Positions 1-64,000 of a stretch of 64,000 nucleotides of DNA are shown piece after piece (the first letter of the stretch is position 1; each line of letters opens with the position of its first letter). The DNA is from an uncultured Alphaproteobacteria bacterium. Lineage in GTDB: Bacteria > Pseudomonadota > Alphaproteobacteria > Rs-D84. The notes below the pieces were generated by a model. It searched no databases, was not told where the DNA came from, and worked only from the letters and a program-made list of their open reading frames with translations. The translations under genes and the position numbers were made by a program. Location: NCBI GenBank assembly GCA_947367055.1, contig CANBCI010000002.1:1-64000 (forward strand). The letters run 5' to 3'.

Positions 1-1
1 T

Positions 2-1435
2 CTACAATCCGATGATCGTTGCGGCAAAGATTATAATAATTGTATCGGATTGGATACGGATACAATTATAAAAATGTGTCCGTATGACAAGCTGGTCGGT
101 TGCCAGAAAGTTTATGGCGATACGGATATTCGCGGCGATGCGGTTTATGATGAGTTAAGCACCATGGTTCAGGGAATTATGTTGAATATTGACAACAATT
201 TCCTGGTGACATGTCAAAATGCTGCGAACGAGGCGATGATAAAAGTCTGTGGCGATACGGAAAACTGCAACGGACTTGCGGTTGATGAAAATATCGGCGC
301 GCGTTCATTGGAATATAAAATATGCGAATATAAGCAGGATAAAAACAGCATGAATATTTCATATAATTCATGTCGCACGGATGTTTCGCAAATCCAAGAT
401 ACCGAACTGGGGCGCGTAGTCGGTGCGACCAGCGAAGGGTTGGGGCCGGTGACGCCGTTTGCGGGCGTGCTGGATGGTACGATTTATTGGGAAAATGTCG
501 ACTTTGATGAGGACGGGCGGTTGTCCACCGTGGAAGACTATTTGAAAAAAGTAAACGATTCCAATATGGGTGAAACGCAGAAGGAAAAAGTTCGCAGTGA
601 ATTGGCGGTTTTACAAAAAAATATTGATACCGCAATCAACGCAATAGAGGCGGACCCGACCGTTCAATACTGCATGACCGGCCGCGAGGTTCAGGGTATG
701 AAAGCAAGGGGTTCAAACACGCGTACGCGTCTTGGTGAAAAAAGCGCCGATGCCGCGCGGTTCCCAGGACTGACCAAACAAATGCGCCTGGTCATTGCAA
801 CGCATGCATTAAAGGTTGCGAAAGATAACTATTATAAAAAATATGATGAATTAAATTCAAAAATGCTGAAAGACTATGCAACAATCGGTGAAAGAATTGC
901 AGAGATTCAGGGTGAAAATGCACTTGATGCGCGTCGTGAAATTGCGCGCCAGGCATGTGTAAGTTTTGCGGAAATGTCCGTGTTGCCGAAATCGCCAAAT
1001 CCGCCCGCACCGGCATTTGGTAAAGTAATGTCTATGTTGGCGATAACTGGTGCGGTTGCTGCCATACCGTTTACTGGCGGTCTGTCCGCGACTACTATTG
1101 CTATTGGAGGTATTACATCCACTTCGGTTTCCGCGGGTGTTGCGGTTGCCGCGGGCGCGGCGGCGGTTAGCGGAATCGGCCTGCTGGGCAATACCGGTGG
1201 TGGTGGCGGGAATGGCAAAGATAGTGCTATTAATCGTCAGTTGGTCGGATCCAAGCAGCTGAATCAGTGGAATTACAAAGAAACAATTACATCCACATTT
1301 GAATGGGAAACTTTAAATTGTCATAAATGTGTCAGATCGCAAAATTGTTCAAATACACGCCGACCGATTTTCGGCAGTCCTTGGTGCAAGGATTGGGGCG
1401 AGGAAAAAGAGACATGTACTGACACCCAATTCTAA
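2..1435 (+). CDS. Cys-rich secreted/surface protein, 5' truncated by window edge (paralog of 43324..45819)
   Basis: Frame is open to base 2 (LQSDDRCGKDYNNCIGLDTDT...), aligning with DTRCGKNFENCIGMDYEY in the 831-aa ORF; shared IEADPTVQYCMTGRE and C-terminal NCHKC motif. Confidence 0.85.
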   Translation, partial: LQSDDRCGKDYNNCIGLDTDTIIKMCPYDKLVGCQKVYGDTDIRGDAVYDELSTMVQGIMLNIDNNFLVTCQNAANEAMIKVCGDTENCNGLAVDENIGARSLEYKICEYKQDKNSMNISYNSCRTDVSQIQDTELGRVVGATSEGLGPVTPFAGVLDGTIYWENVDFDEDGRLSTVEDYLKKVNDSNMGETQKEKVRSELAVLQKNIDTAINAIEADPTVQYCMTGREVQGMKARGSNTRTRLGEKSADAARFPGLTKQMRLVIATHALKVAKDNYYKKYDELNSKMLKDYATIGERIAEIQGENALDARREIARQACVSFAEMSVLPKSPNPPAPAFGKVMSMLAITGAVAAIPFTGGLSATTIAIGGITSTSVSAGVAVAAGAAAVSGIGLLGNTGGGGGNGKDSAINRQLVGSKQLNQWNYKETITSTFEWETLNCHKCVRSQNCSNTRRPIFGSPWCKDWGEEKETCTDTQF

Positions 1436-1464
1436 TAAAAAATGCGGTATTTCGCCGCATTTTT
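1436..1464 (+). terminator. Intrinsic terminator
   Basis: ATGCGG-tatttcg-CCGCAT followed by T-run. Confidence 0.7.
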
Positions 1465-1475
1465 ATTTATCATGT

Positions 1476-2558
1476 TTAACCTAATTCCGACGGATCGGTT
1501 ATAACCAGAATTCCGTCCGCACGCCACGCGTCGCGTCGTGTATCCAAATCCATTATATTGCTTTGTGCCAAATATAATACCGGGTGCAAACCGTGGGCGG
1601 CGGCCGCGTTTTTTACCGCCGCAACGGGTGACGGTCGCGCGACACCGGTGGCAAACCAGGTCTCGTCGTCCGCAATCCAGAAATCTTTGTCATCGTGCGT
1701 TGCGATTGCATGTTTGTCGGTTATTACAATATCGTTTTCAATGGTGTATGCTATTGATTTTGAATCCAGGTATTGGGTTATCTTTTCGTTGTTTGCCCCT
1801 TGGGTTACGTCGGGTTTTGGTGCGGTCGTTTCAGGCGCAACCTTTTCATCGTTACCAAAGTTTATTTCTGAAAATACCGGTGCGGATGCGAATGGCGACG
1901 CATTTTGGGGTGACGCGCTATCATCAAAGTCGAAATTATCCGGTAGTGGAAATGCCTCGTTTGTGTCCGTGGTGGCCGGTGTCGCCGTAACCGTGGCCGC
2001 GGGTTCGTTTTTCGGTGCCTTGGGTGCGGTTTGCATCGGCGTGTCAATAGCCGTCGGTGCAGGTGCGGGCGCCATTGTATTATTGATCGCCGTGTCGCTG
2101 ATTGCGGATGTGCTGGGGCGTCCGATTTTGTTTCGTGCGCGTATGAATGATTCTTTTAATTCCGGCGGCATGCTTTGGGGCAGGGCCGGTGGGTTTTCAG
2201 TTGGCGCGTTCGCCGCCGTATCGTTTGATTTTTTTTCTGCGTCGTCGTCCTTTGGTTTGTCGGCGCTTTTTTTTATTGTTAAAAAGGACGGCAGCTTAAT
2301 CGCAAAAATCGGCTTTTTGGTTCGCACGATTATTGTGGTTGTTGCGATATATAACGGCACCGCCGCCAGCAGTAAAATCCCGAACACTAATCCGGCAAAG
2401 CCATGCAAATGCGCATGTGCCAATCGTGTCCAATCCGTAATTGAAAACATGCGAAAGTTGAACAGCCCGCGCAATACTGCCCACATTACAATAACATAGG
2501 CAATCGACCATTTTATGGCCATCTGGTTTGTTTTTATAAATTCGCGTATTTTGTTCAT
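1476..2558 (-). CDS. Hypothetical membrane protein with Pro/Ala-rich linker and C-terminal globular domain
   Basis: Two N-terminal hydrophobic segments; start refined to MNKIREF; overlapping opposite-strand ORFs look like codon-bias shadows. Confidence 0.65.
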   Translation of the reverse strand: MNKIREFIKTNQMAIKWSIAYVIVMWAVLRGLFNFRMFSITDWTRLAHAHLHGFAGLVFGILLLAAVPLYIATTTIIVRTKKPIFAIKLPSFLTIKKSADKPKDDDAEKKSNDTAANAPTENPPALPQSMPPELKESFIRARNKIGRPSTSAISDTAINNTMAPAPAPTAIDTPMQTAPKAPKNEPAATVTATPATTDTNEAFPLPDNFDFDDSASPQNASPFASAPVFSEINFGNDEKVAPETTAPKPDVTQGANNEKITQYLDSKSIAYTIENDIVITDKHAIATHDDKDFWIADDETWFATGVARPSPVAAVKNAAAAHGLHPVLYLAQSNIMDLDTRRDAWRADGILVITDPSELG

Positions 2559-2704
2559 ATTAATAATTATAGATACTTTTATTTTGTTTGTCAATATTAT
2601 TGTGTGCTTGTAAATGTTGTTTGGCATTCCTAAAAAAAGTTTTTTTTTATATGTTATTTGTGATATAATTACAAAGATAACATAAGTAGACGGGGGATCG
2701 TTTT

Positions 2705-4843
2705 ATGCAAATAATGCTAAAACAAGTTTTTTCTTTGATTGTTGGAATTGCGGCATGTTGTGGTGCGGCGGAGGCTGCGGATTCTGCGGGACGTGGCGCA
2801 AATTCGCGTACAAATCGCGCCGCGCTGTTTGATGCCACATCAAGTCCCCGTATGCCGACTATGCCGTCATTGCCGGTAAATTCTGTTGGAAACATATCAA
2901 CGGATGTTCCGTCGGCTGGAAACGGTGGCAATGGTGGAAACGGCGGCGGTGTAAATCCAGGACCCGGAACACAAACCAAGTGTCCGGACGGTGGTGTAAA
3001 AAATTCCGCGTATACGGTTGAAAACTGTATGAATGACATTCAAATGTGCATAAACAACGGCGCATTAAGCGGCGGCATGAACGAAATGTTTGATGAAAAC
3101 GTACGCAATGCCATAATTTCCGGAATGGGGCTGTGCCGGACACAGGTTGACAAGTGCGTGCGCGATGTTCGTGTTGACTGCAATAATGTCTATAACGCCG
3201 CCGCCGATGTATGGATTGATTTTAATTCGCGCCGGGTTCAGCCTGAATATTATAACTTTGTATTGCGTAAAACGGGCCTGACCCCGAACCAGGCGGAAAC
3301 CACGTGCCTGTTGTTGGACCGGAATGTGTACGGGTCATCATTTAATGCCGTGTCGGCGGACGGAAATGTCACCGCGGAATATAATAAATCCGTTGGGGCA
3401 TATAACGGCCAAAAGGGCAATATTTTGATTAAGTCCATGCCCCAAGGTGCGACTGTCAACAGTAATGCTGACGGTGTTGACGCCAATCGCGGTCACTATG
3501 CCCGTTGGGATGCAAAGACGGCGGAGTGTTATGTACGCGTCGCGGCGTATAACAAGGACACACATATTAAGAACAGTTGGCTGTTTGGTGCGGCGGGTGA
3601 CGACGAACCGGCCGAGGTATGGCGCGCCACCGGCGATACGTTCAGTTGCAACAAGGATTTGTTCGGATTTTCGCTGATGAATAAAACCAGTACGGCCGCG
3701 GTTGTCGGTATCGGTGGCGGCACGGTTTTGGGCGCGGGTGTCGGTGCATTGGCGGCGCATGGAAAGCGCGCATTTGATTGCGATAATGAAAATCATCGCG
3801 AAATGCTGACCGAAGAACTGCGTAACGACGGCTCGTTTGGCATTATCAGCGAATACATGACCAGAAAAATTTCGGCCACCACTAAAATCATGGACACGGC
3901 GCAATGTGAAGAGGTTGTAACCTTATACGATAAGTATAATCAGATTGCGACTGCCTTGTTGGATTGTCGTGACGGTCAAATTGTCACAGGCAGCACCAGA
4001 TATAGGGTGAATTTTAACTTTAATTGCACATTTGCCGATCAAAATGATTTGAATGCCTGTTTCACCAAAGAGGCGGTAGTGTGCGCATCAAAGAATTTTA
4101 CAACAATGCAGCAATGTGAAAACTATTTGCTGACGCAGGTTTGTGCGCCGACGGACACCGCGCCACAGTGCAAGACGAAACTGATGAACAACGGGGTTTC
4201 GGCCTCGTCTATAAGCATTGAGACAAGTGATGAAACAGAGGTCAAAGAGGTCTGCAGTTTCTATTCAATAAACTTGGCGCATGCCAGCGGTAATAGCATA
4301 TATTGCCCGATTGGTTCCGGTTGCCAGGATATCAAGGATACCCGCGCGGATATTGAACGCTTGGGCGACGTTTTCACCAGTGATATATCCAGCCTGATAC
4401 GCAACGGTGAAAAATCAACCATAGGCAAGGGCGTTGGCATCGGTGCCGCGGTGGGCGCCGGTACGGGTGGCGTTGCAACGGCGATTACAGCATTTGTTGA
4501 ACGCAGCAACATCAATTGCCGCGTTGGCGATAACTTGGCCCAGGTCGGATTTGGAAAATCGTATTCAATCGGTTCATTGCGTGATTTCTATGTAAAATGG
4601 AACCTGCGTCTGCCGGATACGGCCGCGCCGGTGACAACCGTGACCGATTGTGACGGGTGGCGGCGCGCATGCGCTGGATTGACCGATTTGAATCAATGCA
4701 AAACGGCCCAGGTTCGTTATGCGCCTGCCGGCGGGGCATCATCATTGGTTTATTCTGCCTGCAGCATAACATCTGACGGATTGTGCACGATAAATGAAAC
4801 GGTTGCGATAACATCGGGCGCATGCGAGGTTGCCGCGCAATAA
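2705..4843 (+). CDS. Cys-rich secreted protein with two glycine-zipper segments
   Basis: Signal peptide MQIMLKQVFSLIVGIAACCGAAEA; repeated Cys pairs; AAVVGIGGGTVLGAGVGALAAHGKRAFDC and IGKGVGIGAAVGAGTGGVATAITAFVERSNINC. Confidence 0.85.
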   Translation: MQIMLKQVFSLIVGIAACCGAAEAADSAGRGANSRTNRAALFDATSSPRMPTMPSLPVNSVGNISTDVPSAGNGGNGGNGGGVNPGPGTQTKCPDGGVKNSAYTVENCMNDIQMCINNGALSGGMNEMFDENVRNAIISGMGLCRTQVDKCVRDVRVDCNNVYNAAADVWIDFNSRRVQPEYYNFVLRKTGLTPNQAETTCLLLDRNVYGSSFNAVSADGNVTAEYNKSVGAYNGQKGNILIKSMPQGATVNSNADGVDANRGHYARWDAKTAECYVRVAAYNKDTHIKNSWLFGAAGDDEPAEVWRATGDTFSCNKDLFGFSLMNKTSTAAVVGIGGGTVLGAGVGALAAHGKRAFDCDNENHREMLTEELRNDGSFGIISEYMTRKISATTKIMDTAQCEEVVTLYDKYNQIATALLDCRDGQIVTGSTRYRVNFNFNCTFADQNDLNACFTKEAVVCASKNFTTMQQCENYLLTQVCAPTDTAPQCKTKLMNNGVSASSISIETSDETEVKEVCSFYSINLAHASGNSIYCPIGSGCQDIKDTRADIERLGDVFTSDISSLIRNGEKSTIGKGVGIGAAVGAGTGGVATAITAFVERSNINCRVGDNLAQVGFGKSYSIGSLRDFYVKWNLRLPDTAAPVTTVTDCDGWRRACAGLTDLNQCKTAQVRYAPAGGASSLVYSACSITSDGLCTINETVAITSGACEVAAQ

Positions 4844-4873
4844 CTATAAAAGTGTAAGAAGTTATGTTTCTCT

Positions 4874-4912
4874 AAAACAAACGCCGCCTAACCGGGCGGT
4901 GTTTGTTTATGA
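4874..4912 (+). terminator. Intrinsic terminator
   Basis: AACAAACGCCGCC-taacc-GGGCGGTGTTTGTT stem. Confidence 0.7.
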
Positions 4913-5208
4913 CGGTATTCTTTGCCGATTAATAGATTCCCGTATGCCAATTCATCTCGTTAATTGCGTGTTCTGATTATAACGTTCTGTTTCATGTGCC
5001 CCGTTTGCGCTGGGCCGAAAAAATCTGCAGGGCTTTGGCAGGGTGGTTTTTGTATCACATCAATTGTCATATTGGGGCAATTAAATATATCGTTAATTCG
5101 ATATTTTGTGCCGCCGGGCTTTTGTCGCCGATGCGGCATACGGCCGAATAAAATTCGGCGTACCTAATTTGGCCGCCGATTTTGTTTTTTGCTGATGCGT
5201 GGAATCTG

Positions 5209-7359
5209 CTAGTTTTTTGGTGTCTGGCAAGTTCCGGTATCGATAATAAGAGTGACCTTTCTGCAAGATTTATCGTACAGTTTGTCGCATTCAATTGAAC
5301 CGACACCGTAAGACCGTACATTCGCGCTATTTAGCGGTACTCCGTTTTGCGACAGCAGGCTTTTTATAGTTTCCGCACGCGACTTTGACAGTTTTATGTT
5401 CACAGCGTCTCCGCCGCTTTTATCGGTGTGTCCTTCTACCGTTGCACAGTATTCTATCTTGTTTATATCTTCTATCCCGTCCGCTTTTAACGCCTCGGTT
5501 AGTTTGTTGTTAAAGTTCTCTATGAACTTTTCCGCTTCCGCAGAGTTCAAACTCGATTGCCCAAACGCAAACAATTTGTCAGAATCGTAATTAAAATTAA
5601 ATACTGTCTCTTTTTCCGCGGGCTTTTCTTCCTTGGTGTCATTCTGTATTGAATCTTTTATCGTATCAATTATATTCGGTTTTGTTTCCGCCACAGCAGG
5701 TGTCGCGGCCGGTGGCATTTCTACCTTTTCACACGCTGTTCCCGCCGCGTTCAATACGTATCCGGCTGCCCTGTTGCACTTACATTCCCCATTTTCCTCA
5801 ACTGCATTTGCGGCGCATTCGCACGTGCCACTTGCCAGCAGTCCCGTCTTGTTACAACTCGGCTTCTGTGCAATACATTTACCATTATCAATCACCGGTT
5901 TCTCAGACGGGCAATGGCATCCATTCTGTGCATCATGGATTTGACCCGACACCGGGCATGATACGCATCCTTGTCCCGTGCTGAAATGTTTCGAACTATC
6001 CGTACATTTGCAATCCGGATAGGTTCCAGTCGCACCTGGCGCATCCGAACATTTGGCGGCATCCGGCAATTTGCTTTGCTCAACCTCTTGCTCCTCGGCA
6101 AACTTTTTCATCCGTTCATATTTCAGGTTTATCTCGGCCGAACGCTCCTTGCGCTTGTCCAAGGTTTCAATCAATACATTCCCGGCAAGTCCCACCGCCG
6201 CGCCGACGCCAAGGGCGGTTTTACCCGTCTTTAAGGTTTGTGCCGTTTCCGCCTTTTGTGCGGCCCATGCCTTTGCGTCATCGCTCTCCGGATCCATTAA
6301 CGCACGTGAGACTGACGCGTATGCGCCACTGATCTTGCCCAGTGATACGTCATCATACAATCCCGTATCCGCCGCGTTTAATATCAATTCAGATTCTATG
6401 CCCGGTGTCATTTCCAGGGATGCTTTCATGTCTTTTAAACTTTGTGCCAGGTTAACATATTCCGATTTAATTGACGGCAATGTTTTGCTGGTTGGCAATT
6501 CTTGGTTCTTTTCGCCGCCCTTGATGTTTCGGCCCTGGCCAAAATCACACCGGAATGTTTCCAGATATGCTTTCATGCTTTGTTCGGCCTGTTTGTCGGC
6601 ATCTTGTTCTGCGGTTGCCTGCATTGTTTTTTCCAATCCGGTGCCCATGCCGCCAATTGCCGTCGCCGCGGTTGTGCGCGCCGCAATTGATTGCTCTTTG
6701 GCCTTCATATTATTATAATTTTCCCGCAGGTCGTTTAATTTATCCGCCTTTTGCTGGTCGGTTAATTCCGGCTCGGACTTTTTGGCATTGGCATCTTTAC
6801 TTGGTTCAGATGAATTTTTCTCGTCTGATTTGGTGCTGTTTTTTTTATTTGTGTCATTTTCTTTGGATGTTGTGTTTTTGTCGTCGGTAGCAGGTTTGCT
6901 ATTTTCGGCTTTTTTCTCACATGTGTTTTTTTCTTTGTTATGATTATATCCATCTTTACATTTTTGGATGACACATTTTCCGTCTTGGGTGGTCGCTTTT
7001 TCAGCGCCTTCTTGTAGTTTGCATGTTTGTCCGTCTTCCGGCTTTACAACAACATCATCTGCAGTGACGCTATCTTCTTTTAGTTTTATTGTACCCATAT
7101 TCGCACTTGGCGATAATTCTTGTCCTGTATACCCCAGAAAAGAAATGTTAACCTTTGCGTTGTCTGGAAAGTTTTTAATGGTAAAGTTTCCGTCGGTATC
7201 GGTTGTACCACCCTTGGTGCCGTCTGTGGAAGCAACAATTGTCGCACCAGTAAGCGGGTCACCATTTTCATCGACAATTTTGCCAGATATGTCCATATTG
7301 CCCAGCGCGGGCAGGGCTAGAAAGATTACCGGTAAAAATGCAATAATAATTTTTTTCAT
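5209..7359 (-). CDS. Secreted protein with N-terminal CarboxypepD_reg-like beta-sandwich, Cys-rich middle and C-terminal OmpA-like domain
   Basis: ISGKIVDENGDPLTGATIVASTDGTKGGTTDTDGNFTIKNFP and EGHTDKSGGDAVNIKLSKSRAETIKSLLSQNGV. Confidence 0.88.
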   Translation of the reverse strand: MKKIIIAFLPVIFLALPALGNMDISGKIVDENGDPLTGATIVASTDGTKGGTTDTDGNFTIKNFPDNAKVNISFLGYTGQELSPSANMGTIKLKEDSVTADDVVVKPEDGQTCKLQEGAEKATTQDGKCVIQKCKDGYNHNKEKNTCEKKAENSKPATDDKNTTSKENDTNKKNSTKSDEKNSSEPSKDANAKKSEPELTDQQKADKLNDLRENYNNMKAKEQSIAARTTAATAIGGMGTGLEKTMQATAEQDADKQAEQSMKAYLETFRCDFGQGRNIKGGEKNQELPTSKTLPSIKSEYVNLAQSLKDMKASLEMTPGIESELILNAADTGLYDDVSLGKISGAYASVSRALMDPESDDAKAWAAQKAETAQTLKTGKTALGVGAAVGLAGNVLIETLDKRKERSAEINLKYERMKKFAEEQEVEQSKLPDAAKCSDAPGATGTYPDCKCTDSSKHFSTGQGCVSCPVSGQIHDAQNGCHCPSEKPVIDNGKCIAQKPSCNKTGLLASGTCECAANAVEENGECKCNRAAGYVLNAAGTACEKVEMPPAATPAVAETKPNIIDTIKDSIQNDTKEEKPAEKETVFNFNYDSDKLFAFGQSSLNSAEAEKFIENFNNKLTEALKADGIEDINKIEYCATVEGHTDKSGGDAVNIKLSKSRAETIKSLLSQNGVPLNSANVRSYGVGSIECDKLYDKSCRKVTLIIDTGTCQTPKN

Positions 7360-7382
7360 TTATAGATTTCCTGTTGGACAGA

Positions 7383-9066
7383 TTATTTACCAATTGAAGG
7401 TAAATTTATCGCACTGGGGCCAGATACTCCGCTTAAACTATATTTGGTATTGCTGGTACCACTTGCAGCCACACTTTTAGAATCCGAAACAAGTGGTGTG
7501 GCCTTTTCGGCATCGCGCTCATTTTTTACTTGTTCCAATACTCCGCCTTTGGGGGCATTGTCTAATATTTGCTTTTCAAATGTTTTGTTGTTTTCAAGCT
7601 TGATACCGGCTTTTTCATCTAATTTTTCGGTTCCTTTTGATATGGTGTTTTCCATAGTTTCTTTTGTTGTTTGTGTTGCATCGTCTTTTGTGTCAAGTGT
7701 ACGACCTTTTTCAGTGCGTTTTGTAACTTTTTCCTTAACTTCCGTACCTTCTGTGTCACCCCCCCCCCTCCGGAGACTTCTTGCTATTTCTGTCTAATTC
7801 TGACTGGGTTTCTTTTTTCGCCTGGGCTTTTTCTTCTTTCTTAAGAGCCTTTTTAGCCTTTTGCGTGTCCATTGCGCGGTTGATCGCGCCCGATGTAATT
7901 GCGCCCGCGGCAACACCTACGCCCGAACCCATAAAGGCGGATGTCGCGGATTCCTGTTCCCGTGTCAGGCGGTATGCATTTTCCTTGAATGTCGTAATAT
8001 CAACGCCGAACCAGTTTGGTGTGCAGTCAAATGTTGTGCCCGGGTACGCTTTTTTGGACGCATAAAGGGTCGAACCTTCGCCTGCATAAAATTCAACCGT
8101 GAACACGCAGTCCATTGTGCGTTCGTCCAGCATTGCACCCAAGTGTTGGCATTGTGAGCGCATTTGATCGCGCAGTTCGTATAGTTTTTTTTCGTCCGCT
8201 TGAACCTGTTTTTCGGCATTCTGGCGCAATGTCGCGAATACGTTCATACTACGCGATGCCAGGCCGCTGTCCTGCTGCACGCAATTTTTTGCGATTTTTT
8301 CGCATGCCGCAATTGCCGCATCGCCGTTTTTCTTGCCCAGGCATTTTTCAAATGTCGTACCGCATTGCGTCAGAATGCAGTTGTTATAATCATTGCCACA
8401 GTTTATTATCGTATTATATGACGCCAGTTGTGCGTTTGTATCACGGTCAGATCTGATCTCGCGGGCGAACAATGTGTATTCTTCCCCACTGCAGGGCAGG
8501 TCGCGTTTGCAACCCTCCATCTTGTTTCCCCAGATTGTTTCGTCGTCCAATTTGCATTTTGAGAAATCATCGCCGCATTTTGATTGCATACATTTACGCA
8601 ATCCCTGGTCGCAGGCATTCTGGCCATTTGCGGCGGCCGTTTGTGCTTGGCGCTTGGCGGTGTCGGTTGCGGCGGCCGAATCCAGCGCGGCGCGCTGTCG
8701 GCGGATGTTTTCGGCCAGTTGGTTGTCCGCCGCCGCCTGTGCGGAGGCGTTCATGTCACTTAAAACCTCGTCAAATTGGGACGATTTGTTTTCAATGATT
8801 TCGTTTGTATCGGTTGCCGGTGCGGCCGTGGCGGTATCCGGGGTTACGGTGACAACAGTTTCGGTCGCGGTTTGCGATGCCGCCGCCACGACGGGAACAA
8901 TTGCCGCGGCATTGTTTGCACGCGCAACCGGTGCACGATTTGTCGTTGCGGTGCCACCGCGTTGAACAACCGCGGCGTATAAATCCCCGGATATTAACGC
9001 CAAAAATATTCCCGCGAAAATCGCGATTTTTCTATCGCAATAAAAATATTTCGTCGACAGCATCAT
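7383..9066 (-). CDS. Cys-rich secreted protein, apparently split at a C10/G10 homopolymer (ORFs 7756..9066 and 7383..7655 joined by one-base frameshift)
   Basis: Signal peptide plus C-x5-C-x(n)-CG motifs; C-run 7759-7768 immediately precedes TGA; removal of one base reads on without stop into the 90-aa ORF. Confidence 0.75.
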
Positions 9067-9989
9067 TATATTTCATCTAGTCTTTTCTTTGCCAGTTCTT
9101 CGGAAGCCGCAATTGAAGATTTTATTGTGTTGCACGCCGTGTCATAGAATGTGCAGAACTGTACCGCCGCCGATTTTTCAGATTCAAATCCAATGGCGCA
9201 TTTGTTCCTCATATTGTTTTGACATATTGTTTCAACGCACAAATCGCGGGCCTCATTGTTTTCACAGCCTTTTTGTGCAGCGTTTAATTTTGCTGTGCGT
9301 TTGTCTTGGTATGATTTAACGATACTGGCCAGCAATACATCCGCATTCTTTACCGCGTCGTCGCGTGCCGTAATCAATCCTTCGCGTATTGAAGACAGGT
9401 ATTGGTCGCAACCGGTGGCTTCCACACTACATGCGGAAAAGTAATTGTTGAACACCGTGTCATCTTCGCATGCACTGTAATCCGCACCGCACTTTTTGTC
9501 TGCGATTAGGCATGCGGTAATGTCTGTTTTGCACGATGCGCTTGTTACGGTCTTTTTCAATGATGCGCGCGCCGAATCGCGTTGCGCGGTAACACCGGCG
9601 GCTTTGCATGATTGTTCGATCAATGTGTCATATGTGTCCGCGACATCGTCCGTGGTGCATGTCCCGCCCAGTTTCGCAATACATTGCGCCGTGGCCCAGG
9701 CATAACGTTCGCCGGGGTCGGTTGGGGCGGATTTTAATTCTTTTTCAGTCAAAGTGTTTTTGGATGATGCACCGACCGACAGGCTTTGCATTCCTTTTTT
9801 GGTCGGCGGGGTGCCGGCGCTGGATGTGCCGCAATACTGGCATCGCGCGGCGGCATTGGATGAAATGTTTATTGCGCACGCCGAATCCAGGCATCGCGTC
9901 AGGTTCGCCTTGGAACATGCCGCCGCCGCATGGCCCGTCACCGGGAACAATGCCGCAACAAATACAAAGAACAATATGTTTGTTTTCAT
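9066..9989 (-). CDS. Cys-rich secreted protein
   Basis: Signal peptide MKTNILFFVFVAALFPVTGHAAA; CKTDITACLIADKKCGADYSAC motif; stop overlaps next start. Confidence 0.82.
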   Translation of the reverse strand: MKTNILFFVFVAALFPVTGHAAAACSKANLTRCLDSACAINISSNAAARCQYCGTSSAGTPPTKKGMQSLSVGASSKNTLTEKELKSAPTDPGERYAWATAQCIAKLGGTCTTDDVADTYDTLIEQSCKAAGVTAQRDSARASLKKTVTSASCKTDITACLIADKKCGADYSACEDDTVFNNYFSACSVEATGCDQYLSSIREGLITARDDAVKNADVLLASIVKSYQDKRTAKLNAAQKGCENNEARDLCVETICQNNMRNKCAIGFESEKSAAVQFCTFYDTACNTIKSSIAASEELAKKRLDEI

Positions 9990-10143
9990 CTCTCTCTTTT
10001 CAACAAACTATATCAAAAAAAGGCGCAGTCTGCAAAAGAAAAAGACGCATCAATTGCAAAAAAGGAAGAATTTATATTTAATGCTTGACAAACTATATTA
10101 TTTTGTCTATATTTTTGTTTGTAAGATAATAAAGTAGGAAGAT

Positions 10144-11667
10144 ATGACAAAAGATAACAATAGTCAAAAACAAGATTTGTCAGCCAGCGTAGGGCCGGAA
10201 TTGCTGACGGATGCAAAGATGGCGGAATTGTTTGGCGATAATTTTTCGCATCTGGCGTATATCAATTTTGACGATAATTCCTGCAATTGTACCACATATA
10301 ACGGGCGCGAACTTTTAAATATTAAAAATACTATGAAAAAGGCGCTGGAGTTCAAAAATCAACTGGAAAGACATTCTGATATGTTGCAGGCAGCTAATCC
10401 GGCGACGATGGTTGCTATGGCTGCGATGACGGTAAAGAGTTCTGAACATCAGCACAGACAGTGGGGCAAATTGATTTCCCGGCCGGAATATGATCCAAAC
10501 GGCAGCGCAATTGTTTGCATGGTTGTCACCCGGGACGAGGATACGGGTAAAATAAATCCCGTGTCGGAATATTGGCTGGGCGGAATGGATTTCGGCGGAG
10601 TAGAAAGTGATGTCCATGCCAACCTGGCGGCGCGTAATATTTTAGCAAGCTTTGCAGCCGATGGGGCGAACAACGCCAAGTTTTTGGAAAGGGTTGTAAA
10701 ATTGGTGAAATTCCAAAATGGAACATTTTCTAATACAACAAAACAAAAGGGGGCGATAATGCCATTAAATAATGTAAAAAACAAATTAAAAGAATTTTTT
10801 GCCGCAAAAGAAAAATTGGCAAAACTTGGCGCGTCCGCGGCATTGAGTACTTTTGTAATTTGGGCGTCTTGCAATTGCAGCGGTTCAAATAACAAAGCCC
10901 AGGAAAAAGAAGATATTCGTCGCAAATATGCCGACAGTTTGCGCCGCGAACGCATGGACCGGGAACTCTTGCGCGAAAATATCAACGCGGTAATCAAATC
11001 ATCCGAAAACAAGGATTCGCTGATAATGAATTTGCAGGATTCACTGGTTAATGCGGCGGTTTTGCTGAACGAAACCAAGGATTCTTTGGCCGATTGCCGC
11101 CAGAAACAGGCAAATATCAGATGCAAAAATGAAAAGAAAAAGACGGTGTCTAAACCGGTGGCAAAGCCGAAGAAGGTGCCTGCAAAAAATACAAAGCCCG
11201 CGCAAAAAGTTACGCCCGTAAAGGTTGCGCCCGCGCCGCAGGTTAAACCGGCCGTGGTGCCGACCGTGAAACCGCGCCAGGATGAGTGGACTATTGACAC
11301 ATCCAAGGTGTACCAGGCGCAGGAAAATAAACCGATTGTTATTGACCAGCCGCCGGTTTACTATAACCCAAAAGATGCGACGCCCGCGTGTGAAATTCCG
11401 GTTGAGGTTCAACCGCGTACCGCCCCGACAATCAATATAAACGTTAATCAGGGTGCGGTAAATACAACCGTGAATGTCAACAACGGCCCGGTGAACAATT
11501 ATTACAATTGTGTGCCGGCGGCGACAAATGACGGCAATAATGACGTACCGCAACAGGTGGCCCAACCCGCGCAACAGCAGGCGGAAAACCCCGTGCAACA
11601 GTATCAGGAATGTCGCGGCGTTATTGAAACCGTGGTTGTCAAAAGCCGGGTTCGCATACGCAGATAA
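10144..11667 (+). CDS. Hypothetical protein: N-terminal WGK-type domain, TM-like segment, coiled coil, basic Pro-rich tail
   Basis: Good RBS (tagGAAGatATG); WGKLISRPEYDPNGSAIVCMVV shared with 15579 and 36886 products. Confidence 0.75.
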   Translation: MTKDNNSQKQDLSASVGPELLTDAKMAELFGDNFSHLAYINFDDNSCNCTTYNGRELLNIKNTMKKALEFKNQLERHSDMLQAANPATMVAMAAMTVKSSEHQHRQWGKLISRPEYDPNGSAIVCMVVTRDEDTGKINPVSEYWLGGMDFGGVESDVHANLAARNILASFAADGANNAKFLERVVKLVKFQNGTFSNTTKQKGAIMPLNNVKNKLKEFFAAKEKLAKLGASAALSTFVIWASCNCSGSNNKAQEKEDIRRKYADSLRRERMDRELLRENINAVIKSSENKDSLIMNLQDSLVNAAVLLNETKDSLADCRQKQANIRCKNEKKKTVSKPVAKPKKVPAKNTKPAQKVTPVKVAPAPQVKPAVVPTVKPRQDEWTIDTSKVYQAQENKPIVIDQPPVYYNPKDATPACEIPVEVQPRTAPTININVNQGAVNTTVNVNNGPVNNYYNCVPAATNDGNNDVPQQVAQPAQQQAENPVQQYQECRGVIETVVVKSRVRIRR

Positions 11668-11690
11668 TTTTTTAATATGAATTGAGAATG

Positions 11691-11716
11691 GTCCGCCATT
11701 TATGGCGGACTTTTTG
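11691..11716 (+). terminator. Intrinsic terminator
   Basis: GTCCGCCAT-tt-ATGGCGGAC then T5. Confidence 0.8.
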
Positions 11717-11781
11717 TTATTTTTTCTCTAGACATATAATTATGTTATTGCTAATATATTTATCACAGAGAGAATTTATAC

Positions 11782-14700
11782 ATGAAGTACATCAGACTTT
11801 TAGTTTTTGCCATTTTTATGATGCCATGTGCACTGCGTGCGGCGACAAATGACTTTATGATTGCCGCGCAATTGTTGTCGGCCGCGAAAAATGCCGATAT
11901 TCAGCAGGTGCAGATTCTTGTAAATAATGGTGCGGATGTAAATTATACCGACAGTACGGGTTTGTCGATTGTGTGTACGGCGCTGATGAATAATGATATT
12001 CGGGCCGCCCAAATTTTGCAGATGTACGGTGCGGACGCGTCAAATTGTGACCGCCAGATAAAGCAATATAATACCCGTACGAAGCCAAAATCCAGCGGGG
12101 GATTGTTCGGCGGGCTCTCTTCTGCCCAAAGCATAGCATTGGCGGCGGCGGGGGCCGCCGTTGTTGTAGGGGGGCTGTTTTTATTAACTGATGTTTTCGA
12201 CCCCAGCAATGACAATGATAACCCCGGGACATCCGGCGGGAACCGACCCGGCGGTGATGGTGGCGGCGGTACGCCGACAAATCCTGCGACGGCCGCATTC
12301 ACAATTCCGTATGGGCCGGCCATGGTCAATGCCACCGCAGAAACGGAAAAATATACTGAAAACCTGAACTTGTATAGCGCATCGCCATATCTGGATTCGT
12401 TTAATGTAATGAATGCGCTGGGGCAAAATTCGGATAATGTGGGCGGTCAAAATTATATGTTGCTGATGCATGGATACTCGCCGTGGGCGCGCGGTTATCA
12501 GGGAATGCGGACACTGCGTTATGCCAATGGCTCGCCCGTGCCGAACACCGTGCTGGGGGGAATAAACATAAAGGGAATAGAGGTTGGCGGCGGTCGCCCG
12601 ACGGGCGTTGCGCTGGTCACAGAAAACGGTGTTAATTCTGCGCCAAAGCCAAAGGGTGACGGAACCGTTACCGCCCAGACCGGGTCACTGGATGACAGAT
12701 TGCTGGCATGGACCACCATAACCGGTGGTGTCCCGGAAACGCATCCGGAAATCACCAATTTTTCCAGCAAGTATTACAACAATCTTATTGTCTTGGGCAA
12801 TACGGATGAAACAAAATTGGTTGATGCCTATACCACCGAAGACGGCAGTATTTTAGATGAAATGGATTTGTCCGGTTTTGGCACGGCCGTGAATAATTTA
12901 TATGCCGGCAGTCGCGACAATTTATTGGCAAAAATTGTCGGTGGTGCCCAGTCTGGTTTTGCCGGCGGCGATTTCCTGGGATTTATGCCGAACGGCCAAA
13001 TGTCAATTTATCGCACCGGTGGTGGCGTCGGCATGGTTGAGGCAACTGAAAAAACACAAATCGGCACATATGAAACAACCGACGGGGTGTTAAGCAAAAT
13101 TACCCTAACCGACGGTACAGTATTAACCGTAACCCAGACTGGAACCAAGATTGTCGCGAAAAACGATAATGTTGAGTATAACGGATATATTGGTGCGGAC
13201 GGCCTGTTGTATGTCGACAATAATGGCGATAACAAAATTGATATTGCCTATAAATTGGAAAACGGCGATATGACCATTGCCAAGGAAACGGGCGTAATCG
13301 ATTACAAAAATTACGCGGCGATGATAAACGCGTCCGAACATGCCAAGGCGAATTCAGATTTGGCCGGCGGCCGGTCGCGTGTTGATATAATTGCAAATAC
13401 AAATGTTATCGCGCCGCTGCATTTGAACACGGCGCGCACGATTGATGATATATTGGCGGCCGGAACGGCCACCGCCGCCCGCAGCGAGGCTTTTTACCAA
13501 TACATAAACGATATTTATGATTTGAACAAAAATGATGATTCCACCCCCGGGGCGGATGCACTTTCTTTCTTTAACGGTTTGGGGGCCTCATACTCACCCT
13601 TGGTGTTATTTTCAACCGGGGCGTTTGAAACGGGGGCGAATTATTCCGGAAAAACTTTGACGGCGACATTTGAAAATGCGGCGCCGCTAATATTTGGAAC
13701 CAATATGTCGCACCTGTTTATGTCCGTTGTTGCGGTTGGTGCCAATGGCGCCGGGACGTCCGGCGCATCCAGTGTTGCCGGTTATTCCCCGTCCGGGAAA
13801 ATCGGGTTGTCACAATGGGCGCTCGGCGATACGGAATACAGGGCCCGTGCATGCGGCGTTGCAGGCAAGGGCGCAAATGGTGTTGACCCGTGGTGTTTTG
13901 CGGCGGCGGGTCTGACGGATGAATTGGCGACCGCGGCCGCCGCCGGTGCGGCGGGTGTATTAAAATCCGCGTTTTCCGGCATGGACGGCATGATGACAAA
14001 TCAGCAGTTGTTCACTTTGATGGCACTGACTGCGGACGGGGCATACCTGGGGACATCGACCAGTGGGACGCCATTAACCAAGGAAACATTGACCGCGCAT
14101 TTGCAATCTATGTATGAATTGCCAAATGATTATCAATTTCGGGTTGATAATGGCGAAGATTATCTGGAGGTTTTCAAGGAAGTCTTCGGTTACGGCTTGA
14201 TAAACCTGGAACGCGCGACCAAACCGACATCAAAAATATATTTTTATGACGCGGCGGCCAATAAAATCGTAAGTGGAAACGGAAATGCGTATTGGCGGTC
14301 GGCATCAAATACCGTGTTCCGCGCATCAAACGCATTTCGTCCGCGCGCCGCGTCAATTAGTGCCCCGTTCTATGATATACTGGAAAGCATTGACGGCGAA
14401 TTAAGATTGCCGCGTGTATGGCAAAATGAATTTGCAATCGGCGCCATGGACAAGCATGGCCTCTACATGGGCGATGTTTTGGGTGAATTTAAAACACGCC
14501 GCGTGGACGCCCCGCGGGTTCAGATTGGAAACATTGGCTTTTCAATGTCCGCATCTGAAAAGCCGTATTCCGATAATCTGGGGGGGCTTGATAATATAAA
14601 ATTGGATTATGCAACGGAAAATTGGGACATGGCCGCATCGTATCAGCGGTATTTGACAGACGGCGCTTCGCGCTTTGACGGAATGCACAATCCGATTTGG

Positions 14701-15465
14701 GCAATGGCATCAAATGCGATGACGATTGACACCGATTTTAAATCGGGCGCATGGCGTTTTGGTGGCCGTGCGTTTTCGGGTGCAATAACGGATGACGGGT
14801 TGCTGGAAAACGATCCGACAATTTCATCGCAATATACGCCGGCGCGTCTGGGCGGGATATATGGCGCCGAAACACATGTCGGGTGGCATGGCAAAAAATT
14901 TGGATTTAACGCGTCAATTGGTGCGGTGCGCGAAACGGACACCCTGTTGGGGGCGCAGACGGGCGGCCTGTTGGATATGGGGGCGGGCGACACACTGTAT
15001 GTTGATAGCGAAATGCGCTATGCGGTGCGCGAAAATCTGACCTTTACGGCGCGATCAACCTTTGCGCGTACAACCGCGGACGCCGCCGGTCAAAATATAC
15101 TTGGGTTGACCCACATGGATTCGAACTCTTTCGCGGTCGGCGTGGATGCGGGCAATTTTAGTTTCTCGCTGTCGCAGCCGTTGACGGTGACCGGTGGGAC
15201 GATGAAGTACGCGTATTCCGATTATGATGTTGTTGAAACGGATGACGGAAAATACGATTTGGTTGTGCGTGATGCGCATGTGGCGAATGTGTTGCTGTCG
15301 CCGGAACACCGTGAACTGCGTTTAAGCGCCGCGTATCGTCATAATTTTGGTCAATTTACGGACGGGGCAATCGGGTTTATTTACCGCGTCAACCCCAACA
15401 ATACAAACGAATTCGGAAATGAATCCATATTCATGCTAAAAATGTCCCACCGTTTGGGGATATAA
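11782..15465 (+). CDS. Autotransporter-like protein: signal peptide, ankyrin-type repeats, hydrophobic segment, large passenger, C-terminal beta-barrel
   Basis: ADIQQVQILVNNGADVNYTDSTGLSIVCTALMNNDIRAAQILQMYGAD ankyrin pattern; alternating beta pattern at C-terminus ending FMLKMSHRLGI. Confidence 0.78.
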   Translation: MKYIRLLVFAIFMMPCALRAATNDFMIAAQLLSAAKNADIQQVQILVNNGADVNYTDSTGLSIVCTALMNNDIRAAQILQMYGADASNCDRQIKQYNTRTKPKSSGGLFGGLSSAQSIALAAAGAAVVVGGLFLLTDVFDPSNDNDNPGTSGGNRPGGDGGGGTPTNPATAAFTIPYGPAMVNATAETEKYTENLNLYSASPYLDSFNVMNALGQNSDNVGGQNYMLLMHGYSPWARGYQGMRTLRYANGSPVPNTVLGGINIKGIEVGGGRPTGVALVTENGVNSAPKPKGDGTVTAQTGSLDDRLLAWTTITGGVPETHPEITNFSSKYYNNLIVLGNTDETKLVDAYTTEDGSILDEMDLSGFGTAVNNLYAGSRDNLLAKIVGGAQSGFAGGDFLGFMPNGQMSIYRTGGGVGMVEATEKTQIGTYETTDGVLSKITLTDGTVLTVTQTGTKIVAKNDNVEYNGYIGADGLLYVDNNGDNKIDIAYKLENGDMTIAKETGVIDYKNYAAMINASEHAKANSDLAGGRSRVDIIANTNVIAPLHLNTARTIDDILAAGTATAARSEAFYQYINDIYDLNKNDDSTPGADALSFFNGLGASYSPLVLFSTGAFETGANYSGKTLTATFENAAPLIFGTNMSHLFMSVVAVGANGAGTSGASSVAGYSPSGKIGLSQWALGDTEYRARACGVAGKGANGVDPWCFAAAGLTDELATAAAAGAAGVLKSAFSGMDGMMTNQQLFTLMALTADGAYLGTSTSGTPLTKETLTAHLQSMYELPNDYQFRVDNGEDYLEVFKEVFGYGLINLERATKPTSKIYFYDAAANKIVSGNGNAYWRSASNTVFRASNAFRPRAASISAPFYDILESIDGELRLPRVWQNEFAIGAMDKHGLYMGDVLGEFKTRRVDAPRVQIGNIGFSMSASEKPYSDNLGGLDNIKLDYATENWDMAASYQRYLTDGASRFDGMHNPIWAMASNAMTIDTDFKSGAWRFGGRAFSGAITDDGLLENDPTISSQYTPARLGGIYGAETHVGWHGKKFGFNASIGAVRETDTLLGAQTGGLLDMGAGDTLYVDSEMRYAVRENLTFTARSTFARTTADAAGQNILGLTHMDSNSFAVGVDAGNFSFSLSQPLTVTGGTMKYAYSDYDVVETDDGKYDLVVRDAHVANVLLSPEHRELRLSAAYRHNFGQFTDGAIGFIYRVNPNNTNEFGNESIFMLKMSHRLGI

Positions 15466-15491
15466 ATCTGAATTTTTAAATAAGGTGTCAA

Positions 15492-15516
15492 AATCCCCGG
15501 CATGCCGGGGATTTTT
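15492..15516 (+). terminator. Intrinsic terminator
   Basis: AATCCCCGGC-ATGCCGGGGATT then T-run. Confidence 0.85.
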
Positions 15517-15578
15517 ATAATCGTGCCTTGACAAATTCACAAATATATACTAGTTTTTGTCTAATTACGAGGTGTATT

Positions 15579-16184
15579 GTGACAATAAAAGAAATTGAAA
15601 TTGACGGGATTGCTTATTCTGTGGCGGAAGGCCACTATAAAAAAATCATATCGTATTTAAAAAAGAATGCTCATCAAACCGCACGCATTAAAAATACGAC
15701 CAAGGTGCATAATTTGCGTGATATTCTTACGTATAACATGGCAACTCGTTTGATTGGCCATGCCGATGTCATTTATTATAATTTTGATATGAAGGTGTGG
15801 AATACAAAAATATACAATGGATACCACCTAAATAGTCAAGAGCTCAATACCAAATATGCCATTAGGTTTAAGGAACAATGGATTGATCAAAAAAACGATG
15901 TGGTGGCACCCGTTGTAATGACAATTGATTCCAAGGTTTGTCCCGGCTGGGGGAAATTGGTAGAAAAACCGAAATATAGTCAAAAAGGGACGGCGGTTGT
16001 AGGAAATATTATAATAAGAAACAAAAAAACCAGTAAATTGGAACTATATGGAAAATCGTGGATTTGTGTTAATGTTTATTTTCGTCCGGATGATGCGACC
16101 TGTTCCGGGATGAGCTGGTTTTTGCATGAACTGACCAAGAATTCCGAATTCTTGGGGCGTTTGCGTGCTGATAGCGTCAGATAA
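15579..16184 (+). CDS. Hypothetical protein with WGK-type domain (GTG start)
   Basis: GTG after acgAGGtgt RBS-like site; WGKLVEKPKYSQKGTAVVGNIIIRNKKTSKLELYGKSW. Confidence 0.72.
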   Translation: MTIKEIEIDGIAYSVAEGHYKKIISYLKKNAHQTARIKNTTKVHNLRDILTYNMATRLIGHADVIYYNFDMKVWNTKIYNGYHLNSQELNTKYAIRFKEQWIDQKNDVVAPVVMTIDSKVCPGWGKLVEKPKYSQKGTAVVGNIIIRNKKTSKLELYGKSWICVNVYFRPDDATCSGMSWFLHELTKNSEFLGRLRADSVR

Positions 16185-16196
16185 TTTTAAAAAATA

Positions 16197-16220
16197 AAAA
16201 TCCCCCATTCGGGGGATTTT
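16197..16220. terminator. Intrinsic terminator, possibly bidirectional
   Basis: AAAATCCCCC-attc-GGGGGATTTT between convergent genes. Confidence 0.8.
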
Positions 16221-16224
16221 ATTA

Positions 16225-17472
16225 TTACGACAATTTGTGAATAACCAACCCACTGCGCAGTTTCGGTTCAAACCATGTCGTTTTTGGCGGCATGATGTTG
16301 CCTGTGTCCGCAATGTCAATAATCTGGCGCATTGTCACCGGGAACAGGGCGAACGCCGCCGCCATTTCGCCGGAATCAACGCGTTTTTGCAATTCGCCGA
16401 GTCCCCGAATACCGCCAACGAAGTCAATGCGTTTGCTGGTGCGCAAATCGCCCAGATTCAGAATTTTATCAAACACCAGATTTGACAGAACCGTCACATC
16501 CAAAACACCGATCGGGTCGTTGTCGTTGTATGTGCCGGGTTTGGCCGTCAATGAATACCATTTGCCGTTCAAATACATCCCAAAGTTATGCAGTTTTGTC
16601 GGCTTGTATATTTCCGTGCCCATTTCCACAACATCAAACGATTCGGACAGTTTTTTCAAAAATTCATCCGGCGTCAGTCCGTTTAAATCCTTGACCACAC
16701 GATTGTAATCAATGACTTTTAATTGGCTTTCGGGGAAAATCACCGCCAGGAAGAAATTGTACTCTTCGTCACCGGTATGGTTCGGGTTTGCTGCGCGTTT
16801 TTCCGCGCCGACCAATGCCGCGGCCGCTGTTCTATGGTGCCCGTCGGCAACATACATTGCAGGAATAGATTTGAATATTTCAGTGATGCGCGCATTGATC
16901 GCATCGTCACGTATCGCCCAGAATTTGTGACCAAATCCGTCGGCCGCGACAAAGTCGTATTCGGGTGCGTTATTCGCGACAAAGTTTGCGACAATTTCGT
17001 TCATTTCCGCAACATCGGGGTATGCAAAGAAAACAGGTTCAATGTTTGCATCCTGAATACGGACGTGAATCATGCGGTCTTCTTCCTTGTCCTTGCGCGT
17101 CAGTTCATGCTTTTTAATTTTGCCGGTCATGTAATCGTCAACATTTGCGGCGGCGACCAAACCATATTGCGTACGACCATCCATTGTCTGGGCATAGATG
17201 TAGTACATTTCCTTTTCGTCTTGGCGCAGCCAGCCGCGTTCCTGCCATAACTTGAAATTTTCAACGGCTTTGTCATAAACAACCTCGGAATGTTCGTCGG
17301 CGATAGGGTCGAAATCAATTTCCGGCTTTATGATATGCAGCAGGGATTTTTCCCCGGCCTCTGTTTTTGCCTCGGCAGAATTCAAGACGTCATACGGACG
17401 TGATGCGACCTCGGCGGCCAGTTCTTTTGGTGGGCGAACACCCGCAAATGGTTTGATTTTCATGTGATGCAT
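16225..17472 (-). CDS. DUF1015 family protein
   Basis: MKIKPFAGVRPPKELAAEVASRPYDV and MYVADGHHRTAAAAL. Confidence 0.93.
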   Translation of the reverse strand: MHHMKIKPFAGVRPPKELAAEVASRPYDVLNSAEAKTEAGEKSLLHIIKPEIDFDPIADEHSEVVYDKAVENFKLWQERGWLRQDEKEMYYIYAQTMDGRTQYGLVAAANVDDYMTGKIKKHELTRKDKEEDRMIHVRIQDANIEPVFFAYPDVAEMNEIVANFVANNAPEYDFVAADGFGHKFWAIRDDAINARITEIFKSIPAMYVADGHHRTAAAALVGAEKRAANPNHTGDEEYNFFLAVIFPESQLKVIDYNRVVKDLNGLTPDEFLKKLSESFDVVEMGTEIYKPTKLHNFGMYLNGKWYSLTAKPGTYNDNDPIGVLDVTVLSNLVFDKILNLGDLRTSKRIDFVGGIRGLGELQKRVDSGEMAAAFALFPVTMRQIIDIADTGNIMPPKTTWFEPKLRSGLVIHKLS

Positions 17473-17531
17473 CTCCTTTTGGGTTATGTGTAAAGTATAA
17501 TCATATAACCCGAAAAAGGCAAATCATTGTT

Positions 17532-18683
17532 TTATCGATTGAACACTTTGTTCCCGATTTCCTGAACCGTGCGCATGGGCTCAGGGGCAGATGCGGTTGC
17601 GCTTATTTCAACCGGGACAATGGTTTGACGCTGTACCGTGTCCAGCGAATGATACTGATACGGAACCGTTTCGAAATTTATATCCATCATGTTTATACTG
17701 CGCAGGGTGCGATTATACATGGTGTGATAATATATAATCCGGTTGTCCAAATCGGTTGCAATGGTCCATTGGGTTGCGCTGGGCATGTTGTTGGGTGCCT
17801 TGCCTTCGGCGAATTGCACGCCAAGCGGGACATCAAAATTATTCAATATATGAAACGCCTGCATCACAGAATCATACGAATTGGCCTGTTGTATTGAATA
17901 AGACTGCAGGAATGCCGCACGAACAAAGCGCGACGGCGGTGTAAAGTCGCCCGGCAGCCCCAGAAATCCCGAACCGGATCCGAACGCGCGCAGTATTATC
18001 GAACCCATGGTTGTCGGGCCGGCGGTACCCGGTTTCAAATTGACATAGTTGTTCAAATTGGTGGTTTGCCACGGGAAGCCCGGTGCGTTCGTCAGTACCC
18101 CCAGCGGGTTGTCGTAAAATGTCGGAACGCCGTTGACTATTTCCAATACAACAACGCGTCCGTTTGGTTCGGCTATGCGCCAATGCACGGTTGCGGCGCG
18201 TTTGTCTATGTTTACGATATGAATGTCTTTTATGGCTTCCTTTACCTGGTCTATGGTTGAAAATTGCGACAGAATCCATGAAACAAATTGAAAGTCCGCA
18301 AGTGAACTGGACTTGTCATCCGGGTTATACGGTTCGTATTTGCCGTATTCAGGAAAGTAAAACAGGCCCGCGGATAATCCCGCCTCGTTTGTGCCGTCAA
18401 CAACAAATTCGGGCTGTTCAACGGCCAATCCGACATAGCCGTATTTTGATGTGAATTTCATTCCGTCCGTTCCGCCGTTCGGCAGCAAAGATTGGCTTTG
18501 GTGCCCGCGTGGAACGATTACATACATATTGCTCATTTCTGATCCGGACCAGTCGATTGTTCTGGCAACGACAACGGATTTGTCCTTGGCTTTAAGTGTG
18601 ATTCCCGTGCACGCGTTGGCGTTATGCACAAGGCCGATTGCGGTACATGTAATAATTGCCGCCAAAGATTTTGCACATTTCAT
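17532..18683 (-). CDS. Choloylglycine hydrolase / linear amide C-N hydrolase family (Ntn hydrolase), secreted
   Basis: Signal peptide ending NA|CTGITLKAKDKSVVVARTIDW with Cys at mature N-terminus; VDGTNEAGLSAGLFYF. Confidence 0.9.
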   Translation of the reverse strand: MKCAKSLAAIITCTAIGLVHNANACTGITLKAKDKSVVVARTIDWSGSEMSNMYVIVPRGHQSQSLLPNGGTDGMKFTSKYGYVGLAVEQPEFVVDGTNEAGLSAGLFYFPEYGKYEPYNPDDKSSSLADFQFVSWILSQFSTIDQVKEAIKDIHIVNIDKRAATVHWRIAEPNGRVVVLEIVNGVPTFYDNPLGVLTNAPGFPWQTTNLNNYVNLKPGTAGPTTMGSIILRAFGSGSGFLGLPGDFTPPSRFVRAAFLQSYSIQQANSYDSVMQAFHILNNFDVPLGVQFAEGKAPNNMPSATQWTIATDLDNRIIYYHTMYNRTLRSINMMDINFETVPYQYHSLDTVQRQTIVPVEISATASAPEPMRTVQEIGNKVFNR

Positions 18684-18800
18684 CGTTTTGTCCTTTGGTA
18701 TGGTTTATATTTTATTATCTGCATTTTGGCATAAACAATCCATAGGAACGATATCGGGGCAGGGCGCAAAAACAAAAGCCCCCAACTGTGGGGGCGGAAA

Positions 18801-21008
18801 TTAAAATGCAATCCGGAACCTTAACGTTCCCGTGTGCGATTGATAATTTTTGCGAATGTTCAAATCGTAATTTAGCGATATTTCAAGATTTTGATAAATC
18901 GCCCCCAATCCCAATCCGATTTCACCGCCGAATTCGGACAGGTGTTCGCCATTTATGATATATGACGCCGCGTCTGGCAACCTGATTGTCGTCAGCGCGT
19001 CGTCTGATACAAAGTCATATACCGCCGCCGCGCGCAATTGCGGCCGCAGATTCCATACGCCGCCGGTTTTGAATATGCGCGAATATTTTAAACCCGCCAT
19101 GCCCGATACGAAATCTGCGTCAAATCCGCTGATGTCGGCAATCGGGTTATTATAAGAATCCTGGGATATGTGCAGGTATCTGGCACCAATTTCCGGGGTC
19201 AGTCCAAAGTTGAAATCAAAGCCGGTCATAATCTGGGCGCCGTATGATTTTACGTCATATTCCGGGTTGAATTGAAGGTCAAATATCGTCACCTGTTCCT
19301 TGTATTCTGATTTAGTGTAATTTGCCGTCGCGTTTATGTACCAGCGATTTGGCTTGATTTGACCGTAAAGAAATGCGGACGTGCTGTCTATGTCAATATC
19401 GCGGCTGTCAGTGTGCATACTGGTTGAGTTTGTCTGTACGCCGATGCCGAGCGTGTATTTTTGCCGAAACAGTCCGTCCAACCCGAATGCATACCCGTTT
19501 GTCGACGCGTGAAATGAATCGTCACCCGACATTTTTGATTTGTTATACAGTCCGTGTACCCAGAAATTGTGCCGACGGGCGGCTGGTGCGTTTGATGCCA
19601 TGCGGTTTGCGACCAGTGTAAATACCTGATTTTGATTCATTACCGCGACCGATTGCGTAATGGGTGCAGCATCCGGATGCGTTTTTCTAGTTTCACCTTC
19701 CAGATATTTTGTGCCGCCGTTGTGCAGTGATGACTGTGCCCGTATGGACATCATGGAAATCATTCTGTCATCACCGTGGGCCAGGGTCACAAGCGTATCG
19801 GCCGCCGGTTCTGACAAATTGGCGGCAATCATGATTTCGTCCACCGGCCGCGTTTCAATGGTCAATGTCCCGTCCGCATTTTTGGTTACGTTGTATATGT
19901 CGCCTGCGTCTATGTTTATGCCGGTTGCGTCGCCGCCGTAAAACATTTGATACGTGCCGACGCGCCCCACCGTCAGATGCAGTTTGCCGTCACCACTGAA
20001 ATTATAATTGTCCGCGTATAGTCTGGCATATGCGCGCTTGTCCACAATCGTGGCGTTTAACGTTCCGTTGATGTTTAGGGTGTTTTGCGACACCTTAACG
20101 GTGCCGATGTCCATTGTCGCGCCAGAATTCAGATTGATTGTACCGTTGCCTTCAACGCCGCTGTCAAATGTTGTTGTGCCGGCGGTTATATTAACCGTGC
20201 CGTTGTTTCGTATGTCGATAGATTCCTGGCCCGACTGGTTTTCGGCGAATGTTGCGTTTGAATTGAATGTGATTGTTCCGCCGGCTTCGTTAAGTATTGC
20301 GCCGCCGCCATTTTCCTTGATTGTGTTTTTATAAAATCTGACCGGCCCTTGGAATGTGATTGTCCCCAGATTATGCAGCATTCCCGATTTTTGTTCCGCC
20401 GTGTTGTATTCAAAACGCGTATTTGCGCCAAATGTCATTTGTGCGGTGACGTCGTTATAAATGTTTGTTCCACCGCCGGTTGATGTGTTCCCCAGAAACA
20501 GCAACCCTTCGTCAAACTCAATTTTTCCGCCGCCGGCATTGTATAGTGCGTTTTCCGTATACAAAACTTGGGCGCGTTTACCGATTTGTATTGTTCCGCC
20601 GTCGTTATAAATTGCCCCGCCGGCCGCCGCTGTGCCGCGCGAAAAATAGATGTTGTTCCCCAGTGTGATTGTGCCGGAATTAAAAATTGCCCCGCCGTTT
20701 CCCGTGGCACTGTTGCCGGCAAATGATGTGCGGTCGCCGATAGTCATTTGGGCCGCGTTAAAAATCGCGCCGCCAGTTTGCGCCGTGTTTTTGGAAAACA
20801 GGCTGCCGCTTATGTCCGCGTTTTTGCCAATTGCGGCCATTATGGCACCGCCATTGTCATCGGGATAATCATTATTGGCAAAGTTTTTCCCCGATATTTC
20901 ATTTTGGGCGTCAGTCAAAACCATTCGTCCATCTGCGGCGACGGCCTGTGCGCTTATTGTTGTGCAAATTATTGCGGATATGGCGATGCGGCGCGTGGAA
21001 AATCCCAT
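18801..21008 (-). CDS. Autotransporter with Pmp/AIDA-like GGAIxN passenger repeats
   Basis: Repeated NGGAIFNSGTITLGNN-type motifs; C-terminal barrel ending RFRIAF. Confidence 0.87.
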   Translation of the reverse strand: MGFSTRRIAISAIICTTISAQAVAADGRMVLTDAQNEISGKNFANNDYPDDNGGAIMAAIGKNADISGSLFSKNTAQTGGAIFNAAQMTIGDRTSFAGNSATGNGGAIFNSGTITLGNNIYFSRGTAAAGGAIYNDGGTIQIGKRAQVLYTENALYNAGGGKIEFDEGLLFLGNTSTGGGTNIYNDVTAQMTFGANTRFEYNTAEQKSGMLHNLGTITFQGPVRFYKNTIKENGGGAILNEAGGTITFNSNATFAENQSGQESIDIRNNGTVNITAGTTTFDSGVEGNGTINLNSGATMDIGTVKVSQNTLNINGTLNATIVDKRAYARLYADNYNFSGDGKLHLTVGRVGTYQMFYGGDATGINIDAGDIYNVTKNADGTLTIETRPVDEIMIAANLSEPAADTLVTLAHGDDRMISMMSIRAQSSLHNGGTKYLEGETRKTHPDAAPITQSVAVMNQNQVFTLVANRMASNAPAARRHNFWVHGLYNKSKMSGDDSFHASTNGYAFGLDGLFRQKYTLGIGVQTNSTSMHTDSRDIDIDSTSAFLYGQIKPNRWYINATANYTKSEYKEQVTIFDLQFNPEYDVKSYGAQIMTGFDFNFGLTPEIGARYLHISQDSYNNPIADISGFDADFVSGMAGLKYSRIFKTGGVWNLRPQLRAAAVYDFVSDDALTTIRLPDAASYIINGEHLSEFGGEIGLGLGAIYQNLEISLNYDLNIRKNYQSHTGTLRFRIAF

Positions 21009-21126
21009 CCTTTTCTCCTTTGGCGGAATGTGATGATATATTTATAGCATGCCTGCAGATATATTCAATAAAAATTAAAGAAAATACCATGCGGTTGTGA
21101 TATAATTTGATGAAAAGGAAATAATT

Positions 21127-22416
21127 ATGAACATGTTGGACAAAGTAAGAGCCGCCGGTGCCAAAATAAAAAAATCCGTCCGAAATAAAAATATTGGTAT
21201 GCATTCATTTTTGCCCAATATGAATATTGCGGTTGTAAAAAAACTGATGTGGGGCCTGATTTTAGTAAACCTGGGATTAACCGCGGTAAATGTGCGTACA
21301 GTGGCCCAGTTTGAAAAAATTAAAGACGCGGTATCAGTCCTGCCGCCGGTTGGTTCGTCGCACCAATATAATATCCGTGCACCCCGCCAGGGCTTGGCGG
21401 ATTCATTAGAAATGGTGTTGAACGATATGCGGCATATAAACCCGCTAACGCGTGGTTGTATTGAAGATATTATAAAACATGACCAGAAATTTATAATTTT
21501 ACCCGATTCCGCGATACAGGCAACTGCTCCGGGAGCTGCCGCTTTTTATATTAATGGCGCTGTTCATATACCGGAAGGCGCACTAAAGCGGTATAAACGC
21601 GGCTATGATGACTATGGCGATGCATATATTCATCGGTATGTGACAGATGCAGAACTTAATAAGTCAACATTTGATTTATACAATACAATTTTGCACGAAT
21701 GTCGTCATGCACAGCAGGCGCGCTATGGGATAATACTTGCCCAGAACATGTTTTACCAGGAAGGGGATATATTAGACTATGTTATGATAAGCACCAGGTG
21801 TGAGGCAGATGCATCGCAATATGCTGATTTTTGCCTGTATGACGAGAATGGTAAAATTAAAACGCAAATTGGTACAACGCAATCTGATTGGGAAGCAAAA
21901 CAATATATGTTGCTGGATCGATATAATATGAGTGAAATTGCGAATTTGAATCATGTTTTAAAAAAACATGATATAAAATATTTTTTTAACAGCGATCAAA
22001 AGAATACGCCCGTACCGGAAAAAGGTTGGGAAATTGAAAAACTTTTTGATGAAATGCGCATGCCAATCAGTATGCATTCGGGCGAACTGAAATATCTGAA
22101 AACGGAAAACAGTAATGTTGCATATTTAAACCCGCAATTGCGCAAAGATATAGATGAATACTTTGGCAGTGCGGATGCATATTTGCGTGTGTTGCCCTAT
22201 ATATATGTGTTGCAAATCGGTGAAACCGGGGATGTAATTGATATGAATGACACAAAGACAAGCGTTCGTCGTGCCGATGCAAAATTGAACAAGTTGCGTT
22301 GTGACAGACATTATGCAATAGAGTATTTTGAAACCGAACTGCGTCGCCAGCGGCCAGAGTTATTCGCCGCGCGTGATAAGGTTCAGATTTTGGCGCCAGC
22401 CCGCGACGACAGATAG
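21127..22416 (+). CDS. Putative membrane-anchored zinc metallopeptidase (HExxH)
   Basis: N-terminal TM helix; LHECRHAQQ contains HExxH, with RCEADASQYADF downstream. Confidence 0.65.
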   Translation: MNMLDKVRAAGAKIKKSVRNKNIGMHSFLPNMNIAVVKKLMWGLILVNLGLTAVNVRTVAQFEKIKDAVSVLPPVGSSHQYNIRAPRQGLADSLEMVLNDMRHINPLTRGCIEDIIKHDQKFIILPDSAIQATAPGAAAFYINGAVHIPEGALKRYKRGYDDYGDAYIHRYVTDAELNKSTFDLYNTILHECRHAQQARYGIILAQNMFYQEGDILDYVMISTRCEADASQYADFCLYDENGKIKTQIGTTQSDWEAKQYMLLDRYNMSEIANLNHVLKKHDIKYFFNSDQKNTPVPEKGWEIEKLFDEMRMPISMHSGELKYLKTENSNVAYLNPQLRKDIDEYFGSADAYLRVLPYIYVLQIGETGDVIDMNDTKTSVRRADAKLNKLRCDRHYAIEYFETELRRQRPELFAARDKVQILAPARDDR

Positions 22417-22483
22417 AAACAAGTGTGTATCAAATAAATTTATGCTTGCAATATAAATAAAAAAAACTATAATGCCTTTCGCT

Positions 22484-22557
22484 TGGGGCATAGTTTAATG
22501 GTAGAACTCCGGACTCTGACTCCGTCAGTGTTGGTTCGAATCCAGCTGCCCCAACCA
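22484..22557 (+). tRNA. tRNA-Gln (CTG)
   Basis: Acceptor TGGGGCA/TGCCCCA, anticodon loop CTCTGAC, T-loop TTCGAAT, encoded CCA. Confidence 0.95.
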
Positions 22558-22669
22558 AAAATTCAAACGCCCCTTGTGGGCGTTTTTATTTTTGGTCTGT
22601 GGTGCGCCGGTTCAATCATTGCGATAAAATCGCAACTGGTTCGAAAACAAGTAGACGAGACAAACGAAG

Positions 22670-22738
22670 TGCAGTCGAGTCGTCACGGTTTCCCCGCAGG
22701 CACATCGTGCCGAGGGAATCAGCTGCCCCAACCAAGAA
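22670..22738. repeat. Segment downstream of tRNA-Gln carrying a copy of its 3' end (cAGCTGCCCCAACCAA) and small hairpins
   Basis: Exact repeat of CAGCTGCCCCAACCAA; hairpin GGCAC-atc-GTGCC; partial resemblance to 63790..63897. Confidence 0.55.
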
Positions 22739-22863
22739 TTTGGCCCGCCGCATGGCGGGTTTAATTAAATCCTGATAAATACCGGTTCGCGGATTGTGTG
22801 CCCGGCACAACCAAAAATTCAAACACCCCAAACGGGGTGTTTGAATTTTTACTTTTTCTGGAA

Positions 22864-23688
22864 CTATATTTTTAGCTTCATCAGTCGCATGGTTTTCAAT
22901 AAATCCATGTAATCATTTGTTCGATATTCCAAAGTGTCTGTGGAAATTTGTTTTACGCCCGCAACTTTTTTTGCATGTAATGCGGCCTGGTTTTTATCCA
23001 TATATTGTAATGTTAGAACAAATTTTTCAGGTAGCTTTATATCAAATTTCTTTTTGTTTTTATAAAAAGATTTCTGTGCATCCGCAAAATCAGATTTTAT
23101 CTTTTCCAAGACGTCTTTTTCAGACAACATAAACTTGTCTCGGCCGTTAAATTTCTTTGTGATTGTACCAATGATGTTTGGATTTATGGATTGTGCCTCT
23201 GTTACGGCCGCGTAATCGCCACATACATAAATCAACGGAACCCCAAAATATGCCGCCGTATAAACCGCAAAAGTTGTTTCACCAACAAGTTTCCCGTTCA
23301 ACGTGAACTTCTTGAATGATCCAGATGAAAAAGTATGCGCCAATGGCGACAGGTTGCTGCCGCCCGCCGCGTGATAGCCGTGCAGACATGCAAAATCATA
23401 CTTTTTATAGTCAATGCCACGCATCATGTTTGTTGCTTCTTTGTTCCACCCGCGTATCAGTCGGACGTATTTCGGCATAAACTTTTTTAGAACATTTTTG
23501 CCACTGCCGTGCGCATCGCGTAGAACTATGCGTGACGGATTTATAACGGATTCCGTTAGGGTTGCCAATTCAACACTCATAATGGTGCGAAATACCTCGT
23601 AAATTCTGCATTCGTCGTCACCTTCGTCCCAGGCACTGGTCCAGGCAACGCCCTCAATATCCGTTGAAATATAAATGGATTGTTTCAT
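22864..23688 (-). CDS. M55 family D-aminopeptidase (DppA-like)
   Basis: YISTDIEGVAWT, RDAHGSGKN, LHGYHAAGG. Confidence 0.87.
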   Translation of the reverse strand: MKQSIYISTDIEGVAWTSAWDEGDDECRIYEVFRTIMSVELATLTESVINPSRIVLRDAHGSGKNVLKKFMPKYVRLIRGWNKEATNMMRGIDYKKYDFACLHGYHAAGGSNLSPLAHTFSSGSFKKFTLNGKLVGETTFAVYTAAYFGVPLIYVCGDYAAVTEAQSINPNIIGTITKKFNGRDKFMLSEKDVLEKIKSDFADAQKSFYKNKKKFDIKLPEKFVLTLQYMDKNQAALHAKKVAGVKQISTDTLEYRTNDYMDLLKTMRLMKLKI

Positions 23689-23816
23689 GGTTGTTTCCTT
23701 GTGTTATTTATAGCAATATTATCATATTATATACCCATACAAAATATAAATTTTTCACATCCAGGGTTTATTGATCGATTGATGTGAACTATTTTCAGTT
23801 TTTCTATAAAAACCTC

Positions 23817-23847
23817 TTGACCTAGAGCTAAGTCTAGAATTTATAAT
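23817..23847 (+). promoter_or_regulatory. MerR-type promoter with 19-bp spacer and dyad operator
   Basis: TTGACC-19 bp-TATAAT with CTAGA-gctaag-TCTAG between the elements. Confidence 0.75.
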
Positions 23848-23877
23848 GCGCTTGAACTTATAACAAAGGGGGAATGT

Positions 23878-24933
23878 GTGAATTATAAAAAATTGACATT
23901 ATGGGCGGGTGGCGCGTTATGTGCCGCTGCGCTGGCAATAACAATAACAGGAGGAAAATCAATGGCAACGCAGAAACTAAATACCAAGGAACAAAATATC
24001 GCGATGATTGCAAGTCGCACGGCCAAGGGCGATATGGATGCGTTAACCGTGGCACTGAATCAGGGGCTGGATGACGGATTGACCGTGAATGAAATAAAAG
24101 AGGTTTTGGTTCAATTATATGCATATTGTGGTTTCCCGCGCAGTCTAAATGCGATTACAAACTTTATGAATGTGATTCGTGACCGCGAAGCGCACGGCAT
24201 TCATGATGAAGTTGGCGTTACGCCGACAGCCTTGGCGGCGGACGCGAACCGCGAGGAAATCGGCCGCACCACGCGCGAAGAATTAACCGGTGCGCCGTTT
24301 CGCGCGGCATATGCCGAATTTACGCCCGCAATTGACACATTTTTGAAGGAACATTTGTTCGCCGATATTTTTGCACGCGGTGTTTTGACGCGTCGCGAGC
24401 GCGAGGTCGCGACAGTTGCGGCCTTGGCATCAATGAATGGTGTTGACGGACAATTGGCGGGTCATATATCCATTGCCAAAAATCAGGGTGTGACGGACGA
24501 TCAGATTGCAGAGATTTTAGAGATTGCGCGCACGCCCGATGCGGCCGATATTCCGTTCGGGCTGGGCGTGCCCAATACCGCAAATGAGAAATATTTTTCA
24601 GGGCCAAGTTTTTTGAATCCCTTAACCACGGATCAGGTGGGGGTGTTTAATGTCACCTTTGAACCGGGGATTCGCAATAACTGGCATATTCATCATGGCG
24701 GCGGGCAAATTTTGCTGGCAACGGCCGGCCGCGGATATTTCCAAGCATGGGGCAGTGCCCCGCGTGAACTGCACCCCGGCGATGTGGTCAGCATTCCGGC
24801 CGGTGTAAAACATTGGCACGGTGCGGCCCCGGACAGTTGGTTTACGCATATCGCAATAGAGGTACCCGGTGAAAACAATCATGCCGAATGGTTGGAACCG
24901 GTCACGGACGCGGAATATAACAAATTAAAATAA
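23878..24933 (+). CDS. Carboxymuconolactone decarboxylase-like (two domains) fused to C-terminal cupin, exported
   Basis: Two CMD-like blocks; WHIHHGGGQILLATAGRGYFQAWG...LHPGDVVSIPAGVKHWHGA cupin motifs. Confidence 0.9.
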   Translation: MNYKKLTLWAGGALCAAALAITITGGKSMATQKLNTKEQNIAMIASRTAKGDMDALTVALNQGLDDGLTVNEIKEVLVQLYAYCGFPRSLNAITNFMNVIRDREAHGIHDEVGVTPTALAADANREEIGRTTREELTGAPFRAAYAEFTPAIDTFLKEHLFADIFARGVLTRREREVATVAALASMNGVDGQLAGHISIAKNQGVTDDQIAEILEIARTPDAADIPFGLGVPNTANEKYFSGPSFLNPLTTDQVGVFNVTFEPGIRNNWHIHHGGGQILLATAGRGYFQAWGSAPRELHPGDVVSIPAGVKHWHGAAPDSWFTHIAIEVPGENNHAEWLEPVTDAEYNKLK

Positions 24934-24949
24934 TATTAGGGGGAAAAGC

Positions 24950-25999
24950 ATGAAAAAGATAATTGCACCGATAATGGGGGCGGCAATGATGACCGGTATC
25001 GCGGGATGCGATAAAAGTCACAATGACAATCCGTGGGGGTTGGTTTATCGCGGCGCGATAACAGAAAATGTCGCGGGCGCGGTAAATATTCACCCGGTTT
25101 CGTATAAACTGAACGGTCGTGATATTTCGGCAAATGTTTATACACCGGCGAACTTTGATGAATCCAAAAAGTATCCGGCGATTGTTGTGGCGCATCCGAA
25201 CGGCGGCGTCAAGGAACAGGTTGCGGGACTTTACGCCCAGCGTTTGGCCGATAATGGTTTCGTCACACTGGTTGCCGACGCGTCGTTTCAGGGCGCCAGT
25301 TCCGGTACCCCGCGTCACACGGATAAACCCGCGTATCGCATAGAAGATATTCACGGCATGGCCGATTACATATCGCAATATCCCGGCGTTGATGCGAAAA
25401 GAATAGGCGTCTTGGGGATATGCGGCGGCGGTGGATATACCTGGGCGGCCGCACAGTCCGACAAACGGTTTCGTGCCGTCGCGACATTAAGCGCATTTAA
25501 TTCGGGCCGTGTGCGTCGCAACGGATACCAGGACAGCGCAATTGACACCGTGCAGGCGCGCCTGAAAAGTGCGTCTGATGCACGTGCAGCCGAGGCTATG
25601 GGGGCGCCGGTAAAACTGGTCGGACAAATGGATTTCTCGCCCGAGGCGATTGCGAAATTGCCCTATGACTTGTACCGTGAAGGCGCCGAGTATTACGGCC
25701 ATACACACGCGCATCCCAATTCCACGTTTGAATATACGGAAAGCAGTCTAATGGATTTAATGACATTTGATGCGACGGATCATATTGATTTGATAAATGT
25801 GCCGCTGCTGCTGATTGCAGGGCAAAAGGCTGATTCTTTGTATATGAGCCAAGATGCCTTTGCCAAGGCAACCGGTGCCACGGACAAGGAATTGTTCCTG
25901 ATTCCCGGGGCGACGCATATTCAGACATACTGGGTTCCGGAATATGTGGATATGGCGGTGAAAAAACTGACAGAGTTTTTTGACAAGAAGTTGGAATAA
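24950..25999 (+). CDS. Alpha/beta hydrolase (dienelactone hydrolase-like), putative lipoprotein
   Basis: Lipobox-like MTGIAGC; GVLGICGGGGYTWAAAQSD nucleophile-elbow region; C-terminal H in GATHIQTY. Confidence 0.85.
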   Translation: MKKIIAPIMGAAMMTGIAGCDKSHNDNPWGLVYRGAITENVAGAVNIHPVSYKLNGRDISANVYTPANFDESKKYPAIVVAHPNGGVKEQVAGLYAQRLADNGFVTLVADASFQGASSGTPRHTDKPAYRIEDIHGMADYISQYPGVDAKRIGVLGICGGGGYTWAAAQSDKRFRAVATLSAFNSGRVRRNGYQDSAIDTVQARLKSASDARAAEAMGAPVKLVGQMDFSPEAIAKLPYDLYREGAEYYGHTHAHPNSTFEYTESSLMDLMTFDATDHIDLINVPLLLIAGQKADSLYMSQDAFAKATGATDKELFLIPGATHIQTYWVPEYVDMAVKKLTEFFDKKLE

Positions 26000-26110
26000 A
26001 AAAAGTTTTTTCATGCTTTAGAATTTGTCGGTTGGTTCGTTCAGGAATAATGCGGCCAATCATACATATCGCGCCAAATAAAGCCCGCCGATGGCGGGCT
26101 CTTTTTTTAT

Positions 26111-26138
26111 TTGCATTTATTTCATCATAATTTATAAT
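26111..26138 (+). promoter_or_regulatory. Sigma70-type promoter of leader element E5
   Basis: TTGCAT-16 bp-TATAAT. Confidence 0.7.
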
Positions 26139-26144
26139 AGGTTT

Positions 26145-26399
26145 TGAATCAGTGGGGACACTGGTTCGGGGCTTTCACAGGCCTGTTCTGTTCGGTGCAA
26201 AACATGGTGGACATCGTAATCCGGTATTCCTGTGTTTTTGTGTCGTTATTTATCCCTGACTTATATGGTCGGGGGGCTGTCGGTTATAAAATACGGATTT
26301 CCCGAAAGACCGATGGAATCAATAACAGAATGATTTGTGAACTCCCCGGCCGTCATGTTCCCGTGACGACTTTATTTTTTTATCAAAGGGGAAATATTT
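26145..26399 (+). ncRNA. Structured pseudoknotted leader element, copy E5
   Basis: A: TTCACA..TTCTGT (26174-26191) with ACAGAA..TGTGAA (26325-26341); P1 GGTCGGGG (26267) with CCCCGGCC (26344); anti-P1 CCCTGAC; terminator CGTCATG/CGTGACG then T7. Confidence 0.72.
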
Positions 26400-26660
26400 A
26401 TGAAAGGGATGTGGGCTATCATAGGTATTTGCACCGTGGCCACGGTTACAGGGCCGGCGGTTGCAGGGCATTATACCGCACGCGGTGATTATATTAGTTC
26501 ATCCAAAGAAACAATGGGGCAAATTGGCGACTGGATGCAGTTTAACGGAACATGTCACAGCGGAATTGTATGCCCAGCATTTTTCAAACGGCGATTTAAC
26601 CGCGGATAATGCCGGATATAATTTTGCCGGAATGTCTGTAAATGTAAATTTTTAACCAAA
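26400..26660 (+). pseudogene. Small secreted protein, likely frameshifted (ORFs 26400..26609 and 26461..26655)
   Basis: Signal peptide MKGMWAIIGICTVATVTGPAVAG; alternative frame ends in barrel-like DNAGYNFAGMSVNVNF. Confidence 0.45.
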
Positions 26661-26806
26661 GGAGAAAATGGGGCACTGAAAAAATATGAAAATGTCACAT
26701 TAAACCGCCTGATGTTTGGGATAAATTTGCCTTTTACAGGATTGATAAAAAACTAGACATGCAGGAAACAATAATTTAATATTTTACCGTAAAAAAGGTT
26801 AGACTT

Positions 26807-27817
26807 ATGTTTAAGAATCTTAATTTATCAAAAATATTTTATTTGATAGTGCTTGTGCTGGTGGTACTGGCATTTGGGCTGTTTGTTGCGCATTCTTATT
26901 TTGGCACGGAATATCTGATGCCGACGCGTAATATCTTGCCGCCGGCATCATTGTTTATGAACGAGGACAAGGACACATTCACGGTCGCATTGATTTCGGA
27001 TACTGGAACGCATAATCATGTATTGGAAAAAACGATTGATGCGGCACACAAAAATGAAAATCCGGATTTTATAATGTACCTGGGCGATTTGGTGTCCGAC
27101 CGGCGGCCGGCAAACTTTTATTGGATGCTGCATGAAATAGAACGGCATCTGGCCGGAAAGCCGTTTTATATGATTCCAGGCAACCACGATATTGAAAAAC
27201 GCGGGAATATTGATAAACGGTATTATCATGCGGTTATGGGGCCATCGTATTATTGGTTCGGATATGGCGATACATTGTTTATCGCAATGGATTCGTCCGA
27301 TAAAATCGAAGAAGAACAATTCGAATGGCTGGCCGACACGTTAAAGCATGTAAGACCACTGTTCAAGAATTGCATTTTATTCGGGCACATGCCGCCCAAG
27401 AATGTCCCCGGCGCGGAAAAGCACAGAATGGCGGATGATGATGTTCAAAAATTTGAATCAATTATTCGCGGGCACAAAATAGACGCAATGTTTTTTGGCC
27501 ATGTGCATTATTTTTCCAAGGATGAATTTGCCGGAATTCCGATTTATACGACGCCTTCGTCCGGACAGACGGCACGCTTCACGGATACCGGAAAATTCGG
27601 CTATATCACTTTGCGCATGGGGCCGCACGGCGTTGAAGATATAACCCCGAAATATATAAAATTTTCTGGCCCGCGGCGCGAGTATTTGGAGGCATGGTTT
27701 GTCCGCTATGTCTTTACACAGCGCGTTCGTGAATTGATAAATGTTATTACAATTGCGGCGGTTGTATTTTTCATAGCCAGCATTATTGCAAAACATTATG
27801 CACGATGCAGAAAATAA
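26807..27817 (+). CDS. Membrane-anchored metallophosphoesterase
   Basis: LISDTGTHNH, YLGDLV, MIPGNHD, GHMPP and FGHVHYF motifs. Confidence 0.9.
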   Translation: MFKNLNLSKIFYLIVLVLVVLAFGLFVAHSYFGTEYLMPTRNILPPASLFMNEDKDTFTVALISDTGTHNHVLEKTIDAAHKNENPDFIMYLGDLVSDRRPANFYWMLHEIERHLAGKPFYMIPGNHDIEKRGNIDKRYYHAVMGPSYYWFGYGDTLFIAMDSSDKIEEEQFEWLADTLKHVRPLFKNCILFGHMPPKNVPGAEKHRMADDDVQKFESIIRGHKIDAMFFGHVHYFSKDEFAGIPIYTTPSSGQTARFTDTGKFGYITLRMGPHGVEDITPKYIKFSGPRREYLEAWFVRYVFTQRVRELINVITIAAVVFFIASIIAKHYARCRK

Positions 27818-27863
27818 TATTATCAATGTGATTTTATGATGACGGGCGGCGTAGGTTGATAAA

Positions 27864-28964
27864 CTATGCCGCCTGTTTCATATCGCGTTTTATGCCGCGT
27901 ATGTATTTGCGCAGTTCATCAATCGGGACAAGTGTTCCGTCGCGTTTTTCCGCACTCCAGTAGTCCCAGCCGTTAAAACTGACGCTGCGCTGGATGCGTG
28001 CGGCCATGACATGAATGGACGCCTTGCCGTGCAGGGAATGGGTCAATTGCCCGTCGCGCGTTATCATGACGCGTTCGCCGCGCGGGCTGACCAGTGTTTG
28101 CCCGACATACAGCAGGCCCGCATCTATCAGTTCGCGGAATGCCACACGCGCTTCGTCGCGCTTGGGGGTCGACACCTCTATATCGGACAGGTCGCGCGGC
28201 ATGACGCGCGCCACGCGTTCGCGTGCGGCGGCGACGTATGACTCCTCGCGGTCAATGCCGATAAACCGTCGCCCCAGTTCGCGTGCGGCGGCGGCGGTGG
28301 TGCCACTGCCGACAAACGGGTCAAGTATAATGTCGCCGGGCTTGGTCGACGCCAAAATTACACGGCGCAGCAAATCCAACGGCTTTTGCGTGTTGTGCAG
28401 ACTTTTGCCGTCCGCACCCTTTACCCGTTCTTCGCCCAGGCATATGTTTATGCCCCAGTCCGACCGCATTTGCTTGCCGCCGTTTAATTTTTTCATTGTT
28501 TCGTAATTAAATGTGTATTTGCCGGTTTTTGTCGGGGTTGCCCAAATCAGTGTTTCATGCGCATTTGTAAAGCGTGTGCCGCGAAAATTCGGCATCGGGT
28601 TTGTTTTTACCCATACAATGTCGTTCAAAATCCAGAACCCAAGGTCTTGCAAAATTGCGCCAACGCGGAATATATTGTGATAACTGCCGATTACCCACAT
28701 TGCGCCGTCCGGTTTCAGGATACGTTTGCACTCGCTCATCCATTGGCGGGTAAATTCATTGTATGCGTCCGGGCTTTCAAATGCGTCCCACCGGTCGCGT
28801 ACGGCGCGGGCGGCGGTTTGATCTTCGGGACGGTACAGGGTTTTTTCGCCCAATTGCAGATTGTATGGCGAATCCGCAAATATGGCGTCAACCGACGCAT
28901 CGGGAATGTTGCGCATAATTTCAATGCAATCGCCGGATAAAATCTGGTTTATGTATTTTTCCAT
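27864..28964 (-). CDS. ccrM: CcrM-type adenine-specific DNA methyltransferase
   Basis: DAIFADSPYNLQL (DPPY-like), DPFVGSGTTAAAARELGRRFIGID, C-terminal CcrM-type extension. Confidence 0.9.
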   Translation of the reverse strand: MEKYINQILSGDCIEIMRNIPDASVDAIFADSPYNLQLGEKTLYRPEDQTAARAVRDRWDAFESPDAYNEFTRQWMSECKRILKPDGAMWVIGSYHNIFRVGAILQDLGFWILNDIVWVKTNPMPNFRGTRFTNAHETLIWATPTKTGKYTFNYETMKKLNGGKQMRSDWGINICLGEERVKGADGKSLHNTQKPLDLLRRVILASTKPGDIILDPFVGSGTTAAAARELGRRFIGIDREESYVAAARERVARVMPRDLSDIEVSTPKRDEARVAFRELIDAGLLYVGQTLVSPRGERVMITRDGQLTHSLHGKASIHVMAARIQRSVSFNGWDYWSAEKRDGTLVPIDELRKYIRGIKRDMKQAA

Positions 28965-29125
28965 CTCTCTCGTCTATGGGTACATTTTATCATATTTGGG
29001 GCATGAAAAATTACGGGTGCAAGCGGGTTTATATAAATAATTTGCTTGATTTTTGTAAAAATGCGATTTTTTTGTGAAAAAATGTTCTTGCGCGGCAAAG
29101 AATAGATTGCTACCTTTAGGGGGTT

Positions 29126-29626
29126 ATGAGATGTCCATACTGCAACTCTACCGACAGCCGGGTGACAGATTCCCGCCCAGATACCGAAGACGCGATTATT
29201 CGCCGTCGCCGGGTATGCAATCAATGCGGCGCAAAGTTCACGACGGTTGAACGCATTCAGATGCGCGATTTGATGGTGCGTAAAAACAGCGGCAAGTTGG
29301 AACCGTTTGATCGTGAAAAACTGCGGCGCAGCATTATGCTGGCGTGCCGTAATCGTGATGTCGGGGACGAGCAGGTTGAAAAACTGGTGACATCAATTCA
29401 TCGGCGCCTGGAAACGGAAACCGCGGACGATACGGTGACAAGCAGCCTTGTCGGGCAAATGGTGTCGGATTCGCTGCTGAATCTGGACCCGATTGCGTTT
29501 GTGCGTTTTGTGTCCGTGTACCGCAAATTTTCACGCATCGCCGACTTTAAGAAAGTAATAAATCAAATACCAGAGGCGGATGATGATGCCGACGTTTGCA
29601 CGTTGCCAAAAACATCGCTGTTTTAA
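29126..29626 (+). CDS. nrdR: Transcriptional repressor NrdR
   Basis: MRCPYCNSTDSRVTDSR..RRRRVCNQCGAKFTTVER. Confidence 0.97.
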   Translation: MRCPYCNSTDSRVTDSRPDTEDAIIRRRRVCNQCGAKFTTVERIQMRDLMVRKNSGKLEPFDREKLRRSIMLACRNRDVGDEQVEKLVTSIHRRLETETADDTVTSSLVGQMVSDSLLNLDPIAFVRFVSVYRKFSRIADFKKVINQIPEADDDADVCTLPKTSLF

Positions 29627-29630
29627 TAGT

Positions 29631-31355
29631 ATGAGAAAAATTTTTATCTTTTTATTCGCAATTATTTTGCATGTTTCCGCGTTTGCGGCGGAATCCATAC
29701 AAGTCCTGACGGACGAAGATGCCGCCATTTATACCCAGATTTTCATGCTGCAGTCCAAGGAAAAGATTGATGCGGCCATTAAACTGGAAAAGCAGTTGAC
29801 CGATCCCCTGCTTATGAACGAGGTTTTGTTCCAGCGCTATATTTCAAAAACATATCGGACGCGTGGGCGTGAGGTTGCCGCATGGATGGAAAAATATTAC
29901 AATATGCCGGGCGCGGTTCGTATGGAAAAACTGGGCCAGATAAAACAGGCCAAAACGCGCAAGGCAAACCTGCCGCGGACGATTTCGGGCAACCTGTCCA
30001 TTGAAACGGCGCAATCTGAAACGTGGACGGAAAAACAGTACAGCGGCGAAACAGACAAAAAAATAACCCAGTTCAAAAAAGCTATCCGCAGCGGCAGTAC
30101 CAAAGTCGCCCGCCAGATTTTGGAAGATCCGGCATTTAAGCGTAAATTGACTGAATCCGACTATGGCCGTCTGGCCGGACGTTTGTCATTCATATATTAC
30201 ACAAACGGCGAATTTGAATTGGCAAAAAAATGGGGTTTTGTCGCATCCGACGCGCGTTCGGAATACGGCCTGTGGGCGATGGGATTACTGTATTACAAGG
30301 AAGAAAAGTTCAAGGAAAGCCAGAAATATTTCAGCGAGATTTTGAACCTGGAACAAATAAACAACGCGCGCAAGACCGAGGCTGCATTTTGGGCGGGCCG
30401 CGCGGCCGATGCGGCCGGCAACCGGTCGGCGGCAAAAAAATTCTGGGCCGTGTCCGCGGCGCACCCGATGGCGTTTTATGGCGCTTTGTCTGCAACCATG
30501 CTGGGGCGCACGCCGCAATATGAATTCTTTGAACAAGATATAACCGACGAAGACCTGGAATTGCTGCAGGGAACAAAGTACGGCAAAATGGCCCTGGCGC
30601 TGTTGCAGGTCGGAAACAAGGAACGTGCGGAAGAGTATCTAAAACTTTTGATTACATTAAAGGCCAGTGACAGAATGCTGCATGCGGTCAATGCCGTATC
30701 CACGGCGTATAATTTGCCGCGTGTTTCAATTCAGGTGTCCAGTGTCATAAAAGACCGCGGCATTTTGGAAATTGACGACGATATTATTTATTCCGCGCAA
30801 TATCCTTTGCCGGATTGGGAACCGATGGGCGGATGGTCGATTGACCGGGCGTTGCTGTTGGCGATTACAAAACAGGAAAGCGGATTCCGTCCGAATGTAA
30901 AATCATCCGCCGGGGCGTCGGGGCTGATGCAATTGATGCCCAGCACCGCACGCCGCGTTGCGCGCGCGAACAAGGTGAAAATGTCAAACATAGACATGGC
31001 CAATCCCGAACACAACATGTTCCTGGGGCAGCAATATATCGTTGACTTGTTGGCGCATCCGAATATTGAAAACAACATAATAAAAATGTTGGTGGCGTAT
31101 AATGCTGGAATGGGGACGCTGGTAAAATTTGAAAAGGCGTTTGATACATATGACCCGCTGCTGTATATCGAGAGCTTTCCCGCATTTGAAACCCGCGGGT
31201 ATATTAAGCGCGTGATGAGCAATATGTGGCTGTACCGTGCGCGCCTGAACCAGCCGTTGACCACGATGAAGGATTTGGCGGACGGTCGCTGGCCACTTTA
31301 TAACAGCGAAGATGAATATGTCCGCCGGCAAATTGAAAACCGCATGGCGATATAA
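29631..31355 (+). CDS. Soluble lytic murein transglycosylase (SLT)
   Basis: ITKQESGFRPNVKSSAGASGLMQLMPSTA; signal peptide MRKIFIFLFAIILHVSAFAA. Confidence 0.95.
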   Translation: MRKIFIFLFAIILHVSAFAAESIQVLTDEDAAIYTQIFMLQSKEKIDAAIKLEKQLTDPLLMNEVLFQRYISKTYRTRGREVAAWMEKYYNMPGAVRMEKLGQIKQAKTRKANLPRTISGNLSIETAQSETWTEKQYSGETDKKITQFKKAIRSGSTKVARQILEDPAFKRKLTESDYGRLAGRLSFIYYTNGEFELAKKWGFVASDARSEYGLWAMGLLYYKEEKFKESQKYFSEILNLEQINNARKTEAAFWAGRAADAAGNRSAAKKFWAVSAAHPMAFYGALSATMLGRTPQYEFFEQDITDEDLELLQGTKYGKMALALLQVGNKERAEEYLKLLITLKASDRMLHAVNAVSTAYNLPRVSIQVSSVIKDRGILEIDDDIIYSAQYPLPDWEPMGGWSIDRALLLAITKQESGFRPNVKSSAGASGLMQLMPSTARRVARANKVKMSNIDMANPEHNMFLGQQYIVDLLAHPNIENNIIKMLVAYNAGMGTLVKFEKAFDTYDPLLYIESFPAFETRGYIKRVMSNMWLYRARLNQPLTTMKDLADGRWPLYNSEDEYVRRQIENRMAI

Positions 31356-31383
31356 TAAGGCCCGGCATTGCCGGGCTTATTAT

Positions 31384-31644
31384 TTATCGTTCATAGTCGT
31401 TATTCATTTTGTTTAATTTTTCTTGTGCAGATTTTAGTTTTTTATATGTCCACACGAATGATATTGCCGCATCAATAAAAAGAAATGATATAAGTGCCGA
31501 CCGTATTTTTAAATCTTCACTTGCGTCATCACTTGTCGCAAGCAGGCATATACCTTTAAACGCCGCGCCACCACTAATTGCGCACATCATCAGATATATG
31601 CGCAGCCATGTTCTATGATATTTTACTTCTTCTTTTAGGGTCAT
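31384..31644 (-). CDS. Small two-TM hypothetical protein
   Basis: Two hydrophobic segments, RBS-like upstream context. Confidence 0.55.
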   Translation of the reverse strand: MTLKEEVKYHRTWLRIYLMMCAISGGAAFKGICLLATSDDASEDLKIRSALISFLFIDAAISFVWTYKKLKSAQEKLNKMNNDYER

Positions 31645-31742
31645 CAGAATACCTTTTATATTATTTGCATGATAGACAATATTTTTAATTTGTCAATCAA
31701 AAATAGTTTTATTCATTATGATTTGGTGCTATGTTAATTGGC

Positions 31743-32363
31743 ATGAAACAAACACCGACATTTGAAATTGAACGGGCGCACGGCGGCATTATTGCCGGCG
31801 TGGACGAGGCTGGCCGCGGCCCGCTGTGCGGGCCGGTTGTGGCGGCGGCGGTGATTTTCCCGTCATTTGACATTGAAATTCCGGTCATAATCCGTGATTC
31901 AAAGCAAATGACGCATATTCAACGCGCCGCGGCATATGAATGGATTGTAAATAACACCAAATGGGCGGTTGGCCAATGCAGTCCGGCTGAAATTGATGAA
32001 TTAAATATTCTGTGGGCGTCAATGCGTGCGATGGCGCGCGCGGTTGCCGCGCTGGGCGTTGGTGAATGTCATTGCCTGGTTGACGGCAACAGGGTTCCGG
32101 CCGAATTGACGGGCGACGCAGTGGTAAAGGGGGATGCAAAATCATTGTCCATTGCCGCCGCATCCATTATCGCCAAGGAAACGCGTGACCGAATAATGCG
32201 TAATTTGGCGGAAAAGTACCCGCAGTACGGTTGGGATAAGAATGCGGGATACCCGACGCAATCCCATTTGCAAGCAATTGATAAATATGGTATAAATGAT
32301 CAGTTTAGAAAAAGTTTTGGACCGATAAAGGAAAGGATAAAAAATGAAACTTCGCACGATTGA
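31743..32363 (+). CDS. rnhB: Ribonuclease HII
   Basis: GIIAGVDEAGRGPLCGPVVAAAVI. Confidence 0.97.
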   Translation: MKQTPTFEIERAHGGIIAGVDEAGRGPLCGPVVAAAVIFPSFDIEIPVIIRDSKQMTHIQRAAAYEWIVNNTKWAVGQCSPAEIDELNILWASMRAMARAVAALGVGECHCLVDGNRVPAELTGDAVVKGDAKSLSIAAASIIAKETRDRIMRNLAEKYPQYGWDKNAGYPTQSHLQAIDKYGINDQFRKSFGPIKERIKNETSHD

Positions 32364-33513
32364 CAATTTGGATGTTCGCGGTAAATACGTTTTGCTGCGC
32401 GACGATTTTAATGTTCAGATTGTTGATGGAAAAATTACCGACGCATTTAGAATAGAGCAGAGCATGCCGACCATAAACGCATTGCGTGACGCGGGGGCGC
32501 GAATCGCGATTTGCGCGCATCTGGGCCGGCCCAAGGGCACGCGCAACATGGAATTTTCATTGCGCCCGGTTGCAGATTTTATGAATGTGCCGCTGATACC
32601 GGATTGCCTGGACCGGGATTTTATGGCAAATATGCACGACGGTGATGTGGTGTTGCTTGAAAACGTCAGATTTTACGAAGGCGAAGAAAAAAACGACCCT
32701 GCATTTGCGCAGAAATTGGCATCGGGTTTTGATTTGTTTGTAAACGATGCGTTCGCAGTGTCGCACCGCGCGCACGCCAGCACGGTTGGTGTTGCCGAAA
32801 TTTTGCCGTCATACGCGGGAAAATTGCTGGCGGGGGAAATCGAAAGCCTGTCAAGTGTCATGGAAAACCCAAAGCGGCCATTGCTATCCATTGTCGCGGG
32901 CAGCAAGGTTTCCACAAAAATCGGCGTGTTAAAGGCGTTGGCAAAACTGTCGGACGCGATGATAATCGGCGGTGCGCTGGGGACGACTTTCAATTACGCC
33001 CAAGGGCACAAGGTCGGCAATTCATTGTTCGAAGCGGACCAGAAGGACACCGCGCTTGAAATATTAAAATACGCCGCGGATAATGACTGCAAAATTCTGC
33101 TGCCGTTGGACAAGGGGGTTGCCAAGGCGTTTGCACGCGACGCGTTGCGTGAAAACAAGGCGGTTGACGCGATATTGGAAGACGACATTATTCTGGATGC
33201 CGGAATTGACACAACCGCCCGGAATTTAGGGGCGATTGACGGTGCGGCGACGGTAATTTGGAACGGCACGGTCGGCATGGCGGAATGGGCGCCGATTTGG
33301 TCAATTGGCTCGTTTTCAATTGCAGAGCAGATTGCCGCCAGAACGCGCGACGGTAAACTGGTCAGCATTGTCGGCGGTGGTGACACCGTTGCCGCACTGG
33401 AGGCATGCGGAATCAAAGACCAGATGACATATGTATCAACCGGCGGCGGCGCGTTTTTGGAATTTATAGAGGGCCGCGTTCTGCCAGGTATCGCAATTTT
33501 GGAAGACAAGTAA
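32344..33513 (+). CDS. pgk: Phosphoglycerate kinase
   Basis: VLLRDDFNV, AHLGRPKG, VNDAFAVSHRAHAST, SIVGGGDTVAALE. Confidence 0.98.
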   Translation: MKLRTIDNLDVRGKYVLLRDDFNVQIVDGKITDAFRIEQSMPTINALRDAGARIAICAHLGRPKGTRNMEFSLRPVADFMNVPLIPDCLDRDFMANMHDGDVVLLENVRFYEGEEKNDPAFAQKLASGFDLFVNDAFAVSHRAHASTVGVAEILPSYAGKLLAGEIESLSSVMENPKRPLLSIVAGSKVSTKIGVLKALAKLSDAMIIGGALGTTFNYAQGHKVGNSLFEADQKDTALEILKYAADNDCKILLPLDKGVAKAFARDALRENKAVDAILEDDIILDAGIDTTARNLGAIDGAATVIWNGTVGMAEWAPIWSIGSFSIAEQIAARTRDGKLVSIVGGGDTVAALEACGIKDQMTYVSTGGGAFLEFIEGRVLPGIAILEDK

Positions 33514-33517
33514 AACA

Positions 33518-33541
33518 AATCCGCCAATCGGCGGATTTTTT
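33518..33541 (+). terminator. Intrinsic terminator after pgk
   Basis: AATCCGCC-aatc-GGCGGATT then T-run. Confidence 0.8.
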
Positions 33542-33556
33542 ATGTCTGATTAGGCC

Positions 33557-33585
33557 TTGTTTTTATTTGCCCAATAAATTATAAT
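33557..33585 (+). promoter_or_regulatory. Sigma70-type promoter of leader element E6
   Basis: TTGTTT-17 bp-TATAAT. Confidence 0.65.
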
Positions 33586-33591
33586 TTGAAA

Positions 33592-33856
33592 TGAACCAAC
33601 AGGGATGCTGGCTCAGGGACTTGAAAATCCCATAAATGAACGGCGTGTAATTTTTGCATGTCGAATCCGAAATGAAAGCATGGGCGTTGCTTTTGCAATG
33701 CGTCATGTTTTGTCACCCGACCGTGAACGGTCGGGGGTCTGTGGTTATATAACAGGGTGCGCACCCAAAAGCCACGGGGTCATTTTCATTTATGATTTTT
33801 CAAATCCCCGACCGCCATGTCCTGGCGGTTTTGTTAAAACAAAAATGGGGTGAAAA
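33592..33856 (+). ncRNA. Structured pseudoknotted leader element, copy E6
   Basis: A: TTGAAAA-tcc-CATAAATGA (33621-33639) with TCATTTATG-at-TTTTCAA (33786-33803); P1 GGTCGGGG (33729) with CCCCGACC (33806); anti-P1 CCCGACC (33716); terminator ACCGCCA/TGGCGGT then T-run. Confidence 0.75.
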
Positions 33857-34306
33857 ATGCAAAAATATTTCTTTTTCTGTTTGCTGCAGTTGTGCGTATT
33901 TTCATATGCGGCCGATGCGGCATCCACAAACTGTGTGTTTTGTGGCGTCTATCCGTGCGGATATTATAAAACTGCGGATTGTTGCGGCGCGTGTGACTGC
34001 AGTTCCGTGTCGTGTGACGCCGGTTATTCGGTGGATGCAAACTGTAATTGTGTGAAATCCGGCGTCGGGGGTGGTGATTTAAGCAAAGGTCAATGTGAAA
34101 AAGGGTATTATTGGTCGGGTTCTTTGAGCAGCGGTTTTTGTGTCCGGTGCCCCAACGGTGGAACAACGCATGATGTTGTTTATGGTGATAACGGTTTTAT
34201 AAAGTTAAAAGTTGATATAACCGATTGCTATATTCCGGCGGGCCAAGATGTGACTGATGCAACCGGAACCTATTCATTTACCACGGATTGTGCATATACA
34301 AATTAG
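33857..34306 (+). CDS. Small Cys-rich secreted protein
   Basis: Signal peptide MQKYFFFCLLQLCVFSYAADA; about 15 Cys in the mature part. Confidence 0.78.
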   Translation: MQKYFFFCLLQLCVFSYAADAASTNCVFCGVYPCGYYKTADCCGACDCSSVSCDAGYSVDANCNCVKSGVGGGDLSKGQCEKGYYWSGSLSSGFCVRCPNGGTTHDVVYGDNGFIKLKVDITDCYIPAGQDVTDATGTYSFTTDCAYTN

Positions 34307-34312
34307 TAGACC

Positions 34313-34753
34313 TTAACGATTATAAAAACGATATGCAAGTTCATATGCGCGCGTGATGACATTTTCTCGACGTGCAAAATCTTCGTTTTCAAAGACGGAT
34401 GTTTTTAATTCGTCCAAATTGTCAAGGGTGTTTGAAAGTTCGCGCATCTTGCGCGTTATTTGTATTCTTGATTGTTTTGCGTTTTCCAGCAGGTGCTGTT
34501 TTGTTTCTATTGTTTTGTCGCATTGTGCCGCCAATCGCAGCAGTACCAGATTATATTCGTGGTTTGTTTTGGCCTGTTTTGCTTCTTGGGCCAAGCGATT
34601 TCCCTGATTTTTGATGCCGTTAAGTATTATCAGCCACATTGCCGATGTGTGATTGCCAATCAGGATGTTTTCATGCATTTGTATTCGCCTATTTTTTCGT
34701 ACGATAACTAAAATTTGTTCGCTTATAAGTGCCAGGATTAAAACGATTAACAT
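34313..34753 (-). CDS. Hypothetical single-TM coiled-coil protein
   Basis: N-terminal hydrophobic segment MLIVLILALISEQILVIV then helical region. Confidence 0.55.
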   Translation of the reverse strand: MLIVLILALISEQILVIVRKNRRIQMHENILIGNHTSAMWLIILNGIKNQGNRLAQEAKQAKTNHEYNLVLLRLAAQCDKTIETKQHLLENAKQSRIQITRKMRELSNTLDNLDELKTSVFENEDFARRENVITRAYELAYRFYNR

Positions 34754-34894
34754 AATAAATTATTTATATACGAAAAAACGAATATTGTCAAGTATTCGGC
34801 TTGTATTTTCGGTATTTTTACATATATTTAAGTATAAATTCGCGAATCGGGTTTTTATATGATATAATTTTAGCAGTAAAAATAAGGATTAGTT

Positions 34895-35476
34895 ATGTCT
34901 TTGATACCAATGGTTATAGAAGAATCGCCGCGCGGTGAACGTTCGTTTGATATTTATTCGCGCCTGCTGCGGGACCGTATTGTGATGGTTAGTGGTGCGA
35001 TTGAGCCCGCAATGGCAAATACGATTGTTGCCCAATTGCTGTTTTTGGAATCTGAAAATCCCAATGCGGACATATCGTTGTACATAAATTCGCCTGGTGG
35101 TGATGTATCGGCGGGTTTTGCAATCATGGATACTATGAATTACATAAAATCCCCCGTATCAACAATCGGCATGGGGTTGGTCGCATCTATGGGCTCAATA
35201 TTGTTGGGGGCCGGTGCGCGCGGCAAACGTTTCGCCTTGCCCAATACCAGCATTATGATTCATCAACCGCTGGGCGGCTTTGACGGGCAGGTGACAGATG
35301 CCGAAATTCGGATAAAGGAATTGCAGCGTATAAAGAAAAAAACAACCGAATTGATGGCGGAATTCACCGGTCGCAAGGAAAAAGAAGTGTATGACGCAAT
35401 GGAGCGCGATAATTGGATGACCGCCACCGCCGCATGCGAATTTGGCCTGATTGACAAAGTTTTGGAAAGAAAATAA
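34895..35476 (+). CDS. clpP: ATP-dependent Clp protease proteolytic subunit
   Basis: [37 protein letters not shown]. Confidence 0.97.
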
Positions 35477-35492
35477 AAAGTGGATTTTTAGC

Positions 35493-36761
35493 ATGAGCGA
35501 AGATAAAAACACCCCCGCTATGGAAAATACAAATAATCAGCAGTTCTGCAGTTTTTGCGGCAAGGCCGTGTATGAGGTAAAAAAACTGGTCAGCGGCCGC
35601 AATGTCTGCATCTGTGACGAGTGCATAAATCTGTGCAATGACATAATGGCCGACGGTGACATGACGGACACCCCGCACGAGGTGGCAAAACTGCCGACGC
35701 CGTCCCAGATATATAATTTTCTAAATGATTATGTAATCGGCCAAGAGGATGCAAAACGCACATTGTCTGTGGCGGTGTATAATCATTACAAGCGTCATAA
35801 TGCGACGCAAAAGGCGAATGTTGAAATTCAAAAGTCAAATGTTTTGATGATTGGGTCGACCGGGACCGGAAAAACATTGTTCGCCCAGACATTGGCGCGG
35901 ATTTTGGATGTCCCGTTCGCAATTGCGGACGCAACCACCCTGACCGAGGCCGGATATGTCGGCGATGATGTGGAAAGTGTTCTGATGCGTTTGCTGCAAA
36001 ATGCAAATTTTGATGTTGAACGCGCGCAGCGCGGCATAATTTATATTGATGAAATCGACAAGATTTCCCGTAAATCGGAAAATCCGTCATTAACACGCGA
36101 CGTTTCCGGCGAGGGTGTACAGCAGGCCCTGCTAAAACTGGTCGAGGGCACAATTGCCAATGTCCCCGCCGGTGGCGGCGGCCGCAAGCACCCGGGCGAG
36201 GCGACGGTTCAATTGGATACATCAAAGATATTGTTTATTTGCGGCGGGGCGTTTGACGGACTGAATAAAATAATTGCCGACCGGTCGTGTTCCCGTCGTG
36301 GCATTGGCTTTGGCGCCACGGTTGAATCCAAAGAAACGCGCGAATCCAAGAATTATCTGTCCGATGTCCAGCCGTCTGATTTGGTGAAATTCGGCATAAT
36401 TCCGGAATTGGTCGGGCGCCTGCCGGTGATCACAACATTACAGGAATTGGATACGGATGCGCTTATAAAGATATTGACCGAACCAAAGAACGCAATTGTA
36501 AAGCAATATGCGGCGATGCTGGAAATGGATGGCGTTAAATTGACCGTGACGGACGACGGATTGCATGAAATTGCTGATTTGGCCGCGAAACGCAAGACCG
36601 GTGCACGGGGACTGCGCGGAATATTGGAAAAAATATTGCTGACGCCGATGTTTAATGCGCCGGATAATCCGGAATTGGTGGAAATTGTTATTGATAAAGA
36701 AGTTGTTCAAGGCAAGAAGCCGCCAATTGAAATCCTGCGCGATGCACAACGTGCGGCATAA
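35493..36761 (+). CDS. clpX: ATP-dependent protease ATP-binding subunit ClpX
   Basis: Zinc finger [34 protein letters not shown]; start refined. Confidence 0.97.
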
Positions 36762-36781
36762 TGTCGCTTGCGATAATATAT

Positions 36782-36806
36782 GCGGGGGATTGCCCCGCAT
36801 TTTTTA
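36782..36806 (+). terminator. Intrinsic terminator after clpX
   Basis: GCGGGG-gatt-GCCCCGC then T6. Confidence 0.75.
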
Positions 36807-36885
36807 TATCAATAAAACATGTTGACATACTTGATGTAAAGTGTATATTTGTTGAGTCAAATAAAATTATAAAAGAGGCAAGAAT

Positions 36886-37473
36886 ATGTCAAATGAAAAC
36901 AAGCATATTATTAGTGGCAAGCAATATGAAGAGTTAATGCAGATTCCTGCGGCGGTGCGTATTTTGGATCCGTTGCCCAAATTGGTCTTAACAAAAGAAT
37001 GTGCGGAACATTTAATAAATCCGGCATTTGCGCCACATGTGTTGTATTTCGACTATGCGGCAAAAAATGGCCGGGGCTGGTGGAATCGTGACCACTACTA
37101 TAATATGGAAATAAGATGTAATAAATTTTATGCCAAAGATATCCCGCATTTCACGGAACGGTGGAGAAATAATTTAGACACGATTTTGTGCGGTGAAGCG
37201 CTTTCGCCTGTTATGCTGGCAACGGATAAGGCAAATTACCCCGGGCGCGGTAAATGGGGGCAGGTTGTTCCGGCAAAAGGTAACTATATTGTTGCCAATT
37301 TGTTTTATATTGATCGCAGGGATGGGCAAATAAAACTGTGGAATAAAGATAAATGGTTTGGCGTATCTCGTGTGCTTTGGCGCGATTTTATCGCCGATAG
37401 TTTTTATGAACAGACCCGTACGGCGATATGGAACTCTTTGGACAAGTTTTTGGTTGGCCGTGATTCTCGTTAA
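36886..37473 (+). CDS. Hypothetical protein with WGK/WGQ-type domain
   Basis: KWGQVVPAKGNYIVANLFYIDRRDGQIKLWNKDKWFGV resembles 10144 and 15579 products. Confidence 0.72.
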   Translation: MSNENKHIISGKQYEELMQIPAAVRILDPLPKLVLTKECAEHLINPAFAPHVLYFDYAAKNGRGWWNRDHYYNMEIRCNKFYAKDIPHFTERWRNNLDTILCGEALSPVMLATDKANYPGRGKWGQVVPAKGNYIVANLFYIDRRDGQIKLWNKDKWFGVSRVLWRDFIADSFYEQTRTAIWNSLDKFLVGRDSR

Positions 37474-37506
37474 AACAAAAAAAACCGCGATTGCGGTTTT
37501 TTTTGT

Positions 37507-38214
37507 TTATTCCTTGAAGTATTTTGCACGCTGGGTTTTTGAAACCGCTTGCATTTGATTGAATTTTGCATCCGCCGCCGATTTGTCGGCTGGGGTTTCA
37601 CCACGCGGCGCATTATAGTCCGCCCCGTTTAATACAATCAAACGCGTCGGCGTTATCGAAGAACCGTCGCATTCAATCATGTATTCGTTCATGTTGTAAT
37701 ATTTTCCATAACATTTTCCGTTCAACACGCCCGCATATCCGTTTTCAGCCAATGCGTCACATGTCGGCTGGGCCCCCAGTGTGATTTCACCGTTCGGCAA
37801 TTGTTCGTCTGCGTTTTCCAATATGCCGCTGCACCATACGTTCACATAAGCGCCGTTAACAGACGCCATAGTACCGTTTGCCGTTGTGCGGCGAACGCCA
37901 AAGCAATCGCCATTCAATGTGTCGGTATCAAAATCGCGTTTTACATTTGTGCCGCCCGCGATTTCATTGCGCCCCATTGCAACAGGTTGGGTGTCCCCGG
38001 TGGTCAATGCGTCGGGACAAATAAACTTCATCCCCCAGCAATTGGCGCCCGCGTCCCACATACCGGCATCATACCCCGCGCCAAGCTTGCCCGCATAGCA
38101 GTTTGACGGACTTAACCGGCATATTGTCGGCTGTTCCCACCATGGGGTTGTGGCGCAATTAGCCGCGCCGATTGATGCGATTGAAATCAGGGATGCGATA
38201 AATATTTTTTTCAT
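37507..38214 (-). CDS. Secreted Cys-containing hypothetical protein
   Basis: Signal peptide MKKIFIASLISIASIGAANC. Confidence 0.75.
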   Translation of the reverse strand: MKKIFIASLISIASIGAANCATTPWWEQPTICRLSPSNCYAGKLGAGYDAGMWDAGANCWGMKFICPDALTTGDTQPVAMGRNEIAGGTNVKRDFDTDTLNGDCFGVRRTTANGTMASVNGAYVNVWCSGILENADEQLPNGEITLGAQPTCDALAENGYAGVLNGKCYGKYYNMNEYMIECDGSSITPTRLIVLNGADYNAPRGETPADKSAADAKFNQMQAVSKTQRAKYFKE

Positions 38215-38285
38215 GATTACACTCTCGTTATTAAATATTTTATCAAATTTTTTTCACTCCCGCAAGAGGGCAATGCTTCTTTTGC

Positions 38286-40646
38286 CTATTGATTTTTCTC
38301 CGCACAGTAACCCCATTCGTCATTGGCCCCTGTTTCGTTATAGAAGTATTGATATTTTTGGCCGCTTTCAAATGGCGTATCAATCCAGGTCCCGCCCAGT
38401 CTGTCACATTCGGCCGCCAGTGACTTCGCCATTTCAACGCGTATTTTGTCCATGACAACATTTACATCCTGCAGAACGGTTTCCGGAATTGTCGGATTTT
38501 CTGATGTTGCATTGCTGGGGCGGGTGCATGTCTGCATCGCATATCTGACCAATTTCTGGTACAGACTGCCGACATAACCGCCGCATTCGCTGTTGAGTTT
38601 TCCGCCGGAACATGTCGCGCCGTCAGGGCATGGCAGGCATTGGTTCCCAGGTCGTGGTGTGGTGTCAGGGCGGCCGTTATATGCCATGTAGTAGTTTTCA
38701 TTGCATGATGAATATTCCCGTAATTCCGGGCATAAATATGCGCTGCCACCGGTGGTGGGCGGTGGTAAAATTGATGATGTGTCACTGTTGCCTTCACTCC
38801 ACAACATTTGATTGCACGCGGTGTTGTTAGCGTATTTCTGGTCGCCGGGTGCATAAACGCGGCATGCGTACGGATATGTATGTAATGTGTCGTTGCTGGG
38901 GACGGCGCATGTTTCCTTTGCGAAATCTTGCAGCAGTGCGGAACACTCCTTGGCGATTTTTTGGTCGGTTATATTGTCCATCGCGGTCAGCAGTTCCTGC
39001 AGGCCGTTCGAACCGCCGCCGTACAGGTTGCTGCACGCATCCAATTTTTCACGGCACAATTGTTCCGATAACTCCAATCGTGACCCCAGCAGCAGTGATT
39101 CTTTGATTTTACTAAAGTCTTTTAATGATTGGCTTTGTGTGTCGTAACATTCGTTCACAACATCCAGGCAGTTGTTTTTTACATCGCGAACGCGTGCCTG
39201 CTGTCCCTGATATATTTCAATAATTGCCTGGCGCATGAATTCGTCCCATACATCATCGGCCAAATCGCGGCATGTGTCCAGTCCGCGTGCCGCAAATGAA
39301 CGCTTGCGGTTCAATTCGGCGACAATCAGGCGGTTTGATTGGTTGGTCAGTATGTCCCCAGATAATGAAATCTGGGTTTCCAATTGATAGAAATCGGCAC
39401 TGTAAATCGGTTCGCCGGTTTCGCGGTTTAAATATTTTCCCGATATATCCAGGCAATGGACATAGTCCGGGCCGCATGCGCTGGCGGATGTGATGTCCTT
39501 GCGCACCTGGGCGATGCAGTCGTTGATTGACGATGAATTGTGCGCGTCATAATTTTGCAGCCGCGCCGTATTCATTTCACGTTCGGTTTCGCGAACGGTT
39601 CCCTTGGCGGCGGTTATCTTTTTGTCCAGCGCGGCCGCCAGCACCGTGCAGTCGTTTTCAATATACATTCCGTATGCGGACACGACCATGTTCAGCCGCG
39701 ACTGCGTACCGCATGTTGCGGCGACCATTTCCGCACACTGGCTGTGTACCGCATTGTACAGCGTTTCCCCGGTGGTGTTTGCAATGTTGGCCCCGGACGT
39801 CAGACTGGTTGTTGCCCATATCGCGTTTATATCCCCGGCGATATCCAATGTTCCGGCCGTGGACAGCGACTTGTTTTTTGTGTTAGCCAGTACTGAACTG
39901 ATCCCGGCCAGGGCCGAATTTGATGCGGAAGTATCCTTGGCTGTGGCGGCCGCGGTTTCGCCCGCCGTGGATGTCAGCATTGCGTTAACCTCCGCCGCGG
40001 TTTTGGTTATGGCCGCTATGTTCAGGTCTTTGAAATCCTGGATTTCGTCGGATGTTTGCGACAACACCTTTTCGCGCGCTTGTATTTCGGATAAGCGTGA
40101 TGAACAGACGCATCGACGGTATGTGTCGTTTTGCGTGGCGCAAAATTGATCCATACAGGTAAAATATGCATCACGGCACGAATTGTAATCGGAATCAAAC
40201 GTATTGCCGGCACCTGCGGCGGCGATGGTCAATGCCGCGGATGATGCCGCGCGGCTTGCACGTGCGGCGTTTTGGGCCGTGTTGACGGTTGCCGTGCGTG
40301 CGGAATTTGTCGCCACGCGCGGTGTGGTGATTGCCGCGCGTGATGTGCGGGCGGCGGTTGTTTGGGTGCCCGCGGCCGTGCGGCCCGTCCGCCCGCCGGC
40401 GGATTGTGGTGTGGCCGTGCGCGACGCGACCGTTGCGGACGATGACCTGGGCATGACGGCGCCAGTTGCCGCGGCGCGTGTTTGTGTCGCGGTCGATTGG
40501 GGCACCGTTTGCGATGATGCACGCTTTGTGCCGGTGATTGTTGTTGTCGCGGCGGCGCGCCCAACGGACGATGCATCACGAACAGCGGCCCCGGCATAGC
40601 CGGTGGCTGCACAATATGCGACTATGAGCATCAAAAAACGTTTCAT
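38286..40646 (-). CDS. Large Cys-rich secreted protein (CMDQFC family)
   Basis: YNSCRDAYFTCMDQFCATQNDTYRRCVCSSRL; many Cys pairs; Ala/Thr-rich N-terminal linker. Confidence 0.85.
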   Translation of the reverse strand: MKRFLMLIVAYCAATGYAGAAVRDASSVGRAAATTTITGTKRASSQTVPQSTATQTRAAATGAVMPRSSSATVASRTATPQSAGGRTGRTAAGTQTTAARTSRAAITTPRVATNSARTATVNTAQNAARASRAASSAALTIAAAGAGNTFDSDYNSCRDAYFTCMDQFCATQNDTYRRCVCSSRLSEIQAREKVLSQTSDEIQDFKDLNIAAITKTAAEVNAMLTSTAGETAAATAKDTSASNSALAGISSVLANTKNKSLSTAGTLDIAGDINAIWATTSLTSGANIANTTGETLYNAVHSQCAEMVAATCGTQSRLNMVVSAYGMYIENDCTVLAAALDKKITAAKGTVRETEREMNTARLQNYDAHNSSSINDCIAQVRKDITSASACGPDYVHCLDISGKYLNRETGEPIYSADFYQLETQISLSGDILTNQSNRLIVAELNRKRSFAARGLDTCRDLADDVWDEFMRQAIIEIYQGQQARVRDVKNNCLDVVNECYDTQSQSLKDFSKIKESLLLGSRLELSEQLCREKLDACSNLYGGGSNGLQELLTAMDNITDQKIAKECSALLQDFAKETCAVPSNDTLHTYPYACRVYAPGDQKYANNTACNQMLWSEGNSDTSSILPPPTTGGSAYLCPELREYSSCNENYYMAYNGRPDTTPRPGNQCLPCPDGATCSGGKLNSECGGYVGSLYQKLVRYAMQTCTRPSNATSENPTIPETVLQDVNVVMDKIRVEMAKSLAAECDRLGGTWIDTPFESGQKYQYFYNETGANDEWGYCAEKNQ

Positions 40647-40760
40647 CCTTTCCTATAAGGTATGATTATATAATATCAAAATGCATTATTCGGGGCAATG
40701 AATATTTAAAAAAATTTGACTGTATTTTTGAAAAAGAAAACCGCCGATTGGGCGGTGGGA

Positions 40761-41015
40761 TTATTGATTTGCGGCCTGGGCATCCGGAGCAGGGCGGTTG
40801 CGTTCAACAAAAGTTATACGACCCTTGTCCAAATCATAAGGCGTCATTTCGACACGCACCTTTTCGCCGACATTGACCCATATGCGCGCCTTGCGCATTT
40901 TGCCGCATACGGTCGCCAAAATTTCATGACCGTTTTCCAGTTTTACACGGAACATTGTGTTGGGCAATTTATCCTCAACCGTGCCGCTGAAAACAATAAC
41001 ATCGTCTTTTGCCAT
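40761..41015 (-). CDS. infA: Translation initiation factor IF-1
   Basis: [47 protein letters not shown]. Confidence 0.95.
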
Positions 41016-41157
41016 AATAATCCCCAAATTACTTTGCTTTTTATTCGGGCTTATGATATTGCGTGCATAAAAAAAATGCAAGAATTTTTTATGTGCTTGC
41101 ACAAAGTTGAAAGTTTTGATAAAATTAACTCATTAAAAGGGAGCCTGGAGAGGGGGA

Positions 41158-43311
41158 TTGCTCATGAAATTAAAAATACTTGTCGCGTTGTTGTGCATGC
41201 TGGAAGGGACGGCTTTTGCAGCGGTGCGTAGTTCAGAGGCAAGGGTTAGCGCCGGCCGAATGTCACAGGCCGGGGTGCGTGCACCAAATTCTGTTCAGTC
41301 ATTAAAGGCCGCGCCGTCCGCATCAAATACGGCCGCCACAATATCGGCCCCCACTGTGACGGCGGCAACGGTCGCCGCGACAACCGCCACCGGCAGTGCT
41401 GTTGCGACCGCCGCGGATACGGCGACGGATTGTCGGGAAAAGTATCGCGCATGTATGGATGAATTTTGTTTGTTGGATGAATCCGAGGGGTATCGCTGCG
41501 CATGTTCGTCAAACATTGAAAAATCAAAATCCCTGATCAAAGAAATTATGCAAATTCAAGAAGATGCCGACAAGTTATACACCGAGGGCGTCGAACGTGA
41601 ACAACTTGGGGCCAAGGCGAAATTGGTCTTTGGCGAAAGTGATGCGGCCAAAAAAAGCTCGCGCGCATCCGGTTTAAGCTTTGCGCAATGGTTAAAAAGC
41701 GATGACGGCGATGAAGATGGCTTGGGTGAAGATGCCGATATCGGCGACGGGCTTTATGAAATGGCGGCGGAAAGCTGTGCGGCGGAATTGGCGGCATGCG
41801 GTGCAAAGTCTGATATGGAGGAAATGCTGTATTCACGCCAGATTGTTTCGGATTGTAAAACCTTTGAAACTTACTTGAACGACCAGAAAAGAAACGCGAA
41901 TGCGAACAAACGCACGGCAGAGGCCGCCGTTCGTGCCGCGCGTTTGGAAATGCTGGATACGACAAACAAATACAATCGCGGCGAATGTTTCTTGGCCTAC
42001 AAGTCTTGCGTCGCAGACAAGGGTGGCTGTGGTTCAAACTTTGAAAATTGCCTTGATGCGGATTTGTTGGCGCGTCGTGCAAACGCATGCGAAAATGTTT
42101 TGGATCAATGTATGGCGGTGCGTGATGACGTATTAAAAGATTGGAAGGCGGAATCTGAAATCCTGCTGGTCGAGGCCGCAAAATATGCAGATAAAAATCA
42201 GCGTCTGACGTGTATGGCGCGCATACAGATATGTCTGGAAGACGGATGCAAGACCGAAACAAATTCGGCGTGTCTGACGGACGTGAAGGTTGCGGCCGGC
42301 ATTTGTCCGGTTATTGACGAATGCGAGGAAATGATTCCGGGTATTAAAACAACCGTTCAAGATAAACTGGGTTATTTGCGTCACCAGTTCTGTGCAAATG
42401 ATGTGGACAAATGTCTGCGCCAGAAATGTGGTGAAAACTTTACCGCGCCGGAATGCGTCGGAAAAAAGAATACGGAAATTGTGGCGCTGTGCCCGCAGGA
42501 ATTGTTCCCGTCGTGCAGAAATGAAACCCAGTATGACATTATTGTTCAGTCAACATTGTTGCAAATGGATTACCAAATGTTGCAGGGATGCCTGAATTAT
42601 TTTGGCGAACAATTGGGCGAGGTGTGCGGAACAGATATGTCATGCTTGCCGGCGGACGACACGGTTCAAGGATTGACAACCATCCCGGAAACAGAACAGG
42701 AAATGGCTACTTTGCGTCAGACTATCCGTGACAATTCGGAAAAGGCGGTTGACGAATTCTTTAAGCAATTTGAAAACGATACAACCGTTGCCGCGTGCAA
42801 GGATAGCAAGAAACCCGCCGGTCGCCGCAGTCTGGGGGACAGTGTGTTCGTCAGTGCAAAAATGGTTGCACAAATCGGCGCGCAGAATCGTGCGATGCGC
42901 GAACTGGAAACAAAAATTGCGGAATTATCGCGCAAGCAGGATCTTGAGACGGCCAGACAAAACTGTCTGAACACGTATAAACCTGAAGATCCGAAGAAGG
43001 AAAAGAAAGATAATAAAAACTATAGTTACATCCGCAGTGTTTCGTTCGAACCGGATTTGCGTAACTGCCATGTATGCCGCATGCAGCAGGTTTGTGAAAC
43101 CGGCGGAATGACAAAGGGCACGGCGGCACTGAAAAGTGCGGCGGGTGGCCTGTCGGCGGGGGCGTCAATGGGTACGATGGTTAATGCCGGATGGGGGACC
43201 GCAATCGGCGGTGTTGTCGGTGCGGTCGGCGGGGCCCTGCTGGGCAGCAAGGCCGGCGGCCAGCAGGAATTCTGTCAGGAAATAGAGTCTTGCGAAGATG
43301 TGAATATGTAA
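41158..43311 (+). CDS. Cys-rich secreted protein (CMDEFC family), glycine zipper near C-terminus
   Basis: DCREKYRACMDEFCLLDESEGYRCACSSN; YNRGECFLAYKSCVADKGGCGSNFENC; LRNCHVCRMQQVC. Confidence 0.88.
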   Translation: MLMKLKILVALLCMLEGTAFAAVRSSEARVSAGRMSQAGVRAPNSVQSLKAAPSASNTAATISAPTVTAATVAATTATGSAVATAADTATDCREKYRACMDEFCLLDESEGYRCACSSNIEKSKSLIKEIMQIQEDADKLYTEGVEREQLGAKAKLVFGESDAAKKSSRASGLSFAQWLKSDDGDEDGLGEDADIGDGLYEMAAESCAAELAACGAKSDMEEMLYSRQIVSDCKTFETYLNDQKRNANANKRTAEAAVRAARLEMLDTTNKYNRGECFLAYKSCVADKGGCGSNFENCLDADLLARRANACENVLDQCMAVRDDVLKDWKAESEILLVEAAKYADKNQRLTCMARIQICLEDGCKTETNSACLTDVKVAAGICPVIDECEEMIPGIKTTVQDKLGYLRHQFCANDVDKCLRQKCGENFTAPECVGKKNTEIVALCPQELFPSCRNETQYDIIVQSTLLQMDYQMLQGCLNYFGEQLGEVCGTDMSCLPADDTVQGLTTIPETEQEMATLRQTIRDNSEKAVDEFFKQFENDTTVAACKDSKKPAGRRSLGDSVFVSAKMVAQIGAQNRAMRELETKIAELSRKQDLETARQNCLNTYKPEDPKKEKKDNKNYSYIRSVSFEPDLRNCHVCRMQQVCETGGMTKGTAALKSAAGGLSAGASMGTMVNAGWGTAIGGVVGAVGGALLGSKAGGQQEFCQEIESCEDVNM

Positions 43312-43347
43312 TGTATTATACCTTTGACGGACGGGAGATATAAGATA

Positions 43348-45819
43348 ATGAAAATAAGAAAATCTGTTTTGTTGTTTTCAATGTTGAATTGCATCGCCGT
43401 GGGTACGTTTGCCCCGGCGTTTGCCGCAACTAAAAAGGCGTCCACCCAATCCGCAATTCAAAAAGGTGAAAACGTTCGGACAAAGGTAACCGCGACCGGT
43501 CTGTATGACCAGGCGTGCTATGATTCGTATTATGGCTGTATGGATCAGTTTTGTATTTTGGATAACTCAAATGGTGGTTCGTGCGCATGCAGTGATGAAA
43601 GCATAAAATTGGAAAAAGATTATGCTGCAATCAAAGATATTCTGGTAGAAGCGGATCGCATCGCCAACGTAGAAGTTGAAAAGATAGAGGCCGGTGCCCA
43701 GGCAGATATTATTTTTAACGGTGAACGCAAATATGGCGCCGACGGAAATGTCCTTGATGTTGATGAAAAGAGTGAAGAGGACACAAAAAAGGAAAAACGT
43801 AACAATTTGTTGGCCATGTTTAACACAACAAATGACGACGACGATGATATTTGGGAAAGCAGTGCTGCATTGATTGCGGACAAGCAAGGTGATGAATTGT
43901 TCTCCGCTGCCGAAGCGATTTGTATTGAACAGGCACCCGAATCCTGTGACAAGGACATTCAATTCCTGCGTCAATTGTACAAGCGTCAGATTCAGGCCGA
44001 TTGCAAGGCTTTTGAAAACAGTATTATATCCCAAAAAGCCGATGCTGATGTTGAAATGGCCAAGGCCGAGGCGGCTGTTCGCGCCGCGCTAAAGAAAAGC
44101 TTTAACGATGCGAACGAGTATGACCGCGGAAAATGTATGGTGGAATACAAAAAATGTATGCAAACCGAAGATGCGTGCGGTAGCAACTGGGAAAATTGTG
44201 TTTCCACGATTGCATCCGAAAACATGCAGCAAGAAGCGGTGCATACCAACGGAACAAAGGTTACGTCCGTTACCAAATATGACATCGCCGCGTCGACAAT
44301 GGAAATTTTGGAATCAAAACGCTATATCTGCGAATCCATATTGGATAAATGTATAGCCGTGCGTGATCTCGTGTGGACGGATTTTCTGCGCGAAGCGGCA
44401 CCGACAATCAAGATCGCAGAATTAGAGGCGGAATCAAAAATGCGTCAATCATGCTTAACCGATATTTCCGATTGTATTCAAACCGCATGTAAAGATGATA
44501 TTGTGGGCAAGGGCGTTAATACAATGGATGCCTGCCTGGCGCATCCGGACATGGTACGCAGTTTCTGTAAAGTGGAAATTGATAAGTGTGAACGCATGGA
44601 ACCGATGATTTGGGGATATGTCACCGACAAGCTAAAGGCGATGCGCGTGGATGCCTGCACGCAGGAGGTTAAAAATTGCTTTACCGCCGATACGCGTTGT
44701 GGAAAAAATTTTGAAAACTGCATTGGTATGGATTACGAGTATATGCATAATATTTGCCCGGTTGACACGTTGGTTGTGTGCAAGGCGGAAAATCCGAATT
44801 TCTCTATGGATGATTTGGATTCCATGCTGATGGGATTGTATTTGAACATTGACAACGCCGCATTAGATCAGTGTCAACTTCTAGTTGATAAAAAAATGAA
44901 GCAAATCTGCGGCAGTACGACCGATTGTAATAAATTCGCATCCGATGATACCATTGGAACGGGCAGTTTGCGTTCTCAAAAAGACGGAACGACATACCGC
45001 GTGACCGGAATGATATCGTTTGGCAGCATAAAAATGGGCGACGCGTCCGGCACGACGATTGATAACGGCGATGGCAAGCGCGTAAAATTGGAACCGGGCC
45101 AGATAGGTGTTGAAGAATATATTTCAAAAATACGCGAACGCAATGCGGGTGTCGTAAATAACGAAGGAATAATATCCGCCATTGAAGAGGAATTGAACAA
45201 TATCGCGGGTACTATAAACCGTACGATAGAAATGATAGAACAGGATCCGGAAATCCAGTTCTGTGTCAACGGCCGTGATTTGTCGCAAATAAACGGCAAG
45301 GGCCGCGGGGCGAACAACACCACCAGTGCGCGTTTTCCGAATTTGCTGAATTCCGTAAAGATGCAGATTGCGGTGTCGGCCCTGCGTCAGGCACAGGATA
45401 ATTACAATGCAAAATTGAACAAGGAGATAGCAGAGGCGACCAAGGACGCGTCCGCGGATTTGGCGCAATACATGTGTCAAAAGATTGCAGAAAACGGTGG
45501 CGCCGGCGGTACGGGCAGTGTGGATGCGTCAACACCATTGACACCGCCGTATGCGATTTCATATGATGTGGGATCGGGTCTGACAACCAAGGATTTAACC
45601 AGTGGCGGAACCGGGGAAACATCGGTCACCACAACCGCCGGCAGTGGCATGACCAAGACAGTCACCAGCATATTTAGCCGTGACACCAGAACATGTCATG
45701 TTTGTACGACGATATCAACACAGTCTTGTACAATCAAGGGCGGCAACTGGTTCCGCAAGGCAAACAAGAATTGTACGGTTGAAACCAAGGATCCGATTTG
45801 TGAAGATATAATAATGTAA
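43348..45819 (+). CDS. Cys-rich secreted protein (CMDQFC family), tandem with preceding gene
   Basis: ACYDSYYGCMDQFCILDNSNGGSCACSDE; YDRGKCMVEYKKCMQTEDACGSNWENC; TRTCHVCTTISTQSC; start refined to MKIRKSVLLF. Confidence 0.88.
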   Translation: MKIRKSVLLFSMLNCIAVGTFAPAFAATKKASTQSAIQKGENVRTKVTATGLYDQACYDSYYGCMDQFCILDNSNGGSCACSDESIKLEKDYAAIKDILVEADRIANVEVEKIEAGAQADIIFNGERKYGADGNVLDVDEKSEEDTKKEKRNNLLAMFNTTNDDDDDIWESSAALIADKQGDELFSAAEAICIEQAPESCDKDIQFLRQLYKRQIQADCKAFENSIISQKADADVEMAKAEAAVRAALKKSFNDANEYDRGKCMVEYKKCMQTEDACGSNWENCVSTIASENMQQEAVHTNGTKVTSVTKYDIAASTMEILESKRYICESILDKCIAVRDLVWTDFLREAAPTIKIAELEAESKMRQSCLTDISDCIQTACKDDIVGKGVNTMDACLAHPDMVRSFCKVEIDKCERMEPMIWGYVTDKLKAMRVDACTQEVKNCFTADTRCGKNFENCIGMDYEYMHNICPVDTLVVCKAENPNFSMDDLDSMLMGLYLNIDNAALDQCQLLVDKKMKQICGSTTDCNKFASDDTIGTGSLRSQKDGTTYRVTGMISFGSIKMGDASGTTIDNGDGKRVKLEPGQIGVEEYISKIRERNAGVVNNEGIISAIEEELNNIAGTINRTIEMIEQDPEIQFCVNGRDLSQINGKGRGANNTTSARFPNLLNSVKMQIAVSALRQAQDNYNAKLNKEIAEATKDASADLAQYMCQKIAENGGAGGTGSVDASTPLTPPYAISYDVGSGLTTKDLTSGGTGETSVTTTAGSGMTKTVTSIFSRDTRTCHVCTTISTQSCTIKGGNWFRKANKNCTVETKDPICEDIIM

Positions 45820-45833
45820 TCGGCTTGAAAAAC

Positions 45834-45860
45834 AAAGCGGGGGTTTGCCCCCGCTTTTTA
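45834..45860 (+). terminator. Intrinsic terminator
   Basis: AAGCGGGGG-ttt-GCCCCCGCTT then T-run. Confidence 0.82.
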
Positions 45861-45933
45861 TTGATATAATTCCCGTCACATATTCAGAAAAAAGTGATAT
45901 AATAATGACCGTTTAATCAGAGAGGGTTTTTAC

Positions 45934-46764
45934 ATGAATGTCATAGAAGTTACAAGTTTGGAATCTGTTTTGTCTTCGTTGGGGCAAACCGCGGTTAGGT
46001 TTGGGTTCAAATTGGTTGCGGCGATTGCGATATTTATTGCCGGAATGTGGCTGGCCAATCGCATAACATTGTCTATCCGCGCGATAATGGAACGCCGCCG
46101 GCTAGAGGCGTCGCTGCAATCGTTTCTGCTGTCTTTTATAAGCATAATGCTAAAGGTCTTTGTCATAATTGTTGTTTTGACGACGGTCGGGGTTCAGATG
46201 ACGTCAATAATTGCGGTTTTGGGCGCGGCGTCTTTGGCGGTCGGCATGGCTTTGTCGGGCACTATGCAAAATTTTGCCGGCGGGATAATATTGCTGCTGT
46301 TCAAACCGTTCCGGGTTGGTGATACTATAGAGGTCGCGACTGGTGACATCGGTGTTGTAAAAAAGATAATGATTTTCACGACCGAGGTTCGCACCTTTGA
46401 CAACCAGGTTGTATTTTTGCCGAACGGCGCACTGGCGAACGGTGTGATTACAAATCTGTCCCAGGGGGCATGGCGGCGCGTTGATATTAAAATCGGCGTT
46501 GAATACGGCACGAAAATAGACGCGGCCCGTCGCGAAATTATCTCGATTTTAAATGCGGACAAACGGATAAAGGCGGACCCGGCGCCATCTGTTTTTGTCA
46601 GTAGTCTGGATGACAGTGCGGTAACGCTAACCGTGCGGTTTTGGACCAAGTACGAAGATGTTGCGCCCGCCACTGCGGATATGCTGGAACGCATATATGA
46701 TGCGTTGCCGAAAAAGAAAATCAATTTCCCGTTCCCGCAAATGGATGTGCACGTGGTCAAATAA
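45934..46764 (+). CDS. mscS: Small-conductance mechanosensitive channel (MscS)
   Basis: VLGAASLAVGMALSGTMQNFAGGIILLLFKPFRVGD. Confidence 0.95.
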   Translation: MNVIEVTSLESVLSSLGQTAVRFGFKLVAAIAIFIAGMWLANRITLSIRAIMERRRLEASLQSFLLSFISIMLKVFVIIVVLTTVGVQMTSIIAVLGAASLAVGMALSGTMQNFAGGIILLLFKPFRVGDTIEVATGDIGVVKKIMIFTTEVRTFDNQVVFLPNGALANGVITNLSQGAWRRVDIKIGVEYGTKIDAARREIISILNADKRIKADPAPSVFVSSLDDSAVTLTVRFWTKYEDVAPATADMLERIYDALPKKKINFPFPQMDVHVVK

Positions 46765-46849
46765 ATTTTTATTCCTAGTGTTGATTATTTTCGTTTTATG
46801 ATATAATTAACATAAACTAGAGTTTAATAAAGCAAAAGGAGATAAAGAC

Positions 46850-47224
46850 ATGAAAAAAATATCAATGTTGGCGTTGGTTGGTGCGTTTGCGGTGTCGGCG
46901 GCGCATGCGGGATTCCAGGGTGCCACCGCCCCGGCGCCGGCGGTTGGCGGCTTTGTCGGCGGCGCGGAAACAATTGTGACCGTTGCCCAGGTCAAGGATA
47001 TGCGCGATGATGTAAATGTTGTGGTCAAGGGCAAGATTTTACAGCGCGTAGGTGATGAAAAATATTTGTTTGAAGATGCGACCGGTTCAATTACCGTTGA
47101 AATAGACGACAAAGATTGGCGCGGCCAGACCGTGACGCCGGAAGACACCGTAAAATTATACGGCGAGGTTGACCGCGGTTTTCTGAAAACAGAAATCGAT
47201 GTGGATTATGTTCAAAAAATGTAA
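46850..47224 (+). CDS. YgiW/YdeI family OB-fold (BOF) periplasmic protein
   Basis: VVVKGKILQRVGDEKYLFEDATGSITVEIDDKDWRGQTVTPEDTVKLYGEVDR. Confidence 0.94.
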   Translation: MKKISMLALVGAFAVSAAHAGFQGATAPAPAVGGFVGGAETIVTVAQVKDMRDDVNVVVKGKILQRVGDEKYLFEDATGSITVEIDDKDWRGQTVTPEDTVKLYGEVDRGFLKTEIDVDYVQKM

Positions 47225-47260
47225 TTAGAAACTGAAACCCGCCAAACGGCGGGTTTTTAT

Positions 47261-47288
47261 TTGCATCCGTCAATTTTTATGCTATAAT
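47261..47288 (+). promoter_or_regulatory. Sigma70-type promoter of leader element E1
   Basis: TTGCAT-16 bp-TATAAT. Confidence 0.72.
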
Positions 47289-47295
47289 GCACAAC

Positions 47296-47482
47296 GCAAA
47301 GGGAAACCGGCGCAAAGGTGTCATAACCTTTCCTAGTGTCAGAAATGACAACACTCCAGTTTGGCTGGAGGCGCGTGATATATCTAAATAAGCGCGACTA
47401 TTCTAGGGTAGTTATGAACCTCCAGCCGTTTGGTTATTCCAAACGGTTTTGTTTTTAATTAACCAAACAAATGGAGTGAAAA
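47296..47482 (+). ncRNA. Structured pseudoknotted leader element, copy E1
   Basis: P1 GGCTGGAGG (47363-47371) with CCTCCAGCC (47419-47427); A: ATAAC..CCTAG (47323-47336) with CTAGG..GTTAT (47403-47415); H1 TGTCA-gaaa-TGACA; anti-P1 CTCCAG (47354); terminator CCGTTTGG/CCAAACGG (47426-47446) overlapping P1'. Confidence 0.8.
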
Positions 47483-47809
47483 ATGGCTGCATTAACAATG
47501 AGTGCATGGCAAATCGGACAGGCATTAAAATATGCACGCAAGAGCATATCTATGCTGCATGATGATACGGCACGCATGTTGAAAATAACCCGCGAAGAAT
47601 TAACATTATTTGAAAATGGCGAGGTTGAGATTCCAAAGCACATATTGGAAACGATATTTGCCTTGGGGCTGATGATGATGCACACGCGTGCAATGCAGGT
47701 GGATTATCATCACATGGCGCGTCAATGGCGTTATATGCACACCAAGGTAATTGACCTGCAGAAAAAAGTACAAAAAATTGATAAAACGCCAAACCCTGCG
47801 TTGCAGTAA
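47483..47809 (+). CDS. Small XRE-like helix-turn-helix protein with basic helical tail
   Basis: IGQALKYARKSISMLHDDTARMLKITREELTLFENGEVEIPKHILETIF fits an HTH_3-like pattern; RBS aatGGAGtga. Confidence 0.72.
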   Translation: MAALTMSAWQIGQALKYARKSISMLHDDTARMLKITREELTLFENGEVEIPKHILETIFALGLMMMHTRAMQVDYHHMARQWRYMHTKVIDLQKKVQKIDKTPNPALQ

Positions 47810-47863
47810 AAAAATCCCCGCATTTGCGGGGTTTTTTCACCAATATTGAATCCGATTTGGAAA

Positions 47864-48454
47864 TTATTCCGCGTCGGCTGATTTTTCTGCGGCGGCTTCC
47901 GGTTTTGCTTCGTCTGCCGCTTTTTCGGTGGCCGGTTCTTCGGCTTCTTCAACCTTTTTCGTGCCGAATGTCAGAACTTTGCCCGCAACCAGTGCGTCAA
48001 TTTCGTCCTGGGTCTGGGCAACATAAACCTTGACCGGAACAATTACATCCGCGTGCAGGGCGATTTTTGTATCAAATGCACCGATTGATTTGATTGGCGC
48101 ACCCAGCAATACCTGTGCGGATTCAACGGAAACATTTGCAACCTCTTTCAGCATGCGCGCAATATCGCGGCTTGATACGGAACCATACAGTTGGCCGGTA
48201 TCACCCGCCTGGCGAATCATGTGCAGTTTGGCGTTCTTGACCGCGTCAACATTGCCCTCTGCGGCTTTGCGGGCGGCATCCTGACGGGCAACCAATTCGG
48301 CCTTTTTCGCCTCGAACAATGCAACATTTTCGCGGGTCCAACGCATAGCCTTGCCGTTCGGCAACAGATAGTTGCGTGCATAACCCGTCTTAACTTCGAC
48401 TGTATCGCCGATATTGCCCAGTTTGTTGATTTTTTCTGTTAAAATAACCTTCAT
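47864..48454 (-). CDS. rplI: 50S ribosomal protein L9 with acidic/Ala-rich tail
   Basis: MKVILTEKINKLGNIGDTVEVKTGYARNYLLPNGKA. Confidence 0.97.
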   Translation of the reverse strand: MKVILTEKINKLGNIGDTVEVKTGYARNYLLPNGKAMRWTRENVALFEAKKAELVARQDAARKAAEGNVDAVKNAKLHMIRQAGDTGQLYGSVSSRDIARMLKEVANVSVESAQVLLGAPIKSIGAFDTKIALHADVIVPVKVYVAQTQDEIDALVAGKVLTFGTKKVEEAEEPATEKAADEAKPEAAAEKSADAE

Positions 48455-48547
48455 CTTATCTGTCCTTTTTCAAGTTAGGGATTTATAAATCCCAGATTTA
48501 CAAAAAATTGATTAGAACGGCGCACCCGCGCCATTCTAAACGAATTA

Positions 48548-48775
48548 TTAACCCAAGTTGTTGCGAACAAACGGCATCAAGCCCAAATGGCGCGCGCGCT
48601 TGATAGCGGTTGCCAGGGCACGCTGATCTTTCTGGGAAACACCGCTGATGCGGGACGGCACGATTTTACCGCGTTCGGTAATATAGTGCGACAGTGTCTT
48701 GATGTCTTTGTAATCAATAACCTTGCCCTTTAACGGGTTGGATTTTTTACGATAAATTGCTGCTCTTACTGCCAT
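48548..48775 (-). CDS. rpsR: 30S ribosomal protein S18
   Basis: [50 protein letters not shown]. Confidence 0.97.
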
Positions 48776-49113
48776 TATTCTGCCTCCTCGGTGTTCTTTT
48801 TCATCATGATGGACGGCGTTTTTGACAATTCGTCAACGCGCACATTCAGAAAACGAATAACGTCTTCGTCAATGCGGGAACGACGTTCCAGTTCTGTAAT
48901 CTGGGAACCCGGCAATTCGATGTTCAGCATTACATAGTGAGCCTTGCGGTTTTTGCGGATGATATACGCCAGATTTTTCAATCCCCAGAATTCTGTGGAT
49001 TTTACATCGCCGCCCAGCTCTTTAATAATTTCGGTAAATTTAGCCGCTTTTTCTTTAACCTGCGGTTCGGTCAAGTCCTGGCGGAAAACCAAGACGCTTT
49101 CGTAATAAGCCAT
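48775..49113 (-). CDS. rpsF: 30S ribosomal protein S6
   Basis: [50 protein letters not shown]. Confidence 0.96.
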
Positions 49114-49274
49114 TTTATTTCCTCTGGTTTATGCAGCCGATGACCCCATGTCATCAGCAGGAACCAGACAATTATGTCTATTTTTTTAATAAAAGCAAGT
49201 TTTTTTTGATTTGAATAATCCCTATTGACTTGGGCGGGGGAAATTTATTATCATTTAATAACAAGAGAGATTTT

Positions 49275-50051
49275 ATGACGCATCAGTTTCACAGAAATCT
49301 TAATATAATGACGCTGTTTGCCGCGGTTTTGGCGGCCGGGGTCATTTTGTTTTATCGGCCGTTTCTGAATATTGCGACATCAAACATCATACTTAATGGA
49401 ATAATAATCGGCACGACTTTGTTTGGGGTCGGGCTGTGTTTTGTTGAAATGTTTCGACTGTTGCCGGAATACCGGTGGCTGTCGTTATATTTGTCCGGGC
49501 GGCGTACGGCGGATTTGCCGCCGCGTCTGCTGCGCCCGGTGGCGATGATGCTGCGCGCACGCCCGCGCCAGATTTCCGCCGCAACATTGAACGGAATGCT
49601 GGACATGATTCTGGTTCGGTTCGAAGATTCACGCGAATCCGTGCGCTATATCACAAATACATTGATATTTTTGGGCCTGCTGGGGACGTTCTGGGGGCTG
49701 ATTATGACCGTTGGCGGGTTTGCGGATTTAATCGCCGGTCTTGATTTTGAAAATGAATCCGTACTGCTGGCGATGCAGGCGGGCTTGGCGCGACCACTGG
49801 GCGGGATGTCAACCGCGTTCACCAGTTCGCTGCTGGGGCTGGGGGGCAGTTTGACAATCGGGTTTCTGGGGCTGCAGGTGCAGTTTGCGCAAAACGCGAT
49901 TTTCCGCGAGTTAGAGGATTATTTGGCGGCGCACACGCGCGCGGCGGCGCCCACCACGCCGATTGAAATAATACCGCAAATAAATCAGGCGGCGCGCAAT
50001 CTGGATAACAGTGTGAAGAATTTAGAAAGGGTGTTTTCCGAATTGGACTGA
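49275..50051 (+). CDS. MotA/TolQ/ExbB-like proton channel protein
   Basis: FLGLLGTFWGLIMTVGGFADLI..GLARPLGGMSTAFTSSLLGLGGSL. Confidence 0.87.
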   Translation: MTHQFHRNLNIMTLFAAVLAAGVILFYRPFLNIATSNIILNGIIIGTTLFGVGLCFVEMFRLLPEYRWLSLYLSGRRTADLPPRLLRPVAMMLRARPRQISAATLNGMLDMILVRFEDSRESVRYITNTLIFLGLLGTFWGLIMTVGGFADLIAGLDFENESVLLAMQAGLARPLGGMSTAFTSSLLGLGGSLTIGFLGLQVQFAQNAIFRELEDYLAAHTRAAAPTTPIEIIPQINQAARNLDNSVKNLERVFSELD

Positions 50052-50082
50052 CCCCGGGAAATAAAGAGAGAGAGGAAAAAAC

Positions 50083-51195
50083 ATGATGAACATTAGATTT
50101 CGCAATCAGACCAATGCCTGGCCGGGCTTTGTTGATTTGTTTTCAAATCTGGTTATCATATTGATATTTTTGCTGATTGTGTTCGTGTTTTTGTGGACAA
50201 CCACCAGCGTTTTTAACAAGAGCAGCGGCATCAAAACCGTCGCCCAGTTAAAGCAGGCCAATGCCGAACAGGCACAGACAATCCAGCAGATGACCGCGGA
50301 CGAGCAGGAGGCGAAACGACTGCTGATACTGGCGCGGGCGGAATTGGAAAATCTGGAAAACAGCAATGCGGAATTAACCACCGAATTGGAAGAAATTGAT
50401 TTAAGTATCGAGGATTTGGTGACGGCATATGAATCCAAGGTTATGGAATTGCAGGCCCAGGGCCAGGACATGCAGAAAATGGTTGCCGAATTAAGCCAGC
50501 AGTTGAATCAGGCAAACCTGGACAAGCAAAAGGCGACCGAACTGGAACAGGAACGGCGCGCATTGCAATCCGAAATGGAGGCACAGCGCATGTCGCTTCA
50601 GGAACAGTTGGCCAAACTGCAGGCATCGCTGGATGCGGCCGAAGAAAAGGCCAATGCCAAGGAAATTCAGTATGTTGAAATGTCAACGCGCCTGAACAAG
50701 GCACTAGCGGACAAGGTCGCGGAATTAAACGCCGTTGCACAATATCAGTCGGAATTTTACAAGGCGATAAAACTGGCGCTGGGGGATCGCACGACAATCC
50801 AGCCCGACGGCGACCGCTTTATCGTGTCCAGTGATATTTTGTTCCCCAGTGGTTCATACACATTGTCGCTGGAGGGTAAAAACCAATTGCGCGCGATTGC
50901 CGGTGTCATAAAGGGGCTGGAGGCAAAGATTCCGTCCGATGTAAATTGGATTATTCGTGTGGACGGCCATACGGACAAGCAACCGGTTGTGCCGGGAACG
51001 CGCGGGTATAAAAATAACACGGAACTGTCGCTGCTGCGTGCGACGGCGGTGGTTGATGCCCTGGCAGAGGCGGGCGTTTCGCGGCGGCGCCTGTTGCCCA
51101 GTGGGTTTGGCGACATGCACCCGGTGGAACTGGGCAACAGTCCGGATGCCCTGCAGAAAAATCGCCGTATTGAATTGCAGTTGACCAATAAATAA
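50083..51195 (+). CDS. MotB/OmpA-like peptidoglycan-binding protein with long coiled coil
   Basis: N-terminal TM, coiled coil, VDGHTDKQPVVPGTRGYKNNTELSLLRATAVVDALAEAGV. Confidence 0.9.
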   Translation: MMNIRFRNQTNAWPGFVDLFSNLVIILIFLLIVFVFLWTTTSVFNKSSGIKTVAQLKQANAEQAQTIQQMTADEQEAKRLLILARAELENLENSNAELTTELEEIDLSIEDLVTAYESKVMELQAQGQDMQKMVAELSQQLNQANLDKQKATELEQERRALQSEMEAQRMSLQEQLAKLQASLDAAEEKANAKEIQYVEMSTRLNKALADKVAELNAVAQYQSEFYKAIKLALGDRTTIQPDGDRFIVSSDILFPSGSYTLSLEGKNQLRAIAGVIKGLEAKIPSDVNWIIRVDGHTDKQPVVPGTRGYKNNTELSLLRATAVVDALAEAGVSRRRLLPSGFGDMHPVELGNSPDALQKNRRIELQLTNK

Positions 51196-51197
51196 CC

Positions 51198-51222
51198 AAT
51201 CCCCCGAACGGGGGATTTTTTC
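51198..51222 (+). terminator. Intrinsic terminator
   Basis: AATCCCCC-gaac-GGGGGATT then T-run. Confidence 0.82.
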
Positions 51223-51263
51223 AATAAACTTTTGTAATTGTATGCACTATAATAACCTCCGAC

Positions 51264-51917
51264 ATGAAATTGGAATCGGCTGGAATTTTGATTGATTTGC
51301 GCCCAATTGGCGAACGTGATGCGGTGGCGCGCGTATTTACCCGCGATTTTGGCGTTATGTGCGGCGTGATGCGCGCCGCCCAGATTGCAAAGAAAAACAT
51401 CCCGCTGGTGGGGCAGGTGGGGATTGCCACATGGAACGCGCGGCTGGATACGCAACTTGGCACCTTTCATTGGGAGGCGGAAAAAAATCTGGCCGCGGTG
51501 CTGATGATTGACGGGAAAAAACTGGCGCAAATGAATTCGGCATTTGCGTTGATTTCGGCATTATTGCCCGAACGGGAAGGGTATTCATCCCTTTATGATG
51601 AAACACTTGAATTTTTGCATGAATTGTCGGTGCCGTCGGGGGCCGGGGACGCGTATCTGCGTTGGGAAATAAATTTTTTGCGCGAATTGGGGTATGCACT
51701 GGACTTGTCACGGTGTGCGTCGTGCGGGGAAAGTGAAAATTTGAATTATTTGTCGCCGCGTACGGGTCGCGCGGTGTGCGACAATTGTGCCGCCCCATAT
51801 TTGGACAAGGTTTATAAATTGCCGCTAAATCCGGATATAACGATGCGTTTTATATCGCATGTATGCGAATCCCAGGGTGTTGATGTCCCAATCGCGCGCC
51901 GGATATTGATTAAATAA
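51264..51917 (+). CDS. recO: DNA repair protein RecO
   Basis: GILIDLRPIGERDAVARVFTRDFGVMCGVMRAAQ; Zn-binding CASCGE..CDNC. Confidence 0.9.
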   Translation: MKLESAGILIDLRPIGERDAVARVFTRDFGVMCGVMRAAQIAKKNIPLVGQVGIATWNARLDTQLGTFHWEAEKNLAAVLMIDGKKLAQMNSAFALISALLPEREGYSSLYDETLEFLHELSVPSGAGDAYLRWEINFLRELGYALDLSRCASCGESENLNYLSPRTGRAVCDNCAAPYLDKVYKLPLNPDITMRFISHVCESQGVDVPIARRILIK

Positions 51918-51992
51918 AATTAAAGATTTATTCCTTGCACTGGGAGGATATTTTTTATATCCTAAACCTTGTTCAACAGAAAGGAGAAAAAT

Positions 51993-52814
51993 ATGACTTG
52001 GACAATATTGGTTCTGGTTTTGGGTATTGCTCTGTTCCTGTTTGGCGGCATGCTGCTGAAAGGGGACGCGAAAAAGCCGACGGCCGGTTCTATCATTGCG
52101 AAGAAGGTAATAAGCATTGTTGCGATTATCTTGGTTGCGGGTTCGGTTTCCCGTTTGGTGATTCCGTACTATCTGACGGATGTCAATCCGGAAATCATCC
52201 AGGATATGGTCAACGGCATGCAGGAAAAGGCGAATGCCGAAAAGAACAAGGCAATTCGTTCCTATGTTCGCAACAAAGCCGATAAAATGATTGCCGATGC
52301 CCCGATTATGGGCAAGGCGGATGCAAAGAAAACAATCTTTGTTTGGACAGATTTCTCTTGCCCGTATTGCCGCCGCGTACACGGTGAACTGGAACGCGTA
52401 CTGGCCGACCGCGACGATGTTCGCATTGTGGTAAAGAACTTCTCTATCCACGGGCCGTTGTCTGATGCGCCGGCGCGCGCGGTTATCGCTGCGAAACTGC
52501 AGAGTCCGGAAAAGTCTGCGGAATTGGTTAAAATGCTGATGAACCGTAATTATTATTCCCAGGATGATTTGAAAGATCAGTCCAAGATTGCGGAAAAGGT
52601 TCAGGCGAATGTTATGAAACTGGCCAAGGAAGCGGGTCTGGATACCGACCAGTTGACCAAGGACATGGAAGGCGAAGTTGTTGCGCGCGAATTGAAAAAT
52701 GTTCGTGAAACCGCACAGCAGTTTGATATCAGCGGCACACCGTTCCTGATTATCAACGAACAGGCGTTCCCGGGTGCAATCCCGTATGCCCAGATTATCG
52801 AAGCGTTGAAATAA
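51993..52814 (+). CDS. Membrane-anchored DsbA-family thiol:disulfide oxidoreductase
   Basis: FVWTDFSCPYCRRVHGELERVL (CxxC) and FDISGTPFLIINEQAFPGAIPY. Confidence 0.92.
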   Translation: MTWTILVLVLGIALFLFGGMLLKGDAKKPTAGSIIAKKVISIVAIILVAGSVSRLVIPYYLTDVNPEIIQDMVNGMQEKANAEKNKAIRSYVRNKADKMIADAPIMGKADAKKTIFVWTDFSCPYCRRVHGELERVLADRDDVRIVVKNFSIHGPLSDAPARAVIAAKLQSPEKSAELVKMLMNRNYYSQDDLKDQSKIAEKVQANVMKLAKEAGLDTDQLTKDMEGEVVARELKNVRETAQQFDISGTPFLIINEQAFPGAIPYAQIIEALK

Positions 52815-52836
52815 TTGCGCATTTGATATGATGAGA

Positions 52837-52863
52837 AATCCCCGCGAATGTGGGGATTTTTTT
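52837..52863 (+). terminator. Intrinsic terminator
   Basis: AATCCCC-gcgaatgt-GGGGATT then T-run. Confidence 0.78.
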
Positions 52864-52939
52864 ATCAATACTGTCCTATGACGCGGGGTGGGGCGGATGG
52901 GGTATAATTGTCGTTGAAATATAACAGACAGGGGGAATC

Positions 52940-53281
52940 ATGCCACGATTTGACAGTATTCATGCAATATTTTCACCCGAACGGAAATTAGGCCGGACGG
53001 AAATTTTACGCGCAATAAAATTTGGCATTGCGTCCGAATTTGAGGCAATTCAGATATATCAGCAAATAATGGAATCAACCGATAATCAGCAGGTTAGAAT
53101 AGTCCTGACCGACATAACGAACGATGAAATGCACCATGCGGGTGCGTTGTTGAAATTGCTGGATATATTGTCGCCGGCGGACACGGCCGAATACCTGCAC
53201 GGTATGCGCAAGGCGCTGGATGAACTGGGGCTGCCGGGTGGAAACGGTGGCGCGGCGGGCGCCCCGGCCGGTGACAAATAA
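52940..53281 (+). CDS. Ferritin-like/rubrerythrin-fold small protein
   Basis: FGIASEFEAIQIYQQIMESTDNQQVRIVLTDITNDEMHHAGALLKLLD carries E..E and ExxH helices. Confidence 0.75.
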   Translation: MPRFDSIHAIFSPERKLGRTEILRAIKFGIASEFEAIQIYQQIMESTDNQQVRIVLTDITNDEMHHAGALLKLLDILSPADTAEYLHGMRKALDELGLPGGNGGAAGAPAGDK

Positions 53282-53343
53282 CCTTTGCAAATAAAATTCA
53301 TAGTGTTATAATACATATGCCGCCGGGTGTTCCGACGGCGGGG
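53268..53343 (+). repeat. Left arm of about 65-75 bp inverted repeat (promoter plus first hairpin)
   Basis: AACCTTTGCAAATAAAATTCATaGTGTTATAATACaTATGCCGcCGGGTGTTcCGACGGCGGG, mirrored at 54272-54345. Confidence 0.85.
53285..53312 (+). promoter_or_regulatory. Sigma70-type promoter of leader element E2
   Basis: TTGCAA-16 bp-TATAAT. Confidence 0.72.
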
Positions 53344-53510
53344 TGTAGCTACCCCTAATCATCCTATTTCAAATTTAGAAATAGAAATCCCAGTTTATAA
53401 AGGCTGGGGGGCTGTGATATATATAAATAAACAGCACTGTAGATGATTATAGTAGCTAACCTCCAGCCACTTGGATTTATCCGGTGGTTTTTTAATACGG
53501 AGATTTTACC
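53319..53510 (+). ncRNA. Structured pseudoknotted leader element, copy E2
   Basis: A: TAGCTAC-ccc-TAATCATC (53346-53363) with GATGATTA-ta-GTAGCTA (53442-53458); P1 GGCTGGGGG (53402) with CCTCCAGCC (53460); H1 CTATTTC/GAAATAG; H2 GCTGT-GATATATATAAATAA-ACAGC; terminator CCACTTGGA/TCCGGTGG then T6. Confidence 0.8.
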
Positions 53511-53681
53511 ATGCAATCAAAACCATTAACACGCGCGGAAATTGCAAACCTGTTTATTGAAACAAATTCCCGCATTACCGAAATCCACTGGGAATTCCGG
53601 CAACTGGCGGATATGGAACGCAAACGGCGCGACAACGAATTAAAAAAACTGGGGTTTCGCCGCCCGATGATTATTCGATAG
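53511..53681 (+). CDS. Small basic helical protein, 56 aa, below the ORF-track cutoff
   Basis: MQSKPLTRAEIANLFIETNSRITEIHWEFRQLADMERKRRDNELKKLGFRRPMIIR; shares MQ-x-K..KPLT start with 53826..54101 product. Confidence 0.6.
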   Translation: MQSKPLTRAEIANLFIETNSRITEIHWEFRQLADMERKRRDNELKKLGFRRPMIIR

Positions 53682-53682
53682 T

Positions 53683-53711
53683 TTGCAGTTTATTTTTTAT
53701 AATGATATAAT
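53683..53711 (+). promoter_or_regulatory. Sigma70-type promoter of truncated element E3
   Basis: TTGCAG-17 bp-TATAAT. Confidence 0.65.
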
Positions 53712-53717
53712 AATTAT

Positions 53718-53818
53718 ATTATCGGATTTCCGAAATTGGCATTGTGTTTGGTTGGGGGGCTGCGATATATCTGAATAAGCGGCACTATAGTTGTAGTAGT
53801 TGTGAACCTCCAGCCATA
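53718..53818 (+). ncRNA. Truncated copy E3 of the leader element
   Basis: P1 GGTTGGGGG (53750) with CCTCCAGCC (53807), H2 GCTGC-GATATATCTGAATAA-GCGGC; no matching A strand, anti-P1 or terminator seen. Confidence 0.6.
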
Positions 53819-53825
53819 ATTCTTA

Positions 53826-54101
53826 TTATTTCTTCTTTTGCTTTTTTACTTGCATATTTCGTTCGTATTCCGCGTCAAGCATTTGCTCGCGTCGTTCGCG
53901 TTCGGCATCAAGTTTTATTTTCCTTTTATATTCGCGCGCAACCCGCAATTTTTGCAGTTCTATTTCCGGTTCCAATATTGGCTTTAGTTTATGGTACAAT
54001 TGGCTGATTTGATAATACAAGTCTAACAGTCTATCCAGCAATTGCTCTTTCGTTAATGGCTTTGGTTCCGGGAATTGAAATTGTGGTGATTTCGGTTGCA
54101 T
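53826..54101 (-). CDS. Small charged coiled-coil protein
   Basis: MQPKSPQFQFPEPKPLTKEQLLDRLLDLYYQISQLYHKLKPI...; follows leader E4; RBS aGAGGatag. Confidence 0.65.
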   Translation of the reverse strand: MQPKSPQFQFPEPKPLTKEQLLDRLLDLYYQISQLYHKLKPILEPEIELQKLRVAREYKRKIKLDAERERREQMLDAEYERNMQVKKQKKK

Positions 54102-54295
54102 AAACTATCCTCTTATGAAATAAAAACAACCGCAAAATTTATGCGGTTGGGGTTGAATAAACTATAGCAAGATAGCCCCGCTTATTTATATATATCGCGG
54201 CCCCCAACCAATGTTGGAGGTTTTTACATTCCTTTATAATAGGAACAACTTGCTATGGGTTTATTCAGAACCCGCCGTCAGAACACCCGACGGCA
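54102..54295 (-). ncRNA. Structured pseudoknotted leader element, copy E4
   Basis: Minus strand: A TGAATAAAC-cc-ATAGCAAG (54267-54249) with CTTGCTAT-a-GTTTATTCA (54171-54154); P1 GGTTGGGG with CCCCAACC; anti-P1 CCTCCAAC; H2 CCGC-GATATATATAAATAA-GCGG; terminator CAACCGCA/TGCGGTTG overlapping P1' then T5. Confidence 0.8.
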
Positions 54296-54345
54296 TAGGT
54301 ATTATAACACGATGAATTTTATTTGCAAAGGTTATTTGCCGGTTG
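54272..54345 (-). repeat. Right arm of inverted repeat (E4 promoter TTGCAA-16-TATAAT plus first hairpin)
   Basis: Near-identical reverse complement of 53268-53343. Confidence 0.85.
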
Positions 54346-54391
54346 CAGTGTAATAAAAAATCCCGCAATCGCGGGATTTTTTGTGATTTTT

Positions 54392-54598
54392 TTAGAAGCC
54401 AAATACCATTCTTTGTTTGGATTGACGCTTCTTTTCGTTGCGTACGGCTTCTTCTTTCAAACGCTTGCGTTTAGTTGTCGGCTTTTCATAACGCTGACGT
54501 TCCTTCATTTCGCGGTACAGGCCTTCTTTTTGAGACTTGCGCTTTGCAACACGCAGTGCCTGTTCGACATTGTTGTCGCGAACCAGAACTTTTACCAT
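54392..54598 (-). CDS. rpsU: 30S ribosomal protein S21
   Basis: [46 protein letters not shown]. Confidence 0.95.
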
Positions 54599-54639
54599 AG
54601 GTTATTCACCCCCTTTAACGCTTTTATTCTTTGTTATCT

Positions 54640-54715
54640 TGGTGGAGCCAATCAGACTCGAACTGACGACCCCCTGCTTGCAAAGCAGGTGCTCTACCAA
54701 CTGAGCTATGACCCC
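54640..54715 (-). tRNA. tRNA-Ala (TGC)
   Basis: Minus strand GGGGTCATAGCTCAGTTGGTAGAGCACCTGCTTTGCAAGCAGG...GGCTCCACCA. Confidence 0.97.
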
Positions 54716-54881
54716 AAAACTTTGCATTCCCTTTTCGGAAATTCAACGCATTTTATACAGAATCAATCAATATGTCAATGTAAAAATTTACAATAAATCC
54801 CACGCCGATGCGTTCGGCTTTCATTTAATAAACTTGACTGTGGGCCATGCGTAATCTATACTTAATCCACACAAAAGGATT

Positions 54882-55967
54882 GTGATGATAACACTTGGTA
54901 TGTTTTTGTGCCTGTGGATTTGTACGGCCAAGGATATAAAGCCCGCGCGCATAATGACATGGGGTTTCCTGCTCTATTTGCTGGTGACGGCGATATTTGA
55001 TATAAATTCGTTGTATTTGCTGCCGATTTTTGCGCTGTATTTGGGGCTGGCGATTTATGCGTTTGTGCGCCCGTGGCGCCAGTATTACGGAAACAAGGCA
55101 CGAAAATGGAAAAAGCGCTGGGTTCAGCATCCGGCGGAACTGCTGGGGTATCGTATGGCGTCATGGCTGCTGCGGCTGGTGCCGTTGTCGGTTTTGTCGT
55201 GGATGGGGGGACGCATTCTGGAACACTTTGGCCCCAAAAGCGCACGCCGCCAGCAGATTATTTCAGAAAACCTGGCCCAGGTAATGCCGGAAAACAATAA
55301 CCCTGAATTTATTCGCAAAATTTGGAACAACTGGGGCCGCACCTTTGCCGAGGGGCTAAAGTACGGAACATATCGCCGCAATATGGGGCGCCTGGTCACG
55401 GTTAAAAATTGGGATATGGTGAAAGATTTGCCGCAATTTTTAATTGCGATGCCGCATTTGGGATTTATGGCATTAATGGCATTGCCGTTTTTGGGGCGTG
55501 GGCCGCGCATCGGTGTCACATACAAGTACCCCAGCAATCCGCTGACCAATGATGTTATTTTGGAAAGTTATGGCCTGGGGCAGGCGCGGGATTTGCACTT
55601 TATTCCGGTCGGAAATGCGATTCCAATGGTGCGCGCGCTGCGCAACGGCGACATTTTGAACATCAATTCCGATCAGCGTCCGTCCGGTGCGCCGTATTTG
55701 AATTTTATGGGGCATCCGGCGCGCACATCGCCCGGAATCGCGCAATTGGCGCGCAAATTCAATTTGCCTGTGGTGGTGGGGCATGTGCGGCGTACGCGTG
55801 GCGCAAAGCATGAAATCGTGTTTGACGGCATTGTAAATGTCCCGCGCGACGGCGATGCGGCGACGGATGAAATGCGCGGAATGCAGATGGTAAATGATGT
55901 AATGTCGCGTGCGATTTTGGATGCGCCGGACGAATATTTATGGATGCACGACCGCTGGCGGCCATAA
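54882..55967 (+). CDS. Lipid A biosynthesis-type (LpxL/HtrB-like) acyltransferase
   Basis: IAMPHLGFMALMALP, NINSDQRPSGAPYLNFMGHPARTSPG, EYLWMHDRWRP. Confidence 0.9.
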   Translation: MMITLGMFLCLWICTAKDIKPARIMTWGFLLYLLVTAIFDINSLYLLPIFALYLGLAIYAFVRPWRQYYGNKARKWKKRWVQHPAELLGYRMASWLLRLVPLSVLSWMGGRILEHFGPKSARRQQIISENLAQVMPENNNPEFIRKIWNNWGRTFAEGLKYGTYRRNMGRLVTVKNWDMVKDLPQFLIAMPHLGFMALMALPFLGRGPRIGVTYKYPSNPLTNDVILESYGLGQARDLHFIPVGNAIPMVRALRNGDILNINSDQRPSGAPYLNFMGHPARTSPGIAQLARKFNLPVVVGHVRRTRGAKHEIVFDGIVNVPRDGDAATDEMRGMQMVNDVMSRAILDAPDEYLWMHDRWRP

Positions 55968-55997
55968 TGGTTTATCAGATAATGTAAAAGGGAATAT

Positions 55998-57818
55998 ATG
56001 TTAAAAAAGATAAAAAAGATAATTCGTGGTGATAAAAATAATCAGCCGATAAAATGGTCGCTGTATTTGCGTGTGTGGCGTGAAATTGGCTTGCCGTATT
56101 GGAAATGGCTGGCGGCGGGTATTATATTTACGGTTGCCGCCGCATCGGCCGAAGGGTACGCAATCACAATTGCAAAGCGCATTGTTGATGAAACCTTTAT
56201 CGCCAAGAATATGGATTCACTGTACATTATCGGCCTGCAGATTATTGCCGTATATGGGGCCAAGGGAATTTGCACATTTATAAAGACTCTGGCCATGGCA
56301 AAGGCGGGGCTTTTGGCCAGTGCAAATTTGCAACGACGCATTTACCGGCATGTTGTCCGTATGAACATATCTACATTTTATGGTGACGGGATTGGCAAAT
56401 GCCTGAATTATTTCGGGGTTCAGGCCGCGGCTGTTTTAAACTTGGTGACGGGGACAATTGTGCGGTTGATTCAAAATGTCGCGACAATCTTGATTTCATT
56501 GGGATTGATGGTCTGGTTCGCGCCACAGTTGTGCATACTTCTTCTGTTCTTGGCACCGGCGATTATGATTCCGACATTGTTGATTATGCGGTTAAAGCGG
56601 CGCCTGTCGCGTGAATCGTTTGGCATTGCGAACAATGTATCGCAGCATTTGAACCAAACACTGCATGGCATAAAGACAATTCAGGCATTCGCCAACGAAG
56701 AAAGCGAGACGGAAAAATTCAACTGTATATTGAATTCGTCTGTTGCAAATTCGCTGAAAAGTACGAAAATTGGCGCGTTGCGTTCACCGCTGCTGGAACT
56801 GATGATTTCAATCGGATTATGCTTGGCAATGATTGTGGGCGGGCTGCTGATATCTAATGATATGATGACACTGGGCAATTTTGTCGGGTTCCTGTTGGCG
56901 TTGAGTGCGGCGTACCGCCCGGTCAAAAGCGTCACCGGTACCGGCGACACGATACAGCACGGGCTGCTCGCGGCAGAGGTGTTGTTTAATTTCCTGGACA
57001 GCAAGCCGTCCATTCAAGACACGCCGAATGCCAAGGCGTTGGAATCGGAGCCGATGTCGGTTGCGTTTGAAAATGTTGACTTTGAATACAATCCGGGTGA
57101 ACCCGTGTTGCGGGACATAAATTTGGATGTGCCTGCCGGGAAAATCTGTGCGTTGGTTGGGCCGTCGGGCGGCGGAAAAACAACAATGTTCAATTTGCTG
57201 GAACGCTTTTATGAACCGCAGCATGGGCATGTCAAAATCAATGACACGGATATACGGAAATTCACATTGGAATCGTTGCGCAATAATATTGCAGAGGTTT
57301 CCCAGGATGTATTTCTGTTTAACGCCACGATAGAGGAAAATATAAAATACGGTCTGCCGAACGCAACGCGCGATCAGGTTATTGCCGCCGCGCGCGCCGC
57401 GAATGCACACGATTTTATATCCAAGTTCCCGTGCGGATATGACACCTGTGTGGGCGAGGGCGGGGCCCTGTTGTCAGGGGGGCAGAAACAACGCATTGCA
57501 ATTGCGCGCGCGATATTAAAAGACGCGCCGATATTGTTGCTGGACGAGGCGACCAGCGCCCTGGATACCCAGAGCGAGAAATTGATTCAATCGGCGTTGA
57601 AAGACCTGATGCGCGGGCGTACAACATTTGTTATTGCGCACAGATTGTCCACAATTTTGGATGCCGATATTATATGCGTGATAAAGGACGGCCGTATTAT
57701 TGAACGCGGCACCGACGCGGAATTGGTTGCGATTGGCGGCGAATATAAAAAGTTGCGCGATATTCAATTTAAAATGAGTGAAAAAAAAGAGACCAAGAAG
57801 ACTAAAAATACAAAATAA
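55998..57818 (+). CDS. MsbA-like ABC exporter (permease-ATPase)
   Basis: ALVGPSGGGKTTMFNLLERF, LLSGGQKQRIAIARAILKDAPILLLDEATSALD. Confidence 0.95.
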   Translation: MLKKIKKIIRGDKNNQPIKWSLYLRVWREIGLPYWKWLAAGIIFTVAAASAEGYAITIAKRIVDETFIAKNMDSLYIIGLQIIAVYGAKGICTFIKTLAMAKAGLLASANLQRRIYRHVVRMNISTFYGDGIGKCLNYFGVQAAAVLNLVTGTIVRLIQNVATILISLGLMVWFAPQLCILLLFLAPAIMIPTLLIMRLKRRLSRESFGIANNVSQHLNQTLHGIKTIQAFANEESETEKFNCILNSSVANSLKSTKIGALRSPLLELMISIGLCLAMIVGGLLISNDMMTLGNFVGFLLALSAAYRPVKSVTGTGDTIQHGLLAAEVLFNFLDSKPSIQDTPNAKALESEPMSVAFENVDFEYNPGEPVLRDINLDVPAGKICALVGPSGGGKTTMFNLLERFYEPQHGHVKINDTDIRKFTLESLRNNIAEVSQDVFLFNATIEENIKYGLPNATRDQVIAAARAANAHDFISKFPCGYDTCVGEGGALLSGGQKQRIAIARAILKDAPILLLDEATSALDTQSEKLIQSALKDLMRGRTTFVIAHRLSTILDADIICVIKDGRIIERGTDAELVAIGGEYKKLRDIQFKMSEKKETKKTKNTK

Positions 57819-57873
57819 TTTTTTGCGTCGGGAGAGGGGCGGGGTGCGCATATAGCATAAAGGAGCATATGAT

Positions 57874-59475
57874 ATGCCAAGACCAGAACTGCCGTACAGC
57901 GAAAAATCAAGAAATACTTTAATTGTAAATTATTATCAATTGCGTGCCGCCGGCAAACCCATTCCTGCAGATTTATTATATTGGTTATCTGTTAAGGCAT
58001 CGGATCAATTTGGCCCCAATGGTCCGCTGTGTAAACATGGGCAACGCAAAAATGCTAAACCATATTCGCAGATGTCATTGGACGTTTTAGAGAAAAAAGT
58101 CCGTGAGTTGATAAAGTCCGGCAAGAAGGTGCCACAGGGCTTGGGCAAGGAACTGGTATTGCGAAAACCAGAAAAATATTCATATGATGAAAACGGCGAG
58201 TTCAATATAAAAAAATATGCCAGCGAGGTGTCGCGAAAGCAAAGAAAACCTTATATTGATTGCGGTTTGGCATATTTGGAAAATTTACTAAAAAAATACA
58301 ATGCGGCGGGTGAACAGCCCCCGGTTGATTTAATGACGGCGTTGGCGGTCAAAGCCCCTGAAAAGTATTTCTATGAAAACGGCGAGTTTAAGAATCTTCA
58401 TAAAGAACGCGCTGAACGGCGGATTAAGAAAAAGAACCGTGATAAAATTATACAACCCGCGTCGCAACCGAAAAAGTTGTTTAAGAAGCCGGATGACACA
58501 ATAATTGCCAAACAAAAAGAACTGGCGGGTTTTGCCACGGAAAAGCAAATTGCCGGAGTGCATTTATTTGCCCCAAAATTGCCGAGCGGTGCTTATGAAT
58601 TGGTTTGGCGTCATGGTGTCAAAGAAAAGAAGCTTATGATACGTTGTGGCATATATTCGCCCGAAGTTGTTTTGTTTGATGTTTTAAGCGGTTTTGCGGT
58701 TGTTCGCGTGCATGGCAATTTTGGTACAAAACTGTATGTGATTGATTGTGAAAATAGCGAAGTGATCAAATCACTGGCCGGGGGCTTTGCCCGTGTTTCT
58801 TATATTGCAAAAAATCATGAATTGTTTGGGTATGAAAAAATTGACGCCAGATCAATGCTGCGCATATGGTGCAAAAATCATACTTGGACACGTGAATCAG
58901 TTGATGCGCCATATTCGGCTGTGGCAATAAATGCGTTGGCCAAATTGACGGAAACCGTTATTATAAAGCCAAATGGAATGTGCGCCACATATCCTTTGGC
59001 GGCATTGCCGGCACAATTGGATAAGGCGGTTCCGGCAACTGAATATAAAAAAGAAGCTCGCGCGAACCAAACATCTGATGTCACTGATTTAAATGTGACA
59101 ATAAAAAGCACGGAATCGGCGTCTGGAATCTTTTATAACGATGTTTATGTTAATGGCCAAAGAATAATTCAATCCCATTATAACACATCGTTCAAGGTTT
59201 TTATGAATGGCAAAATTTTGGGGGTGCGTGGGCGCGACGGTAATGAAATGGCCCCGATGGGACCTTGGCAGTGGCGATTGTTTGACACCAATCTGGACGA
59301 GCAGGATTTCAAATCAACCAGCGCATATATAGACGGCATTAGCGAAGAAAGTTATGGGATTAAATTACGATTTAGCAACGGTCATTTTACCACATTGATG
59401 TCGCAACAGTATGAAAACGCATCCAATAAGCTCTTTAGATTGAGCAATGTAAAAAAACATTTATACGGCAGGTAA
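57874..59475 (+). CDS. Hypothetical protein with three N-terminal repeats and a beta-rich C-terminus
   Basis: Repeats around PADLLYWLSVKASDQF / PQGLGKELVLRKPEKYSYDENGEF / PPVDLMTALAVKAPEKYFYENGEF. Confidence 0.7.
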   Translation: MPRPELPYSEKSRNTLIVNYYQLRAAGKPIPADLLYWLSVKASDQFGPNGPLCKHGQRKNAKPYSQMSLDVLEKKVRELIKSGKKVPQGLGKELVLRKPEKYSYDENGEFNIKKYASEVSRKQRKPYIDCGLAYLENLLKKYNAAGEQPPVDLMTALAVKAPEKYFYENGEFKNLHKERAERRIKKKNRDKIIQPASQPKKLFKKPDDTIIAKQKELAGFATEKQIAGVHLFAPKLPSGAYELVWRHGVKEKKLMIRCGIYSPEVVLFDVLSGFAVVRVHGNFGTKLYVIDCENSEVIKSLAGGFARVSYIAKNHELFGYEKIDARSMLRIWCKNHTWTRESVDAPYSAVAINALAKLTETVIIKPNGMCATYPLAALPAQLDKAVPATEYKKEARANQTSDVTDLNVTIKSTESASGIFYNDVYVNGQRIIQSHYNTSFKVFMNGKILGVRGRDGNEMAPMGPWQWRLFDTNLDEQDFKSTSAYIDGISEESYGIKLRFSNGHFTTLMSQQYENASNKLFRLSNVKKHLYGR

Positions 59476-59490
59476 TGCGCCGTTAAAATA

Positions 59491-59519
59491 AAAACGCGGG
59501 TTTGCTAACCCGCGTTTTG
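59491..59519. terminator. Intrinsic terminator between convergent genes
   Basis: AAAACGCGGGTTtgcTAACCCGCGTTTT. Confidence 0.82.
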
Positions 59520-59534
59520 TTGTTCTTGCCGGGA

Positions 59535-61592
59535 TTATCCCACCGTCAGGTCTTTGCCTTTGACATCAACATAGACTGTGGCGCCTTCGCCGATTGTGCC
59601 CGACAGTATCAGGTCTGCAATTTTATCTTCGACCGCGTTTGTGATAAGACGTTTCAGTGGTCGCGCACCGAATACCGGGTCGTATCCGTTGTCGCCCAGC
59701 CATTTTATCGCCTTGTCCGTCACATTTAGTTCTATGCGGCGCTCGGCCAGACGCTTTTCCAGATTCCGCAATTGAATCTTTACAATGCCGGCCATCACAT
59801 CCTTGCCCAACGGGTTAAAGAATACGATTTCATCAATTCGGTTGATAAATTCCGGACGGAAATGTTTCTTTACCGCTTCCATGTCGGGCAGGTTGCTGGT
59901 CATGATAATAATTGTGTTGGTAAAGTTCACGACATGTCCCTGGCCGTCGGTTAGTCTGCCGTCGTCCAAAATCTGCAGGAATACGTTGAACACATCCGGG
60001 TTTGCCTTTTCTATTTCATCAAACAGCAAAACCTGGTACGGGCGACGACGCACGCTTTCGGTTAAAACGCCGCCTTGTTCATATCCGACATATCCCGGGG
60101 GACTGCCAATCAGGCGTGAAACCGAATGTGGTTCCATATATTCACTCATGTCAATTCGGGTCATGGCCGTGTCGTCATTAAACAGATATTCGGCCAGGGC
60201 CTTTGCAACCTCGGTCTTGCCGACGCCGGTCGGCCCCAGGAACATAAAACTGCCGGCCGGACGACGCGGATCGGACAACCCCGCACGCGAACGGCGAATT
60301 GCGCGGGCAACCACCTGCAGTGCCAAATCTTGGCCGACAACGCGTTCGCGCAGTTTGTCTTCGATATTCAGCAGTTTTGATTGTTCTTCGACACTTAATC
60401 TGTCGGCCGGGACGCCGGTCCATTTACTGACAACCGTCGCAATATGTTCGGGCAGCACGGTTTTGTATTCGCGTGCATCCGCGTTCATGGTGCGAATTTT
60501 TTCTTCCAGTTCCGGAATCTTGCCATACTGCAGGGCGGACGCCTTTTCATAGTCGCCGGCGCGGGTCGCACTGGCAACCTCGGCTTTGGCGGCGTCCAGG
60601 GCGGCCATTGCGTCCGACAGTCCGCGCATTTTTTGTTGTTCGGCCTGCCATTCGGCGGTCAGTTTTTTTGATTCTGCCTCGGTTTCTTTTATAATGCCTT
60701 CCAATTCTTTCAGGCGCTTTTTAGATTCTTCGTCCTTTTCTTTTTTCAATGCCTGTTGTTCTATTTTCAATTGCATCAGGTGGCGGTCGATTTCATCCAG
60801 TTTTTCCGGTTTTGATGCAACCTCTATGCGAACACGCGCAGCGGCCTCATCAATTAAATCGATTGCCTTGTCCGGTAAAAAGCGGTCGGTGATATAACGG
60901 TTTGACAGTTTTACCGCCGATACCAATGCCGCGTCGGCAATGCGAACACCGTGATGTCCTTCGTATTTTTCCTTTAGACCGCGCAGAATGGATATTGTGT
61001 CGTCAACCGTCGGTTCATCGACATACACCGGTTGAAAACGACGTGCCAGCGCCGGGTCCTTTTCAATATACTGGCGGTATTCGTCCAATGTTGTCGCGCC
61101 CATGCAGTGCAGTTCGCCGCGCGCCAGCATTGGTTTCAACAAATTTCCCGCATCCATGGAACCTTCGCCTTTGCCGGCGCCGACCATGGTGTGCAGTTCA
61201 TCAATGAATAAAATAATCTGGCCGTCGGAATCTTTTACGGCTTTCAGTATCGCCTTTAGCCGTCCTTCAAATTGGCCGCGGAACATCGCACCCGCCATAA
61301 GCGCGCCCATATCCAGCGACAGCAGTTTTTTATTCAACAGATTTTCCGGCACATCGCCCGATACTATGCGTGATGCCAGCCCTTCGACAATTGCGGTTTT
61401 ACCGACACCTGGGTTTCCGATAAGAACAGGGTTGTTTTTTGTGCGTCTGCTTAATACCTGGATTGTGCGGCGAATTTCTTCGTCACGGCCGATTACCGGA
61501 TCCAGTTTGCCGTCCGCCGCCAGTTTTGTGAAATCGGTGGTGTATTTGGCAATTGCCTGTTCCGGGGTTTCTTGCATTTCTTCTGGGTTCAT
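59535..61592 (-). CDS. clpB: ClpB-type disaggregase lacking the N-terminal domain
   Basis: [15 protein letters not shown]; full-looking middle coiled coil; [19 protein letters not shown]; starts just before D1. Confidence 0.93.
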
Positions 61593-61729
61593 AATGGTCA
61601 CCTTTGTTATTTTCTGTATATATAATATCATTTTAGAATTCTTCAAGACACAGGAATCAAAGCCGCCAAACTTTATTGCATGGTGCGCTTTTTTATATTA
61701 CCATTTGTCACGAAGAAGGGGACCGTGAA

Positions 61730-63184
61730 ATGACATCATTTTCAGAACGCGATATTGAACAAATTGTACAACATGGACTGTCCGTGGCGGATGCGGAAAA
61801 GCAAATGGCGGATTTTGCACAGGGCTTTCCGTATGCGGATATTGTCGCACCAGCATCGGTCGGTTGCGGCATTGTGCAATTGGATGACGCGGCACGCCGG
61901 GCGGCGGCCGATACCTATGACGCATATCGTCGAACGCACACGATTGTGAAATTTGTTCCGGCATCCGGCGCGGCCACACGCATGTTCAAGGACTTGTTTG
62001 AATTTTTGTCGTCTGACGACAAGAACCCGGTTGTGGAAAAGGTTCTGCAGAATATTGAACGGTTCGCATTTTACGAGGATTTGAAAAAATTTTTATCCCC
62101 GTCGGCCACGGCGCATGATATTATCGCTGCGATAACCGGGGCGAACGGCTTAAACTACGGCAATTGTCCAAAGGGATTGATAAAGTTTCATAGTACGGGT
62201 GCGGGCGCGCGTACCGCCGCCGCCGAACATCTGGGCGAGGGTGCCGAATATGCCGTATCCGGCGACAATACGGTGCGCATACATTTCACCGTGTCGCCCG
62301 AACATAGGTCTGCGTTTGAAAAATTGTTTGCGCAATTGGTTGATGAATATGCCGCGCGGTTTGGTGTCAAGTACGACATAACAATGTCGGAACAAATGGC
62401 CAAGACGGACACAATTGCCGCGGCGCCCGATAATACACCGTTTAGAACGGATGACGGTTCATTGCTGTTTCGGCCGGCGGGGCATGGTGCACTAATTGAA
62501 AATTTGAATGATATTGATGCGGATATTATTTTCGTAAAGAATATTGATAATGTTTGCGCCGAACATTTTCGCGCCGACACCATTGAATATAAACGTGCGC
62601 TGGCCGGTGTCTTGGTTCAGGTTCAGGCAAAGATTTTTGATTATCTGTCCCGGTTGGACAATGCGGATGCGGCAACGCTGCATGAAATTCGTGAATTTAT
62701 ATCAAACACATTGTGCGTGCGCGGTGCGTCTGATTTTGATGTGGCGCAAATCCGAATGATACTGAACCGACCGACGCGTGTGTGCGGTGTTGTGCAAAAC
62801 ACCGGCGCGCCGGGCGGCGGCCCGTTTATGGTGCGCGGCGCAGACGGATTGACGTCGCCCCAAATTGTGGAATCCAGTCAGATTGCCCCCGCCGCGCGGG
62901 GTATAATGGGTGGTGCATCACATTTTAATCCGGTTGATTTGGTTTGCGCGGTACGCAATATCAATGGCGATAAGTTTGATTTGACGAAATATATTGATGA
63001 AAATACCGGATTTATATCGGAAAAATCGAAAAACGGGCACCCGCTGCGCGCAATGGAAAGGCCCGGTCTGTGGAACGGCGCAATGGCAAATTGGAATACG
63101 ATTTTTGTTGAAGTGCCGCCTACAACTTTTTCACCGGTCAAGGTGGTTAGCGACCTGCTTGCGGCGCCGCATCAACCGGCATAA
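61730..63184 (+). CDS. DUF4301-like protein
   Basis: HTIVKFVPASGAATRMFKDLFEF; PKGLIKFHSTGAGARTAAAEHL. Confidence 0.72.
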   Translation: MTSFSERDIEQIVQHGLSVADAEKQMADFAQGFPYADIVAPASVGCGIVQLDDAARRAAADTYDAYRRTHTIVKFVPASGAATRMFKDLFEFLSSDDKNPVVEKVLQNIERFAFYEDLKKFLSPSATAHDIIAAITGANGLNYGNCPKGLIKFHSTGAGARTAAAEHLGEGAEYAVSGDNTVRIHFTVSPEHRSAFEKLFAQLVDEYAARFGVKYDITMSEQMAKTDTIAAAPDNTPFRTDDGSLLFRPAGHGALIENLNDIDADIIFVKNIDNVCAEHFRADTIEYKRALAGVLVQVQAKIFDYLSRLDNADAATLHEIREFISNTLCVRGASDFDVAQIRMILNRPTRVCGVVQNTGAPGGGPFMVRGADGLTSPQIVESSQIAPAARGIMGGASHFNPVDLVCAVRNINGDKFDLTKYIDENTGFISEKSKNGHPLRAMERPGLWNGAMANWNTIFVEVPPTTFSPVKVVSDLLAAPHQPA

Positions 63185-63258
63185 TTAAAATGTAAAAACA
63201 GCGCTTGACTTTTTATGTTTTTTATTATAAATTATGCCGAGTTAAAAGGATTATTACT

Positions 63259-63630
63259 ATGCCACGTGTATGTAAAGTAACAGGTAAGAAAACAGAAGTC
63301 GGGATGAACGTTTCCCACTCTATGCGCCATACAAAGCGTACATTCTTGCCGAATTTGCAAAAATTAAAGTTCCACAGTGATATTTTGGGTCGCGATTTCT
63401 CGCTGCGTATTTCGACCGCGGGTTTGCGTACATTGACCAAGCACGGTGGTTTGGATGGATATGTTATGGCGAAACCGGTATCCCGCCTGACCGAAGAAAT
63501 GGCCGCAATTAAAAAGGCCATTGAAAAGAAGGTAGGCAAGGCAGCGGCACCCGCCAAAAAGCCTGTGCACAAGGCAACACGCAGTGCACGCTTGGTTAAA
63601 AAGGTTGAGGCGAAAAAGGCGGCGAAATAA
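63259..63630 (+). CDS. rpmB: 50S ribosomal protein L28 with Lys/Ala-rich C-terminal extension
   Basis: MPRVCKVTGKKTEVGMNVSHSMRHTKRTFLPNLQKLKFHSDILGRDFSLRISTAGLRTL. Confidence 0.95.
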   Translation: MPRVCKVTGKKTEVGMNVSHSMRHTKRTFLPNLQKLKFHSDILGRDFSLRISTAGLRTLTKHGGLDGYVMAKPVSRLTEEMAAIKKAIEKKVGKAAAPAKKPVHKATRSARLVKKVEAKKAAK

Positions 63631-63646
63631 TTCGCCTTTGCGTCAT

Positions 63647-63731
63647 GGCCCCGTGGCGGAATTGGTAGACGCGCTTGACTCAAAATCAAGTTCTGCAAGG
63701 AGTGTCGGTTCGAGTCCGACCAGGGCCACCA
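63647..63731 (+). tRNA. tRNA-Leu (CAA)
   Basis: Class II tRNA: CTTGA-CTCAAAA-TCAAG anticodon arm, long variable arm, GGTTCGAGTCC T-arm, encoded CCA. Confidence 0.94.
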
Positions 63732-63784
63732 GAATAAAAAACACCCGCGCTTTGGCGCGGATGTTTTTTTATTTGTGTGCGGCC

Positions 63785-63897
63785 CCGGACGAGAACCGAG
63801 GTGAGAGTCCGACTACGAGTAGCATAGCCAAGCAATTGCGGGCGATGTGTTAGGAGTGCCCCGCAGGTCATTTATGACCAAGGGACCAGCCTCGCCC
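63785..63897 (+). other. Unassigned structured intergenic segment downstream of tRNA-Leu
   Basis: TGCGG..CCGCA closing pairs, GGTCAT-tt-ATGACC hairpin, CCCCGCAGG..AGGGA..CAGC shared with 22710-22738. Confidence 0.4.
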
Positions 63898-64000
63898 CGC
63901 AAAAATTATAAATTTTTGGTATTTTTATTAAAATATGTTGACAATGTTTTATTTTTGTGTTAATACATTGTCAGTATAGTTGTGAAAAAAGGTATATAAT

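Follow-up and report, generated by a model that had tools for sequence, protein, structure and literature searches.

The six elements E1–E6 of the window, by which the whole 64,000-nucleotide stretch of DNA analyzed here is meant, are probably leader RNAs that derive from C4, on the sRNA-Xcc1 branch, and that act as regulated terminators, off by default and with an input provided by base pairing specific to each element. The anatomy of the elements, the covariation of their helices, the overlap of the terminator with a core helix, the absence of an a2b2 target and the gene context are read directly from the sequences, and it is from these that we infer action in trans, a regulated readthrough and the direction in which the switch works.

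An initial annotation had described mutually exclusive helices (anti-P1 with P1, P1 with P1', and a terminator) as a switch in E1 and, by the same logic, in E4, E5 and E6. The anti-P1, P1, P1' and terminator strands of E1 lie where it had placed them, including the CC shared by P1' and the terminator, and the strands that it had quoted for E4 (minus strand), E5 (26254–26274) and E6 (33716–33829) are likewise present. The features are as follows, with bit scores from a covariance model of the core (R1; stems P1/P2/P3, 11 sequences, 20 pairs) or from the Rfam sRNA-Xcc1 model (RF02221).

47260–47288, plus strand: E1 promoter-like site (TTTGCA, 17 nt, TATAAT, extended −10 TG)
47321–47327, plus strand: E1 a1 strand TCATAAC, in the loop of an AAAGG..CCTTT hairpin; partner a' at 47411–47417
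47331–47336, plus strand: E1 b1 strand TCCTAG; partner b' at 47403–47408 in the P3 loop
47354–47359, plus strand: E1 anti-P1 CTCCAG, pairing with the P1 5' strand
47363–47371, plus strand: E1 P1 5' strand GGCTGGAGG, the first strand of the C4-like core 47363–47427 (78 bits with R1)
47377–47391, plus strand: E1 P2 loop GATATATCTAAATAA, inside the C4-like core
47403–47408, plus strand: E1 b' strand CTAGGG, in the P3 loop
47411–47417, plus strand: E1 a' strand GTTATGA, the complement of a1
47419–47427, plus strand: E1 P1' strand CCTCCAGCC, pairing with the P1 5' strand
47426–47446, plus strand: E1 intrinsic terminator stem-loop, arms CCGTTTGG (47426–47433) and CCAAACGG (47439–47446), with CC common to P1'
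47483–47809, plus strand: gene 3' of E1, small HTH-like protein of 108 amino acids
53284–53489, plus strand: E2, whole element including the promoter (R1 81.5 bits)
53319–53339, plus strand: E2 5' hairpin
53346–53352 and 53356–53363, plus strand: E2 a1 and b1
53388–53393, 53402–53468 and 53467–53487, plus strand: E2 anti-P1, core and terminator
53750–53815, plus strand: E3, a core alone, without anti-P1, terminator or downstream gene
54127–54329, minus strand: E4, promoter 54329–54301
54267–54259 and 54256–54249, minus strand: E4 a1 and b1
54220–54213, minus strand: E4 anti-P1 CCTCCAAC
54209–54145, 54152–54145 and 54149–54127, minus strand: E4 core, P1' and terminator
53826–54101, minus strand: ORF of 91 amino acids 3' of E4
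26133–26375, plus strand: E5, sRNA-Xcc1-like (RF02221 30.0 bits), −10 at 26133–26138
26174–26179, 26186–26192 and 26254–26260, plus strand: E5 a1, b1 and anti-P1
26267–26351, plus strand: E5 core, followed by a terminator-like hairpin
33580–33833, plus strand: E6, sRNA-Xcc1-like (RF02221 39.5 bits; R1 27.3 bits, E 1.5e-4)
33580–33585, 33621–33627 and 33631–33640, plus strand: E6 −10, a1 and b1
33716–33722, 33729–33813 and 33811–33829, plus strand: E6 anti-P1, core and terminator
33857–34306, plus strand: ORF of 149 amino acids 3' of E6, a cysteine-rich secreted protein as judged by eye from its translation

The overlap with P1' comprises just 2 bp of the 8-bp terminator stem in E1, and the E4 terminator starts as CAACC within P1'. 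E3 is probably a decayed copy; its core is high-scoring and is convergent with the ORF of E4. The ORF that follows E5 (26400–26609) is short, and further frames behind it resemble the remainder of a broken gene. E2 and E4 each have an ATG close to their start, which raised the idea of a leaderless peptide encoded in the 5' hairpin; this idea was dropped as not general (E1 is one exception).

The three-stem core co-varies: in the R1 alignment 96.7% of the cells are paired, and double changes occur in 24 cells, compared with 7.5 after shuffling. In these elements P2 consists of a short stem that closes a conserved single-stranded loop of 15 nt (GAAUAUANNGAAUAA). Searches of the 0.96-Mb genome with R1 confidently identified about 45–46 copies, the own-genome copies being analyzed from stretches around the elements. 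Hence the recurrence of the helix logic noted at the outset is borne out on a far wider scale, whereas the claim that it recurs in unrelated sequence is not: the copies are homologous and form one RNA family with P1, P2 and P3, probably akin to sRNA-Xcc1 and C4. Across the genus, whose members are gut bacteria of roughly 1 Mb, the copy number ranges from 0 to 49 per genome, with 1–49 copies in 54 of the 61 same-genus genomes (own included), and further copies are scattered in other Alphaproteobacteria. Judged by a conserved protein whose gene neighbors E1, the nearest named relatives are gut metagenome-assembled genomes of the Candidatus Enterousia type. At G000:C3:144126-145684 (L084), eight R1 cores are clustered, some of them in tandem with duplicated promoters, in a gene-free and apparently decaying arrangement.

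The strongest feature of the family, which the initial annotation did not include, is the pairing of two upstream strands with the core. In nearly all good copies a1 is located in the loop of a GGG..CCC hairpin and b1 lies 3' of this hairpin; the partner of a1 is a', the strand just 5' of P1', and that of b1 is b' in the P3 loop. With partners swapped between elements as the control, exact a1b1:a'b' runs of at least 7 bp were found in 82% of own copies (15% swapped), 100% of congeners (20%), 91% of copies in other Alphaproteobacteria (15%) and 93% of loci of the sRNA-Xcc1 type (17%). In the E1 gene family, for which 29 loci were compared, 98.5% of the a1:a' helix is paired; five of its seven pairs show double changes (0/500 shuffles), and one pair occurs in all four Watson–Crick types. 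The b1 and b' strands behave alike, with runs of at least 6 in 79% against 7% swapped. Furthermore, the leaders of genes whose products are 95–97% identical to the E1 protein differ markedly in their a/b strands.

The second set of observations concerns the terminator. Its 5' arm begins within P1' in 36 of 46 own copies, where the two share 1–5 nt, whereas any terminator was found in 6 of 46 shuffled controls; it also begins within P1' in 24/29 congeners and 14/23 copies from other Alphaproteobacteria, against 2/30 loci of the sRNA-Xcc1 type. The anti-P1/P1 duplex is element-specific in own copies, with an energy well below that of swapped partners (z = −6.9; 0/2000 permutations), and in other Alphaproteobacteria, again relative to swapped partners, while the same comparison lends it no support in sRNA-Xcc1-type loci (z = −0.8) and has no power in the congener sets, in which P1 is invariant. 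Positions 3–4 of P1 vary in concert with both anti-P1 and P1'; at position 4, about nine copies have A in place of T, and both partner strands are altered to match. Structure prediction gives an intrinsic terminator that is mutually exclusive with a helix of the conserved core, as in transcriptional riboswitches. The switch reading of the initial annotation therefore holds in so far as terminator-coupled, mutually exclusive helices are real, recurrent and co-varying, which supports an attenuator design; its argument from unrelated sequence falls away.

Constrained nested folding of 42 own leaders gave the state with anti-P1 a median advantage of 11 kcal/mol, in an equilibrium model that ignores the pseudoknot of a1b1 with P1, so that the balance could shift. 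The terminator formed with a probability of 0.80 when anti-P1 was forced and 0.37 when P1 was forced, and the last 4 nt of P1' were part of it with probabilities of 0.61 and 0.005, respectively; the E2 terminator formed in neither modeled state. The minimum-energy fold of E4 is the complete off state, in which a1b1:a'b' encloses anti-P1 and P2 and is followed by the full terminator. When a1b1 was occupied, the mean predicted P1 formation increased little (0.05 to 0.20), although single copies responded strongly, with changes from 0.01 to 0.34 (E1) and from 0.00 to 0.92 (an E1 paralogue). Owing to this small mean rise, one antisense match would leave most copies incompletely switched in the folding model, whose pseudoknot-free equilibrium treatment makes the sign and size of the regulation tentative.

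Most copies are closely followed by a gene that has a good ribosome-binding site (RBS). By a crude rule, 24 of 33 distinct downstream proteins are signal-peptide-like, against 18 of 54 ORFs of the window, with at least one of the 24 a false positive (an HTH protein starting MSGRPFKP). Pfam domains in the downstream proteins comprise OMP beta-barrels, trypsin, PLD, PAP2, GT8 and HTH domains, and in other Alphaproteobacteria OMP beta-barrels occur in 4/17. An R1 element lies just upstream in 29 of the 30 fetched loci of the small HTH family to which the E1 product belongs (this genome and congeners). This family (L238–L267) reaches up to 12 matches in one congener (G798), as an RNA-plus-protein module. 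A prophage origin of the own copies, judged by Bro-N content, was discarded, the genome being without Bro-N.

The relationship to C4 was assessed on phage P1, in whose record the annotated order is a1-b1-C4-a2-b2 and in which the Rfam models C4 (RF01695; control score 68.8 bits) and c4-a1b1 (RF03163) were both found. RF01695 gave no match in the window or in E-type loci. The gathering score of RF02221 is 53 bits; E5 and E6 fall below it, together with L049, L133, L136, L146 and L150 (all at 30–43 bits, sub-threshold), and E1–E4 were not reported by this model. R1 in turn cross-matched E6, L145 and L155, the last in Escherichia phage Rac-SA53. These reciprocal matches are sub-threshold, with E values from 1e-5 to 1e-2 in small searches, and are linked via L136, L146 and L049. 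No known Rfam riboswitch or leader reached its gathering threshold in the window, the weak matches to Trp, Leu and rimP resembling chance terminators, and a GEMM-like motif in E1 (CGCAAAGGGAAACC) is no more frequent in the window than expected by chance.

The sRNA-Xcc1 RNAs, present in 62 of 399 sampled Pseudomonadota, are laid out as C4-type loci, with a1b1, the core and a2b2 at the RBS. In L097–L126 and L154–L156 a duplicated a..b motif flanks the Shine–Dalgarno sequence and corresponds to the C4 a2b2 target, as in L116 (CCGAAAA-CCCCACC-AAACAG upstream and CCGAAAA-GGAG-CAAACAG at the RBS); a2b2 at the RBS was found in 60% of sRNA-Xcc1-type loci against 10% swapped. It is absent from the own elements, where 4% of own and 9% of swapped combinations reached 7 bp or more (p = 0.86). 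The genes of 24 sRNA-Xcc1 loci include Bro-N (5), Rha (3), KilA-N (2), SymE (2) and P22_AR_N (1), and RNAs of this type lie directly 5' of ant or KilA-N in phage Aaphi23, Rac-SA53 and Acinetobacter phage 4316. RF02221 belongs to no Rfam clan. In Xanthomonas integrons sRNA-Xcc1 is located before symE and a regulatory link has been suggested, C4 not being named in the available part of that source (PMC12444791). As the RBS region of the neighboring SymE or antirepressor gene is complementary to the P3 loop and a' of sRNA-Xcc1, the C4-type layout would explain what this RNA does in cis. Between b1 and P1, sRNA-Xcc1-type loci (for example L110 and L103) carry a conserved terminator-like hairpin with the loop CCCGACAG followed by TTTTTTGTGCC, and the same hairpin occurs in phage P1 (GCGGTATTTTTGTGTCC).

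In the mechanism that we propose, each leader would be transcribed from its own promoter as a hairpin presenting a1, followed by b1 and by a core (P1/P2/P3) complementary to both through b' and a'. In classical C4 and sRNA-Xcc1, a'b' has a further target at the RBS of the gene, where the two strands recur as a2b2; here the place of that target is taken by a terminator overlapping P1' and an anti-P1 competing for the P1 5' strand. In the nested default fold (a1b1:a'b' with anti-P1 on the P1 5' strand) P1' would be free, the terminator would form and the gene would be off. Should the C4 fold (P1/P2/P3) prevail, P1' would be taken, the base of the terminator lost and readthrough would follow. The likely input would be a change in the a1b1:a'b' pairing, for example through a short RNA transcribed from that copy or from a sister. 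As a bolder extension, which we regard as doubtful, the approximately 45 copies may be mutually insulated switches, in each of which a short RNA, ended by the terminator or trimmed by RNase P, recognizes the a1b1 of its own specificity alone and sets termination, giving address-coded control of the secretome; the a/b specificities turn over even between proteins that are 95–97% identical.

Several other explanations have to be weighed against regulated termination. The leaders may mainly produce a trans-acting antisense RNA in the manner of C4 and sRNA-Xcc1, cut by RNase P where P1 begins and directed against other mRNAs, with a terminator that just ends the RNA and a downstream gene expressed through a constant leak. 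The conserved core is consistent with this, as are the mapping of sRNA-Xcc1 as an 88-nt RNA (PMC2996969), the start of its Rfam model at P1 and the accumulation of Acinetobacter C4-like RNAs from the start of P1, as with RNase P (PMC5320573). However, a'b' tracks the upstream a1b1 of the same element with full compensation, the majority of copies are located just 5' of a gene with a good RBS, and both anti-P1 and the terminator overlap would be superfluous, so this explanation is considered unlikely. That the elements are a mobile two-part module of RNA and small HTH protein, spreading selfishly and with a regulation that serves its own copy control, would account for the 0–49 copies within one genus, the tandem and decayed copies and the linkage to the E1-protein family; we judge it quite unlikely, however, given that most own-genome copies precede diverse, mostly secreted proteins and not the HTH family.

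A metabolite riboswitch, with the P2 loop as the aptamer and anti-P1, P1 and the terminator as the expression platform, would make use of the conserved single-stranded loop and the terminator platform that are present, but the homologues control phage antirepressors and SymE and match the antisense layout of C4, and the downstream genes have no pathway in common. Furthermore, the variable part is the guide-like a1b1:a'b' base pairing, which makes an antisense RNA or pairing in cis a better-supported trigger than a metabolite; a riboswitch is thus very unlikely. Least probable is the reading that the terminators are coincidental or constitutive and the alternative helices a by-product of the resemblance of anti-P1 to P1'. 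The congener sets, powerless for anti-P1, leave it some room, whereas the anti-P1 covariation, the excess of overlapping terminators over shuffled controls and the lack of both anti-P1 and overlap in sRNA-Xcc1-type loci argue against it.

With C4 of phages P1 and P7 (RF01695) the elements share the promoter, the 5' hairpin with a1 in its loop, b1, the three-stem a'b' core and the following gene. They differ in that they have no a2b2 at the RBS, carry the P1'-overlapping intrinsic terminator and anti-P1, have a short P2 stem with a conserved 15-nt loop, and occur as about 45 copies before non-phage genes, without a match to RF01695. With sRNA-Xcc1 (RF02221) they share the a1b1 pairing and apparently the P1/P2/P3 core, whereas its loci carry the RBS target a2b2 with antirepressor or SymE genes and lack the overlapping terminator and anti-P1. 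IsrK of prophage Gifsy-1 (RF01394) is similar as a leader RNA before an antirepressor gene with alternative structures, a single leader yielding a short RNA at a terminator or an mRNA by readthrough (PMC4825925); it differs in acting on translation in trans. The isrK model scored 35 bits on the a1b1 leader of phage P1 (L157:2231-2312), which suggests that isrK represents the a1b1 portion of a locus resembling C4. The likeness to the P4 CI RNA (seqA/seqC) is mechanistic, taken from its description as a processed antisense RNA whose pairing with a nascent segment further upstream leads to premature termination (PMC4825925). The Group 1 C4-like sRNAs of Acinetobacter baumannii resemble the elements in their many chromosomal C4-type copies with a variable a' strand, but are described as being cut from larger transcripts and have proposed trans targets (PMC5320573); they are not described as terminator-coupled leaders of secreted-protein genes. 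No report of a C4-type leader combined with an overlapping terminator was found in the open-licence literature searched. P4 CI and IsrK, together with the multi-copy Acinetobacter RNAs, are precedents for parts of the mechanism. C4, sRNA-Xcc1 and probably isrK are separate Rfam entries joined by one layout, and the present elements are a phage-type antisense module whose output has apparently changed, with the RBS target absent, the terminator and anti-P1 present and up to 49 copies per genome.
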